From NCBI RefSeq assembly GCF_001507335.1, contig NZ_LMAH01000003.1, positions 434,001 to 498,000 of the forward strand: a stretch of DNA of 64,000 nucleotides. Reading direction: 5' to 3'. A model generated the notes under the pieces. It had not been told where the DNA came from. It ran no database searches and saw nothing but the letters and a program-made list of their open reading frames with translations. Both the position numbers and the translations under genes were made by a program. This document shows positions 1 to 64,000 of this stretch, in pieces (position 1 is the stretch's first letter; the number at the start of each line of letters is the position of its first letter). The stretch comes from Chryseobacterium sp. JAH. GTDB taxonomy: Bacteria > Bacteroidota > Bacteroidia > Flavobacteriales > Weeksellaceae.

Positions 1-2
1 AT

Positions 3-290
3 AATGACCAGATAAGAGAAGATCGTGCCCGAACCATCGGGGAAGATTCAGAGTTGATTTACAGGCGGAGAGTAGAAGATATCGAACTGAAAATCAAAAG
101 ACTTGAAAGAGAGCAGGAAGGTTTAATCGATATTAGTCCTTTAGACAAAAACAGCTTGACATTTGCTGATTTTCAGCCGGAAGCATTCGTTCAGAAAGAC
201 ATAGAATTATCATTAACAATCAGAAATTTAAATATTCAGCTTGAAGTTTCCAGAAAAAGATTTGAGTATTTATTTGGCAAAAAATTTTAG
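3..290 (+). CDS. Partial hypothetical protein, 5' end outside window
   Basis: The frame is open from the first bases of the window, so this is the C-terminal part of a longer gene; the TTG at 54 is not a convincing start. The visible ~95 residues are highly charged and look helical or coiled-coil (many Glu, Lys, Arg, with heptad-like Leu/Ile spacing). No family is recognised. It ends 2 bp before the VWA-like gene on the same strand, so the two are probably co-transcribed. It may be an accessory part of the ADP-ribose cluster that follows, but that is inferred from position only. Confidence 0.55.
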   Translation, partial: NDQIREDRARTIGEDSELIYRRRVEDIELKIKRLEREQEGLIDISPLDKNSLTFADFQPEAFVQKDIELSLTIRNLNIQLEVSRKRFEYLFGKKF

Positions 291-292
291 TT

Positions 293-1147
293 ATGGGAAG
301 TACAAGATACGATATGGACGCTCGTTATGACAGAGCAAGAAAAGAAGGGTATGCATCAAAATCTGCAAGTGAGATTTTCACGCAGAATGCAAAAAGAATG
401 GCACACGAATCAATGAATCCTAAAGGCATTTCTTTCAGAGAATCGAGAGATTCTGCAGTTCATCCGAATTCTGTTCCGATTATTTTAGGATTGGACGTCA
501 CCGGAAGTATGGGACATATTCCTCATGAATTGATCAAAGAAGGGCTACCAAAATTAATGGGCGGAATTATTCAGGGCGGTGTTCCTGATCCTGCACTTTT
601 ATTCTTAGGAATCGGAGATCATGAATGTGATGGTTATCCTTTACAGGTCGGTCAGTTTGAATCCGGAGATGAAGAATTGGATATGTGGTTGACCAGAACT
701 TATATTGAATCCGGAGGTGGTGGAAATGCCGGAGAAAGTTATTTACTGGCTTGGTATTTTGCCGCTTTTCATACCAGAACCGATGCTTTTGAAAAGAGAA
801 ATCAAAAAGGATTGTTGTTCACGGTAGGCGATGAACCTTGCCTGAAAACACTTCCTGCTTCTGCGATCAGAGAAATTATGGGAACGGGTCAGCAAACCTT
901 TACGCATACCGAATTGTTGAAAGAGGCTCAAAAAAAATATGAAGTTTTCCACATCAGTGTTTTGCATTCAGATGGTGCGATGAGAGCGGATAAAGTATGG
1001 AAAGATCTTTTAGGACAAAACTGTTTGTCAATTGAAGATTACAGAGATGTTCCAAAAGTGATTAAGGAGATTGTCTGCAGCAGAATTAGTGAAAATCAGT
1101 TTAAAACTAAAGATTTAGGTGGTATTGGTAATATTCAAATGTTCTAA
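293..1147 (+). CDS. VWA-like (MIDAS) domain protein
   Basis: The 284-aa protein has a metal-ion-dependent adhesion site signature near residues 66-74 (LGLDVTGSMG), after a short charged N-terminus and followed by a Gly-rich stretch (ESGGGGNAGES) and an alternating beta-alpha pattern typical of von Willebrand A folds. No signal peptide or membrane segment is visible, so it is probably cytoplasmic. VWA proteins usually bind a protein partner through a divalent metal. It starts 2 bp after the upstream partial gene and ends 3 bp before the PurA-like gene, so it looks operonic with the NAD/ADP-ribose genes downstream. The specific function is unknown; a scaffold or regulator role is inference. Confidence 0.75.
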   Translation: MGSTRYDMDARYDRARKEGYASKSASEIFTQNAKRMAHESMNPKGISFRESRDSAVHPNSVPIILGLDVTGSMGHIPHELIKEGLPKLMGGIIQGGVPDPALLFLGIGDHECDGYPLQVGQFESGDEELDMWLTRTYIESGGGGNAGESYLLAWYFAAFHTRTDAFEKRNQKGLLFTVGDEPCLKTLPASAIREIMGTGQQTFTHTELLKEAQKKYEVFHISVLHSDGAMRADKVWKDLLGQNCLSIEDYRDVPKVIKEIVCSRISENQFKTKDLGGIGNIQMF

Positions 1148-1150
1148 AAA

Positions 1151-2221
1151 ATGAAAACAGCACAAATAATTATAGGCTTAGGTTTTGGTGATGAAGGAAA
1201 AGGAATCACTACAGATTTTCTGGCTCAGCAACATCCTGAGTCTGTAGTTATTCGTTTTTCCGGAGGACAACAGGCGGCGCATACGGTGATGATTGATTAC
1301 AAAAAGCACATTCATTCCAGTTTTGCAAGTGGAGCGCTGCGTGGTTTGCCGTCATATTTTACGGAACACTGCACAATTCACCCGACTTTTTTATTTAATG
1401 AAAGCCAGGAATTAAAAAAGAAAAATGGAAATGTTGAACTACATATTCATCCGCTGGCAAAGGTTACAACACCTTTTGATGTTTTTAGCAATAGAAAAAA
1501 TGTTAGAAACTTAGAACATGGCACTTGTGGAAAAGGAGTAGGAGCCACGATGAAAAGAAATGAAAGTCCGTTTAAACTATTTGCTGCTGATTTAATTGCT
1601 CCAAAATCAATGTTAATTGAAAAATTAAAAGGCATTGCCAATTATTACGGTTTTGAAGGAGGAGTAGAAATTGAAAATGCTTTACAGGATTTTTTAGAAG
1701 CTGTTGATAAAATTGATTGGAAAATTGAAGGTTACAATTATCTAAACTCATTTAACAATCTTATTTTTGAAGGAAGTCAGGGAATTTTATTGGATATGGA
1801 TCATGGCGTTTTTCCGAATGTGACGTATGCGAATACCACTTCAAAAAACGCGTATGAAATCTGTCGGAAATTACAAGTTGAAGACATCGAAATGTTTTAC
1901 GTAACAAGAAGTTACTCAACCCGTCACGGAAGCGGGTGGATGAGTAATGAAAAATCGATAAACCTGAAAAATAATCAGGAAGAAACCTGTACTTTTAATG
2001 AATTTCAAAAGGATCTTCGTTTTGGAGATTTGGATTATGACTTGTTAAATTATGCTCTGAAATTAGATGAAGCTTACGTGGTTGCTCAACAGAAAAATCT
2101 GGTAGTAACCTGTATGGATCAACTGGATGAAACATTTAAATTAGAAAATCTTAAGGTGAAATTTGATGAGGTTTATGGATCATATTCTCCTTATTCAAAG
2201 GATTTTAAAAGAATTGATTGA
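1151..2221 (+). CDS. Short adenylosuccinate synthetase-like protein
   Basis: The 356-aa protein keeps hallmark PurA motifs: the GDEGKG P-loop with catalytic Asp at residues 13-18, a GGQQAAHT segment retaining the catalytic His, GTCGKGVG, the FEGSQGILLDMDHG segment and YSTRHGSG. PurA joins IMP to aspartate using GTP. Normal bacterial PurA is about 430 aa; this one lacks the TGRRRRTGW-type Arg segment and has CMDQLD where PurA has the guanine-specificity TKLD, so substrate or nucleotide may differ. The Asp of GDEGKG argues against the phage 2-aminoadenine enzyme PurZ, where I recall Ser. It follows the VWA-like gene by 3 bp. A housekeeping purA is expected elsewhere; this copy probably has a specialised role. 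Confidence 0.75.
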   Translation: MKTAQIIIGLGFGDEGKGITTDFLAQQHPESVVIRFSGGQQAAHTVMIDYKKHIHSSFASGALRGLPSYFTEHCTIHPTFLFNESQELKKKNGNVELHIHPLAKVTTPFDVFSNRKNVRNLEHGTCGKGVGATMKRNESPFKLFAADLIAPKSMLIEKLKGIANYYGFEGGVEIENALQDFLEAVDKIDWKIEGYNYLNSFNNLIFEGSQGILLDMDHGVFPNVTYANTTSKNAYEICRKLQVEDIEMFYVTRSYSTRHGSGWMSNEKSINLKNNQEETCTFNEFQKDLRFGDLDYDLLNYALKLDEAYVVAQQKNLVVTCMDQLDETFKLENLKVKFDEVYGSYSPYSKDFKRID

Positions 2222-2375
2222 TGAGAAATATTGGTAATTTTAAAAGAGAATAAATTTACATATCATTAAATCGATAGCAATGAGCATGTCATCCTGAACT
2301 TATCGATGGAAGCCCATTTTTATAATGAATAAATTTCAACGGCTTTAGCCAAAACTTATAAATGATTAAACACAA

Positions 2376-3605
2376 ATGAAAACAACAACACTTTACAGAC
2401 CTGTCGGAGAAAAGGAAATTATTTTAATTATAGAAAGCAATTCCAAAAAATTTCCGCCAAGATTAGAATGGCAGCCGATTTTTTATCCTGTTTTAAATGA
2501 AGATTATGCTTCTGAAATTGCAGAAAAATGGAATACAAGAGATGAAGCAGGAAATTATCTCGGGTTTGTAACCCAATTTGAAGTCTTGGAAGATGAAGTA
2601 AATAAATATCCTGCCCAAAATGTCGGAGCTAAAAACCACAATGAATTGTGGGTTCCATCAGAAGAATTAGAAAAATTCAATCAAGCAATTGTTGGAAATA
2701 TTGAAGTGACAAAAGTATTTATAGGGAAAGATTTCAAAAAGCCTGCAAATAATGACATAGAAAATTTACTATTAAAAATAAAAAAACTAACGATGACAAA
2801 CAAAGGAATGGCAAAAGATACATTAGACATCTTAGCCAAGAAATATTATATAAACGAACACAACGAAAAAATAAACATAGAAAACGAACTGGAAATTTCT
2901 ACAAAAGGAACCATTTTGTTTTCACCAGAAGAACTTTCGGAAATGACAAAAAAAGAACTCCCCAAAACAAATTTCGAAACTCGATTTGAGGTTTGGAAAT
3001 GCAGTTCTTTAAAAGCAATTTTACAATTAGCCGAAGAAGAAAATCAGGAAAAGCTGATGTGTCTGAACTTTGCATCAGCAAAAAATCCGGGCGGAGGTTT
3101 TATCAATGGAGCAGAAGCACAGGAAGAAAGTCTGGCACGAACCTCTGCGTTATATGAAACACAGCTTCAGGCAGACAATTATTATAAAACTCATCGTGCA
3201 ATGAAGTCTTGTTTTTACACAGATATGATGATCTACAGCCCGAAAGTTCCGGTTTTCAGAAAAGATAAAGGTGAATTGTTGCTAAAACCTATTCTGTGCA
3301 ATTTCATTACTTCTCCAGCGGTAAATGCTGGAGTTGTAAAGCAACAAGAACCGGAAAGAGTTGGTGAGATTTTCGGGGCAATGGATATGAGAATGGATAA
3401 GATGCTGGCTTTAGCTCTACACCAAGGAAACGAAACATTGATTTTAGGAGCTTGGGGATGTGGTGTTTTTAAAAATGATCCGAAAGAAATTGCGGAATTA
3501 TTTAAAAAATATCTTCACGGAAAATATAAAAATAAATTTAAAAGGGTGGTTTTTGCGATTCTTTCGAAGAAAGAGGAAATGATACAGCCGTTCGAAGAAA
3601 TATAA
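2376..3605 (+). CDS. ADP-ribosylation/crystallin J1-like domain fused to bacterial-type PARG
   Basis: The 409-aa protein seems to have two parts. Residues 1-110 (TLYRPVGEKE, FPPRLEWQPIFYPVLN, NELWVPSEELEKFN) resemble the small domain often labelled ADP-ribosylation/crystallin J1. Residues ~145-405 match the microbial PARG family (TIGR02452/DUF2263): NFASAKNPGGGFINGA followed by AQEE gives the PARG signature GGG (239-241), seven residues, QEE (249-251). PARG folds are macro-domain relatives that hydrolyse poly- or mono-ADP-ribose. A Lys/Glu-rich linker at 115-145 separates the halves. It lies 154 bp after the PurA-like gene and 27 bp before the DUF2971 gene. The PARG assignment is firm; the N-terminal label is from memory of similar small proteins. 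Confidence 0.85.
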   Translation: MKTTTLYRPVGEKEIILIIESNSKKFPPRLEWQPIFYPVLNEDYASEIAEKWNTRDEAGNYLGFVTQFEVLEDEVNKYPAQNVGAKNHNELWVPSEELEKFNQAIVGNIEVTKVFIGKDFKKPANNDIENLLLKIKKLTMTNKGMAKDTLDILAKKYYINEHNEKINIENELEISTKGTILFSPEELSEMTKKELPKTNFETRFEVWKCSSLKAILQLAEEENQEKLMCLNFASAKNPGGGFINGAEAQEESLARTSALYETQLQADNYYKTHRAMKSCFYTDMMIYSPKVPVFRKDKGELLLKPILCNFITSPAVNAGVVKQQEPERVGEIFGAMDMRMDKMLALALHQGNETLILGAWGCGVFKNDPKEIAELFKKYLHGKYKNKFKRVVFAILSKKEEMIQPFEEI

Positions 3606-3632
3606 ATTAGTATAAAAAACCAAAATAATCTT

Positions 3633-4673
3633 ATGAAAGCTTACAAGTATAGATCCATTGAAGAAGATATTTTTAAAAGAGATTTTAAAACACTAGCCAG
3701 CAATACTTTTTATTCTCCTAATTATACAACACTTAATGATCCATTTGATATTTATTTTGGTGAACAAATATCGCCTTTAATTAAGATTTTAAACAAAGTG
3801 TTTCCAAGCAATGATTCATCAAATTTTGAAAAACAATTTAAATCGGTTTTAAATTCTAAAGAAGAGGCAGGTATTTATTGTTTAAGTAAACACTTTTTAA
3901 ATGAACAGCTTTGGGCTTATTATGCAAGCTCCTATTCAGGCTATTGTATTGAGTATGATTTAGAAAAATTAGTTGATAAAGGGCAGAACTTTGATTTTCA
4001 ATATCAATTTGAAGTAGATTATAAAGATGATATACCTACTTTAAAAATTAATGATATTATTGAAAGGAATATCAACTTTATTAGAAAGATGTTCGCTACA
4101 AAAAAATCGACTTGGAAACATGAAGAAGAAATAAGATTAATTTTTGATAAGTATGGAGTAAAAAAATTTCATCCTTCTGCCATTACAGGAATTTATTTTG
4201 GAATTAAAACACCAGAAATAATTAAGGAGTCTTTTTATGGACTTTATAAAGATATGGATGTGAAATTTTATGAAGTATTTCCATCAAATTTTAAATTGGA
4301 TTTTAAACTTATTAATGAAACAAAAAGAAAATTGAAATATGATATTAGTAAATTTCAATTTGATATTCTGGATCATACAACTAATGTCCTGCATGAGATT
4401 TATTATATTTTCTACAATCATGATATTGATAGCTTGAGTATAAAAGAGTTCATTTTAGCTTTCAGAGAAAAATACTGTGTAAAAGAAAATACTTTGTATC
4501 TATTTAATAATAAGGAAGCTAAATCATTTATTAATGTCTTACAAAAAAGTGAAAAAGAATATATTTTTTACGCTGACTCAATAATAACAGTCAGTGATAG
4601 CGGAGAAGATATAGATATATACAATCCTCTTAAAGATTTTAAATACAATGAAATTATGAATAAAAACAAATGA
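3633..4673 (+). CDS. DUF2971 family protein
   Basis: The 346-aa protein carries DUF2971 motifs: LNDPFD near residue 36, GIYCLSKHFLNEQLWAYYA followed by SGYCIEYDLE near residues 88-115, and KSTWKHEEEIRLIF near residues 162-175. The C-terminal ~130 residues are an unrecognised extension. The biochemical role of DUF2971 is not established. Its stop overlaps the sirtuin start by 4 bp (ATGA), which implies translational coupling. The gene is noticeably more AT-rich than the flanking sirtuin and PARG genes, so it may be a later insertion. Confidence 0.75.
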   Translation: MKAYKYRSIEEDIFKRDFKTLASNTFYSPNYTTLNDPFDIYFGEQISPLIKILNKVFPSNDSSNFEKQFKSVLNSKEEAGIYCLSKHFLNEQLWAYYASSYSGYCIEYDLEKLVDKGQNFDFQYQFEVDYKDDIPTLKINDIIERNINFIRKMFATKKSTWKHEEEIRLIFDKYGVKKFHPSAITGIYFGIKTPEIIKESFYGLYKDMDVKFYEVFPSNFKLDFKLINETKRKLKYDISKFQFDILDHTTNVLHEIYYIFYNHDIDSLSIKEFILAFREKYCVKENTLYLFNNKEAKSFINVLQKSEKEYIFYADSIITVSDSGEDIDIYNPLKDFKYNEIMNKNK

Positions 4674-5356
4674 AAAAACTAACCATATTAACCGGTGCCG
4701 GAATCAGCGCCGAAAGCGGAATAAAAACATTCAGAGACGGAGATGGTCTTTGGGAAAATCATAATATAACAGATGTGGCAAGTCCGGAAGGATGGAGAAA
4801 AGACAGAGAATTGGTTCTTGAATTTTACAACCAAAGACGCCGCCAGCTTCATGAAGTAGAACCCAATGATGCTCACAAATTAATTGCCGATTTAGAAAAA
4901 TATTTTGACGTTCAAATCATCACTCAAAACATCGATGATTTACACGAAAGAGCGGGTTCAGAAAATATCATTCATCTTCACGGAGAATTGTTTAAATCTT
5001 GTTCGTGCAATAATAAAAGTTTGATTTACGAACAAAAAGAAGATATCAAAATCGGTGACAAAGCCGAAGACGGAGCACAATTACGACCTTTTATTGTTTG
5101 GTTCGGGGAAGAAGTTCCGTTGATGAATGAAGCCACGGAAAAAGCAAAAGAAGCCGATATTTTTTTGGTAATCGGAACTTCTTTGCAGGTCTATCCGGCT
5201 GCAGGATTGCTTCATGACATCAAAGATAATTGTTTGTTAATTGTCATCAATCCCAACGAAACAGGCTTCGGATACGGACAAAGAGCTGTTGTCATGAAAG
5301 AAACCGCAACACAAGGAATGAAACTATTGTTTGATAAATTAGTAAATCTAGCCTAA
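4670..5356 (+). CDS. cobB: Sirtuin, NAD-dependent protein deacylase
   Basis: The 228-aa protein has sirtuin motifs: LTGAGISAESGIKTFRD at residues 7-23 (NAD binding), TQNIDDLHERAG at 85-96, catalytic His104 in HLHGE, LRPFIVWFGEEVP at 138-150 and VIGTSLQVYPAAGLL. Sirtuins remove acyl groups from lysines using NAD+, producing nicotinamide and O-acyl-ADP-ribose. The Cys-x-Cys at 111-113 is present but the second zinc-binding Cys pair, expected before the LRP motif, is missing (IGDKAEDGAQLRP), so the small domain may not bind zinc in the usual way. It overlaps the upstream DUF2971 gene by 4 bp and the ADP-ribosylglycohydrolase by 1 bp (TAATG). Confidence 0.9.
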   Translation: MKKLTILTGAGISAESGIKTFRDGDGLWENHNITDVASPEGWRKDRELVLEFYNQRRRQLHEVEPNDAHKLIADLEKYFDVQIITQNIDDLHERAGSENIIHLHGELFKSCSCNNKSLIYEQKEDIKIGDKAEDGAQLRPFIVWFGEEVPLMNEATEKAKEADIFLVIGTSLQVYPAAGLLHDIKDNCLLIVINPNETGFGYGQRAVVMKETATQGMKLLFDKLVNLA

Positions 5357-6321
5357 TGGAAAATATTGTAAAAGCCGGAATTTTTGGGGTTTGCATTGGC
5401 GATGCTTTGGGCGTTCCAGTGGAATTCCAAAGTCGAGACCAATTAAAACGCTCACCAATTACAACAATGAGAGCTTTTGGAACACATCATCAACCTGCGG
5501 GAACCTGGAGTGATGATAGTTCTTTAATGTTGTGTCTTGCGGATAGTCTTTGCAAAGGATATTATTTAGAAGATATCGCTTTAAAGTTTTTGCAATGGTA
5601 TAATGCAGAAGCCTGGACTCCTCACGGAAGAGTTTTCGATATTGGAATAGCAACTTCACAAGCGATTCATAGGATTAGCAAAGGAACTTCTCCTACTTTA
5701 TGTGGTGGAACAAGTGAGTTTGATAACGGGAATGGTTCTTTAATGAGAATTTTGCCATTATTATTTTATATTAAAGATTTTCCTATTGAAAAACGTTTTG
5801 ATAAAGTAAAAGATGTTTCGAGCATTACACATGGTCACATTCGTTCTGTTTTAGCTTGTTTTATTTACTTAGAATTGGGTTTGGAAATTCTGACAGGAAA
5901 AGATAAATGGGACGCATATAAAACAATGCAGGGAAAAGTGCGAAACTTTTTGGATCAGAATCCGATTTGTTCTCAAAATGAAATGGATAAATTCTATCGA
6001 ATTTTAGAATTAAAAGTCGGCGAATATGATTTGGATCATTTGCATACTTTGCAGGAAGAAGAAATAAGTTCTTCAGGCTACGTTCTTCACAGTTTAGAAG
6101 CTTCATTATGGTGTTTTCTAAACTCAGAAAGTTATTCCGAAGCGGTCTTAAAAGCAGTCAATTTAGGAGAAGACACCGACACAACCGGAGCTATCACAGG
6201 TGGAATTGCGGGAATTTATTATGGTTTTGAAAATATTCCTGAGGAATGGATTACAGAGTTGGTGAGGAAAGAGGATATTGAAAACTTATGTAATAAATTA
6301 GAACAGAAATTAATGAATTAA
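5356..6321 (+). CDS. ADP-ribosylglycohydrolase family protein
   Basis: The 321-aa protein matches the ADP-ribosyl-hydrolase (ARH/DraG) family: GVCIGDALGVPVEF near residue 10, the metal-binding GTWSDDSSLMLCLADS near residues 49-64, NGNGSLMR near 125, and the second metal site NLGEDTDTTGAITGGIAG near 275-292. These enzymes remove ADP-ribose from protein Arg or Ser, or hydrolyse related compounds such as O-acetyl-ADP-ribose, the sirtuin product. The start codon overlaps the sirtuin stop by 1 bp, a strong operon sign, and the next gene begins 10 bp later. The exact substrate cannot be told from sequence. Confidence 0.92.
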   Translation: MENIVKAGIFGVCIGDALGVPVEFQSRDQLKRSPITTMRAFGTHHQPAGTWSDDSSLMLCLADSLCKGYYLEDIALKFLQWYNAEAWTPHGRVFDIGIATSQAIHRISKGTSPTLCGGTSEFDNGNGSLMRILPLLFYIKDFPIEKRFDKVKDVSSITHGHIRSVLACFIYLELGLEILTGKDKWDAYKTMQGKVRNFLDQNPICSQNEMDKFYRILELKVGEYDLDHLHTLQEEEISSSGYVLHSLEASLWCFLNSESYSEAVLKAVNLGEDTDTTGAITGGIAGIYYGFENIPEEWITELVRKEDIENLCNKLEQKLMN

Positions 6322-6331
6322 AACACAGACC

Positions 6332-6877
6332 ATGAACGAACAGCAAAAGAAAAAAACCAGCAAATTCCTGAGCTACGTTCTCAGGCATCATCCCGAACTC
6401 ATCAATTTAAATTTGGATGAAAACGGATGGGCAGATGTTGCTGAATTAATCACAAAATCAAAAAGAGATTCTTATGAGGACTTTACCTTTGAAGAATTGG
6501 ATGAAATCGTACAAACTAACGAAAAAAAGCGCTTTGCTTTTAATGAAGATAAAACAAGAATCAGAGCCAGTCAGGGACATTCGATTGATATTAATCTGGC
6601 TTTAATTCCACAGCAACCACCGGAATTTTTATACCACGGAACGGCTGAAAACAACATCAAATCTATTTTAGAAAACGGAATCGAAAAAAGAAACAGACAG
6701 CACGTTCATTTAAGTCAGGATAAAGAAACCGCAACCAACGTCGGAATGCGCCACGGAAAACCAATAATTCTAACTATTAAAACACAAGCCATGTTTGAAG
6801 ACGGAATAGAATTTTATTTTTCTGATAATCAAGTTTGGCTGACGGATTTTGTAGATAAAAAATATATTGCTGAATAA
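6332..6877 (+). CDS. kptA: RNA 2'-phosphotransferase (Tpt1/KptA)
   Basis: The 181-aa protein has the KptA layout: an N-terminal winged-helix part beginning KKTSKFLSYVLRHHPELINL with the WADVAELI segment, and a C-terminal ADP-ribosyltransferase-like part with LYHGTAENNIKSILENGI, QHVHLSQDKETA and VGMRHGKPIILTI. KptA moves an internal RNA 2'-phosphate to NAD+, releasing nicotinamide and ADP-ribose 1'',2''-cyclic phosphate; some homologues can ADP-ribosylate nucleic-acid ends. It is the last gene of the ADP-ribose cluster, 10 bp after the glycohydrolase. The usual length and conserved RHH and HGT motifs suggest an active enzyme. Confidence 0.93.
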   Translation: MNEQQKKKTSKFLSYVLRHHPELINLNLDENGWADVAELITKSKRDSYEDFTFEELDEIVQTNEKKRFAFNEDKTRIRASQGHSIDINLALIPQQPPEFLYHGTAENNIKSILENGIEKRNRQHVHLSQDKETATNVGMRHGKPIILTIKTQAMFEDGIEFYFSDNQVWLTDFVDKKYIAE

Positions 6878-7088
6878 GAACTGCTGATCAACTGTATAAT
6901 GTTATTATTCAGCTGTAAAGAGAATACATCTAAAATGATCAGAAAATTAGGAATAGATAACCTGATAAATGAAGCAAGATTTGAATCTTGTATTACGCAG
7001 AAGCGAAAAAAATGTGCGGCTTTGCAAAACAATCAAATACCCTTCAAAAATTTATTTCAGTAATTTTAAAGCTTGAAATATCACCCCA

Positions 7089-8816
7089 ATGAAACTTAAC
7101 TATCTCCTGTTCTTTCTAAGTTCTTTATTTTTTGCGCAGAATACTTTTGAGACACCATTTGAAAAAGGAAATGGAAATCAGACTGTTAGCTATGATGAAA
7201 TGAATTCCTATTATCAGAATTTAGCAAAAAACTTCAATACGATTCAATATCTGAAAAAAGGAGAAGATGATAATGGTAAACCGATCTATGTGGTTGTTTA
7301 CAATCCTTTTCCTGAAAAAGATTTAGAGCAATTAAGGAAAGAAAAAGTCATTCTCTTTATCAACAACGGAATTCATCCTGGCGAACCGGACGGAATTGAT
7401 GCTACCATGATAATGCTGAGAGATTTGGCAACAAAAAAAATCAAAACTCCTGAGAACTTCATCATCGCTGCTATTTCAGCTTATAATGTAAGCGGAATGT
7501 TGAATCGTGGTTCATTTTCCAGAGCCAATCAGAATGGTCCCGAAGAATATGGTTTCAGAGGAAATTCGAGAAATTATGATTTGAACAGAGATTTCATTAA
7601 AGCAGATTCTAAAAATGCAAAAAGCTTTCAGGAGATCTATCAATGGCTCAAACCTGATGTTTTTATCGATAATCACGTAAGCAACGGAGCTGACTATCAG
7701 TATACTTTTACTTATATTTCAACATTCAAAGAACGGTTAGGAAATCGTTTGGGCGAGTATTTCTATAATCATTTTCAATCTAAAAATCTGGAAAACCTAA
7801 AGCAAATAGGGTATGAAAGTACACCGTATGTCAATATTCACGGGGATGTTCCGGAAATCGGTTTTGCGGCTTTTGAAGATTCGCCGAGATATTCTACAGG
7901 ATATGCTTCTTTGTTTAATGCAATGGGAACAATGCCTGAAACACACATGTTGAAACCTTATGATAAAAGGGTAGACGCGACGTACAAATATATGCTTGTC
8001 AATCTTCAGAATATAGATAAAGAGTACAAAAAAATAAAAAAAATTCGTCTTGAAAATCTGGAACAGTATCAAGCAGGAAAAAAGTATGGAATTCGCTGGA
8101 AAATAGACTCTACAAAATTTTCTACAATGGATTTTAAAGGCTTTGAGGGCGCTTATAAACCCAGCGATGTTTCAGGTAAACCGAGGCTGTATTATGACCG
8201 GAAAAAACCTTTTACCAAAAGAATAAAATTATTTACAACTGCAAATCCTACAGGGTATATAACGATCCCGAAACAGTATATTATTCCTCAGGCGCAGTAT
8301 GAAGTGATTGAGAATCTTAAGAGGAATGGAATTCAGATGGAAGTTATTAAAAAAGATGATGTTTTATCTGTAGAATATTACACAATTGATGATTTCAAAA
8401 CGGTAAAAAGTCCCTACGAAGGTCATTATCTGCATTATGATACCAAAGTAACCAAGTCAATGAATTCGATTCAGTTTCTGAAGGGAGATTACTTGGTTTC
8501 TACCAATCAGCCAGGTGTGAAGTATATCATTGAAACTCTCGAGCCGGAAGCCATTGATTCATTTTTCAATTGGAATTTCTTCGATTCGATATTGGCTCAG
8601 AAAGAATATTATTCTGCTTACATTTTTGAAGATACAGCCGCACAATTGTTAAAGGATAATGCTCAGCTAAATAAACTTTTTGAAGAAAAAAAATCTTCCG
8701 ATAAAAAATTTGCTGATGATGGAAAGGTACAATTGGATTGGATTTACAGACATTCTCCTTATTATGAGAGAAATTCGCATAGAGTTTATCCTGTTTACAG
8801 AGTTTTAGAAAACTAA
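7089..8816 (+). CDS. Secreted M14-family zinc carboxypeptidase
   Basis: The 575-aa protein starts with a signal peptide (MKLNYLLFFLSSLFFAQ) and is probably periplasmic or exported. The M14 zinc-binding HPGE is at NNGIHPGEPDG near residues 95-105, and the third ligand region is DVFIDNHVSNGADY near 195. Asn-Arg substrate-binding segments (RNYDLNRDF) are also visible. The C-terminal half is an extra domain common in Bacteroidota M14 enzymes. M14 enzymes cleave C-terminal residues from peptides or peptidoglycan stems. It is monocistronic, with a strong hairpin terminator just after the stop. Confidence 0.85.
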   Translation: MKLNYLLFFLSSLFFAQNTFETPFEKGNGNQTVSYDEMNSYYQNLAKNFNTIQYLKKGEDDNGKPIYVVVYNPFPEKDLEQLRKEKVILFINNGIHPGEPDGIDATMIMLRDLATKKIKTPENFIIAAISAYNVSGMLNRGSFSRANQNGPEEYGFRGNSRNYDLNRDFIKADSKNAKSFQEIYQWLKPDVFIDNHVSNGADYQYTFTYISTFKERLGNRLGEYFYNHFQSKNLENLKQIGYESTPYVNIHGDVPEIGFAAFEDSPRYSTGYASLFNAMGTMPETHMLKPYDKRVDATYKYMLVNLQNIDKEYKKIKKIRLENLEQYQAGKKYGIRWKIDSTKFSTMDFKGFEGAYKPSDVSGKPRLYYDRKKPFTKRIKLFTTANPTGYITIPKQYIIPQAQYEVIENLKRNGIQMEVIKKDDVLSVEYYTIDDFKTVKSPYEGHYLHYDTKVTKSMNSIQFLKGDYLVSTNQPGVKYIIETLEPEAIDSFFNWNFFDSILAQKEYYSAYIFEDTAAQLLKDNAQLNKLFEEKKSSDKKFADDGKVQLDWIYRHSPYYERNSHRVYPVYRVLEN

Positions 8817-8817
8817 A

Positions 8818-8857
8818 AAGAAAAGACGTTTCGGCAGAAACGTCTTTTCTTTTTATC
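8818..8857. terminator. Bidirectional intrinsic terminator
   Basis: A 12-bp perfect stem AAAAGACGTTTC / GAAACGTCTTTT with a GGCA loop (8821-8848) and A/T tracts on both sides lies between the convergent M14 peptidase and cupin-like genes. It can serve both strands. Confidence 0.85.
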
Positions 8858-9737
8858 TTTTAGGTAATCCTTTTTTCAAAGCATAATTGGCTCTTTCAAC
8901 AGCTTTTTTCTCCTTCCAGTCCATATATTTCTTTTTGAACTGACCTTTCATGATATTATCAAAATTTCTCTGTACGGTAAGGTTCCATAGTGAATTAGCT
9001 TTCACAGCCCAGGATTTATCCCATGCGCGAAGCGAAAGTGAGAAACTTCCATCCAAATACTTCATCCAGTGCCACCAACCGGTTGGCATAAACAAAGTGT
9101 CACCATGCTCCAGAAAACATTCAATTCCTTCTACACCGTCCAACGCAGGGAATTTTTCAAAATCAGGATTGGAAATATCAAAATCCTCCAAAGCATAGGT
9201 GGCATAAGGAAGTTTGTACAATCTGTCTTTCCATTTGTATTCAAAAAGCAAGACATGTTTTCTTCCGTTGAAATGCGTGTGGAAGATATGCGCTAAATCA
9301 ATATCGTAATGTAAGAATGTTACAGAACCTTTACCTCCAAAAAACATTGAAGGGTATTTATCTAAAAATCCGCCCATCAAATCTGATGGAGAGATGTAAT
9401 CCTCCAATAATTTATTCGCACGTTTGATAGGATCAAAAAAGAAAATCCTCAAATCGGTAGGTTCTCTTTGGATCAAATCGATATAATCGGCAAACTTCAT
9501 TTCAGTAGTTGGCGTATTGATAGGAGCTGAAGGATCAGCTTTTGCGCTGTCATAAAGGGGAACCGTCACATCTCCTACCACTTCCTTCACATAATCCATC
9601 GTCCATTTTTGATAGGCCGGCCATTTTTTGGCCATATTTTTAATCACTACCGGTCTTCTTGGGATCAGATACTTCTCGCGAAACTCTTCCTGAGTAATAT
9701 CATCAACAATATCTATAGGTTTTAGAATAACCCCCAT
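8853..9737 (-). CDS. Cupin-like (JmjC-type) domain protein
   Basis: The 294-aa protein has the layout of a bacterial JmjC/cupin_8 Fe(II)/2-oxoglutarate oxygenase: a HYDIDLAHIFHTHFNGRKHVLLF segment gives the His-x-Asp metal motif, and GDTLFMPTGWWHWMKYLDGSFSLS holds the distal His. The N-terminal DDITQEEFREKYLIPRRPVVIK segment is also typical. Such enzymes hydroxylate proteins or tRNA; the substrate here is unknown. It is alone on the minus strand, with its own upstream region of ~290 bp shared with the divergent outer-membrane gene. Confidence 0.82.
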   Translation of the reverse strand: MGVILKPIDIVDDITQEEFREKYLIPRRPVVIKNMAKKWPAYQKWTMDYVKEVVGDVTVPLYDSAKADPSAPINTPTTEMKFADYIDLIQREPTDLRIFFFDPIKRANKLLEDYISPSDLMGGFLDKYPSMFFGGKGSVTFLHYDIDLAHIFHTHFNGRKHVLLFEYKWKDRLYKLPYATYALEDFDISNPDFEKFPALDGVEGIECFLEHGDTLFMPTGWWHWMKYLDGSFSLSLRAWDKSWAVKANSLWNLTVQRNFDNIMKGQFKKKYMDWKEKKAVERANYALKKGLPKR

Positions 9738-9924
9738 TATTATAAATTTTATGTTACAAAATTATTAAATAAATAGATATGAAAATTGAATTACTATTCT
9801 TTTTAATCTATGACCTTCATCATTTTTTTTTTGATTTAAAATAAAAGGAAGTGAATTTTACGTAAAGATTAAGAATAAATCAAGAAAAAATTGGAAAAGG
9901 ATTTTATTAAGCTATATTTATCAC

Positions 9925-9932
9925 TATTTTTG
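9925..9932 (+). promoter_or_regulatory. Candidate -7 box for the outer-membrane protein gene
   Basis: TATTTTTG fits the Bacteroidota TAnnTTTG -7 box ~100 bp upstream of the start at 10032. A clear TTTG -33 element at the right spacing is not visible, so the call is weak. The remainder of 9738-10031 is AT-rich with no other recognised element. Confidence 0.35.
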
Positions 9933-10031
9933 TAGTTATAAAAAAGAGATTTAACCTTTGTCTCAAAATTATATCTCTATAATGTGTAACAAAAAAACAA
10001 ACCTAATAACTAATTACTCAAATAATCAATT

Positions 10032-12746
10032 ATGAACAGAAAAATCTCCTTATTTCTTATGGTGTTTTTCTCAGTCATTGCTTTCGCACAGAAAACAGTG
10101 TCAGGGAAAATTACAGATGAAGACGGTGTGGCAATCCCGAGTGCCAGTGTAACGGTAGAAGAACCTGGCAAAGATGCCATTCTTGCATACGGAATTACCA
10201 ATTCTAAAGGAGAATATAAGGTAACGTTCACTTCTTCAGAATCCAATGTAGATTTGAAAGTAAAAGCTTTTAACCAAAAACCTTTAACCAAACAAATCCC
10301 AAATAGTGATCAGACGTTGACATTCAAGATGCAGTCTGAAGCTACAGAAATTAAAGAAGTTCAGCTCAAAACCAAGATGATTACCTCCAGAGGAGATACG
10401 ATCGCTTACGATCTGAAAGCATTCGACAGCAAAAACGACCGTACATTGGCCGATGTAATGAAGAAAATTCCTGGAATTGAGGTGAACGCAGACGGTTCTA
10501 TTCTTTATCAGGGAAATGCCATCAACAAATTTTACGTCAACGGAAAAGATTTGATGGAAGGAGGATACGGAACCATCAACAACTCGCTTCCAAAAGATGC
10601 TGTACAAAAAGTTGAAGTTTTGGAGAATCACCAACCCGTAAAAATGCTTCAGGGAAAAATTCCTTCAGATGCAGCGGCAATCAACATTAAGCTTAAAAAC
10701 TCTGTAACGATGACAGGTCGAGGCGAAGTGGGAACCGGTTTCGGAGATCCTTGGCTTTGGAATGTGAAACTAACACCTATGTTTTTTGGTCAGAAAAGCC
10801 AATGGGTAGTCAATTATAAAACCAATAATGTAGGTGAGCAGGTAGAAAACGAAGGAAATATCATCGGTTTCGGAAGCAGCTGGGAAGGTAGAAGAGGAAA
10901 TGCTTCACAGAATAACTGGTTAAGCGTAGAAAATGCGAGTGTGCCCAATCTTCCGGTAAAAAGGTATTTGTTTAACAGTGTACATTATGTTTCTGCGAAC
11001 TATTTAACCAATATTGACAAAAAGAAAGAATGGGAATTAAAAGTTAACGCTAACTATACAAATAATGCTGTGGAAAGAGAGTCGACCACAAATGTTAATG
11101 ATTTCCAGCAGAATACGTCTTATGGATATAGCTTTTTGAACAATTTTTACACAGACAAATTAAAAGGAGAATTAATCTTCACCAAAAATGCTAAAAAAGG
11201 ATTTTTCAAAAACGTGACGACTTTCTCACAATTTTGGAATGCAGACCGATCTGATGCAAACAGATATGACAATATTGCGGGTAACAGATTTGGTAGTGAG
11301 GCTGTTCAGTCACCAACATCTTCTTTCCAAAACTCACTGAGTACGATTATTCCGTGGAAAGAAAAGATGGTTAATTTAAAATCTTATATAAACTATCAGG
11401 ATGACTATCAAACATTGCAGATCACTCCTGCCAATTATCTGCAAATACCTTTCAGAGCAACACCTGCGGGACCGCTTACGACGATTCCTTTTGCTCCGGG
11501 TAGTGTTGCTTTTCAGACTTACAGAATGAAAACTTTAGATACGTCTCATTCCGCAAATATTAGTTTTACAGCAAAAGGGTGGACTTTCACGCCAGAAGTT
11601 GGAGTAGATTTTTCAACAGATAACCTGACAACAGACTTTAATGGTGTTACTACAGGATCAACTCCGGATTTTGGAAGTTCGTTGTACGAAAACAGCTTAA
11701 AATTCACAGAGTTTAAGCCTTTTGCTTCGGTGGGGATCAACTATAAATCTGATGCATGGAGTGTATTTTCTAGTTTACCGGTAAATTTTAATAATATAAA
11801 AGCTGAAGATCCTTTCAGAAATGTTAATAAAACTTTGAGCAGAACGACTTTTACACCTAATTTATTTGCTCAGTATTCTTTCGCTTCTTTCTTTAAAGCA
11901 AGTGTTAACGGTAATATCAGCAATAACTTTGGAGATATTCAAACTGCGTATGCAGGATATATCTTAACGAGTCCTGGAGGTTTCAATGTAATGAACGCTT
12001 CAAACCCAATTCCTCAAACTACTACAAAGAGCTTAGGCGGTAGATTGGAATATAGAAACCCACTTAATAACTTATTCTTTAACGCAGGATACAGATTAAG
12101 TGATGCAAAAAATAACCTATTGGCTTCAAGTTCAGTAAATGCTTCAGGATTCAGTGTTATTGAATATATTGAAAGAGAAAACAAAAGAGAAACAAATACT
12201 TTGTATGGTGAAGTTGGAAAGTATTTTCCAAAATTTAAAACAAATACATCTGTTACATTTAATCAGTCAACAACAATATCTCAGTCTATAAGAAATAATG
12301 ATCTTTTAGATAATAAGAATCTGTCGAATGCATTAGGATTTAAATTTAACAATACTTATTTCTCATGGATGAGTGTTGATTTCAATTTCTCTAAAACGTG
12401 GAGTAACAGAACTAACGGAATATTACAGGGGGACTTAGGGAAAGCTGAAGGTTATACGCATAATTTAAATGTATTCTTTTATCCTTTAGAAAATCATACA
12501 GTAGGATTCTACTGGGATCAAATCAATTCGAGCCAAGCAAATGAAGAATACAAGAATGGTTTCTTTGATTTATCTTACCAATACAGCTGGGCTAGTAAAA
12601 AGGTTGATTTTGAATTGAAATGGATGAATATTGCCAACAGAAAAGTTTTTGAAAGAGTAGACGTAGGTGATGCTTCAATCAGTCAGACGACAATGCTACT
12701 AAGACCAAGTCAGGTAATGCTCGCTGTAAAATTCAACTTTAAATAA
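10032..12746 (+). CDS. TonB-dependent receptor-like outer-membrane beta-barrel protein
   Basis: The 904-aa protein starts with a signal peptide (MNRKISLFLMVFFSVIAFAQ), followed by a carboxypeptidase-regulatory-like Ig fold at residues ~21-100 (TVSGKITDEDGVAIPSASV). A plug-like segment (DVMKKIPGIEVNADGSILYQG, NKFYVNGKDL) follows at ~130-180, then a long beta-barrel rich in alternating aromatic strands, ending in ...LAVKFNFK with a terminal Phe-x-Lys. It belongs to the OMP_b-brl_3 group of TonB-receptor relatives common in Flavobacteriia. The ligand is unknown and no SusD partner is adjacent. A terminator follows directly. Confidence 0.87.
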   Translation: MNRKISLFLMVFFSVIAFAQKTVSGKITDEDGVAIPSASVTVEEPGKDAILAYGITNSKGEYKVTFTSSESNVDLKVKAFNQKPLTKQIPNSDQTLTFKMQSEATEIKEVQLKTKMITSRGDTIAYDLKAFDSKNDRTLADVMKKIPGIEVNADGSILYQGNAINKFYVNGKDLMEGGYGTINNSLPKDAVQKVEVLENHQPVKMLQGKIPSDAAAINIKLKNSVTMTGRGEVGTGFGDPWLWNVKLTPMFFGQKSQWVVNYKTNNVGEQVENEGNIIGFGSSWEGRRGNASQNNWLSVENASVPNLPVKRYLFNSVHYVSANYLTNIDKKKEWELKVNANYTNNAVERESTTNVNDFQQNTSYGYSFLNNFYTDKLKGELIFTKNAKKGFFKNVTTFSQFWNADRSDANRYDNIAGNRFGSEAVQSPTSSFQNSLSTIIPWKEKMVNLKSYINYQDDYQTLQITPANYLQIPFRATPAGPLTTIPFAPGSVAFQTYRMKTLDTSHSANISFTAKGWTFTPEVGVDFSTDNLTTDFNGVTTGSTPDFGSSLYENSLKFTEFKPFASVGINYKSDAWSVFSSLPVNFNNIKAEDPFRNVNKTLSRTTFTPNLFAQYSFASFFKASVNGNISNNFGDIQTAYAGYILTSPGGFNVMNASNPIPQTTTKSLGGRLEYRNPLNNLFFNAGYRLSDAKNNLLASSSVNASGFSVIEYIERENKRETNTLYGEVGKYFPKFKTNTSVTFNQSTTISQSIRNNDLLDNKNLSNALGFKFNNTYFSWMSVDFNFSKTWSNRTNGILQGDLGKAEGYTHNLNVFFYPLENHTVGFYWDQINSSQANEEYKNGFFDLSYQYSWASKKVDFELKWMNIANRKVFERVDVGDASISQTTMLLRPSQVMLAVKFNFK

Positions 12747-12751
12747 AACAC

Positions 12752-12783
12752 AAAAACCAATCTCACTGAGATTGGTTTTTTAT
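12752..12783. terminator. Bidirectional intrinsic terminator
   Basis: The stem AAAACCAATCTCA / TGAGATTGGTTTT with a tiny loop and T-run separates the convergent outer-membrane and DinB genes. Confidence 0.82.
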
Positions 12784-12788
12784 TTAAA

Positions 12789-13286
12789 TTAAAAGCTTTG
12801 CAAATCTGCGGTCGGGCCATAACTTCCGGGCAGCTGAATATCATTTAATCTGTAATAAACTCCTAGCTGTGCACGGTGATGAGTAATTTGGCTTAAACTG
12901 TGGCGGATGGCACCGTATTTCGTCCAGGAAGAAAGTGTTTGTCCGTCATTTTTCAAAGACCAGCTTGGCTCAAGATCTTTTTCTGTAGCTTTTTCCAAAG
13001 CTTCTTTACTCGATTTGTAATTGTCTTCCAAAACTTTAAGCAAATCTTCTCTTGTGGTAAGCAGTTTTGGTCTTAAACTACTTTTAGCAAAATCAAGTTC
13101 TGAGCTATTGAGCATAAAGCCAGCCCATCCAAAAATTTCCGCAATATGGGTGGCAAGATGTGCCATTTTCATGCTTTTAGGATGCGGGCTGTACTCATTT
13201 TTGTCTTCCGGATAAATTTCAAAAAACTTCTTTGTTGTCTGATACTCGGCTTTCAGCTCGTCTCTGAATTGTTTTAATGGGTCCAT
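12789..13286 (-). CDS. DinB family protein
   Basis: The 165-aa protein is a probable four-helix-bundle DinB/YfiT-type metal protein. The three candidate metal His residues are in KMAHLATHIAEIFGW (near residue 47) and in SLSQITHHRAQLGVYYRL (near residue 136). Many members are thiol-dependent transferases or stress proteins; the activity here is not known. It is a single gene, convergent with the outer-membrane protein. Confidence 0.82.
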   Translation of the reverse strand: MDPLKQFRDELKAEYQTTKKFFEIYPEDKNEYSPHPKSMKMAHLATHIAEIFGWAGFMLNSSELDFAKSSLRPKLLTTREDLLKVLEDNYKSSKEALEKATEKDLEPSWSLKNDGQTLSSWTKYGAIRHSLSQITHHRAQLGVYYRLNDIQLPGSYGPTADLQSF

Positions 13287-13413
13287 ACAATATTTGTTTT
13301 TAGGTTATTTAAATTTAAAAATTTTCGTCAAAATAGAAATGAAAGAAATTTTAATTAAAAAAATCTGTAACAAAATTATATAAGTGATCACTAATTATAT
13401 AAACGTTATTAAA

Positions 13414-14331
13414 ATGAAAAATTTATTTTCAATAGTATTGATTGCAGTTTGTACAATTGCTAATGCGCAGGAAACTGCCAACCGATTCTTTTACGAATTA
13501 ACCTTTAAACCTAAAAAAGATTCTACAAAAATTGATAAAGTAATTGCCACTCTAGACATTACAGGTAAAAAATCTATCTATCAGGACTATACTGTCGCTG
13601 CTCAGGATTCTATCATCAAGTTAGCGGTAGAAGAGATGGAAAAGACTAAATCGTTTAAAGATATGTCTAAGCTTATTAAGATGCCAAAATTTTCATACAA
13701 GATTATAAAGACATATCCTGAAATGAAAGAGCAGTTTGTAGATAGAATCAGTATGAATTTATTTGGATATGAAGATGACATAAAATTTAATTGGAATATT
13801 CTTCCCGAAAAAGAAAAAGTAGGAGAATATAATACTCAAAAAGCAACTACAGATTTCGGAGGAAGAAAATGGACGGCTTGGTTCAGTACAGATATTCCAT
13901 TCCAGGACGGACCTTATAAATTTTACGGATTGCCTGGATTAATTGTTAAGATTGAAGATACAGACAAACATTATTCTTGGAAATTAAGTGGTAATAAGAA
14001 AATCGAAAACTACGATGAATTATCGTACTCAGAAAAGATCAATGCTAAATACGGGATGTCAAATACGGTAACACCTACATCTAAAGAGAAATTTGAAAAA
14101 GCATATGCTACATTTAAGAAAGATCCGATGGGAGAGTTTCGTCAGAGAATTACCCCAGAAATGTCTAGTATGAAAATGCCCGGATCTGATATTACAATTG
14201 GAGAAATGATGAAAAAACAGGAAAAGATGGCGAAAGATTTTTTCAATTCTAATGATAATCCTATTGAGAAAAGCAACAAACCGAACGTAGGCAATTTAGA
14301 GAAAGTTGGAGTAGAAAAAAACAAAAAATAA
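13414..14331 (+). CDS. GLPGLI family secreted protein
   Basis: The ATG at 13414 gives a clean signal peptide (MKNLFSIVLIAVCTIANAQ); the upstream GTG at 13384 would add 10 residues before it and is less likely. The 305-aa product has the family signature FYGLPGLIVKIED near residue 170. The C-terminus is rich in Lys, Met and Asn. GLPGLI proteins are Bacteroidota-specific exported proteins of unknown function, often encoded near TonB-receptor genes, as here. A hairpin terminator follows. Confidence 0.88.
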   Translation: MKNLFSIVLIAVCTIANAQETANRFFYELTFKPKKDSTKIDKVIATLDITGKKSIYQDYTVAAQDSIIKLAVEEMEKTKSFKDMSKLIKMPKFSYKIIKTYPEMKEQFVDRISMNLFGYEDDIKFNWNILPEKEKVGEYNTQKATTDFGGRKWTAWFSTDIPFQDGPYKFYGLPGLIVKIEDTDKHYSWKLSGNKKIENYDELSYSEKINAKYGMSNTVTPTSKEKFEKAYATFKKDPMGEFRQRITPEMSSMKMPGSDITIGEMMKKQEKMAKDFFNSNDNPIEKSNKPNVGNLEKVGVEKNKK

Positions 14332-14360
14332 TTTTCATATTTAACTCACTATATTGGAAT

Positions 14361-14398
14361 AAACCCAAATGCAGTACCGCATTTGGGTTTGTTTTTTT
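14361..14398 (+). terminator. Intrinsic terminator
   Basis: The stem AAACCCAAATGC / GCATTTGGGTTT with a 6-nt loop is followed by a G and seven T, 30 bp after the GLPGLI stop. Confidence 0.85.
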
Positions 14399-14411
14399 AG
14401 GTCAACAATGT

Positions 14412-14443
14412 TATTTAGATTAAATTTAAATAGCGTATATTTG
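14412..14443 (+). promoter_or_regulatory. feo promoter with iron-box-like palindrome
   Basis: TATATTTG at 14436-14443 fits the TAnnTTTG -7 box, 22 bp before the FeoA start. Just upstream, 14412-14432 is a near-perfect 21-bp palindrome (arms TATTTAGATT and AAATTTAAATA, 9 of 10 pairs matching around a central A). Its position over the -33/-7 spacer and its TTTAGATT half-site suggest a Fur- or DtxR-type iron repressor operator; the identity of the repressor is inferred. Confidence 0.55.
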
Positions 14444-14464
14444 CAGGTAGAAAAAATATAGGTA

Positions 14465-14719
14465 TTGAAAGATAACTATTCACAAACATTAAACAGATTT
14501 CCTAAGAATAAACTTGGGAAGATTTTGGGTTATAATAACAATCAGTTGAAGATGCCCAACAAAATCATAGAAATGGGGCTTTTGCCTGAAACTGTTTTCA
14601 GAATTCTGTATCAGGCTCCTTTCAACGGTCCTCTTTATGTAGAATTTGGCGAAGAGAGAAGCCGGATTGCACTGCGCAAAGAAGAAGGCGAGTTTATCAT
14701 TGTAGAAGATTGGAATTAA
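14465..14719 (+). CDS. feoA: FeoA-domain ferrous iron transport protein
   Basis: The 84-aa protein has a FeoA-type SH3-like fold: KLGKILGYNNNQL, IEMGLLPETVFRILYQAP and RIALRKEEGEFIIVE. FeoA binds and modulates the FeoB permease in ferrous iron uptake. The start is TTG at 14465; no ATG lies before the conserved region, and the AAAAAATA run upstream is typical of Bacteroidota starts. Its stop overlaps the FeoB start by 1 bp (TAATG). Confidence 0.9.
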   Translation: MKDNYSQTLNRFPKNKLGKILGYNNNQLKMPNKIIEMGLLPETVFRILYQAPFNGPLYVEFGEERSRIALRKEEGEFIIVEDWN

Positions 14720-16752
14720 TGCAGCAAAACAACAGGAAACAGGTACTTTTAGTAGGAAATCCCAACGTAGGAAAATCAACCCTTTTTAATGCTCTCTGTA
14801 ATAAGAAACAGAAGACGGGTAACTACGCAGGAGTTACCGTTTCAAGTCATTCCGGCTTATACACCTACAAGAATGAAGAGGTTGAGGTTGTAGACCTTCC
14901 CGGTTCTTACAGTATTTATCCTAGTTCTGAGGACGAAGCAATTTTTTCTAAATTTCTTTTGGAAGGTCAGAAAGACTTTGCGGGAGTTATTTATATTCTG
15001 GAAGCTTTAAGTTTAAAGAGAGGATTGCTTTTATTTCAGCAGATTCAGGATCTGGGCATTCCGATGATTTTGGTTGTTAACCAAATAGATCAGGCAGAGA
15101 GAAGAGGAATCAATATTGATATTGGGAAATTTTCAGAGGCTTTGAATATCAAAATTATACAAACCAATGCTAAGGAACAGTTGGGAATTGAAGCGATACA
15201 GGAGGCTGTTTTAAATAATGATTTTGCTGAAATAGAAAAACCATCATTTGAAATTCCTGCCGAACATAAAGATTTTTTAAATAAAGTTGCTGCACACAAT
15301 CATTTTCAAAACGATTATAAAGCGTGGATGAGTATTTCTGTCGGCGCAGATTTAAATAAATTAGATTCTGCGACAGATTTAATTGAGGATCCTGAATCTA
15401 AGAGTTTGGTTCCGAAAAGATTGCAGGTTCAGGAAGTGGTGAGGAGATATCAGAATATTGACAAAATTTTATCGAATGTCATTTCTAAAAAACCTCAGTT
15501 TAAAGAACTGTTAACCGAAAAACTAGATAAAGTTCTTGTTCATCCAATTTTAGGATATGTGGTTTTTATTGGAATTTTGCTGGTTATTTTCAACAGCGTT
15601 TTCTTTTTGGCAGAATATCCGATGAATTGGATCGATGAGTTTTTTGCATGGCTTTCTGCATTTACTGGAGAACATTTGCCTGAAGGTCCAATCAATTCAC
15701 TGATTTCAGACGGAATTGTCCCGGGGTTAGGCGGAATCATCATCTTCGCTCCACAAATCGGGATTTTATTATATTTCCTTTATCTTTTGGAAGATTCGGG
15801 ATACATGGCGAGAGTTATCTTCTTGATGGATCGATTTCTTCGTCCTTTTGGGTTGAATGGGAAAAGTATCGTTCCGCTGGTTTCAGGAACAGCCTGTGCG
15901 ATTCCTGCGGTCATTTCAACAAGAAATATCGAAAATTTCAGAGAAAGACTGCTGACGATTCTGGTGACTCCGTTTATGACTTGCTCGGCAAGACTTCCGG
16001 TGTACAGCATTATCATTGGGTTGATTATTTCAGATAAAACTTTCTTGGGAATTCAGTACAGAGCTTTGGTGCTTTTGGCAATGTATCTTTTAGGTTTTTT
16101 CGTAGCATTACTTTCTGCGGCAATTTTAAAAGGTTTCATTAAAAATAAAGGAAAGACTTATCTGGTAATGGATCTGCCAACTTATAAAAAACCTCTTTTC
16201 GGATATGATATGAAAATGGTTTTAGGGAAAGTCTGGGATTTTATTACAGGAGCGGGTAAAATTATATTCATCGTTAGTATCATCATATGGTCTCTGAGTT
16301 ATTTTGGGCCAAAACAAAGTCCTGATCAGATGGTGGCCACAGATGTGAAGTTAGATCACTCTTATTTAGCTAAGATGGGAAAGGCAATCGAGCCTGCCAT
16401 TGCACCGTTGGGATATGACTGGAAGATGGGCGTAGGGATTCTGACAAGTTTTGTGGCAAGAGAGGTTTTCGTGGGAACGATGTCTACTTTGTACAGTTTA
16501 GACGATGAGGCTCCTGAAGGAAAAGTAATCGATAAAATGCGGATGGATGTAAAACCAAATGGCGAAAAAGTCTTCAGTTTTGCAACCGGAATTTCGGTTT
16601 TATTGTTTTATGCGTTTGCAATGCAGTGTGTTTCTACCGTTGCAGTAGTTTATAGAGAAACCAAAAGCTGGAAATGGACAGGCTTTCAGGTGATAATGAT
16701 GACAGGTTTGGCATATTTTGTGTCATTAATAGCGTATCAAATCTTAAAATAA
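14719..16752 (+). CDS. feoB: Ferrous iron transporter FeoB
   Basis: The ATG at 14719, overlapping the FeoA stop, is chosen over an in-frame TTG at 14710. The 677-aa protein has an N-terminal G domain with GNPNVGKST (G1), a VDLPGSYS (G3) and VVNQIDQ (G4), then the helical GDI-like part, then a membrane core with gate motifs including VSGTACAIPAV and FMTCSARLPVY. It transports Fe2+ across the inner membrane. Its stop overlaps the next small gene by 1 bp, giving a tight three-gene operon. Confidence 0.96.
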   Translation: MQQNNRKQVLLVGNPNVGKSTLFNALCNKKQKTGNYAGVTVSSHSGLYTYKNEEVEVVDLPGSYSIYPSSEDEAIFSKFLLEGQKDFAGVIYILEALSLKRGLLLFQQIQDLGIPMILVVNQIDQAERRGINIDIGKFSEALNIKIIQTNAKEQLGIEAIQEAVLNNDFAEIEKPSFEIPAEHKDFLNKVAAHNHFQNDYKAWMSISVGADLNKLDSATDLIEDPESKSLVPKRLQVQEVVRRYQNIDKILSNVISKKPQFKELLTEKLDKVLVHPILGYVVFIGILLVIFNSVFFLAEYPMNWIDEFFAWLSAFTGEHLPEGPINSLISDGIVPGLGGIIIFAPQIGILLYFLYLLEDSGYMARVIFLMDRFLRPFGLNGKSIVPLVSGTACAIPAVISTRNIENFRERLLTILVTPFMTCSARLPVYSIIIGLIISDKTFLGIQYRALVLLAMYLLGFFVALLSAAILKGFIKNKGKTYLVMDLPTYKKPLFGYDMKMVLGKVWDFITGAGKIIFIVSIIIWSLSYFGPKQSPDQMVATDVKLDHSYLAKMGKAIEPAIAPLGYDWKMGVGILTSFVAREVFVGTMSTLYSLDDEAPEGKVIDKMRMDVKPNGEKVFSFATGISVLLFYAFAMQCVSTVAVVYRETKSWKWTGFQVIMMTGLAYFVSLIAYQILK

Positions 16753-16904
16753 TGGATTCTTCCTTAATTTTTCAATATATAGTCATCGCTCTGGTCGTGC
16801 TTTTTGCCTGTTATTCTTTATTTAGATATATCAGGAAAAACTTTGCACCCAAGAAATTTGATTCTAAAAGATCAGGCTGCGATAAGGATTGTGGGTGTTC
16901 TTAG
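16752..16904 (+). CDS. FeoB-associated Cys-rich membrane protein
   Basis: The 50-aa protein starts at the ATG overlapping the feoB stop (TAATG). It has one transmembrane helix (FQYIVIALVVLFACYSLF), a basic stretch and a Cys-rich tail (SGCDKDCGCS). This matches the small Cys-rich protein found after feoB in Bacteroidota, thought to help FeoB much as FeoC does elsewhere; its exact role is unproven. Confidence 0.88.
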   Translation: MDSSLIFQYIVIALVVLFACYSLFRYIRKNFAPKKFDSKRSGCDKDCGCS

Positions 16905-17011
16905 AAGTCTTCTTCGAGTTATCATCATTAACAAAGTTTAAACTCTGTTTTTTTTAAGGAACAACTTACTAACGTTAAGCACAATTCATCAATCGATCTT
17001 TGTTTTATTCG

Positions 17012-17019
17012 TATTTTTG
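17012..17019 (+). promoter_or_regulatory. Candidate -7 box of glmM
   Basis: TATTTTTG fits TAnnTTTG 19 bp upstream of the glmM ATG. No -33 box at the usual distance is evident, so this is a weak call. Confidence 0.4.
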
Positions 17020-17037
17020 CAAAAACATTTTTAAAGT

Positions 17038-18420
17038 ATGTCATTAATAAAAAGTATCTCCGGAATCAGAGGAACGATTGGTGGAAAAGTAAATGATAAC
17101 TTGACACCGCTTGATGTCGTGAAATTTGCCTCTGCGTTCGGAACATGGCTTCAGAACAATAAAAATAAAAAAGATTTAACCTTAATTATTGGTAGAGATG
17201 CAAGAATCTCGGGTTCAATGGTCAATTCTTTAGTGACTGCAACTTTGCAGGGATTGGGAATTCATGTTGTTGATCTTGGGCTTTCAACTACGCCAACAGT
17301 GGAAATCATGGTTCCTGAATTAAATGCTGACGGCGGAATTATTTTAACCGCTTCCCACAATCCAAAACAATGGAATGCGCTAAAGCTGTTGAATGAAAAG
17401 GGAGAATTTATCAACGGGGAAAATGGAGCTGAAGTATTGGCATTGGCAGAAAATGAAGATTTTAACTATGCTGAGGTTGATGATTTAGGAAAATACGAAA
17501 CCAGAGATGATGCTTTTGATATTCATATTCAGCAGATTCTTGATTTACCGATGGTGGATTTTGAAGCGATTAAAGCTAAAAAATATAAAATAGTTTTAGA
17601 TGCCGTAAACTCTACTGGCGGAATTGCTATTCCTATGCTTTTAGAAAAATTAGGTTGCGAAACGGTAAAATTATATTGCGAACCCAACGGACAATTCCCG
17701 CATAATCCAGAGCCTTTGAAAGAACATTTGGGAGATATATGTGAATTGGTGATCAAAGAAAAAGCAGATTTCGGTGTGGTGGTAGATCCGGATGTTGACA
17801 GATTGGCTTTGGTCGACGAAAACGGAGAAATGTTCGGTGAAGAATATACTTTGGTTGCCGTTGCGGATTATCTGCTGAAAAATAAAAACGGAGTGGCCAT
17901 TTCAAATCTTTCTTCAAGCCGCGCACTGAGAGACGTTGCCAAAGCTCACAATTCAGAATACTTTGCAAGTGCTGTAGGGGAAGTGAATGTGGTGAATTTA
18001 ATGAAAGAAAAAAATGCTGTGATCGGTGGCGAAGGAAACGGAGGGATTATCTATCCTGAACTTCATTACGGAAGAGATTCTTTGGTGGGTGTTGCTTTGT
18101 TCTTAACGCATTTGGCTAAAGAAAACAAAACTGTGTCAGAATTGAGAGCCGGCTACCCAAGTTATTTCATGGGGAAAAAGAAAATTGAATTAACTCCTGA
18201 AATAAATGTTGATGAGCTTTTAACTAAAATGGAAAAAGAATATCAAAATGAAGAGGTTTCTACGGTAGACGGTGTAAAAATAGATTTTGAAAACAATTGG
18301 GTTCACTTAAGAAAGTCGAATACAGAACCGATTATCAGAATTTATACTGAGGCTTTTTCACAAGAAGAAGCCGACAAATTAGGCGATGATATGATAGAAA
18401 AAATCAGAAGTTTGATTTAA
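17038..18420 (+). CDS. glmM: Phosphoglucosamine mutase-type alpha-D-phosphohexomutase
   Basis: The 460-aa protein has the four phosphohexomutase elements: the active-site phosphoserine loop in LTASHNPKQWNALK near residue 104, the Mg2+-binding DPDVDRLAL near residue 246, GEGNGGIIYPE near residue 328, and the C-terminal phosphate loop RKSNTEPIIRIYTEA. The start ISGIRGTIGG is typical. The likely reaction is interconversion of glucosamine-6-P and glucosamine-1-P for peptidoglycan and LPS; phosphomannomutase/phosphoglucomutase activity is also possible in this subgroup. Confidence 0.88.
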   Translation: MSLIKSISGIRGTIGGKVNDNLTPLDVVKFASAFGTWLQNNKNKKDLTLIIGRDARISGSMVNSLVTATLQGLGIHVVDLGLSTTPTVEIMVPELNADGGIILTASHNPKQWNALKLLNEKGEFINGENGAEVLALAENEDFNYAEVDDLGKYETRDDAFDIHIQQILDLPMVDFEAIKAKKYKIVLDAVNSTGGIAIPMLLEKLGCETVKLYCEPNGQFPHNPEPLKEHLGDICELVIKEKADFGVVVDPDVDRLALVDENGEMFGEEYTLVAVADYLLKNKNGVAISNLSSSRALRDVAKAHNSEYFASAVGEVNVVNLMKEKNAVIGGEGNGGIIYPELHYGRDSLVGVALFLTHLAKENKTVSELRAGYPSYFMGKKKIELTPEINVDELLTKMEKEYQNEEVSTVDGVKIDFENNWVHLRKSNTEPIIRIYTEAFSQEEADKLGDDMIEKIRSLI

Positions 18421-18546
18421 AAATTTTAACATCTGTTTCATCATTTTAATCGTAATTATTATTAACTTTAAAGTAATAAGATTTTCAGAAGCGAGTATTG
18501 GTATATCTCATATCTCTGGTCTTAAATCTTAAAACTCTTTTTTATA

Positions 18547-19929
18547 TTGGAAGAATATTTTGGAAATGAACTTGTAAAAAAGTTCGAGGAAATGATGGAA
18601 AATAATGATGAATTCTACTTCGATACAGAAGAATTAGATGATATTATTGTTTATTATCTGGAGTTGGGAGATTTTAATTACGCCGATATGGCAGTAACTT
18701 ATGGTCTCAAACTTCATCCCAATTCTTTGGATATCAAGATCAAAAAACTTGAAGTGCTCTTAGAATGGGAAGATTATAATACAGCGAAGGAAATGATCGA
18801 CGAGTTAAAAGGTTCTTCTATGGAGAATACAGACTTTTTGGTATGCTACGCAAAGTATTATTCGAATTTAGGAAACCCCAGAAAATCTATTGACATTTGC
18901 AAAAAAGCTTTAGAATTAAATGAAGAAGAAAACTTCCTGAATAATTTTATCGCTGATGAATATGTCAATTTGGGAGATCCTTTTAACGCACTTAAACATT
19001 ATCAGCAGGCATTGAAGGATGATCCTACCGATGAATATTCGTTGGAAAACGCAATGATCTGTTTCAGTGATATGAATAAGAGTGAGGAAGCAATTGCTTT
19101 TCTGAATGACTATCTTGATAATTTTGCCTACTCAGAAGTAGCGTGGAGCGAGTACGGACAGTATTATTTCAACAGAAAGAATTATGAAGAAGCCATCAAA
19201 GGTTTCGACTATTTGCTGGCAATCAACTCCAGCGCTGTTGGAGTGTATGCAAGTAAAGCAGCATGTTATGAAGCTTTGAATCAATACAAAAAGGCAATTG
19301 AAGTTTATGAAGAAATGCTTGAGTTGGAATACACAAAAGCATTCACCTTTTATAAAATAGGATTGTGTTATAAAGCTTTAAAGCAGCCGACCGTAGCTTT
19401 AAATTATTTCCAGAAATCACTGAGAGAAGATCCTCAGTTTTATATGGCAATGATGGAGCAGTCTTATCTATACGAAGAAATGGGCGGAATGCCTGAAGCG
19501 CTGCACTTTGCAAGAGAAGCTACTTTGCTGAATGACGGTAACCTTGAGTATCAGAAAAGGCTTGCCTTTTTATTTATCGACTCAGGAAAGTTTGAAGAAA
19601 GTCTTTCGTGCCTGAAAAAGTTGGTCGATGCAGAACCGTCAAGATTTTATAATTGGTACGCATATACAGAAGTTTTAATGTTGGTGGGCGAATATGAAGA
19701 AGCGGTTACCGTTTTGATTGCGGCCTTACAACATCACAATCGTGCAGAATTGTATTACCAGCTGAGTAACTGTTATTTTAATTTGAAAAATGCAACAAAA
19801 GGCGCTGAAAGTTTAGAGAAAGCTTTAGAACTCGACCCTTCCTTGATTAGTGATATGCAGAAAAAATATCCGTATATCAAAGATGAAGTGAAGAAAGTTA
19901 AGGCTAAGGTGGTGAAGAAGAAAGATTGA
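18547..19929 (+). CDS. Tetratricopeptide repeat protein
   Basis: The 460-aa protein has no signal peptide and consists of about ten to twelve TPR units across its length (for example NPRKSIDICKKALELNEE, DPFNALKHYQQALKDDPT, QPTVALNYFQKSLREDP, NATKGAESLEKALELDPS), with a basic C-terminal tail. TPRs are protein-binding scaffolds. The TTG start at 18547 is accepted because the next ATG at 18592 would remove conserved-looking N-terminal residues; this is not certain. It lies 126 bp after glmM and may be separately transcribed. Confidence 0.85.
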   Translation: MEEYFGNELVKKFEEMMENNDEFYFDTEELDDIIVYYLELGDFNYADMAVTYGLKLHPNSLDIKIKKLEVLLEWEDYNTAKEMIDELKGSSMENTDFLVCYAKYYSNLGNPRKSIDICKKALELNEEENFLNNFIADEYVNLGDPFNALKHYQQALKDDPTDEYSLENAMICFSDMNKSEEAIAFLNDYLDNFAYSEVAWSEYGQYYFNRKNYEEAIKGFDYLLAINSSAVGVYASKAACYEALNQYKKAIEVYEEMLELEYTKAFTFYKIGLCYKALKQPTVALNYFQKSLREDPQFYMAMMEQSYLYEEMGGMPEALHFAREATLLNDGNLEYQKRLAFLFIDSGKFEESLSCLKKLVDAEPSRFYNWYAYTEVLMLVGEYEEAVTVLIAALQHHNRAELYYQLSNCYFNLKNATKGAESLEKALELDPSLISDMQKKYPYIKDEVKKVKAKVVKKKD

Positions 19930-20032
19930 TTAGCTGGGTGTTAGCAGCTGCAAGATGGATGTTTTGCTTTGCCTTACAAACAGATTTAGTCTTCTCATCT
20001 GATAAAATTTAAAAGATTAATTTAAATAAAAT

Positions 20033-20061
20033 AATCCTGCAGCAATGCGGGATTTATTTTT
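20033..20061 (+). terminator. Probable intrinsic terminator
   Basis: The imperfect stem AATCCTGCA / TGCGGGATT is followed by a T-rich run, ~100 bp after the TPR gene. The rest of 19930-20227 shows no gene or recognised element. Confidence 0.5.
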
Positions 20062-20227
20062 GCGCATTCGTCATCAATCTACGTTATTTCAATTGATGAA
20101 ACTTTGTGGTCTCTGCTAAGTGGAACGACTTTGCGAACTTAAAAACAGTTAGTAGTAAAAAAAAATCTTAGTAAACTTTGCGTTTAAAAAAATGCATTCA
20201 ATCAATTTAAGTTAATTAACGTGGGAT

Positions 20228-21112
20228 TTATTTTTGAATAACAGTTTTAGCCCTTAAAAAGATCAACCCGGCAATAATAATACTTGCTCCCGCAAATTGT
20301 AAAATCGTCAGTTTTTCACCGTCTAAAATCCCCCAGATAATTGCTACAATCGGCATCAGCAAAGTAACGGTCGATGCAAACAGCGGAGTAGAAACTTTGA
20401 GCAAACGATAATTCATCATCATCGCCAAACCAGTTCCGAAAACGGAAAGCAAACTCACAAACATCAAACCCATCATGTTTTCTTTTGAAAAAGTAAATGT
20501 TGAAGCAAAACCGGTTGAAAGTAAGGCTATAAGTGATGGTAAAAATAAAATAAATGAAAATACAAATGCCGACAAAACAGTAGAGGAAACTTCCATCAGC
20601 TTAGATTTTACAGTCGTTGTACTGATAGCGTAGCATAATGTTGCCAAGAGCAAAAGCAAAATAGGAAATATTTTAAATTGAGAATCTTCTCCGCCCCCAA
20701 AAGCAAGCATGCAGACTCCGGCAAAACTGATGAAAATACCGGTCATTTGTCTCTTGGTCGTTTCAAACTTCCAGAATAAAGTTCCAACAATAATCACAAA
20801 GATAGGCATCATTGAATTGATGATTCCTGCAATACTGCTGCTGACTTCTGTTTCAGCGATAGGAAACAGGAACATTGGGATAAAATTTCCTGTAAAAGCT
20901 GCTAAAATCAACCATTTTAAATGCTTCTTTGGAAAGAGTTTGTATTTTGATAAGGCAATGGGCATTAGAATAATTCCTGCGATTAAAACTCTCAATGCTC
21001 CGACCTGATAAGGAGTAAAATGGTCTAAGGACTTTTTAATTAAAATAAATGACGAACCCCAAATAATGCTGAGCACAATCAGAAGAATCCATTTTTCTTT
21101 ATCTGCTCTCAT
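20228..21112 (-). CDS. EamA-family (DMT superfamily) transporter
   Basis: The 294-aa protein has ten predicted transmembrane helices in two EamA repeats; the first begins LIVLSIIWGSSFILIKKSLDHFTPYQVGALR and the second opens near ILLLLATLCYAISTTTV. It is an inner-membrane metabolite exporter of unknown substrate. Its ATG start overlaps the 3' end of aat by 14 bp, so it is translated from the same transcript. Confidence 0.9.
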   Translation of the reverse strand: MRADKEKWILLIVLSIIWGSSFILIKKSLDHFTPYQVGALRVLIAGIILMPIALSKYKLFPKKHLKWLILAAFTGNFIPMFLFPIAETEVSSSIAGIINSMMPIFVIIVGTLFWKFETTKRQMTGIFISFAGVCMLAFGGGEDSQFKIFPILLLLLATLCYAISTTTVKSKLMEVSSTVLSAFVFSFILFLPSLIALLSTGFASTFTFSKENMMGLMFVSLLSVFGTGLAMMMNYRLLKVSTPLFASTVTLLMPIVAIIWGILDGEKLTILQFAGASIIIAGLIFLRAKTVIQK

Positions 21113-21752
21113 TGTTGTTGTGTAAAGTTTTTAGAAACTCTTTTTTAGGGATCATGGTTGCGCCTAAGCTTTCAAGGTGTACGGTGTGAGATTGACAGTC
21201 GATCAAAGCGAATTCGTCTTTATGAGCTTCTACAAAATGTATAAATCCGGCTTTTGATGCGTTGCTCACTTTGGCAAACATACTTTCTCCGCAAAAGACG
21301 TTTCCCACCTGCAAGCCGTAAAATCCACCGACCAGTTCATTGTTTTGCCACACTTCAATACTTCTTGCAAAGCCATATTCATGAAGTTTTATAAAAGATT
21401 CCATCAACTCATCCGAAAGCCAGGTTCCGTCTTGTCCTTTTCGGCTGACCTGCTGACAGTTTTTAATCACTTCTCTGAAATTCTGATTTTCTGTAAATGT
21501 GAATTGATTATTCTTTAAAATTTTCCTCATTGATTTGGAAACTTTTAAATCTTTTGGAAACAAAACAAACCTCGGATCAGGACACCACCAGAGAATTTCT
21601 TCATCAGGATTGAACCACGGGAAAATACCATTTTGATATGCAAACCAAATTCTTTCCATAGACAGGTCACCTCCAAAGGCAATAATACCTTCATGACCGT
21701 CATAATGCAACGGATTGGGAAAAGAAATTTCGTTGGGGTCTAGTCGAATCAT
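21099..21752 (-). CDS. aat: Leucyl/phenylalanyl-tRNA--protein transferase
   Basis: The ATG at 21752 gives a 217-aa protein with family motifs FPNPLHYDGHEGIIAFGGDL, AYQNGIFPWFNPDEEILWWCPDPRFVLFP, SIEVWQNNELVGGFYG and FCGESMF. It adds Leu or Phe to proteins bearing N-terminal Lys or Arg, marking them for ClpAP-type degradation (N-degron pathway). A longer frame starting at a GTG at 21770 would begin inside the terminator hairpin of the upstream gene and is rejected. The EamA transporter follows with a 14-bp overlap. Confidence 0.94.
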   Translation of the reverse strand: MIRLDPNEISFPNPLHYDGHEGIIAFGGDLSMERIWFAYQNGIFPWFNPDEEILWWCPDPRFVLFPKDLKVSKSMRKILKNNQFTFTENQNFREVIKNCQQVSRKGQDGTWLSDELMESFIKLHEYGFARSIEVWQNNELVGGFYGLQVGNVFCGESMFAKVSNASKAGFIHFVEAHKDEFALIDCQSHTVHLESLGATMIPKKEFLKTLHNNNESR

Positions 21753-21754
21753 AG

Positions 21755-21787
21755 GTGAAAAAAATCCCACTTAAAAAGCGGGATTGT
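21755..21787 (-). terminator. Intrinsic terminator of the DUF3127 gene
   Basis: On the minus strand, AATCCCGC and GTGGGATT form a stem (one mismatch) followed by seven T, between the DUF3127 gene and aat. Confidence 0.7.
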
Positions 21788-21806
21788 GTTTGATAGTATG
21801 CTTTAA

Positions 21807-22190
21807 TTAAAAAGGTAAATCGTCGTCGTCGTCTCCCGCAAAAGGATTTTCGTTAGAAACCGGTGAAGCAGATTGTTGAGAAGATGCTTGGGTTGGCTCA
21901 GAACCAGTACCGCCATCCATCACTTTTTCTACTCTCCATCCTGTAATAGAGTTGAAATATTTAGTTTCTCCTTGTGGCGAAACCCATTCTCTTCCTCTGA
22001 TGTTGATTCCTACCTTCACATTTTCTCCTTCTTTCAAAACATCCAATAAATTTATTTTATCTTGTAAAAATTCGATGTTGATTGGCTGTGGGTATTGTTC
22101 TTGTGTAAGAATAACCATTTCTCTCTTTTGGAAACCACTCGCAAATGTTTGAACATCAGTGATTTTCTTTACCGTTCCTTGTAATTCCAT
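21807..22190 (-). CDS. DUF3127 (OB-fold, SSB-like) protein
   Basis: The ATG at 22190 gives 127 aa starting MELQGTVKKITDVQTFASGF; an upstream in-frame start would add a hydrophobic, unconserved leader. The beta-rich N-terminal part (KREMVILTQEQYPQPINIEFLQ, WVSPQGETKYFNSITGWRVEKV) matches DUF3127, an OB-fold family, and the tail ending DDDDDLPF closely resembles the acidic SSB C-terminal tip that recruits replication and repair proteins. A single-strand DNA-linked role is plausible but not established. Confidence 0.83.
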   Translation of the reverse strand: MELQGTVKKITDVQTFASGFQKREMVILTQEQYPQPINIEFLQDKINLLDVLKEGENVKVGINIRGREWVSPQGETKYFNSITGWRVEKVMDGGTGSEPTQASSQQSASPVSNENPFAGDDDDDLPF

Positions 22191-22288
22191 ATCGTAAATA
22201 TTAACTTTGTAAAAGTAGTAAATTGAAATGTAATAAAACAACTGGGAAAGAAACTTTGTAAAAAAAATAAATTTTTTTTTGAAAAGTC

Positions 22289-22318
22289 TTGCAAATACAA
22301 ATTATTGCCCTATATTTG
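22289..22318 (+). promoter_or_regulatory. Strong promoter of the tRNA operon
   Basis: TTG at 22289-22291 and TATATTTG at 22311-22318, separated by 19 bp, match the Bacteroidota -33/-7 consensus. The first tRNA begins at 22365. Confidence 0.8.
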
Positions 22319-22364
22319 CACTCACAAAAACGAAAGAAGATCTTTAAAATAACTCAATAATAAT

Positions 22365-22446
22365 GCGGATGTGGTGTAATTGGTAGCCACGCCAGACTTA
22401 GGATCTGGTGCCGTGAGGCGTGGGGGTTCGAGTCCCTTCATCCGCA
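22365..22446 (+). tRNA. tRNA-Leu (TAG)
   Basis: The 82-nt gene has acceptor arms GCGGATG / CATCCGC, anticodon stem CCAGA/TCTGG with loop CTTAGGA (anticodon TAG at 22399-22401), a long variable arm typical of tRNA-Leu, and a GGTTCGAGTCC T arm. CCA is not encoded. Confidence 0.96.
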
Positions 22447-22455
22447 CTACAAATT

Positions 22456-22528
22456 GCGAAAATAGCTCAGCTGGTAGAGCACAACCTTGCCAAGGTTGGG
22501 GTCGCGGGTTCGAGTCCCGTTTTTCGCT
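22456..22528 (+). tRNA. tRNA-Gly (GCC)
   Basis: The 73-nt gene has acceptor arms GCGAAAA / TTTTCGC, D arm AGCTCAGCTGGTAGAGC, anticodon stem CAACC/GGTTG with anticodon GCC, and T arm CGGGTTCGAGTCCCG. It is the second gene of the operon. Confidence 0.96.
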
Positions 22529-22536
22529 CTCATCAC

Positions 22537-22618
22537 GCCCTGGTGGTGGAATTGGTAGACACGCAGGACTTAAAATCCTGTATCTTCGGATGTACGGGTT
22601 CAAGTCCCGTCTGGGGTA
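22537..22618 (+). tRNA. tRNA-Leu (TAA), integration target
   Basis: The 82-nt gene has anticodon stem CAGGA/TCCTG with anticodon TAA at 22571-22573, a variable arm TGTATCTTCGGATGTA and T arm CGGGTTCAAGTCCCG. The acceptor stem contains wobble pairs (GCCCTGG with CTGGGGT). Its last 12 nt plus the following terminator are duplicated at 49428-49478, so this is the attachment gene of the 26.8-kb element. The tRNA remains intact at the left end. Confidence 0.95.
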
Positions 22619-22657
22619 CTTAAAAAGACTGTTAATCATTGATTAACAGTCTTTTTT
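22607..22657 (+). repeat. Left attachment repeat (attL)
   Basis: This 51-bp copy begins CCGTCTGGGGTACTT in the tRNA-Leu 3' end and runs through the terminator hairpin. It differs from the right copy at 22646 (A versus G at 49467). Confidence 0.93.
22621..22657 (+). terminator. Terminator of the tRNA operon
   Basis: The stem AAAAGACTGTTAATC / GATTAACAGTCTTTT with a short loop and T-run follows the last tRNA by 2 bp. It is part of the duplicated attachment sequence. Confidence 0.88.
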
Positions 22658-22665
22658 GTTTTGGT

Positions 22666-22683
22666 GGGGGAATAAAAGGGGGA
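22666..22683 (+). repeat. Candidate integrase arm-type site, left end
   Basis: The 18-bp GGGGGAATAAAAGGGGGA lies 8 bp inside the left attachment repeat and matches 17 of 18 positions of a same-orientation copy near the right end (49285-49302). Conserved, G-rich end repeats in an AT-rich element suggest integrase arm binding. Confidence 0.5.
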
Positions 22684-23120
22684 TGTAGTTATAAATATCG
22701 ATATTAGTTACATGTTACATTTCATAGAGAGAGTTGACAAAAGTAGAAATATGCAATCTAAAATGTACAGTCTATATCAATGACTTCAGCAGATATAATT
22801 TTATATCTTAGTCAAATCAAACAGCGAAAAGGGCAATTGTTAACATATAGGAACAGTTTTTGTCGAACTATTATATTAACCAGTATACCGAATTATCTAC
22901 AATCTTCGCCAAATGAATGATATGATTTAAAAAAAAATAAAATTATAGTATGAAATATTTCAGAAAAATTAATTGATAGATATTTATTTCAGTGTTAATT
23001 TACAGGAAACAGTAATATAGCATACATATATTTTGTAGATTTGTCAAATAAATTTTGATTTTAATTTAGCTTATTTCAAGACGAAATCGTTATTCAATTA
23101 AAAAATAAATTTAATTCTAT
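22684..23120. other. Non-coding left end of the element
   Basis: This ~440-bp AT-rich stretch holds no convincing gene or RNA. It presumably contains the promoter of the AAA ATPase gene, but no TAnnTTTG box at consensus spacing is clear. Confidence 0.5.
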
Positions 23121-24146
23121 ATGAGCCAAGCTGACTACATAAAAGATATTGCTAAATATGGTTTAGAAAATGATCGAAGTAACTTATTAAATGTTCTTAA
23201 TGAGTTAATCGAACATTCTAAAAAGACAAGAAAAGTAAATTTAGCTATACAACTTCAATCCATTTTAAAAGACAGCTTAAAACAGTCAAATAATATTCTT
23301 ACTAAAGTTGGCTCTGATTCATATTACAATAGAGTAGAAGATCGGGAATTTAATGAACTTATCTTAGAAAAAATAACTTCCGATTATACACTTTCAAACA
23401 TTGTAGTTGATCCTAATATTAAAAATGATCTTAATTGTTTTATCGAAGAGCATGAAAATATAGAAGTATTAAGAAAATTTGATCTTCCAGTATCAAACAA
23501 AATACTTTTACATGGTCCATCAGGATGCGGAAAAACTTTAGCGTCTTATATAATTGCAGGAGAGCTAAAAAAAATGATGATGGTTGTAAATCTTGGATCT
23601 GTCGTTTCTTCTAAATTAGGAGACACAAGTAAAAACTTATCAAAAATATTTAGAAATGCCTCAGCTGAAGATTGTATTATTTTTATTGATGAGTTTGATA
23701 GTTTAGGAAAAGTTAGAGATTATAATCAGGATCATGGAGAAATGAAAAGAGTTGTTAATACAATATTGCAACTTTTTGATTACCTGCCACAAAGCAGTAT
23801 TATTATAGCTGCTACAAATCAAAAAGAAATGATCGATGATGCACTTCTCAGAAGATTTGATTTTTCTATTGAGTTCTTGTTGCCTAATGAGAGGCAAATA
23901 AATGATTTATTATCTCTAACATTAGATAATGGAAAATTTGAGTTCGATAATAAAACCTCCGCTAAAAAAATTGCTAAAAAAGCAATTGGCTTATCTTATT
24001 ATAGTATTCAAAAAACATTAATTACTGCAATAAAGAGAAGTCTTTTTGAGCTTTCTAAATCATCTTCATTTTTTCAAACTGCAAAAATAAAAACTGCTAT
24101 TTGGGGAGAATTGATCGAAAAGGAAAAAGTTTCTTTGAATTTATAA
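23121..24146 (+). CDS. AAA ATPase, IetA-like
   Basis: The 341-aa protein has a ~95-residue helical N-terminal region and a AAA core: Walker A GPSGCGKT (132-139), Walker B IIFIDEFDSLG (186-196), sensor-1 IIAATN, and the arginine-finger region ALLRRFDFSIEF. The closest AAA relatives are the classic clade that remodels or activates partner proteins. It converges with a subtilisin-like protease gene, their stops overlapping by 6 bp. An AAA ATPase with a subtilase is the composition of the IetAS anti-phage system. The name is by analogy. Confidence 0.82.
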   Translation: MSQADYIKDIAKYGLENDRSNLLNVLNELIEHSKKTRKVNLAIQLQSILKDSLKQSNNILTKVGSDSYYNRVEDREFNELILEKITSDYTLSNIVVDPNIKNDLNCFIEEHENIEVLRKFDLPVSNKILLHGPSGCGKTLASYIIAGELKKMMMVVNLGSVVSSKLGDTSKNLSKIFRNASAEDCIIFIDEFDSLGKVRDYNQDHGEMKRVVNTILQLFDYLPQSSIIIAATNQKEMIDDALLRRFDFSIEFLLPNERQINDLLSLTLDNGKFEFDNKTSAKKIAKKAIGLSYYSIQKTLITAIKRSLFELSKSSSFFQTAKIKTAIWGELIEKEKVSLNL

Positions 24147-26558
24147 ATCTTGGAATAGATCTCCAATTACCCCTGCATCCAAATCGGTTTCGATATCTAA
24201 GTATGCATTAATTCTCATCATTTCTGTATATAGTTCTTGTTGAGGCTCATTTTCATTCGAGATCAGCTCTGTTATTCTAATAGCTATAGAAAAAGGATGA
24301 TTTACTCTTGATAAAGTATCTTTAAAATCAGCTTTACCCAAACATCTAATAGCAAGTGCAACAGAACCATCAACATTAACAATATCTTGTGGCTGTAGTG
24401 TGAAAGATTTTTTTTGTGCATTAGAAAAAATTCTGTTATCAATACCAAAATGGTCTTCACTCCAAGAAAAGCCATTTTTTATGCCATAATCGTCCTTTTT
24501 TCCTGCGATTTCTTGCATAGGAACATTTTTCACAATACAAAAAGACATATGCAACGGAAGATAATTTAGATGATTATCTTCTTTTGGATCAAAACTATAA
24601 GCAAGTGAAATATCAAATTTCAATTTATTTCCATTTGTTAACATATATGGGGGAATAAAAATTGGATATTTAATAATTTGTTCTATTTTTATTTCTTTTT
24701 CAAGAATGTAAACAATAGAATTAATATCAGTATCTTTTATATGATGTTTTGAGGGCTTTCCAAAACCTATTAAACTTTTTAGGAGGTCATCCTTACCATT
24801 AAAATGAGGAAATTTATTTGCGTTGTAATATGAAGAACTATTTATAAGAATTGCTTTTACTGTTTGGGCACGTATGTTTGGGTAATGTGTCAGTATTTCA
24901 GAAGCATAAGAAGTTAAAAGTGGAGTTGCCAAACTTGTTCCTGAAGTTTTTCCATAGAATTTTTCTACGTTAGCTAAAGGGGAAGTTAAAATGTTTATTC
25001 CTGCGTTTAAAGCAAATAAGTCACCACCTTCCATAATAAAGTCAGGTTTATTAAGGTTTTTATTTCTCAATCTACTTATATTTATTCCATTAATCTCTTT
25101 ATTAAAATCAATATGAAATTTTCTTGTGTAATGTGCAGGATATAATGACGAAGGAGTAACGTCTGAATTATCTCCATCTTCTAAATTATCTGCGATTGCA
25201 CCTACAGAAATATTATTTAAAGATTCAGCGGGGCTGCAAATATTTGTATCCTCACACATATGAGATTCTGATTCACTATCTAATGCGTAAAAAAAAGTTG
25301 GATACTCATGGTTTTCATGAAAGTATTCTCCCTTTAGTAATTCTAGGCTTTCAGCATCAAAATTCCCTGTGGAGATAAAAACAATTAAATCTTCTTCATG
25401 TGCTAATTTATCCAACTCATAGGCAAATCTACTGTAGGAAGAATTATATTTTTTTGCATTTGGGAGAACAAGTGACATATTAAAAAGCTTAACACCGAAA
25501 GTCCTTCTGATATCTCTCAAATTATCTATTAAAAGTGGAATATTCAGTTCATCGTTACTTCGATGGAGAGCTTTTATGTTGAGTATTTTTGCTTTTGCAT
25601 CGTAAACCGCTCTATCTTCTTTGTAAAAATCATCACCCAACACAATTAAACCTGAAACTAAAGTTCCATGTCCCTCCTCATCCCAAAATGCTTCTACAGC
25701 AGTGTGATTATATGATACTGCATCTGTAACATTTTCAAATGGGACTATTCTGGCTATCCCTGTATCAATAACTCCCACTAAAGGAATGTTTTCATCTACA
25801 TTAACCGTAAATCCATACTCTTTAACTGGACCTGCAATACTTCTTCTGATCTTCTCAATTCTTGAACTTGTTACAGTTTTGACAATGTCAAAATTATCTA
25901 CAATAAGAGCTAAATTAGTTGGAGAAATGGTATGAATCTCGAGTATATAAGGGGTGTTTCTCGAATAAGTAAATTGTATGTTTCTAATTCTTAATTGATT
26001 AAATAACGCTTCTTTCTGTTCATTATAAATACCTTCTAAATGTGTATAAATAAATGAAATAAGGATTCCATGATCAGAAAATGTTAGTGTTCTTTCTTCA
26101 CTACTATAAAAAGAAAATTTATAAACTAATGCTAATAAATTATATTCTTCACCGTGATAAGAGACCCCTTCATTACTATTAACAATACTATCAATATGTC
26201 CCAAAAAGACAGTAAATAATCTTGCATTTTCGATTTGAAATAAAATAGTCCTATTGAAATCAGTATATTCTATTGGACTAATTCCGTATTTTCTCAAAAA
26301 AGCACGGTGAAGAGCGTTATCGAAGGTTTTAAAAAAATGAATTTTAATTAATTCAACATTGGGAAGTTCAATAGTTTTTTTTTCAGATCTTACATCTCTC
26401 TTCTGTAGAAATTCGATTTTAAAATTTCTTAAAATACGTTTTCTATCTTCATTTATTACTGTGTTTTGCTCTCCTTCTTGAGTGTCAACTCTTCTTTGAC
26501 GTTGGAAGCCTATTTGACTACCTGTTTCATTATTTAAATAAACAAATTTATTACCCAT
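24141..26558 (-). CDS. Subtilisin-like serine protease, IetS-like
   Basis: The 805-aa protein has no signal peptide. An N-terminal region of ~255 residues precedes a peptidase S8 domain with Asp265 (PLVGVIDTGIAR), His297 (EEGHGTLVSGL) and Ser542 (KTSGTSLATPL), so the triad is complete. A ~230-residue C-terminal beta-rich domain follows. Cytoplasmic S8 proteases of this size next to a AAA ATPase are typical of the IetAS defence system, in which the protease is presumably the toxic effector. It is unusual that the two genes converge rather than forming an operon. Confidence 0.85.
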   Translation of the reverse strand: MGNKFVYLNNETGSQIGFQRQRRVDTQEGEQNTVINEDRKRILRNFKIEFLQKRDVRSEKKTIELPNVELIKIHFFKTFDNALHRAFLRKYGISPIEYTDFNRTILFQIENARLFTVFLGHIDSIVNSNEGVSYHGEEYNLLALVYKFSFYSSEERTLTFSDHGILISFIYTHLEGIYNEQKEALFNQLRIRNIQFTYSRNTPYILEIHTISPTNLALIVDNFDIVKTVTSSRIEKIRRSIAGPVKEYGFTVNVDENIPLVGVIDTGIARIVPFENVTDAVSYNHTAVEAFWDEEGHGTLVSGLIVLGDDFYKEDRAVYDAKAKILNIKALHRSNDELNIPLLIDNLRDIRRTFGVKLFNMSLVLPNAKKYNSSYSRFAYELDKLAHEEDLIVFISTGNFDAESLELLKGEYFHENHEYPTFFYALDSESESHMCEDTNICSPAESLNNISVGAIADNLEDGDNSDVTPSSLYPAHYTRKFHIDFNKEINGINISRLRNKNLNKPDFIMEGGDLFALNAGINILTSPLANVEKFYGKTSGTSLATPLLTSYASEILTHYPNIRAQTVKAILINSSSYYNANKFPHFNGKDDLLKSLIGFGKPSKHHIKDTDINSIVYILEKEIKIEQIIKYPIFIPPYMLTNGNKLKFDISLAYSFDPKEDNHLNYLPLHMSFCIVKNVPMQEIAGKKDDYGIKNGFSWSEDHFGIDNRIFSNAQKKSFTLQPQDIVNVDGSVALAIRCLGKADFKDTLSRVNHPFSIAIRITELISNENEPQQELYTEMMRINAYLDIETDLDAGVIGDLFQDL

Positions 26559-26722
26559 ATTTATTCTCGCTAGTTGTTAGTTTTAACTACTAAAAGTAAT
26601 AAAATCTTTTTTAATTTACATTACCAAAAACGTTGATGAAATTTTTATTTATTAAAATAATACCATGAGTATTAAATTAATTGCCATCCATCTGTTAATT
26701 CAATATTGTAATAATAAATGAA

Positions 26723-27052
26723 TTAAGCTTTACAGCACAAAACATATCGGACAATAGTGACACCTACCTTTTTAAGCTCACGTTCCATCTTTGGGAAAAA
26801 ATCGTATAGGGACTGTAGTTTGGGGCTGATGGACTGAACCGTGTTATTGGAAAACAAAAGTTCCAGCTCGGCGTCTGTCTTGGCATTGATTGCATCAGGG
26901 CTCAAGCCTAGAATCTCATATAATGAGATGTATTTTTTAACGGTATTTCTGGAAAGCGATAAATAGCTGCTTATAAATAACTTGCTCTTTCCAGTGCTGT
27001 AGAATTTTATGACTTTTCTAATTTTACTCATGTCTGTTATTTTATTTGCCAT
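26723..27052 (-). pseudogene. istA: Truncated IS21-family transposase IstA (N-terminal fragment)
   Basis: The 109 residues begin MANKITDMSKIRKVIKFYS and contain the HTH (GKSKLFISSYLSLSRNTVKKYISLYEI) of Bacteroidota IS21 IstA; a full IstA is ~500 aa with a DDE domain that is absent here. The frame ends in an unrelated tail (RYVLCCKA). No istB follows. The IS21 left-end repeats lie just upstream of its start. It is a remnant and not mobile by itself. Confidence 0.8.
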
Positions 27053-27128
27053 AGTCCGCTTTTTTTAACGAATGTATGACGCTAACATCATGAAAAAATC
27101 AAGTCGTTTTTATCTCAAATTTAACCCA

Positions 27129-27225
27129 GATAAGAGGTGGTCATTTTGAACCGGAAAGTGGTGGTCACTTTGCTCCGAAATCAGTGGTCAATTTACTCCG
27201 AAATTAGGTGGTCAATTTGACCGTC
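27129..27225 (-). repeat. IS21-type terminal multiple repeats
   Basis: Four copies of a GGTGGTCA-like unit (for example GGTGGTCATTTTGAACCGG, AGTGGTCAATTTACTCCG, GGTGGTCAATTTGACCG) occur at ~22-25-bp spacing. These are the transposase-binding repeats found at the ends of Bacteroidota IS21 elements, next to the istA remnant. Confidence 0.75.
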
Positions 27226-27382
27226 TTTTCCAATCTTAGAACAATTCATGTAATTTATGATGATGGAGATATTTGTCAATTACAAATTGTCATGTACGAT
27301 AAAAAAGCCATTCATATTAATATTATACAGCATATGATTGCAGATTTAAAAGCTGACACAGAAAATAATTCAATCGTATAAA
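27221..27382 (+). pseudogene. Gene fragment cut by the IS21 insertion
   Basis: A ~50-codon frame reads ...RTIHVIYDDGDICQLQ, IVMYDKKAIHINIIQ and ends DTENNSIV before a TAA at 27380-27382. It has no start of its own and begins exactly at the IS21 end, so it looks like the C-terminal tail of a gene interrupted by the insertion. The family is not recognised. Confidence 0.5.
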
Positions 27383-27544
27383 AAATAATCTTGAACACTT
27401 TTTATTTCACGGTATAAAAAACAAAACCGCTCCAAATCGGAAGCGGTTAATTTTAAAAAACTATTGATGAAATCTCAAATAATAAATAAAATATTAATTA
27501 TTCTTATTATAAAAGATCATCGTTTTTTGAGATTTAGCTTATCG

Positions 27545-27680
27545 GGTTTAAGGTTCCGTAGCTTCGCGCAATAGCGGCAATCTACCGCTTAGTTGTAAAG
27601 ATATGTAAATTTCCTTTTGAGTAATTTCCGGCTAAAGAAAAATAAAACCAGCTATTGCGCGAAACCCTTGTTGTATCTGC
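27545..27680 (-). repeat. attC-like imperfect palindrome after the serine hydrolase
   Basis: Perfect 13-bp arms TTCGCGCAATAGC (27564-27576) and GCTATTGCGCGAA (27652-27664) enclose ~75 bp, directly 3' of the serine hydrolase stop. The outer flanks (GGGTTTAAGG..., ...AAACCCTTGTTGT) also partly pair. The layout resembles integron attC sites and the ~130-bp palindromic repeats found after small genes in Bacteroidota. The outer core is degenerate. A second small hairpin (27424-27447, AACCGCT/AGCGGTT) is nearby; the rest of 27383-27688 holds nothing recognised. Confidence 0.5.
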
Positions 27681-27688
27681 AGGCTCTT

Positions 27689-28765
27689 TTATTTTGTTAT
27701 TTCATCAATAAAACTATGTAATTTTTTCAATTCAACGCGTCCTCTATTTTTTTCTCCAAGAAGACAAGTTGCAACAATTACCATTTTTAAATCAGGCACA
27801 ATACAAATAATTTGTCCACCATAACCAACAGCAACAATAGCTTGATGTCCATTTGTTTTTCTTCTCCACCAATAATATCCATATCCGTTTGCATTTTGCA
27901 AAACGTCCCAAGAATCTAGTTTTACTTGTTCTGCAGTAGATTCCTCAATCCATTTTTCTGAAACAATTTGTTTATTTCCTATTTTTCCTTTGTTTAAGAT
28001 TAGAGTTCCAAATTTTAGCATATCATGTGGTTTCATAAAAAGTTCAGAACCTGCTAAATTTGTATTCAAAACATCAGTATCCCATCTGTCAATTTTTAAA
28101 GATAATGGTTCAAATAGATTTTTATCAGCAAAGTCCTTTAAGCTAGATTTTACTATTCGAGAAAGTGATGCTCCAAAAACATAAGTTTCTCCAGAACTAT
28201 AATTAAATGTATCTCCAGGATACTCTTCAAATGGTAATTCCAACATAAATTTTACGGGGTCAGAAGAAAACCCCATTGCAGTAGAGATTTGGCTATTTTC
28301 CGTATAATTAAAACCTCCCTGCATTGTCATTAAATGCCTTAATGTAACAGTTTTTCTGATGGAGTCATTTTGCATTTTTCCTTCAATATTAGAAATATTT
28401 TTGAATTTACTTCTTGGAATATCATATTCAGGAAGTATTTTCAAAACAGGTGTTTTTAAATCAGGAAGCATTCCCTTGTCTCTTGCAATTCCTGCTAAAA
28501 CAGAAGTTACACTTTTGGTAACAGACTTTACATTAAAAATAGTTTCTTTATTCGCTCCGTGAAAATATTGCTCATAAATAACATTCCCATTTTTTGAAAC
28601 GATAAAAGAACCAATACTTGGAATAGAATCATTTATTTTTTTAGTAAATTCTTGAAAAAAAGATTTTGATAATTCTTTACTTTGAGTTGTTTGAGATTTC
28701 AGATTTGCAGAAAATAAAGTCATAGAAGTTATGACAGAAATTTTATAAAATAACTTGATATTCAT
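27689..28765 (-). CDS. Serine hydrolase, beta-lactamase (class C)-like
   Basis: The 358-aa protein has a signal peptide (to about residue 25) and a beta-lactamase/PBP-type fold (PF00144): SxxK motif Ser81-Val-Thr-Lys84 in FNVKSVTKSVTSVLAG, a YSSGE motif near residue 191 in place of YxN, and GYGYYWWRRK and GYGGQIICIVPD near the C-terminus. Such proteins are esterases, peptidases or transpeptidase-like enzymes; clinical beta-lactam resistance is not implied. It is followed by an attC-like palindrome and preceded by another, so it has the form of a gene cassette. Confidence 0.82.
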   Translation of the reverse strand: MNIKLFYKISVITSMTLFSANLKSQTTQSKELSKSFFQEFTKKINDSIPSIGSFIVSKNGNVIYEQYFHGANKETIFNVKSVTKSVTSVLAGIARDKGMLPDLKTPVLKILPEYDIPRSKFKNISNIEGKMQNDSIRKTVTLRHLMTMQGGFNYTENSQISTAMGFSSDPVKFMLELPFEEYPGDTFNYSSGETYVFGASLSRIVKSSLKDFADKNLFEPLSLKIDRWDTDVLNTNLAGSELFMKPHDMLKFGTLILNKGKIGNKQIVSEKWIEESTAEQVKLDSWDVLQNANGYGYYWWRRKTNGHQAIVAVGYGGQIICIVPDLKMVIVATCLLGEKNRGRVELKKLHSFIDEITK

Positions 28766-28794
28766 TGTATTTATACACGATTTTTAATGAGCTT

Positions 28795-28935
28795 GCAGAT
28801 AACGTTTGGCCTGTAACCGTCAGTCGCGGATCAAAGCAAACTGAGTTCTCTCTGCTAAGATAGAATTTCTTCGTGAAAACAAAACGTCAATTTACCGAAA
28901 ACTCCGCGATTGCGGTTACAGGCGGTTATGTGTAG
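28795..28935 (-). repeat. attC-like imperfect palindrome after the HEPN-like gene
   Basis: Outer arms GCCTGTAACCG (28810-28820) and CGGTTACAGGC (near 28912-28922), inner arms TCGCGGA / TCCGCGA, and outer TAAC...GTTA core-like ends occur within ~135 bp just 3' of the 28938-29501 gene stop. The shape (TAAC-x-GCC ... GGC-x-GTTA) resembles the integron attC of Vibrio repeats. No integron integrase gene is in the window. Confidence 0.55.
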
Positions 28936-28937
28936 TG

Positions 28938-29501
28938 CTATTGTTTTTTAATTCTATTTCCAGATTCAATAAAAAGGTTAAAGCAATCGTGAATTAGAAT
29001 ATTGAACCAACTACAAACTTCTTCACAAATTAATATTTCGTCATCAGAGATAATCATGTCTTTTTCGTTTTTAGGATGTGTTATCCTATTTCTTACATTT
29101 TTAGCGATTATTAACTTTTCCCAATTTGTACTGCCAACACCGAAGTCTAAATTTCCGTTGAAAAGTTTGTTTATTGTCTTAAACGTAAATTTGATGTTGT
29201 CCAAGATATTAATTGCCTTTGAGCCAGTTTTTATATCGCCATTTCCTTTTAATTCATATGATTCCTCTGTAAGAATTGAATACTCGGAAATATTTATTTT
29301 TCTTTGTATTCCGTCTATTGATTTTGCTTTGAGACAAACTTGTTTCATGACCCAAATACTTCCTTCAACATAAGCAAATAGACTTCTTATGTAAACACGA
29401 CGATAAAATTGAGAATTTCTATTTTTGGATAATAATTCTTCACTTTCAAATGCGTCATCCAATAAAGGTTCAAGTCCTTTTTTAATATCTCCAACTTTCA
29501 T
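28938..29501 (-). CDS. HEPN-like hypothetical protein
   Basis: The 187-aa, mostly helical protein has no signal peptide. Residues 137-143 read RNRITHP, fitting the HEPN-type R-x4-H motif of RNases and RNA-binding proteins in toxin-antitoxin and defence systems. The N-terminal RVYIRSLFAYVEGSIWVMKQ helix is also like MAE_28990/18760-type HEPN proteins. No nucleotidyltransferase partner is adjacent. The gene lies between a palindromic cassette-end-like site and another unit. The HEPN call is a motif-level inference. Confidence 0.5.
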   Translation of the reverse strand: MKVGDIKKGLEPLLDDAFESEELLSKNRNSQFYRRVYIRSLFAYVEGSIWVMKQVCLKAKSIDGIQRKINISEYSILTEESYELKGNGDIKTGSKAINILDNIKFTFKTINKLFNGNLDFGVGSTNWEKLIIAKNVRNRITHPKNEKDMIISDDEILICEEVCSWFNILIHDCFNLFIESGNRIKKQ

Positions 29502-29566
29502 ATTTTTTGTTTAGTTGATCTCAAAGTTTCCGGGATGCTTAAGCATTACACATAACTTGTATACAC

Positions 29567-29583
29567 ACGCTATATTATAGCGT
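29567..29583. repeat. 17-bp perfect palindrome
   Basis: ACGCTATA-T-TATAGCGT lies between the serine recombinase 3' end and the HEPN-like gene start. It could be a recombination half-site pair or an operator; nothing else is recognised in 29502-29771. Confidence 0.4.
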
Positions 29584-29771
29584 ATATCTATCCAAATTCG
29601 ACTGGATATGCGGTAAAATACATGCTTTTATCTTTTTTCAGTTTATATAAAGTAACCAAAGATAATTATTATAATCTGTTAACAATTGTGGGTTACCATA
29701 AATTAAAAAATAAATTACAAATTCCATTTCTTGTGTTAACTGAAGGTAATTTCTTTTTGAATAAGATGATT

Positions 29772-30377
29772 CTATTTCTTAATTCCCATATTCTTTATTT
29801 CTTCATCCGTATGATTATCAAGAATCTTGGCATATCGGTAAAATGTAGCCCTTGTCAGTCCAAATGGCTTATAAATATCTTCTGGACGTCTTGTTATATC
29901 CTTATATATATTACGTAGCAGTAAAAGTTTAGAAATTGTTTCTTTAGTATAACCTTTAGGCCTTCCTCCCAATCTACCTCTTGCTCTTGCAGATTGTAAA
30001 CCTGCATTTGTTCTTTCTCTTATTAATTCTCTTTCATATTCAGCTAAGGAAGCCATGAGATTTAAAAATAGACGACCATTAATAGTTGAAGTATCAACAC
30101 CATCTACAAGTCCTTTTATTATAATTCCTTTGTCACTTAAACTTAAAACAAGATCAATAATATTTTTTAAGCTTCTCCCTAACCGATCTAATCTCCAAAC
30201 ATAAAGTTCATCACCTTCTCTGAACTGTTCAATCATTTTATCAAGTTCGGGGCGATTCTTTGTTGCACCCGAAATTTTCTCCTGATAAATTTTCTCACAA
30301 CCGGCTTTTTCTAAAGCTTCAATTTGCAAATCCAAATTTTGATCTTTGGTTGAAACACGGGCATATCCTATTTTTAT
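29772..30377 (-). CDS. Serine recombinase (resolvase/invertase), ATA start
   Basis: Reading from an ATA at 30377 gives 201 aa beginning with IKIGYARVSTKDQNLDLQ, which includes the catalytic Ser (ninth residue) and Arg of small serine recombinases. Further motifs are ISGATKNRPELDKM, YVWRLDRLGRSLKNI, LMASLAEYERELIRERTNAG and a C-terminal HTH (GRLGGRPKGYTKETIS, GLTRATFYRYAK). The usual start at this point is ATG; here it is ATA, with an in-frame TAA three codons upstream. The first standard downstream start (TTG at 30335) would remove the catalytic Ser. Either ATA is used or the gene has lost its start. Confidence 0.85.
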   Translation of the reverse strand: MKIGYARVSTKDQNLDLQIEALEKAGCEKIYQEKISGATKNRPELDKMIEQFREGDELYVWRLDRLGRSLKNIIDLVLSLSDKGIIIKGLVDGVDTSTINGRLFLNLMASLAEYERELIRERTNAGLQSARARGRLGGRPKGYTKETISKLLLLRNIYKDITRRPEDIYKPFGLTRATFYRYAKILDNHTDEEIKNMGIKK

Positions 30378-30585
30378 ATTTTGTTACATTAAACTCATAC
30401 TTCGTAAATTTATGAAACTTTGTTTAATGATATGAGATTTTGAGAAAGTTTATTGAAAAAATAAGATTTCAAAACTTAAATTTTTTAAAATCTCAAAATA
30501 CAACCTTTTTTGTAAGAAATTATTAGCGAATCCACTATTTATTTTTTACGTATAAAATTTTCTATAAACCAATTTTAACACGTCA

Positions 30586-30634
30586 AGTGTTGTCGCATGT
30601 TGCAATTAGCTTTGCATAATGAGATGACAACACT
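30586..30634 (+). promoter_or_regulatory. Promoter of the RHS operon within an inverted repeat
   Basis: TAGCTTTG at 30607-30614 fits the TAnnTTTG -7 box and TTG at 30590-30592 may be the -33 element (short spacing). The promoter is framed by a perfect 9-bp inverted repeat AGTGTTGTC (30586-30594) / GACAACACT (30626-30634), suggesting an operator. The rest of 30378-30712 is AT-rich with no gene. Confidence 0.5.
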
Positions 30635-30712
30635 CATATTAAATCTTTTAATGTGAATATAAAGTATGTTAAAAATTGTTAAATTTGTGAAATTAAAATT
30701 AATAACCAAATC

Positions 30713-32269
30713 ATGAGACAAATCTTCATGAGTGCACTACTTATGTGCACTTCGGGCACATTTTCGGCCCAAGAGGTGGTATGGCAGAAAGACATCAAAT
30801 CCTCTACTCAGGATTTTCTTTCTCAGGTTACCACCACAATCGATCAGCAGTATTTGATCACGGGAAGCTCAATACAAACAAAAAAGCTTACTACAGAAAA
30901 CAAACAGAATAACGGGTACGATTTTCATTTAGTGAAACTGAATCAGCAGGGTGAGGAAGTCTGGGAAAAATATTTTTCAGGTCAGAACCATGACTTTTTA
31001 TCGGCAACAGTGGCTACCCAGGAAGGTGGGTTTTTGTTGGCGGGAACAACCTATTCCGGAAAAGGTTTAGATAAAAAAGACGATTCCAAAGGAGGGTCAG
31101 ATATCTGGCTGATCAGGCTCAATGAATTCGGAGATGAATTATGGCAGAAAACACTGGGAACTGCTCAGGATGAGGAAGCGAAGTCCGTGATCCAGACTAC
31201 AGACTTAGGATTTTTTGTGGCCGGTAATATCCAGAATGCAACTAAGGGTTATGGTTCTAAAGATATTATAATTTCAAAACTTGATAAAAACGGAAAAGAA
31301 GTTTCACAATTGATTGTAGGCGGAAAAGGTTTGGATGAAGTGGAGAAAATGATTCCTACAATTGATGGTGGTGCATTGCTAGGGATCTACTCACGAAGCA
31401 ATATGGGCGGCTCCAAGAAGACGGAAAACTTCGGTGATGGTGACTACTGGATCATTAAGCTGAATAAAGAAGGAAAAGTGGAATGGGAAAAGAACTACGG
31501 AGGTAACGGTGATGATCACATAAGAACATTGGCGGTGACTTCAAACGGCTATATTGTTGGCGGAGAATCAAGATCTGAGAAATCGGGTAATAAAACTACA
31601 GGACTTGATGAGGGCAGTGATATCTGGCTGATTTCTTTGAATGAAAGAGGAGAAGAAATTTGGCAGAAATCTTACAATTTCAAGAACCGGGATATTCTGA
31701 TGGGAATGAACGTGGTAAGCGGAAAGCCATCAACTGACAACCGACAACCATCAACCAAAGGCTATTTAATCGGAGGATATACTCAGGCGGAAGGAAGAAT
31801 TGAAGCAGATGATGAAACTTTCTGGATGCTGTATCTGAATCAGGATGGAAATGAGCAGTGGAGAAAGCATGTGAAAGGAGAATCGAGAAAAAAAGAGGAA
31901 AGGTTATCTGATATCAAATTAAACAGGGACGGATCGATCATTCTGGCAGGAACGAGTGCCGAGGAATTGGGTAAAGAGAACTGGAAAATTGTGAAGCTTG
32001 GAGATAAGCAGTTGGATCAGTTGATCGAGAAACGGGACATCAAGATCTATCCGAATCCGGTGTCTGATTACTGTTATGTAGAAATCGGAATGGAATTTAA
32101 AGAAGCAGACATCACAATTTATGACATGGGCGGAAGGCAACTGCAAAGCCTGAAAACCAAAAACAAAGTAACCAAAATCAATACACAGAATCTGATTCAG
32201 GGGGCGTATCTGGTGACTGTGAAAACTGATACTAATAAAACTGCGAATGCTAAAATTATAAAAAGATGA
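30713..32269 (+). CDS. Secreted T9SS type A sorting-domain protein, first gene of RHS operon
   Basis: The 518-aa protein has a signal peptide (MRQIFMSALLMCTSGTFSAQ), a run of ~50-residue beta-propeller-like repeats (QQYLITGSSI, GGFLLAGTTYSGKG, DIWLIRLNEFGDELWQKTLG) and a C-terminal type A T9SS signal (IYPNPVSDYCYVEI ... NLIQGAYLVTVKT). It should be secreted by the type IX system and anchored or released. Its stop overlaps the next start by 4 bp (ATGA). It probably assists or decorates the RHS proteins. A short repeat-derived insertion lies at 31727-31756. Confidence 0.85.
   Translation: MRQIFMSALLMCTSGTFSAQEVVWQKDIKSSTQDFLSQVTTTIDQQYLITGSSIQTKKLTTENKQNNGYDFHLVKLNQQGEEVWEKYFSGQNHDFLSATVATQEGGFLLAGTTYSGKGLDKKDDSKGGSDIWLIRLNEFGDELWQKTLGTAQDEEAKSVIQTTDLGFFVAGNIQNATKGYGSKDIIISKLDKNGKEVSQLIVGGKGLDEVEKMIPTIDGGALLGIYSRSNMGGSKKTENFGDGDYWIIKLNKEGKVEWEKNYGGNGDDHIRTLAVTSNGYIVGGESRSEKSGNKTTGLDEGSDIWLISLNERGEEIWQKSYNFKNRDILMGMNVVSGKPSTDNRQPSTKGYLIGGYTQAEGRIEADDETFWMLYLNQDGNEQWRKHVKGESRKKEERLSDIKLNRDGSIILAGTSAEELGKENWKIVKLGDKQLDQLIEKRDIKIYPNPVSDYCYVEIGMEFKEADITIYDMGGRQLQSLKTKNKVTKINTQNLIQGAYLVTVKTDTNKTANAKIIKR
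31727..31756 (+). repeat. Short Bacteroidota-type intergenic repeat inside a coding region
   Basis: This 30-bp CCATCAAC-TGACAA-CCGACAA-CCATCAACC unit has internal repetition and adds the low-complexity peptide SGKPSTDNRQPSTKG in frame between two propeller repeats. Such CAACTGACAACCGACAACC strings are common intergenic repeats in Chryseobacterium-like genomes (recollection). Confidence 0.45.
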
Positions 32270-35200
32270 CATTAACAAGAATTATAAAAACTGTATTAAT
32301 ATTATTTTCAATAATAATAACACAGATGGTCTCTTCTCAAGATAGACCGATGGAGGATTACACAATAGCAAAGAGAGTAAATGTTTCTAATAATTATAAC
32401 ACAGGGCAACCTAACATCAACATTCCTTTATATAAAGTTGAATCTGGTAGTTTAACTGTTTCATCCTTATTAAAGTACACCAATAATTTACTGCTTGGAG
32501 AACCCTCTATGGTTGGAACTAATTGGGATATTAATTTATTTGGGAAAATTATTATGAAAGAGTCCCAGACCTATTTAAATGGTATTGCAGGTCTGCAAAA
32601 TAATGGTTTTTATACTAAAAATTCAAACACATGTTTTGTTAAAGAGAATAATACTACTATCACAAAAAAACAGATGCTGACTAATCCCACTGCTCTTATT
32701 GATTATTATTATCCAAACGAATTTTACTTTGAATTTTTAGGTTATCATGGGACTTTTTTATCAGATAATGTAGGTAATATTTTAGTACAATCAGAAAGTG
32801 GAGAGTTTAAAGTTACTTTTAACGGACAAAAATGTTATAATATATATGCACCAATAAATAATGCACTTCCAGAAATTATTATGGAAGATACAAACGGTAA
32901 TAAATTTTATTTTGGGGGAGATTATAATTCGGTTGACATTAATTACGTTTCAAATAAGTATCAATATGAAAATATGAATAATAATGGTGGTGGGACATCA
33001 TATACTGCATATAGAAATATTAATTATGTAAATGGTTTTTACCTAAAAAGGGTTGAATTAAATAATGGAAGAACAATCGATGCTTTTTACAGAAATGGTA
33101 ATAGAGCTATTTTAGATCCCTTTACTAATGGAGGATATTATTTTGGTAACAATTATTCTTTTGTATTCCCATCCAAAACGGCATTAGCAGATAATAATTT
33201 ATTTCTCGGAAAGGATATAATAAATAATAAAAATTTCAATAGCAATTGGAGTACGTCTACTAGTTTCGGTTTTAGTACTAACAAGACTGACACCTATTAT
33301 AAAATTGCACTTTTAGATTCATTGAAAATTTCAGACTTTGGAACCGTTAATTTTCTATATCAGGATATTAATAATTCACTGACAAAACCTTTTCTTAAAA
33401 AAATCCAAGTCAAGGCTAGTAATAGGTTAATTGATAATATTGATTTAAATTATAAGATAAAGGATGGACGAGTTTTTTTAGAAAATACGAAAGTTAATCA
33501 GAAGAATTACTTTTTTGATTATTATAATTATACGAGTGGACAAAATAAAATTACTAGTCAGGGAGGTTTGATACGTACAGTAACACATCCGACCTCTGGT
33601 TTTGATTTTTTTGTATATGAGCAAAATACTGCTTCAAAAATCCATGGATTTAATGGTAACAATGATTATTTCTTAAATGACATTCAAAATACTGCAATTC
33701 CTGGTCAAAGGTTGAAAGAAATCACTACATCTGATACAAATGGTTCTAACTCTATTAAAAAAAAGTATTCATATAAATATGAAAGCGGATTATCTTCAGG
33801 CATTACATCTGCAAAACGAATATCCTCTAGTGGAGATGCTTCAGATCCTCTAGCACTATTTTCAAGTGATGGTGATGGTGGCTACTATGAATCTCTTTAC
33901 AATGCTGATGTTAGCTATAGTAAAGTAACAGAAGAGATAACAAATAAAGAAAAGAGCGAATTTTTCTTTACAGATTTAGTTTCTAACCCAGATTCATTAG
34001 ATGTAAATACATATGCTTCTTATAGTCCTGCCAGTTATCTAGGTGTTTACAAACAATATATTACTAAAAGTATTGAAAGAGGTAAACTTTATAAAACCAA
34101 TAAATATGATTTTAATAACAACTTGGTTTTTCAGGAAAATATTAGCTATAAAAACTTTTTAAATAATGCATATCTTAAAAAAGAAATTAGTAATAATTGT
34201 TTAGATTGTAAGATAACAGATTACAAATATTACATTAGAGCTAGTAAAAATACAAATCCGCTGAATCCACAACAATATGCTGGGTTTTATTCTGTTCAAC
34301 CAGTACTTCCATATCTTCCTGCTAAAATAACAACAAAAGAACTCGCTTCCGGCTCAACTTTTTTAGAAAGTATAAAAAAGATTGAATACAACGATAATTA
34401 TTTATATTGGCATCAGAATCCTATTAAAATAACATCCAATAATATTGGAAGAACAAATGTCAAAAATATTTTCTACCCAGGGGACTTACTAAAAGCATCA
34501 AACTGTTACAGTCCAAATTGTAATCTAATAAATATTGACAATCCGGGTAAAAAGCTTCTTACCTACAAGCAAATGATTGATAATAATATTATCTTGCCCG
34601 TTTTAGTAATTGATAAGAATCATTCCAATAAATATTCTCTTACTGAAAGTATCTATAATAAATTAGGAAATACTAACAAATATAGAATTGCATCACAAAG
34701 AGTTAATAATTTAAGTTCTTTTTTTAGCGAATCTAATTTTGAAAATGCCGAAGTTTTTGAAATCGAAAAATTTGATTTATATGATAGTAAAGGAAATTTG
34801 ATCCAATTGACACAAAATTCTGGCATACCTATTACTACTATCTGGGGTTATCATCAAACCAAACCTATAGCTAAAATTGTAGGTGCATCTTACTCACAGC
34901 TTATGCAGTTTTTCAATCTAAATCCTAATGATTCTGAATCTTATCTACAATTAGAGATCGTGAAAAAATCTAATTTAGATATTAATGATTTAACTGAGAA
35001 TGCATTAATATCTGAACTTAATATTTTTCAAAGAAAATCAGAGTTGAAAGATTTTCAAATTACATCGTATGTTTACGATCCATTAATAGGGATGAAAACT
35101 ATTATTCCCCCATACGGAATTGATGAAAAATATAGATATGATTCTCAAAACAGATTAGAAAGAATCTTAGATAACAATGGAAAAATAGTACAAGAATATA

Positions 35201-35802
35201 AATATAATTACGTTCCTTTATCTACTCCTCCTACTACATTTTATAATGCAGTAGCAAACAGTCGCCCACTTAAGAAAAACTGTAGTCCAGGTTATGATAG
35301 CGAAACATATATTTACACTGTTCCCGCAGAAGTTTATTCATCCACTATAAGTCAAATGGATGCTGACCAAAAAGCAATAGATGATGTAAATTCTAATGGT
35401 CAATATCAAGCAAATCAAAATTTAGTATGCAAGGCTTCTGAATGTTCATTTACTCCCATTGGAGGATTATCATTATCATCCTTTCAACCGGTGATTTATA
35501 ATGAAGGTGTTTATGTACATTTTAATGTGCGTATTCAAAGTCAGGGTTTAAATCCTTCATCTTTTAGTTCGGGACGTTCACTTGGAATTATAGGTGGAAA
35601 CTGCCATCCCATTAATACGGCCACAACATTTACATTTAACGAGCCTCCAGGGGGAGCGTTTGGAGATACTCCAGCCAATCGGACATGGGAGATAAGGGTT
35701 GATACATTTGGAAATGTATCTGCAAAATTATTGTCTGGATCAATAGTTAGTTCTTATTACAATTATCTAAACTTCTCGTTCCATTTTTTAAATTTACACT
35801 AA
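32266..35802 (+). CDS. Large secreted RHS-operon protein (YD/SpvB-like)
   Basis: The 1178-aa protein has a signal peptide (to about SSQ at residue 25) followed by a beta-rich sequence with repeats of the YD type: TNWDINLFGKI, FDYYNYTSGQN, YKYESGLSSG, VYDPLIGMKTIIPPYGIDEKYRYDSQNRLERIL. The latter closely resembles RHS/YD repeats, so it probably builds part of the shell around the toxin. It is very AT-rich compared with its neighbours. It overlaps the upstream gene by 4 bp and abuts the DUF6443/RHS gene. Residues ~1020-1178 form a distinct C-terminal region (SPGYDSETYIYTVPAEVYSS onward). Confidence 0.7.
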   Translation: MTLTRIIKTVLILFSIIITQMVSSQDRPMEDYTIAKRVNVSNNYNTGQPNINIPLYKVESGSLTVSSLLKYTNNLLLGEPSMVGTNWDINLFGKIIMKESQTYLNGIAGLQNNGFYTKNSNTCFVKENNTTITKKQMLTNPTALIDYYYPNEFYFEFLGYHGTFLSDNVGNILVQSESGEFKVTFNGQKCYNIYAPINNALPEIIMEDTNGNKFYFGGDYNSVDINYVSNKYQYENMNNNGGGTSYTAYRNINYVNGFYLKRVELNNGRTIDAFYRNGNRAILDPFTNGGYYFGNNYSFVFPSKTALADNNLFLGKDIINNKNFNSNWSTSTSFGFSTNKTDTYYKIALLDSLKISDFGTVNFLYQDINNSLTKPFLKKIQVKASNRLIDNIDLNYKIKDGRVFLENTKVNQKNYFFDYYNYTSGQNKITSQGGLIRTVTHPTSGFDFFVYEQNTASKIHGFNGNNDYFLNDIQNTAIPGQRLKEITTSDTNGSNSIKKKYSYKYESGLSSGITSAKRISSSGDASDPLALFSSDGDGGYYESLYNADVSYSKVTEEITNKEKSEFFFTDLVSNPDSLDVNTYASYSPASYLGVYKQYITKSIERGKLYKTNKYDFNNNLVFQENISYKNFLNNAYLKKEISNNCLDCKITDYKYYIRASKNTNPLNPQQYAGFYSVQPVLPYLPAKITTKELASGSTFLESIKKIEYNDNYLYWHQNPIKITSNNIGRTNVKNIFYPGDLLKASNCYSPNCNLINIDNPGKKLLTYKQMIDNNIILPVLVIDKNHSNKYSLTESIYNKLGNTNKYRIASQRVNNLSSFFSESNFENAEVFEIEKFDLYDSKGNLIQLTQNSGIPITTIWGYHQTKPIAKIVGASYSQLMQFFNLNPNDSESYLQLEIVKKSNLDINDLTENALISELNIFQRKSELKDFQITSYVYDPLIGMKTIIPPYGIDEKYRYDSQNRLERILDNNGKIVQEYKYNYVPLSTPPTTFYNAVANSRPLKKNCSPGYDSETYIYTVPAEVYSSTISQMDADQKAIDDVNSNGQYQANQNLVCKASECSFTPIGGLSLSSFQPVIYNEGVYVHFNVRIQSQGLNPSSFSSGRSLGIIGGNCHPINTATTFTFNEPPGGAFGDTPANRTWEIRVDTFGNVSAKLLSGSIVSSYYNYLNFSFHFLNLH

Positions 35803-38800
35803 ATGATAAAAAGAATAGTAACACTACTCAATATTACACTTTTTGTATTTACTACTGCACAGGTAACGAATATAGAAAACTATGTACAGACAAGAGTGTA
35901 TCTCGAACCAGTAGCAACCACAAGTTCTACAGCAAAACAAATAGAAACCGTACAGTATTTTGACGGTTTAGGAAGACCCAAGCAGGTTGTCAATGTAAAA
36001 GCCTCTCCGTTAGGAAGGGATGTTGTGACTCACATTGAGTATGATGGCTTTGGCAGACAGGTAAAAGATTATCTGCCTGTTCCGCAAACCTTCACCGCCA
36101 ACGGCAGTATTTTTACAGCACCGTTGGATTATGCTTCCAATCCTTCGATTTACGGAACTGAAAAAATCTATTCGGAGAAGATATTAGAAAATTCACCTTT
36201 AGACAGGATTCAGCAGCAGATACATGTTGGTACGGCGTGGAGTAACAAGCCTGTCAAGTTTGAATATGATGCAAATAGCGTTGCAGATGCTGTTAAAAAA
36301 TATACCACAACTACTACATGGGTAAGTGAAGCTACAAATTCTGCTCTCAGCCAGACTGCCAATTACGGAGCCAATCAATTGTATAAAAATACCGTTACCG
36401 ACGAAGACGGAAACAAAACCATCGAATTTAAAAACGGAGAAGGTCAGACCTTATTGGTAAGAAAAGTATTGACTGCTACAGAAAATGCCGATACCTATTA
36501 TGTTTACAATGAATACAATCAATTATCCTATGTGATCCCGCCTTTAGCTTCAGCTCCTACAATAGTCCCTGCAACTGTTGAAAATCTTTATTACCAGTAT
36601 AGATATGACGGCAGAAACAGATTGGTAGAAAAGAAGCTTCCGGGAAAAGGCTGGGAATATATGGTGTATGATAAAGCAGATCGGCTGATAGCCACACAAG
36701 ATGCTAATTTAAGACAAAGCTCGAAATGGTTCGTTACCAAATATGACAAGTTTGGAAGAGTAATTTATACCGGATTAATGCCTCTTCCCAATCAAACCCG
36801 GGAAGGCTTACAGGTCATAACCAATCAATATGTGATCATTGAATCCAGAAACAGTACAGGTTTTACCAGAAATGGGATGCAGATTTATTATACCAATGGT
36901 CTGTACAGCCAGATAGAAACTATATTGACGGTCAACTACTATGACACTTATCCTCCAAATACTCCATCATTTAATCCTACAGTCACTAATTTACCTTTGT
37001 TGACAGATAATGCAAGTTTAAATATCAGTACCAAAAGTTTACCCGTTGCTTCCTATGTAAAAAACATCGAAGATGACAACTGGACCAAAAACTACAGCTG
37101 GTATGATGAAAGAGGCCGACCGATTGGCTCCCACTCTATCAATCACCTCGGAGGCTACACCAAAACGGAATCAGAGATTGATTTTTCGGGAATGGCAAAG
37201 ATGGTTGTTACAAAACATAAAAGACTGGATAGTGATACAGAAAGAGTGATTACGGAAAATTTCACTTATGATCACCAGAATAGATTATTAACCCATACCC
37301 ATAAGGTTGATAATAATCCCATGGAATATCTTACGCAGAACAAGTATAATGAACTGTCTCAGCTGAAAACTAAAAAAGTAGGCGGAACAAATTCAGCAAC
37401 ACCTCTTCAGGTTGTAGATTATGCATACAACATCAGGGGATGGATGACCAAAATCAACGATCCAGCGAATCTTGGGATTAGCGACTTGTTTGGTTATAAA
37501 ATAAAATACAACGAGAGAGAAGGTTTGGAAACCCCCGATGCCTTAGACACCACATTAAAAGTACTTCCTAAATTCAATGGAAATATCGCTGAAGTTGACT
37601 GGAGAACTGCCACAAATCCAAATGACAATCTAAGACGGTATGGATATGTTTATGATGCATTAAACAGACTAAAGGCAGGATTCTATCAAAATGAAGTAAA
37701 TCCTGCAGCTAAGGAATATTTTGAAAAAATAACATATGATCTGAACGGAAATATTACCAACCTGAAAAGATCGGAAGGTATATTACCAGGAAGTACTACA
37801 GCCATGAATGTTGACGATCTTAATTATGTTTACACAGGTAACAGATTAAATAGTGTGACAGATCTTTCAGGTCAGTACAGCGGTTATCCTGATACTTCAG
37901 GAATCACGATACCGTATGATCTTAACGGAAATATGACTGCTCACCAAGATAAAGGTATTCTAGAGATCGATTACAACTTCTTGAATCTGCCGAATTATTT
38001 TAAATTCAATGACTTTATCGACAGGAAGGGACTAAGAAGCTATGTCAATACATCATATAAATACCGGGCAGACGGAACGAAGATAAAAAAAGTACATACG
38101 CGCAGAGACTGGATCATTCCAAATACCTTAGCAAGCGTGATAACAGAATATTTGGACGGTTTTCAGTATGATACAACTTTTGATTCTTCATTACAATTTG
38201 TACCCACCTCTGAAGGTTATTATGATTTTGTAAAAAATAAGTATATTTACAATTATACAGATCATTTAGGAAATGTAAGATTAAGCTACCTCCATAATGG
38301 AAGCAGCATAGAGGTTCTTGAAGAAAACAATTATTATCCTTTTGGATTGAAGCATGAAGGATACAATGGTACTTTAACAACAAATCCTTCTTATCAATAT
38401 AAGTACAACGGAAAGGAGCTTCAAGAGACCGGAATGTATGATTACGGTGCGAGAATGTATATGCCCGATATTGGAAGATGGGGCGTGGTAGATCCGCTGG
38501 CGGAACAGATGCGTAGGTATTCACCATATAATTATGCTTTCAACAATCCTATACGTTTTATTGATCCGGATGGAAGGCAAGGAACGGATTGGTATGAAAA
38601 TAATTTGACAAAAAATATTGAATGGCATGATGGTAATGCGGAAAGAGCTGGGCAAACTAACCTTACTCAAAAAGCGAATGGTGTTTCTATTTCCATAAGT
38701 GGAGGGGGCAATAATAATATTTTAAACAGTGACGGAAGTATTACTAAAAACGGAGAAACCATAACAAATGGTTATTCTACAATTACTTCTCTTGGAAGAA

Positions 38801-39342
38801 CAATAACTTCTCGAAATCCTTTTGAATCAATAGTAAATGCTTCTGGTAATGCTAGTTTAATAAATTGGGACAGTGATACTGTAAGAGGATTTACTGGAGA
38901 TTTTGTTAATGTTGGTGGTGGATTTTCTGGGATTTCTGGAGCTGGAGGAGGAACAAGTTTTGAAGCAAATTGGGTATTACACGGACCTGAAGCTAGTTTT
39001 TTACCTGCTATCACAACAACTCCCTCAGTTGGTGCAGGCTATAATTTGGATCTGACTGTTAATGTCGGAAATGCCAATTACACAGGAAATGCATCTGATA
39101 TTACGAGAAGTATGTTGGTTACTAATACTGGGAATGGTGATGTTCCTACAGGATGGGTTGCTGGTTCATTAACTGCTGGAGGAGAAATTGGAGTAACAGG
39201 AACGGCGACAAAAGTAAATGGAGGCTTTATATTTGGTACACAGTTAAATGGTGGTGTAGGGCTTCCATTAGGACCTGTTCCGGTTAACGCTTCTGCTGGA
39301 GTATCAAATACTTATTTAATTAAAGATTTTTATAAAAAATAA
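35803..39342 (+). CDS. DUF6443 / RHS repeat-associated core protein, polymorphic toxin
   Basis: The 1179-aa protein has a signal peptide (MIKRIVTLLNITLFVFTTAQ), a DUF6443-type N-terminal part (ETVQYFDGLGRPKQVVNVKASP), many YD repeats (FGRQVKDYLPVP, YDGRNRLVEKKLPGKGWEYMVYDKADRLIATQ) and an RHS core near residues 865-930 (NGKELQETGMYDYGARMYMPDIGRW, NNPIRFIDPDGR). After the DPDGR boundary comes a variable ~255-residue Gly-rich tip, the expected toxin position. The tip is not recognised. The next gene overlaps the stop by 1 bp and is the candidate immunity gene. Confidence 0.88.
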   Translation: MIKRIVTLLNITLFVFTTAQVTNIENYVQTRVYLEPVATTSSTAKQIETVQYFDGLGRPKQVVNVKASPLGRDVVTHIEYDGFGRQVKDYLPVPQTFTANGSIFTAPLDYASNPSIYGTEKIYSEKILENSPLDRIQQQIHVGTAWSNKPVKFEYDANSVADAVKKYTTTTTWVSEATNSALSQTANYGANQLYKNTVTDEDGNKTIEFKNGEGQTLLVRKVLTATENADTYYVYNEYNQLSYVIPPLASAPTIVPATVENLYYQYRYDGRNRLVEKKLPGKGWEYMVYDKADRLIATQDANLRQSSKWFVTKYDKFGRVIYTGLMPLPNQTREGLQVITNQYVIIESRNSTGFTRNGMQIYYTNGLYSQIETILTVNYYDTYPPNTPSFNPTVTNLPLLTDNASLNISTKSLPVASYVKNIEDDNWTKNYSWYDERGRPIGSHSINHLGGYTKTESEIDFSGMAKMVVTKHKRLDSDTERVITENFTYDHQNRLLTHTHKVDNNPMEYLTQNKYNELSQLKTKKVGGTNSATPLQVVDYAYNIRGWMTKINDPANLGISDLFGYKIKYNEREGLETPDALDTTLKVLPKFNGNIAEVDWRTATNPNDNLRRYGYVYDALNRLKAGFYQNEVNPAAKEYFEKITYDLNGNITNLKRSEGILPGSTTAMNVDDLNYVYTGNRLNSVTDLSGQYSGYPDTSGITIPYDLNGNMTAHQDKGILEIDYNFLNLPNYFKFNDFIDRKGLRSYVNTSYKYRADGTKIKKVHTRRDWIIPNTLASVITEYLDGFQYDTTFDSSLQFVPTSEGYYDFVKNKYIYNYTDHLGNVRLSYLHNGSSIEVLEENNYYPFGLKHEGYNGTLTTNPSYQYKYNGKELQETGMYDYGARMYMPDIGRWGVVDPLAEQMRRYSPYNYAFNNPIRFIDPDGRQGTDWYENNLTKNIEWHDGNAERAGQTNLTQKANGVSISISGGGNNNILNSDGSITKNGETITNGYSTITSLGRTITSRNPFESIVNASGNASLINWDSDTVRGFTGDFVNVGGGFSGISGAGGGTSFEANWVLHGPEASFLPAITTTPSVGAGYNLDLTVNVGNANYTGNASDITRSMLVTNTGNGDVPTGWVAGSLTAGGEIGVTGTATKVNGGFIFGTQLNGGVGLPLGPVPVNASAGVSNTYLIKDFYKK

Positions 39343-39695
39343 TGAACAAGAAAGTTTTTTTTTTCATACCAATATTTATAATAGTAATGTTATATTTTTA
39401 TTATGCCAGTAATTCAATGGACAACCGAGATCAACATAATTATAAGTATTTTATTAAGAGTGATTTAAGAGGTACAGTTATAGAAGCAAGAGAATATGCT
39501 AGAGGAGTAAAATTGCAGTTAGAAAATAAAACAGTTGTTTTTTATCCGACGACCAGTAATTTGAATGACAATAATATTTTCCTTTTTACAGTACAAAATG
39601 GTGATAGTATTATTAAAAAGCCATTTCAAGATACTCTAATTTTAAAAAAGAAGAATGGAACCTTTTTTAAATACACTTTTTTTAAATTTAAATGA
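39342..39695 (+). CDS. Small membrane protein after RHS toxin (candidate immunity)
   Basis: The 117-aa protein has an N-terminal transmembrane helix (KVFFFIPIFIIVMLYFYY) and a short beta-rich soluble part. Its start overlaps the RHS stop by 1 bp. Small membrane or exported proteins at this site are usually immunity proteins for the RHS tip; that role is inferred from position. No family is recognised. Confidence 0.6.
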   Translation: MNKKVFFFIPIFIIVMLYFYYASNSMDNRDQHNYKYFIKSDLRGTVIEAREYARGVKLQLENKTVVFYPTTSNLNDNNIFLFTVQNGDSIIKKPFQDTLILKKKNGTFFKYTFFKFK

Positions 39696-39800
39696 AATAT
39701 TCTCTGCAAGTGTTGGAGGAAGTGTTTTCGTTGCTTACAATACTTCTAAAGAGAAACTTGATCCCCCGCTAGGCGAGCGTCTCGCTCGTACCTTTGAGTA

Positions 39801-39836
39801 AAAAAACCCTCGCAAAATGCGAGGGTTTTTTGTTTT
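39801..39836 (+). terminator. Terminator of the RHS operon
   Basis: The stem AACCCTCGC / GCGAGGGTT (loop AAAATG-like) with six A before and six T after lies ~105 bp after the last RHS-operon gene. The 39696-39800 stretch contains a GC-rich CTAGGCGAGCG/CGCTCG segment that looks like residual RHS-locus sequence. Confidence 0.82.
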
Positions 39837-39882
39837 ATAAAACTACCGTTATCTGGCTCTAATAAAATTTCTTCAATAAAAC

Positions 39883-39911
39883 AAAATCCCAACAGAAGTT
39901 GGGATTTTATT
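39883..39911 (-). terminator. Terminator of the Xre-type regulator gene
   Basis: The stem AAAATCCCAAC / GTTGGGATTTT with an AGAA loop, followed on the minus strand by a T-rich run, lies ~45 bp past the stop of the minus-strand HTH gene. Confidence 0.75.
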
Positions 39912-39955
39912 CATTTATCAGTTTAAAAAAGTGTCAAGAATAATTTTCTATACTA

Positions 39956-40198
39956 TTATGCGTCAAAATCAAAAAAGTCTTTTAGAGAAATCCCAATGAG
40001 ATTAGAAAATTTTGCTATTGTATAAATAGTCAATCCTCTTTTATTGTTTTTACTTTCCCAACGATTTAATATTTGCCTATCGATTTCAAATTTTTTAGCA
40101 AATTCAGATTGTGACAAACCAGTATTGGCTCTAAGAAATTTGATTCTATCAGCAATTTTATTTTTTAGTATTATATCTTCTTCGTTGAGTGCAGCCAT
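39956..40198 (-). CDS. Xre-family HTH regulator divergent to the sigma/dCas12f genes
   Basis: The ATG at 40198 gives 80 aa (MAALNEEDIILKNK...); a TTG at 40213 is possible but less likely. Residues ~14-70 form an HTH_3 domain (IADRIKFLRANTGLSQSEFAKKFEIDRQILNRWESKN). It ends in an acidic tail (FFDFDA). It is divergent from the structured RNA, sigma and dCas12f genes, and a perfect 15-bp inverted repeat lies 26 bp upstream of its start, overlapping the opposite promoter. It probably represses that transcript and itself; this is inference. Confidence 0.85.
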   Translation of the reverse strand: MAALNEEDIILKNKIADRIKFLRANTGLSQSEFAKKFEIDRQILNRWESKNNKRGLTIYTIAKFSNLIGISLKDFFDFDA

Positions 40199-40223
40199 AT
40201 CGCAATTTTGCAAAAAACCACAA

Positions 40224-40270
40224 CTTTATTGTAATCCACTTGGATTACAATAAAGAATCTTTTATATTTG
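40224..40270 (+). promoter_or_regulatory. Promoter and operator of the sigma/dCas12f locus
   Basis: The arms CTTTATTGTAATCCA (40224-40238) and TGGATTACAATAAAG (40241-40255) form a perfect inverted repeat with a 2-bp spacer. TTG at 40240-40242 and TATATTTG at 40263-40270, spaced 20 bp, form a consensus -33/-7 promoter, so the repeat covers the -33 box. Transcription would start near 40277 and read through the folded RNA into the sigma gene. The Xre protein encoded divergently is the obvious ligand. Confidence 0.75.
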
Positions 40271-40317
40271 CAAGTAATACAAGCAATTATTCCAATAAAA
40301 TTAAAATATTGAAGCTA

Positions 40318-40530
40318 TTGCTTAGATTCTCGACTGGAAAACTAGCACTTTTCAAAAAGCAACGAGTTGATAAGTATTGTGCCCACGACTTCGGTGTGGG
40401 CTCACTTATCGTTGCCCGGTATGCTAGTGCCTCCAGTCGGTAAGTTGAGTTCCACGCCTTTTCTTTTGGGCAAAATGAAGTGAGATAGTGTTTTAAATGG
40501 TGCAGAGAATTCATACGAAAATCTAAGCAG
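40318..40530 (+). ncRNA. Structured RNA, candidate guide/tracr-like RNA of dCas12f
   Basis: Nested helices can be drawn by eye. A closing stem TGCTTAGATT (40319-40328) pairs with AATCTAAGCA (40520-40529). Inside it CGACTGGA pairs with TCCAGTCG, ACTAGCA with TGCTAGT, GCAAC with GTTGC, GATAAGT with ACTTATC, and GCCCAC with GTGGGC, the last capped by an AC-TTCG-GT tetraloop. This is far more pairing than chance and lies in the 370-bp gap between promoter and sigma gene, where no ORF is credible. Size and position fit a Cas12f-type scaffold RNA. The guide segment is not identified. Confidence 0.65.
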
Positions 40531-40568
40531 TTCCTTCCGCAATAATTTTGCTAAAAAAAACACTGATT

Positions 40569-41384
40569 ATGAAAAGAAATGCCGCTCTCCAACGGAAGCT
40601 AACCGATCTTCAGCTCTACCAACTGCTGAAAAAAGGTGACCCAAACTCCCTTAAACATATTCATTTACGCTACAAAAGACTTCTTTTCTGGCTCGGGAAA
40701 CAAATGCTTGAGGATGATTTTGTCGTGGACACTCTTGTGCAGGATGTCTTTCTCAAACTATGGCTAAACCGCAACGCCATTGAAACCCCGAATCATATTC
40801 TTGGTTTTTTACGGTTTGTTCTGAAAAGAGACTGTTTATCGTATTTCACTGCTCCGAAAAACAAATTTACCCGCTTAATGGCTTCCCTTGAAAGTTTTGA
40901 GAATTATCAGGATTATCTTGGAGGGTACGATCCCCTTCATGATCAGGAGCATCTCCTCAGTCAGGAATCCAATCAGAAAGATTTTGATGAAGTTCAAAAG
41001 ATTCTAAACGTACTGGATCCCAAAAGAAAACACCTGATCGAACTTTGCCTGAAATATGGCTTCCAGTACAAACCGATTGCAGAAGCCATGGGAAGCAGTG
41101 TGACAGCCATCAGCAATGAAGTGAGCAGAGCCATAGCTGATCTTCGGAAAATTCTTAAAGTAAATTCTTTTGATCATTCACAGCAAAAAGCTGTCGATAA
41201 AGAAGAGCAGTCAGAACAGCTCAGCAGTCAACAACTCGAGATTATGAAAATAAGGGTTGAACAGAAATCTTCTTTTGCCATTATTGCGAAGGAACTCAAA
41301 TTACCTGAGAAAGAGGTGCACCGTGAATTTCTGTATGCCTATCACTATCTACAAAATCAAAACACCTCTGAAATCACTCTTTGA
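40569..41384 (+). CDS. Sigma-70 family (ECF-like) factor linked to dCas12f
   Basis: The ATG at 40569 gives 271 aa (MKRNAALQRKLTDLQL). Region 2 is at about residues 10-90 (LKKGDPNSLKHIHLRYKRLLFWLGKQM, VQDVFLKLWLNRNAI, ILGFLRFVLKRDCLSYF) and region 4 at about 140-195 (VQKILNVLDPKRKHLIELCLKYGFQYKPIAEAMGSSVTAISNEVSRAI). Beyond a normal ECF sigma there is a ~75-residue C-terminal extension with a second HTH-like segment (EIMKIRVEQKSSFAIIAKELKLPEKEVHREF). The dCas12f gene starts 1 bp after its stop. It most likely redirects RNA polymerase to dCas12f-bound sites. No anti-sigma gene is adjacent. Confidence 0.88.
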   Translation: MKRNAALQRKLTDLQLYQLLKKGDPNSLKHIHLRYKRLLFWLGKQMLEDDFVVDTLVQDVFLKLWLNRNAIETPNHILGFLRFVLKRDCLSYFTAPKNKFTRLMASLESFENYQDYLGGYDPLHDQEHLLSQESNQKDFDEVQKILNVLDPKRKHLIELCLKYGFQYKPIAEAMGSSVTAISNEVSRAIADLRKILKVNSFDHSQQKAVDKEEQSEQLSSQQLEIMKIRVEQKSSFAIIAKELKLPEKEVHREFLYAYHYLQNQNTSEITL

Positions 41385-41385
41385 A

Positions 41386-42480
41386 ATGGAAAAACCTACG
41401 ATGACCCTGACCCGAAAAATTCAGTTGCTGGTCGATGTACCTGCGAATGAAAAAAACGGGATGTGGGAAAAACTCTACCGCTATCAGAACCGTTGCTTCA
41501 GGGCGGCTAATTTCATCGTTTCCCATCTGTATGTTCAGGAAATGATCAAGGATTTCTTTTACCTCACCGAAGAAATCCAATACAAACTAGCTGACGTAAA
41601 CAAAGATGAAATGGGAATATTCACCCGTTCGAAAACAAACACGACGGCACGCCTGGTCTTCGACCGTTTCAAAGGAGAGATCCCCACCGATATTCTGGGA
41701 AGTCTGAACAATACGATTCAATCCACCTTTTCTAAAAACAAAGCCGACTATTGGCAGGGAACAAAATCACTAAGGAACTTTAAAAAAGACATTCCCATTC
41801 CGCTTCCCGTTAAATGCATCAGCAAAATGAGATATGATTCTGAAAAGAAAGCGTTTTGCTTCAACATGTTCGCGATTCCGGTTAAAACGTATTTGGGTAA
41901 AGACTTTTCTGATAAGCGGCTGATCATGGAACGCCTTTTAAAAGAAGAGATCAAACTTTGCACCTCGCAGATCCAGCTGAAAGACGGGAAAATCTTCTGG
42001 CTTGCCGTATTTGAATTTGAAAAAGAAGAACACCTTTTAAAACCTGAAATCATCGCAGAAGCTTCCCTGTCTCTGGAACATCCCATCGTAGCAAAAGCCA
42101 ACCATGTGCTAATCACTATCGGTTCTAAAGAAGAATTTTTATACCGCAGGCTTGCAATTCAGGCAAGTCAGAAAAGGATTCAGGCGGGCATCGCCTATGC
42201 ACGTTCAGGAAACGGAGTCAAACGGAAACAAAAGGCACTTTTTAAAACAGAAAATATGGAAAGTCGTTATGTCAGTCATCGGCTTCACTTGTACAGCCGG
42301 AAACTTATCGATTTCTGCATCCAACAGCAAGCGGGAACTCTTATTCTTAAAAATCAGGAAGATAAAATAGGCATTGCCAAAGAACAGGAATTTGTGCTTC
42401 GCAACTGGAGTTATTATGAACTGCAGACCAAAATAAAATACAAAGCAGAAAAAGCAGGTATCGAATTAATTATCGGATAG
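41386..42480 (+). CDS. Nuclease-dead Cas12f/TnpB-like protein (dCas12f)
   Basis: The ATG at 41386, 1 bp after the sigma stop, gives 364 aa. From memory of Cas12f1, several blocks align: IQSTFSKNKADYW...KDIPIPLPVK (111-143), YRRLAIQASQKR (253-264), YSRKLIDFCIQQQAGTLILKNQED (303-326) and FVLRNWSYYELQTKIKYKA followed by EKAGIELI (336-362). The RuvC-I Asp is replaced by Ser227 (EASLSLEHPIV), the RuvC-II Glu by Lys322 (LILKNQE), and the protein ends before the zinc finger and RuvC-III Asp. It should bind RNA and DNA but not cut. Codon use is more GC-rich than most of the element. No TnpA and no IS605 ends are seen. Confidence 0.82.
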   Translation: MEKPTMTLTRKIQLLVDVPANEKNGMWEKLYRYQNRCFRAANFIVSHLYVQEMIKDFFYLTEEIQYKLADVNKDEMGIFTRSKTNTTARLVFDRFKGEIPTDILGSLNNTIQSTFSKNKADYWQGTKSLRNFKKDIPIPLPVKCISKMRYDSEKKAFCFNMFAIPVKTYLGKDFSDKRLIMERLLKEEIKLCTSQIQLKDGKIFWLAVFEFEKEEHLLKPEIIAEASLSLEHPIVAKANHVLITIGSKEEFLYRRLAIQASQKRIQAGIAYARSGNGVKRKQKALFKTENMESRYVSHRLHLYSRKLIDFCIQQQAGTLILKNQEDKIGIAKEQEFVLRNWSYYELQTKIKYKAEKAGIELIIG

Positions 42481-42487
42481 CTTAAAA

Positions 42488-42576
42488 AAAACGAGGGTGC
42501 TTGTACACCCGTAGGGTGAGGTCTTGAACACTCACTAAATACTTAAGTGTATATACAACGGCGTGGGCTCTTTTTT
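42488..42576 (+). other. Possible RNA 3' of dCas12f
   Basis: After the dCas12f stop come two small hairpins (GGGTG...CACCC at 42494-42509; GTGAG...CTCAC at 42516-42535), then ...GTATATACAACGGCGTGGGCTC and eight T. CGGCGTGGGCTC differs by one base from a 12-nt string inside the upstream folded RNA, and GGCGTGG is complementary to CCACGCC at 40452-40458. It could be a crRNA-like partner with terminator, or simply the operon terminator region. The rest of 42577-42725 holds nothing recognised. Confidence 0.4.
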
Positions 42577-42725
42577 TTAACTTAAAAGATGAATGCCAAG
42601 ATCAAATAAATTACTAATGCTGAAAAGAAGAAAAGAAATAAATGGATAACCATTTTTCAGAATTCCGTTGGATGAAAGATGATGGATTGGTAAGAGTTAT
42701 CATTTCAATACTATAATACTCTTAT

Positions 42726-43319
42726 CTATCTGCTTTCATAACCATCTTTAAACCTTAAAAACTTTTCTGCATCTTTTGGATTCTTTTTCATCCACCTGTT
42801 CATTAGTTCAGTATTATAGTAAAGCTGATTATAGTCAACCACTCGATAAAGGGATTGACCGTTATTTTTAATTTCGTCCAGAATATCCTGCCTGATTTCA
42901 GTTTTACTGCGAAGGCTCTCGGTGTACCACTGCTTTGCAAAAAAAACATTTCCAATTGTTGTTAAAACCGAAAGTAGCAGAGCTCCAATTATTCCGTAAG
43001 TAGCAGTCTTGAAGAGTGGTGATTTTTTTTCCACCTGCTCCAGCTGCCCGACTGCTTTTTCTGAAAGGTGCGCCTCGATAGTCTTGGGGATTGCCAGTAG
43101 AAAGTCTTGTCTTTTTTGTTCTTCTACTTCCAGCATTCTAGATGATTTGTCAAGAGTGGCATTCAGATTAATCAAAGATTGCTCTATTTTCTGATCCATG
43201 TGTATAATATCTTCACGAGAATTCATGAGCATAATATAATGTTCAATAGTGGCTTCATTGGTTTCAATTACCTTCTTGAGTAGTGCTACGCCATCAGGCT
43301 GCTTGTTTTCGTTATCCAT
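42726..43319 (-). CDS. Mobilization-operon membrane protein
   Basis: The 197-aa protein has a long helical/coiled N-terminal part (residues ~15-95), one transmembrane helix near residues 107-128 (TATYGIIGALLLSVLTTIGNVFF) and a charged C-terminal domain with YRVVDYNQLYYN. It follows the relaxase gene by 2 bp on the same strand. Such proteins are common after relaxase genes in Bacteroidota mobilizable elements; their function is not established, and linking the relaxosome to the membrane is a guess. Confidence 0.65.
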   Translation of the reverse strand: MDNENKQPDGVALLKKVIETNEATIEHYIMLMNSREDIIHMDQKIEQSLINLNATLDKSSRMLEVEEQKRQDFLLAIPKTIEAHLSEKAVGQLEQVEKKSPLFKTATYGIIGALLLSVLTTIGNVFFAKQWYTESLRSKTEIRQDILDEIKNNGQSLYRVVDYNQLYYNTELMNRWMKKNPKDAEKFLRFKDGYESR

Positions 43320-43321
43320 TT

Positions 43322-44260
43322 TTATCTAAATTTTCGTTTTTTCTTTTTTAGCAAATCATCATCTTGTGCTGCAGTGAAAGTTGGCTTCAGTAATGCCTTT
43401 GCCATATTTTCAAGCTGATTGCTAACCGAGGATGAATTTTTCTGTTCGTTTAAATACGTATTTATATTAACATTTTCACTTACACCAACTTGAATATTCT
43501 TTGAACCGAAATCCCCTGCTCTTTCTTGATTTTCCTGTAATTTTTGCTTGATGTCTGTAACCCTTAACGTACTGGTGATTTCAGAGAGCTTATAACCCGG
43601 CTTATAATCGCGCTCGGTCTGATGATTGATGTCTTCAAATCTTACGATTCGCATCCCAGAGATTCCTACTTTTTCATTTTGATAGAGTGTTATACGGTAA
43701 CCTGACTTTTTCATAAAATCAATAAGCTCGGCAAAGTTTCTGGAAATTTTAAGAGAAGCCATCAACGCTTCAAGCATTATTTTTTTCTTTTCCTTGCCAA
43801 TCTCAATATCTGTCTTCAGATTCAATTCCTTACAAACTTCACGAACTGCCTTGCCGAAGTTCTCACCGATTTTGTGAGCTTTTATTGTATTAACACCATG
43901 AATGTCAACCCTATTTACAATGAAGTGAATGTGCTTTTGCTTCGTTGATGCATGAATATCCAAAATCATCTGGTTGTTATCGGTAACCCCGATCTTTTTT
44001 AAAGCTTTCAGTGCGAGCTGTGCGAGTTCGTCGTTGGACAGTTTATCTCCAATGGATTTTTCAGGAGATATATATCCGGTGAGTGCCCATTTTTTAACAT
44101 TTTTGTTTCTGTCGGCAACGGTTTTCATTTCTTTAAATTGGTGTTCCGGATCTTCGCTTAACAGGTTATTTTGATAAATCCTCAAAGCAGTTCCTTGATC
44201 ATTTCCATTATATTCGACGGCAATCTTCGAGATGTTTCTGGTCGTTGCGCTGTTATTCAT
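43322..44260 (-). CDS. Relaxase/mobilization nuclease
   Basis: The 312-aa protein has a relaxase core with the metal-binding His motif in DIHASTKQKHIHFIVNRVD (His110 and His112) and an upstream KKWALTGYISPE segment with the probable catalytic Tyr63. It would nick at oriT and pilot the strand during transfer. The C-terminal ~80 residues are Gln/Asn/Lys-rich linker. It lies 13 bp downstream of the MobC-like gene and 2 bp upstream of the membrane protein gene. Confidence 0.85.
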   Translation of the reverse strand: MNNSATTRNISKIAVEYNGNDQGTALRIYQNNLLSEDPEHQFKEMKTVADRNKNVKKWALTGYISPEKSIGDKLSNDELAQLALKALKKIGVTDNNQMILDIHASTKQKHIHFIVNRVDIHGVNTIKAHKIGENFGKAVREVCKELNLKTDIEIGKEKKKIMLEALMASLKISRNFAELIDFMKKSGYRITLYQNEKVGISGMRIVRFEDINHQTERDYKPGYKLSEITSTLRVTDIKQKLQENQERAGDFGSKNIQVGVSENVNINTYLNEQKNSSSVSNQLENMAKALLKPTFTAAQDDDLLKKKKRKFR

Positions 44261-44273
44261 TTTTAGATTTCAG

Positions 44274-44753
44274 TTAAGTGGGTTTCTGTCTGTTTTGTTT
44301 CTCATACAGATAATGATAGATTAGGTTGGTTACGATTTCAATTTCGTGAAGGATCTGCTTCTTATTTTCAAATTCAGAGAATTCGCGATGCCTCAATAAA
44401 TTTTTGATTCTGATGAAATGATTTCCATATTGTAACAGCACTTCATCAGTTTTAAATTCATTTATTTTAAGTTCTTTTTCCATGTAAACCATTCTCGCAT
44501 AAGTGGATAATTTGAGATTAAGTTTTTGAGCAGTTTTTTGGTTTTCATCATACTCAGAATCCGTCACCCGAAAAGAAATTATTTTGCTTAAATGGTTATT
44601 GTTTTTCTTTTTCAAACCACCTTTTCTGCCGAGCTCCTGAAAGTGCTTTTTTTTCTTTTCGCCATCAAGTTTCTTTTCATTTTCCTCGACGGCTTTTGTG
44701 ATAAACTCCTGTAAGAAATCTTTTTCCATTGTCTTTATATTAGTGTGTTTCAA
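44274..44753 (-). CDS. MobC-like relaxosome protein
   Basis: The 159-aa protein has a basic, charged N-terminus (EEKKLDGEKKKKHFQELGRKGGLKKK), a ribbon-helix-helix-like segment (SKIISFRVTDSEYDENQKTAQKLNLKLSTYARMVY) and a helical C-terminus, matching MobC/MbpA-type accessory proteins that help the relaxase open oriT. An internal Met at 44729 is an alternative start. The 216-bp non-coding gap upstream is the natural place for oriT. Confidence 0.8.
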   Translation of the reverse strand: MKHTNIKTMEKDFLQEFITKAVEENEKKLDGEKKKKHFQELGRKGGLKKKNNNHLSKIISFRVTDSEYDENQKTAQKLNLKLSTYARMVYMEKELKINEFKTDEVLLQYGNHFIRIKNLLRHREFSEFENKKQILHEIEIVTNLIYHYLYEKQNRQKPT

Positions 44754-44969
44754 AGCATTTCTGACGATAGGAAGAAATCAAAAATCCCAATTTTGCAATC
44801 AGCGGTTACGCTTATTGTAAACTTTGGGTACTTTTTGCACTAACTGTCTACCGTATTTTTTTACAATATCATTTTAATGTGACCTACTACTATCTTACTA
44901 AGGTTCATAGCTACTGTTATTTTACGTAGCTTTTCAGATGACCTTGTATTATTTTATGCAGATACATTC
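44754..44969. other. Candidate oriT region
   Basis: This 216-bp non-coding gap upstream of the mobC-relaxase operon contains short inverted repeats, for example AGCTAC / GTAGCT at about 44910-44932, and a direct TGCAATCAGCGGTTACGC segment. Position is the main argument; no nic consensus is recognised. Confidence 0.35.
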
Positions 44970-45845
44970 TTATCTCTTTAATCGATACGCTACTTTTATA
45001 CCCGTATTTTTATTGATTAGCCATTCATTCAAATCTTTAAAATCTGAATATAAAACCCGACAGTCTTCTGCGTTTTTACTTTCATTTTTAATCATTTCTA
45101 CAGCACGGTTTCCTGACACATCATTATCAAAATAGAGCTCGATATTTTCATAATGATCTAGTGATTTTTTAATATTGGAAATCATCGACACGGAATTTAA
45201 AATGATGTAATCTGAAGGTTTTTTTTCTAAAGATTTTTCTACATTTTTAAAGGAAAGAAAATCAAAAAAGCCTTCGAAAATTCTTAGTGATTTTGAATCA
45301 TTTTTGATCGTAGAAATATCTTTTTTACCCAAACAAATTTTTGAATATTTACTTCGAATTTCGTAACCTCCGGAATCGTTTTTAAAGCCAATTCCGAAAT
45401 AATTCTTATCGTTCATTTTGTAGTGAATCTCTTTTAAGAGCTCATTTTGATTTTCTACTTTCCGACTCTTTAAGTATTCCAAAAGTGCAGAATGAACGAT
45501 CTCTTTTTCATCAAGTATCTTGTAATTTTTTGTTTTATTTTCAAAATTCTGGTTGGAAATATTTTGCTTTTGAAAAGAAGAAAAATTCTGATCTTCTGCC
45601 CAGGCTAAAATTTCGCTTGTACTCTTATTCAGATATTTTTTCAACAAGCTTACGTTGTTTCCTCCAATACCTTCTGAAAAAAGATACCAGCAGTTTAAAC
45701 TTTTATTGATTTTAAAAGAGGGTTGGGATTCGATGGCAAAAGGGTTGAGATACCAAGCTTCTTTTTCATTTTGTTTCGTAGGAAGGTGTCCGAGAGAAAG
45801 GAGGACTTCTTCCAACGATATGCTGTTGAATTGTTTGCAGTTCAT
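44970..45845 (-). CDS. Toprim-domain primase-like protein
   Basis: The 291-aa protein has an N-terminal part like a DnaG zinc-binding region but without the Cys/His ligands (AWYLNPFAIESQPSFKINKSLNCWYLFSEGIGGN), then a Toprim fold: LRIFEGFFDFLSF (Glu motif), DYIILNSVSMISNI, and IELYFDNDVSGNRAVEM (Asp-x-Asp motif). Such proteins are typical of Bacteroidota mobilizable elements and probably act in plasmid-like replication with the primase-helicase encoded upstream on the same strand. Confidence 0.83.
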   Translation of the reverse strand: MNCKQFNSISLEEVLLSLGHLPTKQNEKEAWYLNPFAIESQPSFKINKSLNCWYLFSEGIGGNNVSLLKKYLNKSTSEILAWAEDQNFSSFQKQNISNQNFENKTKNYKILDEKEIVHSALLEYLKSRKVENQNELLKEIHYKMNDKNYFGIGFKNDSGGYEIRSKYSKICLGKKDISTIKNDSKSLRIFEGFFDFLSFKNVEKSLEKKPSDYIILNSVSMISNIKKSLDHYENIELYFDNDVSGNRAVEMIKNESKNAEDCRVLYSDFKDLNEWLINKNTGIKVAYRLKR

Positions 45846-45933
45846 TTTATAATTTTTATTGTTTTTAGTAATAAATAAGAGATTTGTGGGTAGTTCAAAC
45901 GGGCGGGTTTAGTTTATACTAATTTTTGATGAA

Positions 45934-46123
45934 TTGATGAGGAAACTATATAATTAATTGAATGATAATATTTTAAACCCTCATCAATGTCTCATCATCT
46001 CATCAAAGTAGAAATATTCTTCTCATCAGTTTCTCATCAAAAAATCAAGGATTTAAAATTTGATGAGGCTTTTGATGAGCTGTAACTAATTGATTTTATT
46101 TTCATTATCTACTAACTCATCAT
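45934..46123. repeat. Cluster of CTCATCAA iteron-like repeats, candidate replication origin
   Basis: Nine copies of CTCATCAN or its complement lie within 190 bp: forward at 45980, 45991, 45999, 46022, 46033 and 46116, reverse (TTGATGAG) at 45934, 46060 and 46072. They occupy the gap between the Toprim and primase-helicase genes and extend into the 3' end of the latter. The dense, oriented repeats in an AT-rich gap next to replication genes suggest a replication origin for the excised element. Confidence 0.6.
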
Positions 46124-47350
46124 TTTATCAAATTTTTGAATAATAAAATTCCTTTCTACTGTAAAATACCGCCCTGTTTTATTCTGTGGGTAAAAGCTTC
46201 CGCTATAATCTAGATCGTATTTGATGTAAGCCAATGAATTGTTTTGAGGTTCGAGTTTCCAGTTTTCTTTCAGTATTTTCCGGACATCATTGACTGTCCA
46301 GTATTGTTTGCTGAACATCTTACCAAGCATATTGAAAATATCCTGAGGAATACAATGGATCTTGCTTTCTTCGGTACTTTCGAAAAACTCATATAAAAGT
46401 TCGATAATCTTAGATTCCAGTTTATTGTTGTTTTTCCAAACCAATTTCTGAAGGGCTTTTGTTCTAATTTGGGAATCAGTAAACCACATTCTTGTCTCCT
46501 TACGGCTGTGAAAAGGTCTTTGGATTAGGTAACGGAGGAAATAGGGAATCTCCTTGTTTAGATTGTGTAGAAATTCAGTGTTCTCGCTTTTGATTGATCT
46601 CACTTTAATAATCCAGAATCGGATCTCATTTTCATCAATCTGAATGAAGTTATCTTCATTATTGGAACAGAGAATAAATTTTCCAAAGAATTCCACCTCT
46701 TCACGGTCTTTTCCTTTTGCCTCCTTCTTATCTTTATCAGTCGTTGAAAGATATTTTAACCGTTCCGTGATCTCTTTTTTGTCAAAGAATACTTCGTCAA
46801 TAGCAACTACAAGCATCGAAGTCCAATCTGAATTAAATTGACTGCTGAATGAGTCACCTTTGATATAGGTCATATTTAATCCAAAGATGGATTTTAGCCA
46901 TTTGATGAAAGTGGATTTTCCGGTAGATCTTTCCTTACTTACCAAACAAAGGATCGGAAGTATCTGTGTTGGATATTCAAGCAATATCTTTATGTAATCT
47001 AAACCTAGTTCTAATTGTTCTCCGAAAACATGTTCCATAAATTTAAGTGAGAATGGAATTTTGTTTAGTAAATCTTCAGAACTAATATTTTCTTCGATTG
47101 GTTGATAAGGAATCTCATTATAAATATTGTAGAATCCGTCAACGATCTGCTCATAATTCAGATGAGAAGGAATACAGCAGAAGCCATCATACTTTGAAAC
47201 TTTTGAAACGTAGTTTTTTCCGTGGTCGCTAATAATAGTTTCACGATTCCATCGTACCAAAATTGAGATCTTGTCTCCGGAGATTAATGGTTTTTCAATC
47301 GTTTTATAGTACGTTGTTCCTACTCGTAGATAAGGAATTTTTTCGCTCAT
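46112..47350 (-). CDS. Primase-helicase (DUF5906/SF3-type ATPase)
   Basis: The 412-aa protein has a P-loop (CLVSKERSTGKSTFIKWL, residues 136-152), a Walker B-like MLVVAIDEVFFD near 184, and a sensor EFFGKFILCSNNEDNFIQID, which is the layout of phage/plasmid P4-type SF3 helicases (DUF5906). The C-terminal ~100 residues look like a winged-helix part. It probably unwinds the element origin during replication or transfer. It is upstream of the iteron cluster and the Toprim gene on the same strand. Confidence 0.83.
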   Translation of the reverse strand: MSEKIPYLRVGTTYYKTIEKPLISGDKISILVRWNRETIISDHGKNYVSKVSKYDGFCCIPSHLNYEQIVDGFYNIYNEIPYQPIEENISSEDLLNKIPFSLKFMEHVFGEQLELGLDYIKILLEYPTQILPILCLVSKERSTGKSTFIKWLKSIFGLNMTYIKGDSFSSQFNSDWTSMLVVAIDEVFFDKKEITERLKYLSTTDKDKKEAKGKDREEVEFFGKFILCSNNEDNFIQIDENEIRFWIIKVRSIKSENTEFLHNLNKEIPYFLRYLIQRPFHSRKETRMWFTDSQIRTKALQKLVWKNNNKLESKIIELLYEFFESTEESKIHCIPQDIFNMLGKMFSKQYWTVNDVRKILKENWKLEPQNNSLAYIKYDLDYSGSFYPQNKTGRYFTVERNFIIQKFDKMMS

Positions 47351-47434
47351 TTTAAAAAGGATTTGGTTCCGTACTGAAATACGGATAGGTTAAACAAAAG
47401 GAAGAATGCAACTTTTAATGAGAATAAGTCACAC

Positions 47435-47710
47435 TTATTTTCTTCGGTTTCTTCCGTATTCTAAGAGTTCTTTTTTGGAATAGTAATAGCGACCGCTAAA
47501 ATTGTAGTAGGGTAGACTTTTGTTTTTTCTCCAATCAATAATGGTTGGAATAGAAACGTGCAGGAATTTCGCAGCTTCAATCTGTGGGATAAGGTCTTCC
47601 GGTTGTTGCTCTGCTTTTGCGGGTAATGTGAATTCGGTTGCTTTCCTAAGAATGATTTCAACCGCTTTTTCCAAATCTCCTTTGGAATGGGAATAGAGTT
47701 GTAATGACAT
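47435..47710 (-). CDS. Excisionase-like helix-turn-helix protein
   Basis: The 91-aa protein has a MerR/excisionase-type winged helix (PEDLIPQIEAAKFLHVSIPTIIDWRKNKSLPYYNFSGRYYYSKKELLEY), the usual small DNA-bending protein next to integrase in Bacteroidota elements. It probably helps excision and regulates the primase-helicase operon. Two tandem 19-bp repeats lie 3 bp upstream of its start codon. Confidence 0.82.
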   Translation of the reverse strand: MSLQLYSHSKGDLEKAVEIILRKATEFTLPAKAEQQPEDLIPQIEAAKFLHVSIPTIIDWRKNKSLPYYNFSGRYYYSKKELLEYGRNRRK

Positions 47711-47713
47711 TTG

Positions 47714-47751
47714 ATTGTATTTTAAATTAGTTATTGTACTTTAAATTAGTT
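47714..47751 (-). repeat. Tandem 19-bp direct repeats upstream of the excisionase gene
   Basis: Two adjacent copies of ATTGTAYTTTAAATTAGTT (47714-47732, 47733-47751; one difference) abut the excisionase start. They may be binding sites for the excisionase or a repressor. Further looser repeats (TCTAATGTAATTCA, TCAATGTAAATCA) occur near 47818 and 47867. Nothing else is seen in 47752-48026. Confidence 0.5.
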
Positions 47752-48026
47752 TAAATTTAAATGCAATAATATCAATTTAACCGCTGTTAATCAAATGGTT
47801 ATATGTCGTCCGGATTAATCTAATGTAATTCAGACTAGCCTAAATTTTATTTTTTTTAATCCAGATCAATGTAAATCATTCCAAATTAGACTTTTGAATA
47901 AAGTTAATTTTTTAACTAAATTTAACTAAAAAATGCTTATTTTAATATAGTTTAACAACTCTTTTGTATAATTCAGAAATAAAAATCATTGTAGATTATT
48001 TAATATAAATAAAGTCATAGCGAAAA

Positions 48027-49256
48027 TCATCCCCACGCTTTGTCCATTTGTTCGTCTGTGAATGCTTCTGTTACTTTCATATACTTATCCAAAACAGCAT
48101 CTTTCTTTATATTGGCAATTTTTTTTATTGCTTTTGGCTCCATTCCCAACAATAAAGAATTTGTAATGAATGTTTTTCTTGCTGTATGGCTTGTTATGAA
48201 TTTACATTTGGGTTGTGTGAGTGATTTTTTCTTATTACCCACAAACCAATGAGTTGTGAATGGTTGTTTGATTTCTGCTAATTCACAACAATCTTTGATG
48301 TATTCATTGAATTTTTGAGAAGAGATAACGGGTAGGGGTTCATAGATAGTTCCTTTGTATTTTTCTAAAATAGCTTTTGCGTATTTGTTCAGCCTGATGG
48401 CGTGATTCTGTGTTTTAGTTTTCTGAATAGAAAGAACTATATGGTCTTCAGAAATATTTGCTAAATGTAGTTTTGAAAGATCAGAAAACCGTAAGCCTGT
48501 GAAACATCCCATACAATAGAAATCCCGAACGTGAGACAGTCGATCGCTGTCAAAATCTTTTTCGTATAATTTCATCAACTCTTCAAATGTTAAATACACA
48601 ATATCAATGTCGTGTTCAACAGCTCTAAATTTCTCGAACTCCCTGTTTGCATTATATCCTTTTTCTGTTGCCCAGTTTAAAAATGACTTTAAAACCTTGA
48701 TTACTTTAGCGAAATAATTTTGCTTCATCTTTTTTATTTCGTAAGAGTAATCTCTTAATGATTCAAAAAAATCTTCATCAACCTTATCAAAAGAAAGTGA
48801 AATTCCATTTTCCTTACAAAAGAATTCCAGATAGTTTTTTACAGTAGTTTGACCCGTGATGGTGTTCGGAGTTTTTATCAATTTTCCTTTGTCAATGTAT
48901 TGTGTAAAGCATTTGAAAAAGTCGAATTCACTGGTTGTTTCAACTTTTTCATTTGAATCAAACTTTTCAATAAACAAATCCTTTGTTGGTTCAAGCTTAT
49001 TTGCTCTGAAATAAAGCGAAATGTCTTGAATTTTGGTTTCTATCTGTTGGAGTTTTTCATTTATTTCGTCATAGCCATAATAAGTATCTTTTTTTGAATT
49101 AGCTTTCACTCGATTGTTCTGCCAATCGTTTAATTTACAATTCAATCCAGTATTTCTTTTTATTATAGAGCTGTCAATTCTGAATAATATCCTAATTGGC
49201 ATTAAACCGTCTTGACTTACTTTGTCCTTTCTTAATTCAAAATTGTACTTTATCAT
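48027..49256 (-). CDS. Tyrosine-type site-specific integrase
   Basis: The 409-aa protein has a Bacteroidota arm-DNA-binding N-terminal domain (YNFELRKDKVSQDGLMPIRILFR), a SAM-like core-binding domain (~110-210) and a catalytic domain with Arg256 (CFTGLRFSDL), Lys near 279-281 (QKTKT), His357 and Arg360 (SHTARKTF) and Tyr392 (AVLDKYMKV). The catalytic set is complete. It sits next to the right end of the element and is the enzyme for integration at tRNA-Leu(TAA). Confidence 0.92.
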   Translation of the reverse strand: MIKYNFELRKDKVSQDGLMPIRILFRIDSSIIKRNTGLNCKLNDWQNNRVKANSKKDTYYGYDEINEKLQQIETKIQDISLYFRANKLEPTKDLFIEKFDSNEKVETTSEFDFFKCFTQYIDKGKLIKTPNTITGQTTVKNYLEFFCKENGISLSFDKVDEDFFESLRDYSYEIKKMKQNYFAKVIKVLKSFLNWATEKGYNANREFEKFRAVEHDIDIVYLTFEELMKLYEKDFDSDRLSHVRDFYCMGCFTGLRFSDLSKLHLANISEDHIVLSIQKTKTQNHAIRLNKYAKAILEKYKGTIYEPLPVISSQKFNEYIKDCCELAEIKQPFTTHWFVGNKKKSLTQPKCKFITSHTARKTFITNSLLLGMEPKAIKKIANIKKDAVLDKYMKVTEAFTDEQMDKAWG

Positions 49257-49284
49257 AAGTTGAAATAGATTTAAATAAGTGTAA

Positions 49285-49302
49285 GGGGGAACAAAAGGGG
49301 GA
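49285..49302 (+). repeat. Candidate integrase arm-type site, right end
   Basis: The 18-bp GGGGGAACAAAAGGGGGA lies just upstream of the integrase start and matches 17 of 18 bases with the left-end copy at 22666-22683, in the same orientation. Confidence 0.5.
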
Positions 49303-49427
49303 ATTAATTTGCATTTAAAATTATTAAATATGAAAAAACAAATTAATTAGAAACCTATTGTTTATCAAAGTTATTGAATATAAACGAATTAAAAACAAGA
49401 AAAATTAAGAAAGGTTTCATAATACCT

Positions 49428-49478
49428 CCGTCTGGGGTACTTAAAAAGACTGTTAATCATTGATTAGCAGTCTTTTTT
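49428..49478 (+). repeat. Right attachment repeat (attR)
   Basis: This is the second copy of the 51-bp repeat (tRNA-Leu 3' end and terminator hairpin). One base differs (G at 49467). It marks the right boundary of the element; sequence after 49478 is chromosomal. Confidence 0.92.
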
Positions 49479-49549
49479 ATTTTATGATGTAGCATAACGT
49501 CATTTATTATCATTTTAATTTTATTCTTCTTTCGAAATTTCTCAAGCCT

Positions 49550-49602
49550 AAGGTGCTTTTTTGTTATTATTTTACTCCTTTCGGCAATTATAAGGTGCTA
49601 TT
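49550..49602 (+). promoter_or_regulatory. Two AAGGTGCTTTT-like motifs upstream of the two-component operon
   Basis: AAGGTGCTTTT at 49550-49560 and AAGGTGCTATT at 49592-49602 are 42 bp (four helical turns) apart, upstream of the promoter at 49637-49666. A third copy (52491-52501) precedes the caspase gene. They may be binding sites for the LuxR-type regulator; this is inference. Confidence 0.4.
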
Positions 49603-49636
49603 TTCGGCCAAATTTCAAAAACAGTGATTTTCCCCT

Positions 49637-49666
49637 TTTGTATATTTAAAGAGTTAACTACTTTTG
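49637..49666 (+). promoter_or_regulatory. Consensus promoter of the lipoprotein/two-component operon
   Basis: TTTG at 49637-49640 and TACTTTTG at 49659-49666 are separated by 18 bp, a near-ideal Bacteroidota promoter. Transcription would begin near 49673, which rules out the TTG at 49664 as the start codon of the next gene. Confidence 0.8.
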
Positions 49667-49693
49667 TTACATAACCTTATAAAACAAATATCC

Positions 49694-50254
49694 ATGAAAA
49701 CTCCTTTTTTATTTACGAATGTACGTTCGCTTTTAGGAATGCTTGCGCTGTCTATGGTTGTGTGTACTTTGATACGCTGCACGCCACCGCCGCCTGAGAA
49801 TCCTGTAGATGACAGTTATAAAAAGAAACTCATTACGCATGAAGATGCGCAGGTCCTGTTTGACGAATATACGAAGACCAATCACCAAATTCTTACAGAC
49901 TCCCGAAAGGGAAACCCGGATTCTAGATGGTATTCTTTTACTATTGAAGAAATGGAAGGATATATTCGGTACGTAAAAGAGCAGGCGAAAGAGCAGAATA
50001 TTCAAAATGTAGGAATTAAAATTTATATGGGGAAATATCCTGTAAATCATCCTGCAGACAAAATGGCCAAGCCGGAATTTGCAGGCTATCAGACTATTTT
50101 TTTAATGCCTACTATGAAACGAGAAGAATCTTCAGATGCTACGATGAAAAGACGCGGAACTACTGAGGAGGATGTGAAAATTGAGTCTATACAGCCAATG
50201 AATATGACCAATCTTGCACCTCCTCCAAAAGCAGTTATTGAAACAATCAATTAA
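49694..50254 (+). CDS. Hypothetical lipoprotein
   Basis: The ATG at 49694 gives 186 aa with an N-terminal hydrophobic segment and a lipobox-like Cys followed by TPPPPENP (ALSMVVCTLIRCTPPPP), so it is probably lipid-anchored and exported. The body (TFTIEEMEGYIRYVKEQAKEQ-like segment, NVGIKIYMGKYP) is unrecognised. It is first in an operon with a membrane protein, histidine kinase and response regulator, so it could sense or signal at the envelope. Confidence 0.7.
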   Translation: MKTPFLFTNVRSLLGMLALSMVVCTLIRCTPPPPENPVDDSYKKKLITHEDAQVLFDEYTKTNHQILTDSRKGNPDSRWYSFTIEEMEGYIRYVKEQAKEQNIQNVGIKIYMGKYPVNHPADKMAKPEFAGYQTIFLMPTMKREESSDATMKRRGTTEEDVKIESIQPMNMTNLAPPPKAVIETIN

Positions 50255-50264
50255 ATATTGAAAG

Positions 50265-50921
50265 ATGGTTTGGAATGTGGAAATAAGCAAGCAGATATCA
50301 ATGATTATTTTGCTGATTGTATTAATTCTTATTTGTTTTAAATACAAAAAAATAGAAAGAGTTAATTTGATTTTCTTTGCAGGGTTCGTTGCAATATCTA
50401 TCATTGATTTTTTTTGCTATTTCTATTTTGAGATGACCAAAATATCAACTGACAAGTTTTATGTCATTGGGATGTTCTTCATGTTTCTTCTTTACTTAAT
50501 TTACTACTACAAATTGCTGTATCTTGCTGCTTTAAGAAAGATTCAATCTGTTCTCATATTACTTTTTGTTGTTAATGGGTTGATGATGTTTGGTATTGAG
50601 AGCAATCTTTTTGAAAATTTTTCGTTCAATACATTTTATGTTAATATTTTATTGTTGACGTTTTCAATCATCTTATTTCTTTATCAAACATTCAATTCGG
50701 ATAAGATCTTTGAGATTAAAAATTATCTTCCTTTTTGGATTTCTGTTGGTTCGCTGCTTTTTTATATAGGTATTATTCCCATATTGTATTTCAGAAATAA
50801 AGTTTCTTATGATATTTATTTCTTTTTCTTATTTTTATTAAATCTGGTTAACAACGGAGTAATCATTTTCGGATTGCTTTTGAATAAACCTGATGCAACA
50901 AAACCGGAGACTTATGGATGA
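50265..50921 (+). CDS. Multi-pass membrane protein next to histidine kinase
   Basis: The 218-aa protein has about six to seven predicted transmembrane helices and few charged residues outside short loops. No family is recognised. It starts 10 bp after the lipoprotein gene, and its end overlaps the histidine kinase start by 8 bp, so it may be a membrane sensor partner of the kinase, which itself has only one membrane helix. Confidence 0.7.
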   Translation: MVWNVEISKQISMIILLIVLILICFKYKKIERVNLIFFAGFVAISIIDFFCYFYFEMTKISTDKFYVIGMFFMFLLYLIYYYKLLYLAALRKIQSVLILLFVVNGLMMFGIESNLFENFSFNTFYVNILLLTFSIILFLYQTFNSDKIFEIKNYLPFWISVGSLLFYIGIIPILYFRNKVSYDIYFFFLFLLNLVNNGVIIFGLLLNKPDATKPETYG

Positions 50922-51690
50922 TCATTTGAATAATTTGGTAATTATTGTGACGGTTACTTTGTTGCTCATTGTATTAACGATGATCTTTGTTTATATAATT
51001 TTCATTCGGAAGAAAACCAAATTATTGATTGATCAGAAGGAAAAAGATCTGCGTTTTGAAAAAGAATTGGCCACCTCGCAGGTAGAAATGAAAGAGCAAA
51101 CGCTGAATTATATCGGGCAGGAACTTCATGACGATTTGGGGCAAAAACTTTCAGTTGTAAGATTAAGACAAAATCAATTGATTCCAAAGCTTACAAATGC
51201 TGAAAAAGAAGAATTAAGCGAATTGAATGAATTATTAGGCGAATGCATTCAGGATGTCAGAAACTTATCTAAAACGTTGATTACCGAACAGATTATGCAT
51301 TTCGGCCTCGTAGAATCCATTGAAAGAGAAATTGATAAGATAAAAAAACTTCGGCTTCTGAAAATCAATTTAATGACGCAGAAGCATGATATTGATATTA
51401 CGCCGAAGCATGGATTAATTTTATTCAGAATCATTCAGGAAAGCATCAATAACATTTTAAAACATTCAAGAGCTAAAAATGTAACCATACTATTAGAAGA
51501 CTGCCACGAGACAGTACAGATTACCATTACTGACAACGGAAAAGGTTTCAATACCGATCTGATGAACGACGGCTCCGGATTGAAAAACATGGAATTGAGA
51601 GCGAAGTTGATACATGCTGAATTCTCTATCCAGTCAAAGCTTGAGGAAGGAACCAAAACAACGATAACTTACCACAAAAACTTATCATGA
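50914..51690 (+). CDS. Sensor histidine kinase (HisKA_3/NarX-like)
   Basis: The ATG at 50914 gives 258 aa with one transmembrane helix near the N-terminus (NLVIIVTVTLLLIVLTMIFVYIIF), a DHp helix with phospho-acceptor His in GQELHDDLGQKLSVVRLRQNQL and a HATPase domain (FRIIQESINNILKHSRA, ITDNGKGF, SGLKNMELRA). There is no periplasmic sensor domain, so the neighbouring membrane protein or lipoprotein may provide input. Its stop overlaps the response-regulator start by 4 bp (ATGA). An alternative start is ATG at 50893. Confidence 0.9.
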   Translation: MDDHLNNLVIIVTVTLLLIVLTMIFVYIIFIRKKTKLLIDQKEKDLRFEKELATSQVEMKEQTLNYIGQELHDDLGQKLSVVRLRQNQLIPKLTNAEKEELSELNELLGECIQDVRNLSKTLITEQIMHFGLVESIEREIDKIKKLRLLKINLMTQKHDIDITPKHGLILFRIIQESINNILKHSRAKNVTILLEDCHETVQITITDNGKGFNTDLMNDGSGLKNMELRAKLIHAEFSIQSKLEEGTKTTITYHKNLS

Positions 51691-52331
51691 AAACAATCCC
51701 TATTGCCATCGTTGATGATCATACTTTAATGTCGAAAGCATTAGAAAATATGATTGCTGAAAACCCCAGATACCATGTAGTGATGAATCATCCAAATGGA
51801 GAAGATTTTATCTCGGGTTTAGAAACAGTTCCCGAACTGCCCGCAGTTGTTTTGATGGACATTAATATGCCCTACAAAAACGGAATAGAAACTACAGAAT
51901 GGCTCACAGAACACCATCCGGAAATTAAAGTGATTGCCTTAACGATGGAAGATGATGAAAAAGTGCTGATCAGGATGCTGAAGGCCGGTGCAAAGGGTTA
52001 TTTGCTGAAAGATATGCAGCCTGCTATTCTTTTTCAGGCAATAGATACCGTTTTTGAAAAAGGAAGCTTTTATACTGATTTTGTCGCCCAAAAACTCTTA
52101 AAAGTCCAGACAGAAGACGCGAAAAATGCCTCGCTTCTTTCAGATTTAAAGGATCGTGAAAAAGAATTCATCAAACTAGCATGCAGCGAACTGACCTACA
52201 AGGAAATAGCCGACAAAATGTGCCTCAGTCCGAAAACCATTGATGGTTACAGAGATTCTGTGTTTGTCAAATTAGAAATAAAAAATAGAGTGGGCCTTGT
52301 ACTTTTTGCATTAAAGCATAATTTGTGTTGA
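51687..52331 (+). CDS. LuxR/NarL-family response regulator
   Basis: The 214-aa protein has a receiver domain (IAIVDDHTLMSKALENM, phospho-acceptor Asp in VVLMDINMPYKNGIE, LTMEDDEKV, KAGAKGYLLKDM) and a C-terminal LuxR HTH (SDLKDREKEFIKLACSELTYKEIADKMCLSPKTIDGYRDSVFVKLE). It is coupled to the kinase by a 4-bp overlap. Targets are unknown; the shared AAGGTGCTTTT motif hints at autoregulation and control of the caspase gene. Confidence 0.93.
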   Translation: MKTIPIAIVDDHTLMSKALENMIAENPRYHVVMNHPNGEDFISGLETVPELPAVVLMDINMPYKNGIETTEWLTEHHPEIKVIALTMEDDEKVLIRMLKAGAKGYLLKDMQPAILFQAIDTVFEKGSFYTDFVAQKLLKVQTEDAKNASLLSDLKDREKEFIKLACSELTYKEIADKMCLSPKTIDGYRDSVFVKLEIKNRVGLVLFALKHNLC

Positions 52332-52422
52332 TTTAATTTAAATACAAATGAATCGCATGGATTTTTGTTCCCGCGGCGCAATATTTATACTTCTTTAGGA
52401 ACGACACTTATTTTCAACAATC

Positions 52423-52454
52423 AATCCTCATCAATTTTAGGTGAGGATTTTTTA
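52423..52454 (+). terminator. Intrinsic terminator of the two-component operon
   Basis: The stem AATCCTCA / TGAGGATT followed by six T lies ~95 bp after the response regulator. The remaining intergenic DNA (52332-52632) holds the third AAGGTGCTTTT motif at 52491-52501 and no gene. Confidence 0.7.
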
Positions 52455-52632
52455 TGTTCCAAATCTTTTGTAAAATTTAAATTCTCACTTAAGGTGCTTT
52501 TCCTGTGGTGATTAGGGGTTTCTCCTCTGTTTTTGTGCTCATGAAAATTGGAATTTTGTCATGTAAAATTAAAGTTACAGGCAGAACCTGAAAAGCCAAA
52601 ACAGAGTAAGGGAAATTTAAAAAACTAATACA

Positions 52633-53478
52633 ATGAAAAAAGCACTTATCGTAGGAATCAATGACTACGCGCCCATTGGATCAGGCGGTCCCGATTTAAA
52701 CGGCTGCATCAACGATGCACGTGATATGGCAAACACGTTAGTGATCTGTGGTTTTGCGCCTTCGCAAATCAGAATTTTGACCAATCAAAATGCAACGAGA
52801 GCCAATATTTTAAATTATCTGAAATCTTTGGTGAGCACCAGTGTTAAAGGTGATTCGTTGGTATTTTATTACTCGGGACACGGAACGAGAGTCGCTAACA
52901 TCGGTCCCGATTTAGAAATTGACGGTCTGGATGAAGCGATTTGTCCGCACGATTATGTAAGCGCCGGAGTTATTCGTGATGATGATTTTAAAGCTGTTCT
53001 TAGCAAACTGAAAGCGGGTGTAAACCTTGAAGTTGTTTTCGACTGCTGTCACTCCGGAACCGGAACAAGAAAAATGGATTTAGGAATCAGTGTAGATTTT
53101 TCTTACGAAGCAGCCCGTTTCATTCCACCAATGCTGGAAGACGAGTTTTACTTAAACTATGCCAACGAAATCCCATTATCTAAAACACCTAAAAAAGAAA
53201 CATTTACCACAAAGGCTTTAGTTCCCATTACCGGAATGAATCATACATTGTGGGCCGCCTCCAAAGACAATCAGGTTTCCATGGAAGGAAATATGAATGG
53301 ACAGATAAGAGGTTATTTTACCTATCATTTCTGCAAAATCCTGCGTGCTACTAATGGTAATATTATCAGAAAAACGCTTGACAACCAAATTGCAATGGCA
53401 TTAACAGCAATGGGGGCGGCGCAAATCAATCAGACTGAAAGCATCAGAACAGAATTTTCGCAAAAAATATTTTCTTAG
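52633..53478 (+). CDS. Caspase-like (metacaspase, C14) protease
   Basis: The 281-aa protein is a single caspase domain: MKKALIVGINDY start, LNGCINDARDM, catalytic His83 in FYYSGHGT, acidic DGLDEAICPHD loop and catalytic Cys139 in VVFDCCHSGT. No signal peptide or extra domain is present. Bacterial metacaspases usually cut after Arg or Lys. The next gene, 69 bp downstream, encodes a trypsin-like protease with a basic pro-region, so the pair may form a proteolytic relay. The upstream region carries the AAGGTGCTTTT motif. Confidence 0.9.
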   Translation: MKKALIVGINDYAPIGSGGPDLNGCINDARDMANTLVICGFAPSQIRILTNQNATRANILNYLKSLVSTSVKGDSLVFYYSGHGTRVANIGPDLEIDGLDEAICPHDYVSAGVIRDDDFKAVLSKLKAGVNLEVVFDCCHSGTGTRKMDLGISVDFSYEAARFIPPMLEDEFYLNYANEIPLSKTPKKETFTTKALVPITGMNHTLWAASKDNQVSMEGNMNGQIRGYFTYHFCKILRATNGNIIRKTLDNQIAMALTAMGAAQINQTESIRTEFSQKIFS

Positions 53479-53547
53479 AAATATACCGGCGGAATCCGAA
53501 AAGCCGTACAAAGAGTAGGAAAAAACTGATTAAAACACCAAATAATC

Positions 53548-54555
53548 ATGTCTAATATTGAAAACAAAAACCCAATGACTGCTGAAGAAGTTTTAAAGCT
53601 TAAAAACATCAAGGCAAAATCAGCTGAAAAGTCAGCCAATTTAAAATTATCCGACAAAGAGCCCGAAATGGAAACCATCGATGGGAGAGCCTATCCAAAA
53701 GGGATGAAGTCTGTCGCCATCACAATGAATGAAAAATCAGCTGTCGATGAAAATCTTGAAACTGATTTCTTCTATCCAACTCACGCTGACTTTGAGTACC
53801 AACCGAAATTGGAACCTAAAAAAGACCGTAAACCCAAATTTATAGAAAGAGAAAATTTCTTTAATGCGGAAGGGGCAAGAACCATTTTCGGACCTGATCA
53901 GAGAAAGGTATTCAATTCTACAGCTTACCCTTGGCGTTGTGTTGGTAGGGTAGAAAGTCCCTTAGGAATTGCAAGTGGCGTAATGATTGGCCCTAGACAT
54001 TTGTTGACGTGCGCACACATTGTCGATTGGCAACCCAATAACCAAACGGGTTGGTTAAAGTTTACACCCATGTATTATAATGGAAGCGCTCCTTACGGAA
54101 GTGCCTGGGGGATAAAAACGTATTACAAACATAAAGTGGCAGGGCCCACGATTGATGGTACAGAAGTGCAGTTCGACTACGTGGTAGTCGTTCTTGACAG
54201 ACCCATAGGAAATAGTACAGGATGGTTAGGCTCTAAATCTTATTCAGATTCTTGGGACGGACAGGCTTCTTTCACCCACTCAGGTTATCCTGCTGATTTG
54301 ACGGGAACCCAAAGGCCAACTTATCAGACGGGTATAGCACTTGATGGCGATTTTTGGAGTCCAGATGATAATCAAAGTATTCAGCATAAAGCTGATATCT
54401 GGCCGGGACAAAGTGGAGGCCCGTTTTGGGGATATTGGAATGGTTCACCATATGCAGTTGCCGCTCAAAGCGCGCACAATCCAAGCATTAATTTTGCAAG
54501 TGGAGGTTCAGATTTAGTAGGTCTTGTCACAAGAGCAAGAAATGAATATCCATAA
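53548..54555 (+). CDS. Trypsin-like (S1/V8-type) serine protease with N-terminal pro-region
   Basis: The 335-aa protein has a ~125-residue charged N-terminal region without signal peptide, then a chymotrypsin-fold protease with His157 (LLTCAHIVDW), Asp210 (FDYVVVVLDRPIG) and Ser289 (PGQSGGPFWGY). The V8/glutamyl-endopeptidase look of VGRVESPLGIASGVMIGP suggests an S1B relative. Basic sites at residues 90-101 (PKKDRKPKFIER) would suit cleavage by the Arg/Lys-specific caspase encoded upstream. The N-terminal MTAEEVLKLKNIKAK resembles a partner-binding segment. A terminator follows. Confidence 0.85.
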   Translation: MSNIENKNPMTAEEVLKLKNIKAKSAEKSANLKLSDKEPEMETIDGRAYPKGMKSVAITMNEKSAVDENLETDFFYPTHADFEYQPKLEPKKDRKPKFIERENFFNAEGARTIFGPDQRKVFNSTAYPWRCVGRVESPLGIASGVMIGPRHLLTCAHIVDWQPNNQTGWLKFTPMYYNGSAPYGSAWGIKTYYKHKVAGPTIDGTEVQFDYVVVVLDRPIGNSTGWLGSKSYSDSWDGQASFTHSGYPADLTGTQRPTYQTGIALDGDFWSPDDNQSIQHKADIWPGQSGGPFWGYWNGSPYAVAAQSAHNPSINFASGGSDLVGLVTRARNEYP

Positions 54556-54577
54556 AACAGGATATTGTTTTTATAAA

Positions 54578-54612
54578 TTAAGAGTCTGGTTTTTAAAATC
54601 AGACTCTTTTTT
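54578..54612 (+). terminator. Intrinsic terminator of the caspase/trypsin genes
   Basis: The stem AAGAGTCTG / CAGACTCTT with six T follows the protease stop. Nothing is recognised in 54613-54868. Confidence 0.8.
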
Positions 54613-54868
54613 AATTTTTATAAGCTGAAGTCTGTTTATTTTTAGTATTTCAGAAATAGTAAAATGACTTTGTTTAGTTTAATATCAATAATGACTTTTT
54701 AATATTCTTTGTATATCCTTGCGTTTTTAATCCCAAACCAAGACAAAGCTTTCTTTCCAATAAAACTGTTTTATTTAAGATATAAAAAGGTATTTCATGT
54801 AACAAGGAAATACAATTAGTAAAGGTTTGGAGTATTTGAAAATGCAACCCTTTTTTATTATTAAAATC

Positions 54869-54899
54869 AAAAAACAGCACTTTTTTGAAAGTGCTGTTG
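54869..54899 (-). terminator. Intrinsic terminator of the acetyltransferase gene
   Basis: The perfect 11-bp stem AACAGCACTTT / AAAGTGCTGTT with a T-run on the minus strand lies just after the acetyltransferase stop. Confidence 0.8.
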
Positions 54900-54908
54900 A
54901 TATTTATA

Positions 54909-55358
54909 TTATTTTCTAAACATTTCCGTGTGCGGAATATTGTCTTCGAGATATTTCTTTCCTGTATCTTCAAAACCAAACCATGAGTAAAATCTCAAAA
55001 GGTAATCCTGTGCAGAAATTCTTACTTCGCTTGTATGAAAACGATTTTCAATAGTTTCAACAGCATACTGGATTAATTGCTTACCTAAACTTTTTCCTCT
55101 GGCTTTTTTCGTTGTTAAAACTCTTCCAATAGAAGTTTCGGGATATTTTATTCCTTTGTTGAAAATCCTGCAATAGGCTAAAATATTTTTATTTTCTTCA
55201 GCCCAAATATGTACTGCGTGCTGATCATATCCATCCAAATCATGATACGGGCAATTTTGTTCTACCACGAAAACATCAACTCTCGCTTTAATAATTTCGT
55301 AAAGTTCGGAAGTGGTAATTTCTTCAAAACTTTTTATTTTCCAAATAATATTACTCAT
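54909..55358 (-). CDS. ElaA-like GNAT acetyltransferase
   Basis: The 149-aa protein matches the ElaA subgroup: WKIKSFEEITTSELYEIIKARVDVFVVEQNCPYHDLDGYD, then the acetyl-CoA site SIGRVLTTKKARGKSLGKQL and a FYSWFGFEDTGKKYLEDNIPHTEM tail. It acetylates an unknown substrate. Its start overlaps the 3' end of engB by 8 bp, so the two are co-transcribed. Confidence 0.9.
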   Translation of the reverse strand: MSNIIWKIKSFEEITTSELYEIIKARVDVFVVEQNCPYHDLDGYDQHAVHIWAEENKNILAYCRIFNKGIKYPETSIGRVLTTKKARGKSLGKQLIQYAVETIENRFHTSEVRISAQDYLLRFYSWFGFEDTGKKYLEDNIPHTEMFRK

Positions 55359-55974
55359 TAAATGTCACGCTGTTATTGGCCAAAAACTCATTGGTTTTTT
55401 GAATGAAACTTAAAATCTCATCAGTTCCGGTCTTCTTTTCTCCAGATGTTACATAAATTTCCGGAAGATCTTCCCAAGTTTTATGAAGTTCAGCTTTGTA
55501 ATCTTCAACGTTTTTGATGAGAACATTGGGTTTCAGTTTATCCGCTTTTGTAAACACAATAGAAAAAGGAACTCCGCTTTCTCCACACCACTGGATAAAT
55601 TCCAAATCAATATTTTGTGGACTGTGACGGGAATCAACTAAAACAAAAAGATTCACAAGATTGTTTCTGTTTAAAATATAGTTGTTAATTAATTTCTCAA
55701 AATCTCGTCTCATCACCTTTGAAACCTTGGCATATCCGTAGCCCGGCAGATCGGTCAGGTACCAGCTTTCATTGATAATAAAATGATTAATCAACTGAGT
55801 TTTCCCCGGAGTTCCTGAAGTTTTTGCCAAATCTTTCCTGTTGAGCATACCATTGATCAATGAAGATTTTCCTACGTTTGAGCGCCCGATAAAAGCATAT
55901 TCCGGGATGGTTCCTTCAGGGCATTCCTGCCATTTCCCGCTGCTTTTTACAAACTCTGCTGTCTTTATAACCAT
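55351..55974 (-). CDS. engB: Ribosome biogenesis GTPase YsxC/EngB
   Basis: The 207-aa protein has G1 GRSNVGKSSLIN, G2 TSGTPGKT, G3 LTDLPGYGYAK, G4 FTKADKL and G5 VTSGEKK motifs of the TrmE-Era-EngA-EngB family. EngB acts in large-subunit assembly. The length is normal. The acetyltransferase gene overlaps it by 8 bp. Confidence 0.95.
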   Translation of the reverse strand: MVIKTAEFVKSSGKWQECPEGTIPEYAFIGRSNVGKSSLINGMLNRKDLAKTSGTPGKTQLINHFIINESWYLTDLPGYGYAKVSKVMRRDFEKLINNYILNRNNLVNLFVLVDSRHSPQNIDLEFIQWCGESGVPFSIVFTKADKLKPNVLIKNVEDYKAELHKTWEDLPEIYVTSGEKKTGTDEILSFIQKTNEFLANNSVTFNE

Positions 55975-56000
55975 TTTGTCTTGATTTTATTTAGAAAAAT

Positions 56001-56032
56001 AAACCATTAAGAAGGTCTTAATGGTTTAGTCT
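56001..56032 (-). terminator. Intrinsic terminator between hydrolase and engB
   Basis: The perfect 12-bp stem AAACCATTAAGA / TCTTAATGGTTT with a 3-nt loop is followed on the minus strand by a T-rich run. It ends the hydrolase transcript before engB. Confidence 0.78.
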
Positions 56033-56036
56033 TAAT

Positions 56037-56798
56037 TTATATTTTATCTTTTACCCAGTTGTATAGAATCTCGTTGAATTCATCGGGTTTTTCCATCATC
56101 GCAGCATGTCCGCATTTATCGATCCAGAAAAGATCTGAATTCGGGATAAATTTATGCATGTCAATCGCAACTTCAGGAGGTGTTACGTTGTCTTGTTTCC
56201 CCCAAATCAGACACGTTGGACGTACAATTTTTGGAAGATCATTCAGCATATTGTGTTTGATGGCGCTTCTAGCTAACATCACGGTTTTGATGCCTTTCAT
56301 TCTGTCGTTCACCACGCTGAAAACTTCATCCACCAAATCTTCAGTTGCTACAGCGGGATCATAGAAAACCTCTTCAGCTTTCTTTCTTATATATGAACGG
56401 TCATTCTTTCTTGGAAAACTGTCACCAAAAGCTCTTTCGTACAAACCAGAGCTTCCTGTAAGCACTAAATTTTGAACCAAATCAGGTCTGGCTAAGGTTA
56501 AAATAAGTCCTACATGACCACCCATTGAATTTCCTACGATGGTTACCGGTTTGCCAATTTCGCTTTCAATAAATTTAATGACGTATTTGGCAATTGTGGT
56601 AAGGTTGGTATTGAGTACTGGCAAATCATAGATAGGCAATTGAGGCACATAGACCTTAAAACCTTTTTCTGAAAAAAAATTCACCATCTTGTCAAAATTG
56701 CTCAACCCACCCATTAAACCGTGCAAAAGCACCAATGGATGTCCTTCCCCAGCTTCAATGAAGGTATATTTCTTATCTTTTTTTGTACTAAATATCAT
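56037..56798 (-). CDS. Alpha/beta-fold hydrolase
   Basis: The 253-aa protein has an oxyanion HGLMGG motif, nucleophile Ser in VGNSMGGHVGLI (near residue 92), catalytic Asp in CLIWGKQDNVTP (near 203) and catalytic His in DKCGHAAMMEKP (near 231). It has no signal peptide. It is a general esterase, lipase or C-C hydrolase; the substrate is unknown. It is the first gene of the minus-strand group before engB but has its own terminator. Confidence 0.88.
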   Translation of the reverse strand: MIFSTKKDKKYTFIEAGEGHPLVLLHGLMGGLSNFDKMVNFFSEKGFKVYVPQLPIYDLPVLNTNLTTIAKYVIKFIESEIGKPVTIVGNSMGGHVGLILTLARPDLVQNLVLTGSSGLYERAFGDSFPRKNDRSYIRKKAEEVFYDPAVATEDLVDEVFSVVNDRMKGIKTVMLARSAIKHNMLNDLPKIVRPTCLIWGKQDNVTPPEVAIDMHKFIPNSDLFWIDKCGHAAMMEKPDEFNEILYNWVKDKI

Positions 56799-57023
56799 AA
56801 AATCGCTTTAATAAAGCATTGCAAAAATACAAATTATACACCAAAAAATTTTTGATATCTCTAATTTAAAATAAAAATAATATAAACCACCTTTTCTGCC
56901 TCGCTTTTTTGAAAATCTTTTTATTATTCGAGGAATAACAAGGGGTGTAAGTGTTTTCGTATCAAAGAATTAAACCGGTTTTGTGAAGCTTGTAGTAAAA
57001 CTTATTAACATTAAGTCAAAAAG

Positions 57024-57065
57024 TGGGAAAAAGTGGGAGGTTTTGGAAATTTTTGTATAATTTTG
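57024..57065 (+). promoter_or_regulatory. MraZ-box repeats and promoter of the division cluster
   Basis: TGGGA at 57024 and 57034 and a weaker TGGAA at 57044 have exact 10-bp spacing, as in known MraZ operators (TGGGN with 5-bp spacers). They precede the -7 box TAATTTTG at 57058-57065, which lies 7 bp before the mraZ ATG, so the transcript is nearly leaderless. MraZ binding here would autorepress the cluster. Confidence 0.75.
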
Positions 57066-57071
57066 TCCCAA

Positions 57072-57530
57072 ATGAGGAATTTCATTGGAACATATGAGTG
57101 TAAAATAGACGACAAAGGTCGCCTGAAGGTGCCTTCATCGCTGATTAAGCAGATGGAGAACTTTGAGGATAAAACCTTTGTGGTCAAGCGTTCTGTGTTT
57201 CAACCGTGTCTCGAAGTTTATCCTATGAAAGCATGGGATAAGCTTATGGAAAAGATTAATAAACTAAACAGATTCATTAAAAAGAATGCTGATTTCATCA
57301 GGATGTTTACTGCAGGTGTAAAAACTGTAGAATTAGACAGCGCCGGAAGACTCCAAATTTCAAAAGATCTTACGCATTTTGCTGATCTTGCGAAAGATAT
57401 TGTAGTGACAAGTGCAGGTGAGCTTTTCGAAATTTGGGATAAAGATGCCTATGAAAAGGTAATTGCAACCAATGAAGAAGATTTTGCAAGTCTGGCAGAA
57501 GATGTAATGGGTGCTTTTGATGAAGAATAA
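57072..57530 (+). CDS. mraZ: Division/cell-wall cluster transcriptional repressor MraZ
   Basis: The ATG at 57072 gives 152 aa with two SpoVT/AbrB-like MraZ repeats (FIGTYECKIDDKGRLKVPSSL and TAGVKTVELDSAGRLQISKDL). A GTG-type upstream start at 57033 would lie in the operator and is rejected. MraZ represses its own operon by binding TGGGN repeats, seen directly upstream. It is the first gene of the cluster, 15 bp before rsmH. Confidence 0.95.
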   Translation: MRNFIGTYECKIDDKGRLKVPSSLIKQMENFEDKTFVVKRSVFQPCLEVYPMKAWDKLMEKINKLNRFIKKNADFIRMFTAGVKTVELDSAGRLQISKDLTHFADLAKDIVVTSAGELFEIWDKDAYEKVIATNEEDFASLAEDVMGAFDEE

Positions 57531-57545
57531 ATAAAATATACACAA

Positions 57546-58445
57546 ATGAGCACGTATCACAACCCCGTTTTATTGAAGCAAAGTGTGGATGATTTGGTGA
57601 CGAATCAGGACGGAATATATGTGGACTGCACATTTGGTGGTGGAGGTCACTCTCAGGAAATTTTAGACAGGCTTTCTGTAAATGGAAAGCTGTATGCATT
57701 TGATCAGGATTTGGATGCGCTCAATAATACGATTGATGATGAGAGGTTTACGCTGATCAATCAGAATTTCAGATTTTTAGAAAATTCACTTTTAATGTAT
57801 GGGGTTGTCGCTGTTGATGGTGTTTTAGCTGATCTTGGTGTTTCTTCTCATCAGTTTGATGAAGCAGCGAGAGGTTTTTCAACTAGAAATAATGCGCCTC
57901 TGGATATGAGAATGAATGTGATGCAGAGTCTTGATGCCAAAAAAGTGATCAATGAATATGAAGAAGAGGCTTTAGCAGATATTTTCTATTATTACGGGGA
58001 ATTGAGAGAGGCGAGAAAGCTTGCGAGAGATATCGTTCATCACAGGAAAATAAAAAGCATCAATACAACGGAAGATTTGAAAAAGCTTTTTAGTTTTCTT
58101 CCGCCTCATAAGGTGAACAAATTTTACGCACAGCTGTTTCAGGCTATAAGAATTGAGGTGAATCAGGAACTTGATGTTTTGAAAGAAATGCTGGTACAGT
58201 CTTACAATGTTTTAAAACCGGGTGGAAGATTGGTGGTGATTTCTTATCATTCTTTGGAAGACCGTTTGGTGAAGAGATTCCTGAAAAACGGAATGTTTGA
58301 AGGAGAGCCACAACGTGATATCTACGGTAATTATGCAAAGGCATTCGAGCTGGTGAAAAGCAAAGCAATTATTCCTGATGATAAAGAAATTGAAGAAAAC
58401 TCAAGGGCGAGAAGTGCTAAAATGAGAACAGGAATAAAATTATAA
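57546..58445 (+). CDS. rsmH: 16S rRNA (cytosine-1402-N4)-methyltransferase RsmH
   Basis: The 299-aa protein has YHNPVLLKQSVDDL, the SAM-binding YVDCTFGGGGHSQEIL, LADLGVSSHQFDEAARGFS and VVISYHSLEDRLVKRFLK motifs. It methylates C1402 of 16S rRNA in the P-site. It is in its usual place after mraZ. The ~70-bp gap after it contains an AT-rich repeat-like stretch (TAATTACCTATTACTAAT). Confidence 0.96.
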   Translation: MSTYHNPVLLKQSVDDLVTNQDGIYVDCTFGGGGHSQEILDRLSVNGKLYAFDQDLDALNNTIDDERFTLINQNFRFLENSLLMYGVVAVDGVLADLGVSSHQFDEAARGFSTRNNAPLDMRMNVMQSLDAKKVINEYEEEALADIFYYYGELREARKLARDIVHHRKIKSINTTEDLKKLFSFLPPHKVNKFYAQLFQAIRIEVNQELDVLKEMLVQSYNVLKPGGRLVVISYHSLEDRLVKRFLKNGMFEGEPQRDIYGNYAKAFELVKSKAIIPDDKEIEENSRARSAKMRTGIKL

Positions 58446-58516
58446 ATGATGAGCAATGGGTAGTAAGCAGTTTATGAATATTACACATTACTAATTACCT
58501 ATTACTAATAAATATA

Positions 58517-58882
58517 GTGGCAAAAAAAACAACATATCGTCCTCAAAAAAGACTCACTTTTATAGATATTATAAAAGGGAATTTTCTGAACCGCGATGAG
58601 TTAAAAGATCATTATAAGTTTTTCTTATTGATTTTTGTTTTGATGATGGGGATGATTTATTCAAACCATTTGGTGAATAAAAAAATAAAAATTGTAAACG
58701 CTTTAAAAGAAGAAACGGAAGAATATAAATCTAGGAACGCTTATGCGCAAAGTAAGCTGATTAAAGTAAAAATGGAATCTGAATTGGGGAAGCAAGTCGC
58801 AGCAGATTCGCTAATGACGTTAGAAAGTCATCCTCATAAACTTTTAATAAAATTAGACAGTACAGATGCAAAAGCCAAGTGA
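58517..58882 (+). CDS. FtsL-like cell division protein
   Basis: The 121-aa protein starts with GTG at 58517. It has a basic N-terminus, one transmembrane helix (FFLLIFVLMMGMIYSNHLV) and a short coiled-coil periplasmic part (IVNALKEETEEYKSRNAYAQSKL), matching the FtsL-like protein of Bacteroidota clusters that links to FtsB/FtsI at the septum. Its 3' end overlaps ftsI by 17 bp. Confidence 0.8.
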   Translation: MAKKTTYRPQKRLTFIDIIKGNFLNRDELKDHYKFFLLIFVLMMGMIYSNHLVNKKIKIVNALKEETEEYKSRNAYAQSKLIKVKMESELGKQVAADSLMTLESHPHKLLIKLDSTDAKAK

Positions 58883-60857
58883 ATACGAGAATAAACGTAA
58901 AAAAACTTTACGCTGGGGCTACCTTTTTGCAGTGGGAGCTTTGTGCGTGTTTGTGCTTTTCATCGCCAGAATTGTCATTCTTCAGAACACCAATGTTCAG
59001 GAAATTAAAGACGATTACATTAATAACAATTACCGAACTGCCACTTTAAAAGCGGCGAGAGGAAATCTTTATGCTTCAGACGGATCTATTTTGGCAACAA
59101 CGGTAATGCGGTATGATGTTTATCTTGATTTTAAAACAATAAAAGATACAGTTTATACGAACAATATTGGGCCTCTTACCGATTCTTTGAGTAAAATGTT
59201 TGGAAAATCGAGAGCTGATTTCAGAAAACGATTTGACGAGCAGAGAAAAAAGAAAAACCAGTACTATTCTTTAGTAAAAGGTTTGGATTTCGACGAATAT
59301 GACAGAATCAGAAAATTCCCAATTTTTAAAAGAGGAAAAAATAAAGGAGGTTTCATCATTGACAGAAATTATAAACGAGAACTGGCAACTTCAGAAATTG
59401 GAGCCGGAACAATCGGGATTGATAATGGGGTTGCAAAAGCAGGTCTTGAAGGTGCTTTTTCAAAATTTTTAACAGGAACAGATGGTCAAAGACTTGAGCA
59501 AAGAGTCAATTCATCACAATGGAAGCCGATTGATTTCTGGAAAGTTAAAGAACCTACCGATGGTCAGGATGTTTACACAACGCTAGATCTTAGAATTCAG
59601 GATATTGCGCATTCCGCTTTAGAAAAACAACTGATCAATTTCGAAGCAAAACACGGAACGGTCATCGTCATGGAAGTGGCTACAGGAAAAGTGCGCGCTC
59701 TAGTTAATTTAAAAGAAACCGAGACTGGAGTTTATGAAGATACTTACAATTATGCTTTAAAAGATAACATCGAACCTGGGTCTACATTCAAAACGATTTC
59801 GCTTTTGGCGGCAATGGATGATGGATTTATTGACGAAAATACAACAGTCAACGTCGGTGGTGGAGTTTGGACTTATGCTAAACAAAGAATCTCCGATGGC
59901 CACGGTGGCGGAACTTATGACATCAGTGATGTTTTGGCAAAATCGAGTAACGTAGGAACGGCAAAACTAATTACGAAATATTACGCGGACAAACCGGAAA
60001 TTTTTCTTGATCATTTAAGAAGATGGAAATTATTCGACAAAATGGATATTGAACTTCCCGGCATTACAAAACCGAGAATTTTAACTCCAAAAAGCAAATC
60101 ATGGAATGCAGCAACGCTAGCCTCAATTGGTTATGGGTATGCAACGAATATAAACCTTTTGCAATTAGCAACATTCTATAACGGTGTAGCTAATAAAGGA
60201 AAAATGCTGAAACCGATTTTCATTGATAAAATAATGAAAGACGGAAAAACTATTTTCGAAGCCAAAGAAGAAGTAATGGTTAAAAAAATGGCTTCAGATA
60301 AAGCGATTCAGATGATGACAAGTGCATTGACGAAAGCTGTTGAAAAGGGGACGGGAAGAAGCATTTTCACACCGAACTTAAAAATGGCAGGAAAAACTGG
60401 AACCGCGAGATTTGAATATTGGCTGCCTGGTCCGATGAAATACAGAGCGTCATTTGCGGGTTTTTATCCGGCAGACAATCCGAAATACACTTGCTATGTA
60501 ATGATTAGCGAACCCAATGTGTCAAAAGGATTTTACGGAGGAACGGTTTCGGCGCCAGTTTTTAAAGAAATTGCCGGAAAAACATTCCTGAAAACACCGC
60601 AAAATATTGAAAAAGAAATGCTTGTAGACAGAAAGGTCAATCTTAGCAAAATGGTTGAACCTAATGTGAAAATAGCAGTCAATAATAAACAAATGCCAAG
60701 TGTGGTAGGATTGATTGGCAAAAATGCAATTCCACAATTGGAAAATTTAGGATACCGTGTAGACTTTAAAGGAGTCGGACGAATCAAGGAACAGTTTCCC
60801 TTGGAAGGAACAACAATAAGTAAAAATCAGAGAATTTATTTGACTCTGCAGAATTAA
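58866..60857 (+). CDS. ftsI: Penicillin-binding protein, septal transpeptidase FtsI
   Basis: The 663-aa protein has an N-terminal membrane anchor (WGYLFAVGALCVFVLFIARIVIL), a PBP dimerisation part, and a transpeptidase domain with SxxK in EPGSTFKTISLL, SSN in AKSSNVGTAKL and KTGTAR. A C-terminal PASTA-like domain (MPSVVGLIGKNAIPQLENLGY) is present. It cross-links septal peptidoglycan. It overlaps the FtsL-like gene and precedes murE. Confidence 0.95.
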   Translation: MQKPSEYENKRKKTLRWGYLFAVGALCVFVLFIARIVILQNTNVQEIKDDYINNNYRTATLKAARGNLYASDGSILATTVMRYDVYLDFKTIKDTVYTNNIGPLTDSLSKMFGKSRADFRKRFDEQRKKKNQYYSLVKGLDFDEYDRIRKFPIFKRGKNKGGFIIDRNYKRELATSEIGAGTIGIDNGVAKAGLEGAFSKFLTGTDGQRLEQRVNSSQWKPIDFWKVKEPTDGQDVYTTLDLRIQDIAHSALEKQLINFEAKHGTVIVMEVATGKVRALVNLKETETGVYEDTYNYALKDNIEPGSTFKTISLLAAMDDGFIDENTTVNVGGGVWTYAKQRISDGHGGGTYDISDVLAKSSNVGTAKLITKYYADKPEIFLDHLRRWKLFDKMDIELPGITKPRILTPKSKSWNAATLASIGYGYATNINLLQLATFYNGVANKGKMLKPIFIDKIMKDGKTIFEAKEEVMVKKMASDKAIQMMTSALTKAVEKGTGRSIFTPNLKMAGKTGTARFEYWLPGPMKYRASFAGFYPADNPKYTCYVMISEPNVSKGFYGGTVSAPVFKEIAGKTFLKTPQNIEKEMLVDRKVNLSKMVEPNVKIAVNNKQMPSVVGLIGKNAIPQLENLGYRVDFKGVGRIKEQFPLEGTTISKNQRIYLTLQN

Positions 60858-60876
60858 AAGATAAAGCATCAAAGAA

Positions 60877-62337
60877 ATGCAATTAGTTGAATTATTAAAC
60901 AGAATTCCAGTACTAGAAATTCACGGTGAGAATACCCGTGAAGTTTCTGAATTGGTTTTTGACAGCAGAAAGGTTTCTGAAAACTCTCTTTATATTGCAT
61001 TGAGAGGGACAGTTGCAGACGGACATTCATTTATTGCATCTTCAATTGAAAAGGGAGCAAAAACTATTGTTTGTGAAGAGTTTCCAGGAAATTTAGAAGA
61101 AAACATTACCTATGTTAAAGTAAAAGATGCATCAAAAACATTAGGTCATCTTGCTTCCAACTTGTATGGAAATCCTTCAGAAAAGCTAAAGCTGATCGGA
61201 GTTACCGGAACCAACGGAAAAACTTCTGTTTCCACTTTGCTTTTTGATGTATTTAAAAATTTAGGCTATGACTCTGCTTTATTATCAACGGTAGAAATCA
61301 GAATTGGTGAAAAAGTAATTCCGGCGACACACACGACTCCGGATGTGATTACTATCAATAAAATTTTGGCTCAGGCCGTTGAGGAAGGTTGTGAATTTGC
61401 CTTCATGGAAGTAAGTTCACACGGAATTGCCCAAAACAGAATTGAAGGTCTGACTTTCAAAATTGCAGGCTTTACCAATTTGACACACGACCATCTAGAT
61501 TATCATAAAACGTTTGATGAATATTTAAAAATAAAGAAAAGATTTTTTGATGAATTAAACGAAAATGCAATCGCCATTACGAACGTTGACGATAAAAACG
61601 GAAACGTTATGCTTCAGAATACAAAGGCTGCAAAAAGGTCTTATGCTTTGAAAACGATGGCAGATTATCATGGTAGAACATTGGAAGTTGATTTCAACGG
61701 AATGCTGTTAAATTTCAATGGGAAAGAATTCTGGACGACCTTAACAGGGAAATTTAATGTTTACAATTTGCTTTTGGTTTTTGGAATTGCATCTGAGCTT
61801 GGTTTTGAGCAGGATGAAATTCTTCAGGCAATCAGCATTTTAAAAAGAGTTTCCGGAAGATTTGAAACCCTCAAATCCGATGGCGGAATTTTCTTTATCG
61901 TAGATTATGCGCACACTCCGGATGCACTGGAAAATGTTTTAGACAGCATCAACGACATCAGAACAAAAAACGAAAGACTGATCACAGTTTTCGGTTGTGG
62001 TGGCGACAGAGATCATTCCAAGAGACCTGAAATGGGAAATATTGCCTCAAAGAAATCGACTTTGGCAATTATCACTTCAGACAATCCGAGAACAGAAGAC
62101 CCGAATCAGATTATAAAAGAAATTGAAGCAGGCGTTGAACCTCAAAACTTCAGCAAATACACTTCAATTCCAGACCGAAGAGAAGCAATCAAAATGGCGA
62201 TAAAGTTTGCCGAACCAAAAGATATTATTCTCGTAGCCGGAAAGGGGCACGAAAATTATCAGGAAATCAATGGTGTGAAACATCATTTTGATGATAAAGA
62301 GGTGATTGATGAGCTTTGGAAATTGATGTCGAAGTAA
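60877..62337 (+). CDS. murE: UDP-MurNAc-tripeptide synthetase (meso-DAP adding) MurE
   Basis: The 486-aa protein has the Mur ligase ATP site VTGTNGKTSV, THTTPDVITI, the carbamoyl-Lys region NLTHDHLDYHKT, and the meso-diaminopimelate specificity motif DNPR (SDNPRTEDP). It adds meso-DAP to UDP-MurNAc-Ala-Glu in the cytoplasm. It lies 19 bp after ftsI. Confidence 0.96.
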   Translation: MQLVELLNRIPVLEIHGENTREVSELVFDSRKVSENSLYIALRGTVADGHSFIASSIEKGAKTIVCEEFPGNLEENITYVKVKDASKTLGHLASNLYGNPSEKLKLIGVTGTNGKTSVSTLLFDVFKNLGYDSALLSTVEIRIGEKVIPATHTTPDVITINKILAQAVEEGCEFAFMEVSSHGIAQNRIEGLTFKIAGFTNLTHDHLDYHKTFDEYLKIKKRFFDELNENAIAITNVDDKNGNVMLQNTKAAKRSYALKTMADYHGRTLEVDFNGMLLNFNGKEFWTTLTGKFNVYNLLLVFGIASELGFEQDEILQAISILKRVSGRFETLKSDGGIFFIVDYAHTPDALENVLDSINDIRTKNERLITVFGCGGDRDHSKRPEMGNIASKKSTLAIITSDNPRTEDPNQIIKEIEAGVEPQNFSKYTSIPDRREAIKMAIKFAEPKDIILVAGKGHENYQEINGVKHHFDDKEVIDELWKLMSK

Positions 62338-62353
62338 TTAAAAGACTTAAATT

Positions 62354-62713
62354 ATGAGAACATCTAAAATGGTATTAATAATCTCACTAATTTTTGGTTT
62401 AGGAATATTGATAGTTTTTCTTTTAAAAGATAATTCAAAAAAGGAAATTAAGATTTTAGATTGTAAAGTATCTTACACAGTAGAAGAATTACAGCCTGGG
62501 TTTATAGATTTTGCGGAGTCAAATGCTAAAAAGGAAGTAGGTATCTGTTTGTGTGAAAAATATTTAAGTAATAGAGAGCAAAAATATAAAGTAGAGATTT
62601 TAAAGCTATATAATAACGTTGGAATTATATATCCAAGTTTTGAAAAAGGAAACAAAATAGATTCAGTTTGCAATAATAGAACATATGTCTTTTTCAAACA
62701 GTTTAATCTTTAA
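62354..62713 (+). CDS. Unrecognised small membrane-anchored protein inside the cell-wall cluster
   Basis: The 119-aa protein has an N-terminal transmembrane helix (MVLIISLIFGLGILIVFLL) and a ~90-residue outer or periplasmic part with four Cys (ILDCKVSYTV, GICLCEKYLSN, DSVCNNRTY). It lies 16 bp after murE and 18 bp before mraY, where these genes are normally adjacent. It is more AT-rich than its neighbours, consistent with later insertion. It is not recognised; it may be unrelated to cell-wall synthesis. Confidence 0.7.
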   Translation: MRTSKMVLIISLIFGLGILIVFLLKDNSKKEIKILDCKVSYTVEELQPGFIDFAESNAKKEVGICLCEKYLSNREQKYKVEILKLYNNVGIIYPSFEKGNKIDSVCNNRTYVFFKQFNL

Positions 62714-62731
62714 AACTAAAATTAATAAAAA

Positions 62732-63973
62732 ATGTTATACTATTTATACGAATATTTAACGAGCCAAGGCATTCACATTCCGGGAATGGGAATGATGAGA
62801 TACATCTCTTTCCGTGCGGGGATGGCGGTTTTGTTGTCGTTGACAATAGCGCTTATCTACGGAAAAAGTATCATCAATTACCTTCGTGGAAAACAGATGG
62901 GTGAACTGGTTCGTGATCTTGGATTAGACGGACAAAAACAAAAAGAAGGCACGCCTACAATGGGAGGTTTCATCATCATCATTGCGACGTTAATTCCTGT
63001 CTTGCTGTTTACGAGAATTACCAATGTCTATATCGTTCTTTTGATTGTGACTGTCGTTTGGATGGGAGCGATTGGTTTTATAGATGATTATTTAAAGAAA
63101 ATCAAAAAAAATAAAGACGGATTAAGCGGGAAATTTAAAATTGTAGGGCAGGTCGGATTAGGGCTAATTATCGGAGTTACAATGTATTTCCATCCTGATA
63201 TTACGGTTAAAAGGAAATATGCAGATACGAAAGTGGTCAACAGAAACAATGTAGAGCAAAACTTTATGCCTGCTGAGAAAATCACTGTTTCTACGGTTCC
63301 ATTTGCTAAAAATAATGAGTTTGATTACAGCGGAGTTTTATTTTGGATGAGTGATGAAGATGCTCACGAATGGGCATGGATTGTTTTTATCCCAATTGTC
63401 ATTTTCATCGTAACTGCAGTTTCAAACGGAGCCAATATAACCGACGGAATTGATGGTCTTGCTGCTGGAACAAGTACGGTAATTTTATTGACGCTGGCGT
63501 TTTTTACCTATGTATCCGGGAATATCATTTTTGCAGATTATCTTAACATTATGTTCCTACCGAATATGGGTGAAACAACAATTTTTGTCGTTGCCATGGT
63601 TGGAGCCGTCATCGGATTCTTTTGGTACAATACTTATCCTGCTCAGGTTTTCATGGGAGATACCGGAAGTTTGATGTTGGGGGGTGTGATTGCTGTTTTG
63701 GCGGTTATTTTAAGAAAAGAATTAATGATTCCTGTACTTTGCGGAATTTTCTTGATAGAAAATGTTTCAGTGATGCTGCAGGTAGTTGTTTTTAAGTACA
63801 GAAAAAGAAAATTTGGGTTAGAATATGCCCAAAATAATAGATTGTTTAAAATGTCCCCATTACATCATCATTACCAAAAAGATGGCTTTCACGAAAGTAA
63901 GATCGTCAACAGAATGATTATTATTGGAGTTATGTTAGCAATTGTATGTCTTATTACATTGAAAATGAGATAA
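62732..63973 (+). CDS. mraY: Phospho-MurNAc-pentapeptide transferase MraY
   Basis: The 413-aa polytopic membrane protein has [10 protein letters not shown], the catalytic Asp region GFIDDYLKK, the [15 protein letters not shown] motif, the [12 protein letters not shown] loop and the C-terminal [19 protein letters not shown]is motif. It makes lipid I from UDP-MurNAc-pentapeptide and undecaprenyl phosphate. It is slightly longer than average because of a loop at about residues 150-220, as is usual in Bacteroidota. The downstream cluster (murD onward) lies beyond the window. Confidence 0.96.
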
Positions 63974-64000
63974 GATTAATTTAAAAATTGAAAGATTCAA

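Follow-up and report, generated by a model that had tools for sequence, protein, structure and literature searches.

The sigma-dCas12f gene pair and its surroundings

The window analysed here is a stretch of 64,000 nucleotides from Chryseobacterium sp. JAH, with positions counted from its first letter. It contains a sigma factor gene followed by a gene for a nuclease-dead Cas12f protein (dCas12f), preceded by a structured leader and followed by a predicted guide RNA. The features of the locus are the following:

39956-40213, minus strand: small XRE-like HTH gene in divergent orientation to the leader, likely a local repressor (Pfam HTH_3, 2.2e-8)
40231-40248, no strand assigned: palindrome GTAATCCACTTGGATTAC in the sequence, a possible operator of the HTH protein
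40263-40270, plus strand: TATATTTG box, likely a Bacteroidota -7 promoter element (conservation)
40305-40470, plus strand: structured leader (alignment A3, covariation), with an outer helix pairing 40333-40337 with 40433-40437
40381-40401, plus strand: apical hairpin GCCCACG-ACTTCGG-TGTGGGC (sequence pattern, A3 consensus structure)
40394-40410, plus strand: likely guide target GTGTGGGCTCACTTATC, with a G before it at 40393; its second base mismatches the guide
40569-41384, plus strand: sigmaE, an RpoE-like ECF factor with an additional helical part at its C terminus (ORF; Pfam, NCBIfam and PDB matches)
41386-42480, plus strand: dCas12f (ORF, PDB sequence and fold matches, homologue alignment)
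42493-42559, plus strand: scaffold of the predicted guide RNA (93.1 bits with covariance model R1, which was built with this sequence included)
42560-42578, plus strand: predicted guide GGCGTGGGCTC, then a run of T (sequence, conservation)
42726-49256, minus strand: hypothetical protein, MobA relaxase, NikA-like protein, Toprim primase, DUF5906, HTH_17 and tyrosine integrase (Pfam)

The sigma ORF encodes 271 amino acids and ends with a TGA stop codon at 41382-41384, separated by one base from the ATG of dCas12f at 41386, whose ORF encodes 364 amino acids and stops at 42480. This is the arrangement given in a preliminary description of the window, in which a sigma gene is followed after 1 bp by a Cas12f-like protein of 364 residues. 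The sigma protein matches Sigma70_r4_2 in Pfam (6.5e-9), with region 2 slightly below its cut-off, and the sigma70-ECF model of NCBIfam (60.2 bits, cut-off 42.9). Its residues ~220-266 form the extra helical part past the usual ECF regions, most of which is covered by the match to chain C of PDB 9n9q. The dCas12f protein scored under the cut-offs of both Pfam Cas12f1-like_TNB (14.3 bits) and NCBIfam guided_TnpB (56.1 bits).

Searches against the PDB matched dCas12f to the 'Nuclease-deactivated Cas12f' of 9n9c with 539 bits and to Al3Cas12f (9nzo) with 136 bits, and sigma to the RNA-guided transcription complex 9n9q with 266 bits. Fold alignments to the solved dCas12f and sigmaE gave 53% and 46% identity, respectively; the Cas12f fold is present, and by sequence and fold both proteins are full-length homologues of members of the solved complex. 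AlphaFold models of both proteins were of middling confidence, and the claim is therefore carried by the sequence matches. The homology to the solved complex bears out the earlier reading of the locus as a dCas12f-sigmaE system and, judged by these matches, the gene pair belongs to an already known family.

In the alignment to 9nzo, Ser227 of dCas12f replaces the RuvC-I Asp and Lys322 replaces the RuvC-II Glu, as had been proposed. The match stops at query residue 361, corresponding to residue 414 of the 506 residues of 9nzo, so the zinc finger and RuvC-III, which we take to lie past residue 414 of 9nzo, are absent from dCas12f; the preliminary description had likewise let the protein end before these motifs. 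The RuvC residues are not kept among homologues either, with Ser227 found in 17 of 18 aligned dCas12f proteins and Glu at position 322 in none of the 18. The dCas12f of genome G352 (locus L104) retains Asp at the RuvC-I position and has lost the Glu. An active TnpB/Cas12f nuclease was ruled out, since the RuvC triad is not intact (Ser227, Lys322, missing C terminus). Type V-F CRISPR-Cas was also rejected, as no CRISPR array was seen near dCas12f: of the 34 direct-repeat families in window positions 30000-60000, the 20 largest included none that was regularly spaced with at least three copies. The protein thus has the same fold as Al3Cas12f (9nzo) and AsCas12f (8dzj), but differs from them in its replaced catalytic Asp and Glu, its missing C-terminal part and the lack of a CRISPR array seen nearby.

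A protein search with dCas12f found 833 relatives, the best 120 of which are 85-93% identical along almost their entire length. Scanning genomes yielded 52 dCas12f loci, mostly from Chryseobacterium and close genera (Weeksellaceae), with two from Leeuwenhoekiella (Flavobacteriaceae) and one from Mesonia. The sigma gene lies directly upstream of dCas12f in 50 of the 52 loci; the other two are L046, whose DNA begins at dCas12f, and L055, a remnant. Within the genus, 25 of 98 genomes have a dCas12f match, 24 of them clear at E<1e-20, the doubtful match of G018 (E 6.9e-4, stops inside) being left out of the 24. Class-wide, dCas12f was detected at E<=1e-20 in 6 of 395 genomes, including the source genome, which also carries another dCas12f copy on C5 (88%) and a fragment of the gene on C7.

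Genes for a relaxase (MobA), a NikA-like protein, Toprim primase, DUF5906, HTH_17 and a tyrosine integrase span 43322-49256. The same relaxase is present in the fetched flank of 5 of the 52 relatives, and a related Toprim protein is found near 16 of 52. The locus had been placed on a mobilizable island, and mobilization genes do adjoin the pair; the island ends were not found, direct repeats in window positions 30000-60000 giving only low-complexity or diverged pairs. The GC content of the pair is 40-41% as against 29-37% around it, in agreement with the richer composition noted earlier. The pair could plausibly be transferred. Close relatives on plasmids or phages were ruled out for the two collections searched, whose four plasmid and two phage records with a match all show less than 60% identity. 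Further downstream, at 53486-53521, the window contains the Rfam DUF805b RNA, a cis-regulatory element.

The predicted guide RNA downstream of dCas12f

A conserved RNA begins at 42493, 12 bases past the dCas12f stop codon, and reads GAGGGTGCTTGTACACCC...ACTCACTAAATACT..GTATATACAAC, followed by GGCGTGGG(C/T) and a run of T. An alignment of the scaffold (n = 55) showed three helices with compensatory change in 6 of 17 pairs, and its covariation is weak (-0.46 of -14.91 kcal/mol). The covariance model matched 24 of the 98 genus genomes, which on comparison by eye are the same 24 that have a clear dCas12f. Adjacent to dCas12f there is a predicted guide RNA with a conserved scaffold. In G176, no guide RNA was recognisable. 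The model has four matches in the source genome, among them one with the C7 remnant and an orphan copy on C5. At the start of contig C7 (L003, 687-916), a dCas12f remnant still has its guide RNA intact, carrying the usual guide, and guide RNA copies without dCas12f are found at C5:9496 and, as a half copy, at C11:4602.

The guide starts with GGCGTGGG in 54 of 62 parsed guide RNAs (row L112 of this set duplicates L002). The same start was found in 27 of 29 guide RNAs parsed from the loci of the model search, the other two having one change each; there, 32 of 34 matches were examined, 3 were unparsed and the loci partly overlap the 62-row set. The guide GGCGTGGGCTC is near-invariant in Weeksellaceae relatives. 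In each of two loci, L013 and L022, three guide RNAs stand in tandem, and GGCGTGGG is present only in the last of them. The other guides of these tandems differ, and a GGGGCGG guide is common to both loci. The parsing pattern missed the second guide RNA of L013 and possibly others.

Remnants of the system do exist, namely the C7 fragment with its intact guide RNA and the apparently broken dCas12f copies of G040 and G024. That the pair as a whole is a decaying, functionless remnant of a TnpB/Cas12f element is nevertheless highly improbable, given the two intact copies in the source genome, the high identity of the best 120 of 833 relatives over nearly the whole length, and the near-invariant guide.

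The leader element and its match to the guides

The leader of the window is located ~175 bp upstream of the sigma gene, and across loci the hairpin lies 170-190 bp before the sigma start. An alignment of 81 unique leaders (A3) gave 24 pairs in four helices, with 99.5% of cells pairing versus 92.2% in shuffled alignments. Cells changed on both sides numbered 136 versus 32 after shuffling, and the covariation score was 0.235 versus 0.087, with none of 500 shuffles as high. The outer helix showed double changes in all five of its pairs and no break. Because the paired positions came from an RNAalifold consensus of the same alignment, the structure leans to these sequences, and the apical helix 4 was built into the leader search pattern, leaving only helices 1-3 as independent evidence. 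Alignment pairs 99-102/107-110, 142-144/156-158, 174/200, 182/188 and 183/187 were left out of the count. Another alignment, A6, misaligns the variable third helix and therefore gave a different, poor RNAalifold consensus, so that the pair counts were based on A3. Scored separately on 75 of the 81 leaders (6 unparsed), the variable helix reaches 5 bp or more in 61, compared with 28.5% of 5000 mismatched arms. Neither the leader nor the guide RNA matched Rfam at or above the gathering score, with chance matches only below it, which rules out a known Rfam RNA as the identity of either. The leader is a structured element with strong covariation that is uncatalogued in Rfam.

Every base of the TATATTTG box is kept in at least 90% of the 81 leaders, and the box resembles what we take to be the consensus of the Bacteroidota -7 element. 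In 32 of 34 leaders, a divergent minus-strand ORF (at least 70 aa) has its start 184-212 bp upstream of the hairpin, its HTH identity at the other leaders being judged by eye. Beyond the HTH gene, the region 0.5-1.5 kb upstream of the hairpin (L071-L100) holds differing genes at most leaders, some of them ATPase-, SIR2-like- or KAP-like by eye, and the leader may mark a hotspot of cargo exchange.

The guide recurs on the same strand ~2.08 kb before the end of dCas12f, within CYCACGACNNNGGCGTGGGYTC(A/T/G)CTTATC, where it matches one arm of the leader hairpin. Variants of this arm read GGCGTGGG, GGCGTGAG and GGTGTGGG. A G precedes GCGTGGG in all 36 guide-leader pairs (34 loci), and contiguous identity extends over 7-11 bases in 26 pairs, 5 bases in six and 0-1 bases in four, the last being the window, L049 and two extra L022 guides. 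The window's own leader offers a likely genomic target with a 5'-G upstream of a gene, with one mismatch in the guide seed, at the second base. The hairpin occurs in four copies in the source genome, with zero matches to the reversed control: one before sigma (GGTGTGGGC, one mismatch) and three with GGCGTGGGT. Since these three match the first eight bases of the guides exactly and the window's own leader has its one mismatch, the leaders elsewhere would be the likelier targets. With ~8-11 matched bases before the T run, the guides of this clade are short, which makes their specificity uncertain.

Guides of more distant relatives point to the same hairpin arm. G410, whose dCas12f is 66% identical, has the guide GCGTGGGCTCTCTTATT and two leaders, its own sigma leader and one before a TonB-receptor-like gene, both reading GCGTGGGCTCACTTATT. 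A search of its whole genome (4.1 Mb, at most 3 mismatches) returned only the guide RNA itself, the two leaders (1 mismatch each) and one site with 3 mismatches. In Mesonia (59%), the guide is GCGTGGGTTCTCTTATCT; a single leader was found, which precedes a TonB-receptor-like gene and has the sequence GCGTGGGCTCTCTTATCT. The guide of G397 (41%), GGCTCGCTTATCGTG, corresponds to the same arm shifted by five bases and is identical to leaders from other genomes along 13-14 bases. The single leader of G397 itself has 4 mismatches in 16, other sites of that genome being equal or better; genome-wide, this guide has many sites at 2-3 mismatches, and its own leader is not among them.

Guides were also compared with 14 of the 81 unique leaders, using 200 shuffled guides as a control. 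The best matches of the G410, Mesonia and G397 guides were 16, 15 and 14 of 16 bases, and that of the window guide was 14 of 16, values reached by none of the 200 shuffles in each case. The guide of the C5 copy matched 13 of 16 at best (4 of 200 shuffles as high), and for the L046 guide 5 of 200 shuffles were as high. Against these 14 leaders, the guides of G352 and L049 (Leeuwenhoekiella) and the extra guides of L013 and L022 did no better than shuffles. Thus, some guides serve other targets than the leader.

The guide-like end could instead act on RNA, as an antisense attenuator pairing with the leader transcript at its tail (CCACGCC, then a T run), with no DNA targeting. The covarying pairs in the leader agree with such a role, and in many copies the tail is by eye complementary to GGCGTGG, allowing G-U. 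The longer guides of G410 and Mesonia, however, continue via CTCTCTTAT or TTCTCTTAT, which agrees with the hairpin arm but not with the tail, and the guide of G397 begins inside the arm. The G before the match in 36 of 36 pairs and the solution of a homologue bound to DNA (9n9m) also count against the antisense explanation, which we consider unlikely.

Leader-bearing operons and the proposed mode of action

The leader was found in 76 of the 98 genus genomes, with 0 control matches. It is present in 23 of the 24 genomes with dCas12f and in 53 of the 74 without it, the latter arguing that the leader has a function of its own. In 21 of the 24 dCas12f genomes it occurs away from the dCas12f operon (not in G011, G064 and G074), G030 being included by count only, as its leader places were not listed. 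Class-wide, the strict leader pattern was detected in 7 of 395 genomes. An intact leader before sigma was recognised by pattern in 31 of 52 loci, and 19 of the 50 relatives with sigma have none; by eye, ~9 of these leaders are decayed (L052 slightly) and 10 are absent. The second dCas12f copy of the source genome has also lost most of its leader. In 17 of the 19 loci without an intact leader (exceptions, L013 and L051), the first RNA after dCas12f keeps the GGCGTGGG guide, which suggests that the guide is maintained by targets at other sites.

One of the leaders elsewhere in the source genome lies ~530 bp before a gene for TonB-dependent SusC, followed by SusD and an S9 peptidase; the other two reach contig ends within 300 bp. 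For downstream genes, 49 leaders were examined, 4 of which have no downstream ORF of 140 aa in range. From the remaining 45 first ORFs, 4 sigmaE genes, 4 with doubtful upstream starts and 1 duplicate were dropped. The 36 leaders kept, all outside sigmaE-dCas12f operons, are followed first by genes for TonB Plug proteins (19), thioredoxin-like proteins (5), a sigma factor (1) and proteins without a Pfam match (11).

The differing HTH and other genes upstream of leaders would also suit a single-strand DNA recombination site that moves cassettes, and hairpins with covarying outer stems would fit a folded DNA site as well. The likeness of guide and leader would then be due to descent or chance, with no regulatory role. 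This explanation is very unlikely, as a promoter-like box precedes the leader almost invariantly, the genes downstream are arranged as in operons and the same hairpin arm is matched by different guides.

The dCas12f-sigmaE pair and its predicted guide RNA probably bring RNA polymerase to the hairpin leaders of their own operon and of the SusC-SusD operon, and the pair would likely switch on leader-borne nutrient-uptake genes. In this mechanism, dCas12f would load the RNA encoded downstream of it, find G-GCGTGGG in leader DNA and open the DNA at the hairpin arm. The partner sigmaE would then initiate near the leader 3' end, presumably a few tens of bases past the arm. In a 2025 preprint on dCas12f-sigmaE, the Sternberg group reportedly describes a 5'-G motif, a start site set by distance from the R-loop and promoter independence. 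The new transcript would start past the promoter, which is probably repressed by the HTH protein, and past the folded leader, so that guided transcription would escape both forms of control. Loci with an intact sigma leader could plausibly activate themselves, but this does not hold throughout, as the leader is decayed or gone in 19 loci.

TldR repressors are linked to fliC or oppF. Like TldR, dCas12f is a nuclease-dead TnpB relative that would serve as an RNA-guided regulator. Unlike TldR, it is paired with a sigma factor and is closest to the dCas12f family, and activation rather than repression would be expected. Should dCas12f and its RNA act as a TldR-like repressor of leader operons, sigma would work alone on ordinary promoters. 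A complex bound at the target could act as a block, since the target lies downstream of the promoter box TATATTTG, and nuclease-dead TnpB relatives are known as repressors (PMC13418256). Even so, the sigma gene stays adjacent in 50 of 52 loci and the closest solved sigma relative sits in an RNA-guided transcription complex, making repression quite unlikely.

The solved dCas12f-sigmaE complex is represented by PDB entries 9n9c, 9n9m, 9n9o and 9n9q, of which 9n9c, 9n9m and 9n9q were released in December 2025; 9n9c and 9n9m contain dCas12f-gRNA (9n9m with DNA) and 9n9q is an 'RNA-guided transcription complex'. The window resembles this system in the full-length homology of both proteins, the loss of RuvC residues and the gRNA-like RNA after the gene. 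In contrast to the solved entries, the guide here is short, near-invariant in Weeksellaceae and matched to a structured leader shared by operons. The guide-leader regulon may be new when set against the dCas12f-sigmaE work represented by these PDB entries. RNA-guided sigma transcription is a very recent addition to gene regulation, with its natural control targets as a main question, and here a guide, a target element and candidate operons can be named in cultivable Bacteroidota.

A wider reading, which we put forward tentatively as somewhat short of probable, is that dCas12f-sigmaE with its one near-unchanging guide is the master activator of a dispersed, leader-defined regulon. Its members would include the pair's own operon, SusC-SusD-peptidase operons and thioredoxin-like genes. 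Since most leader-bearing genus genomes lack dCas12f (53 of 76), the pair would also be a plug-in activator that genomes gain, at times near mobilization genes, and that takes over existing operons at once. If this is true, one RNA programmes a regulon as a classical sigma factor does via its promoter, with an address that is written in RNA and can be acquired.

Among the genes downstream of leaders, a family of ~173-190 aa without a Pfam match (MKKIRTDF...METFFQLNDL) is the first gene after ten leaders (L072, L075, L077, L078, L085, L086, L099, L100, L116 and L117), its members being alike by eye.
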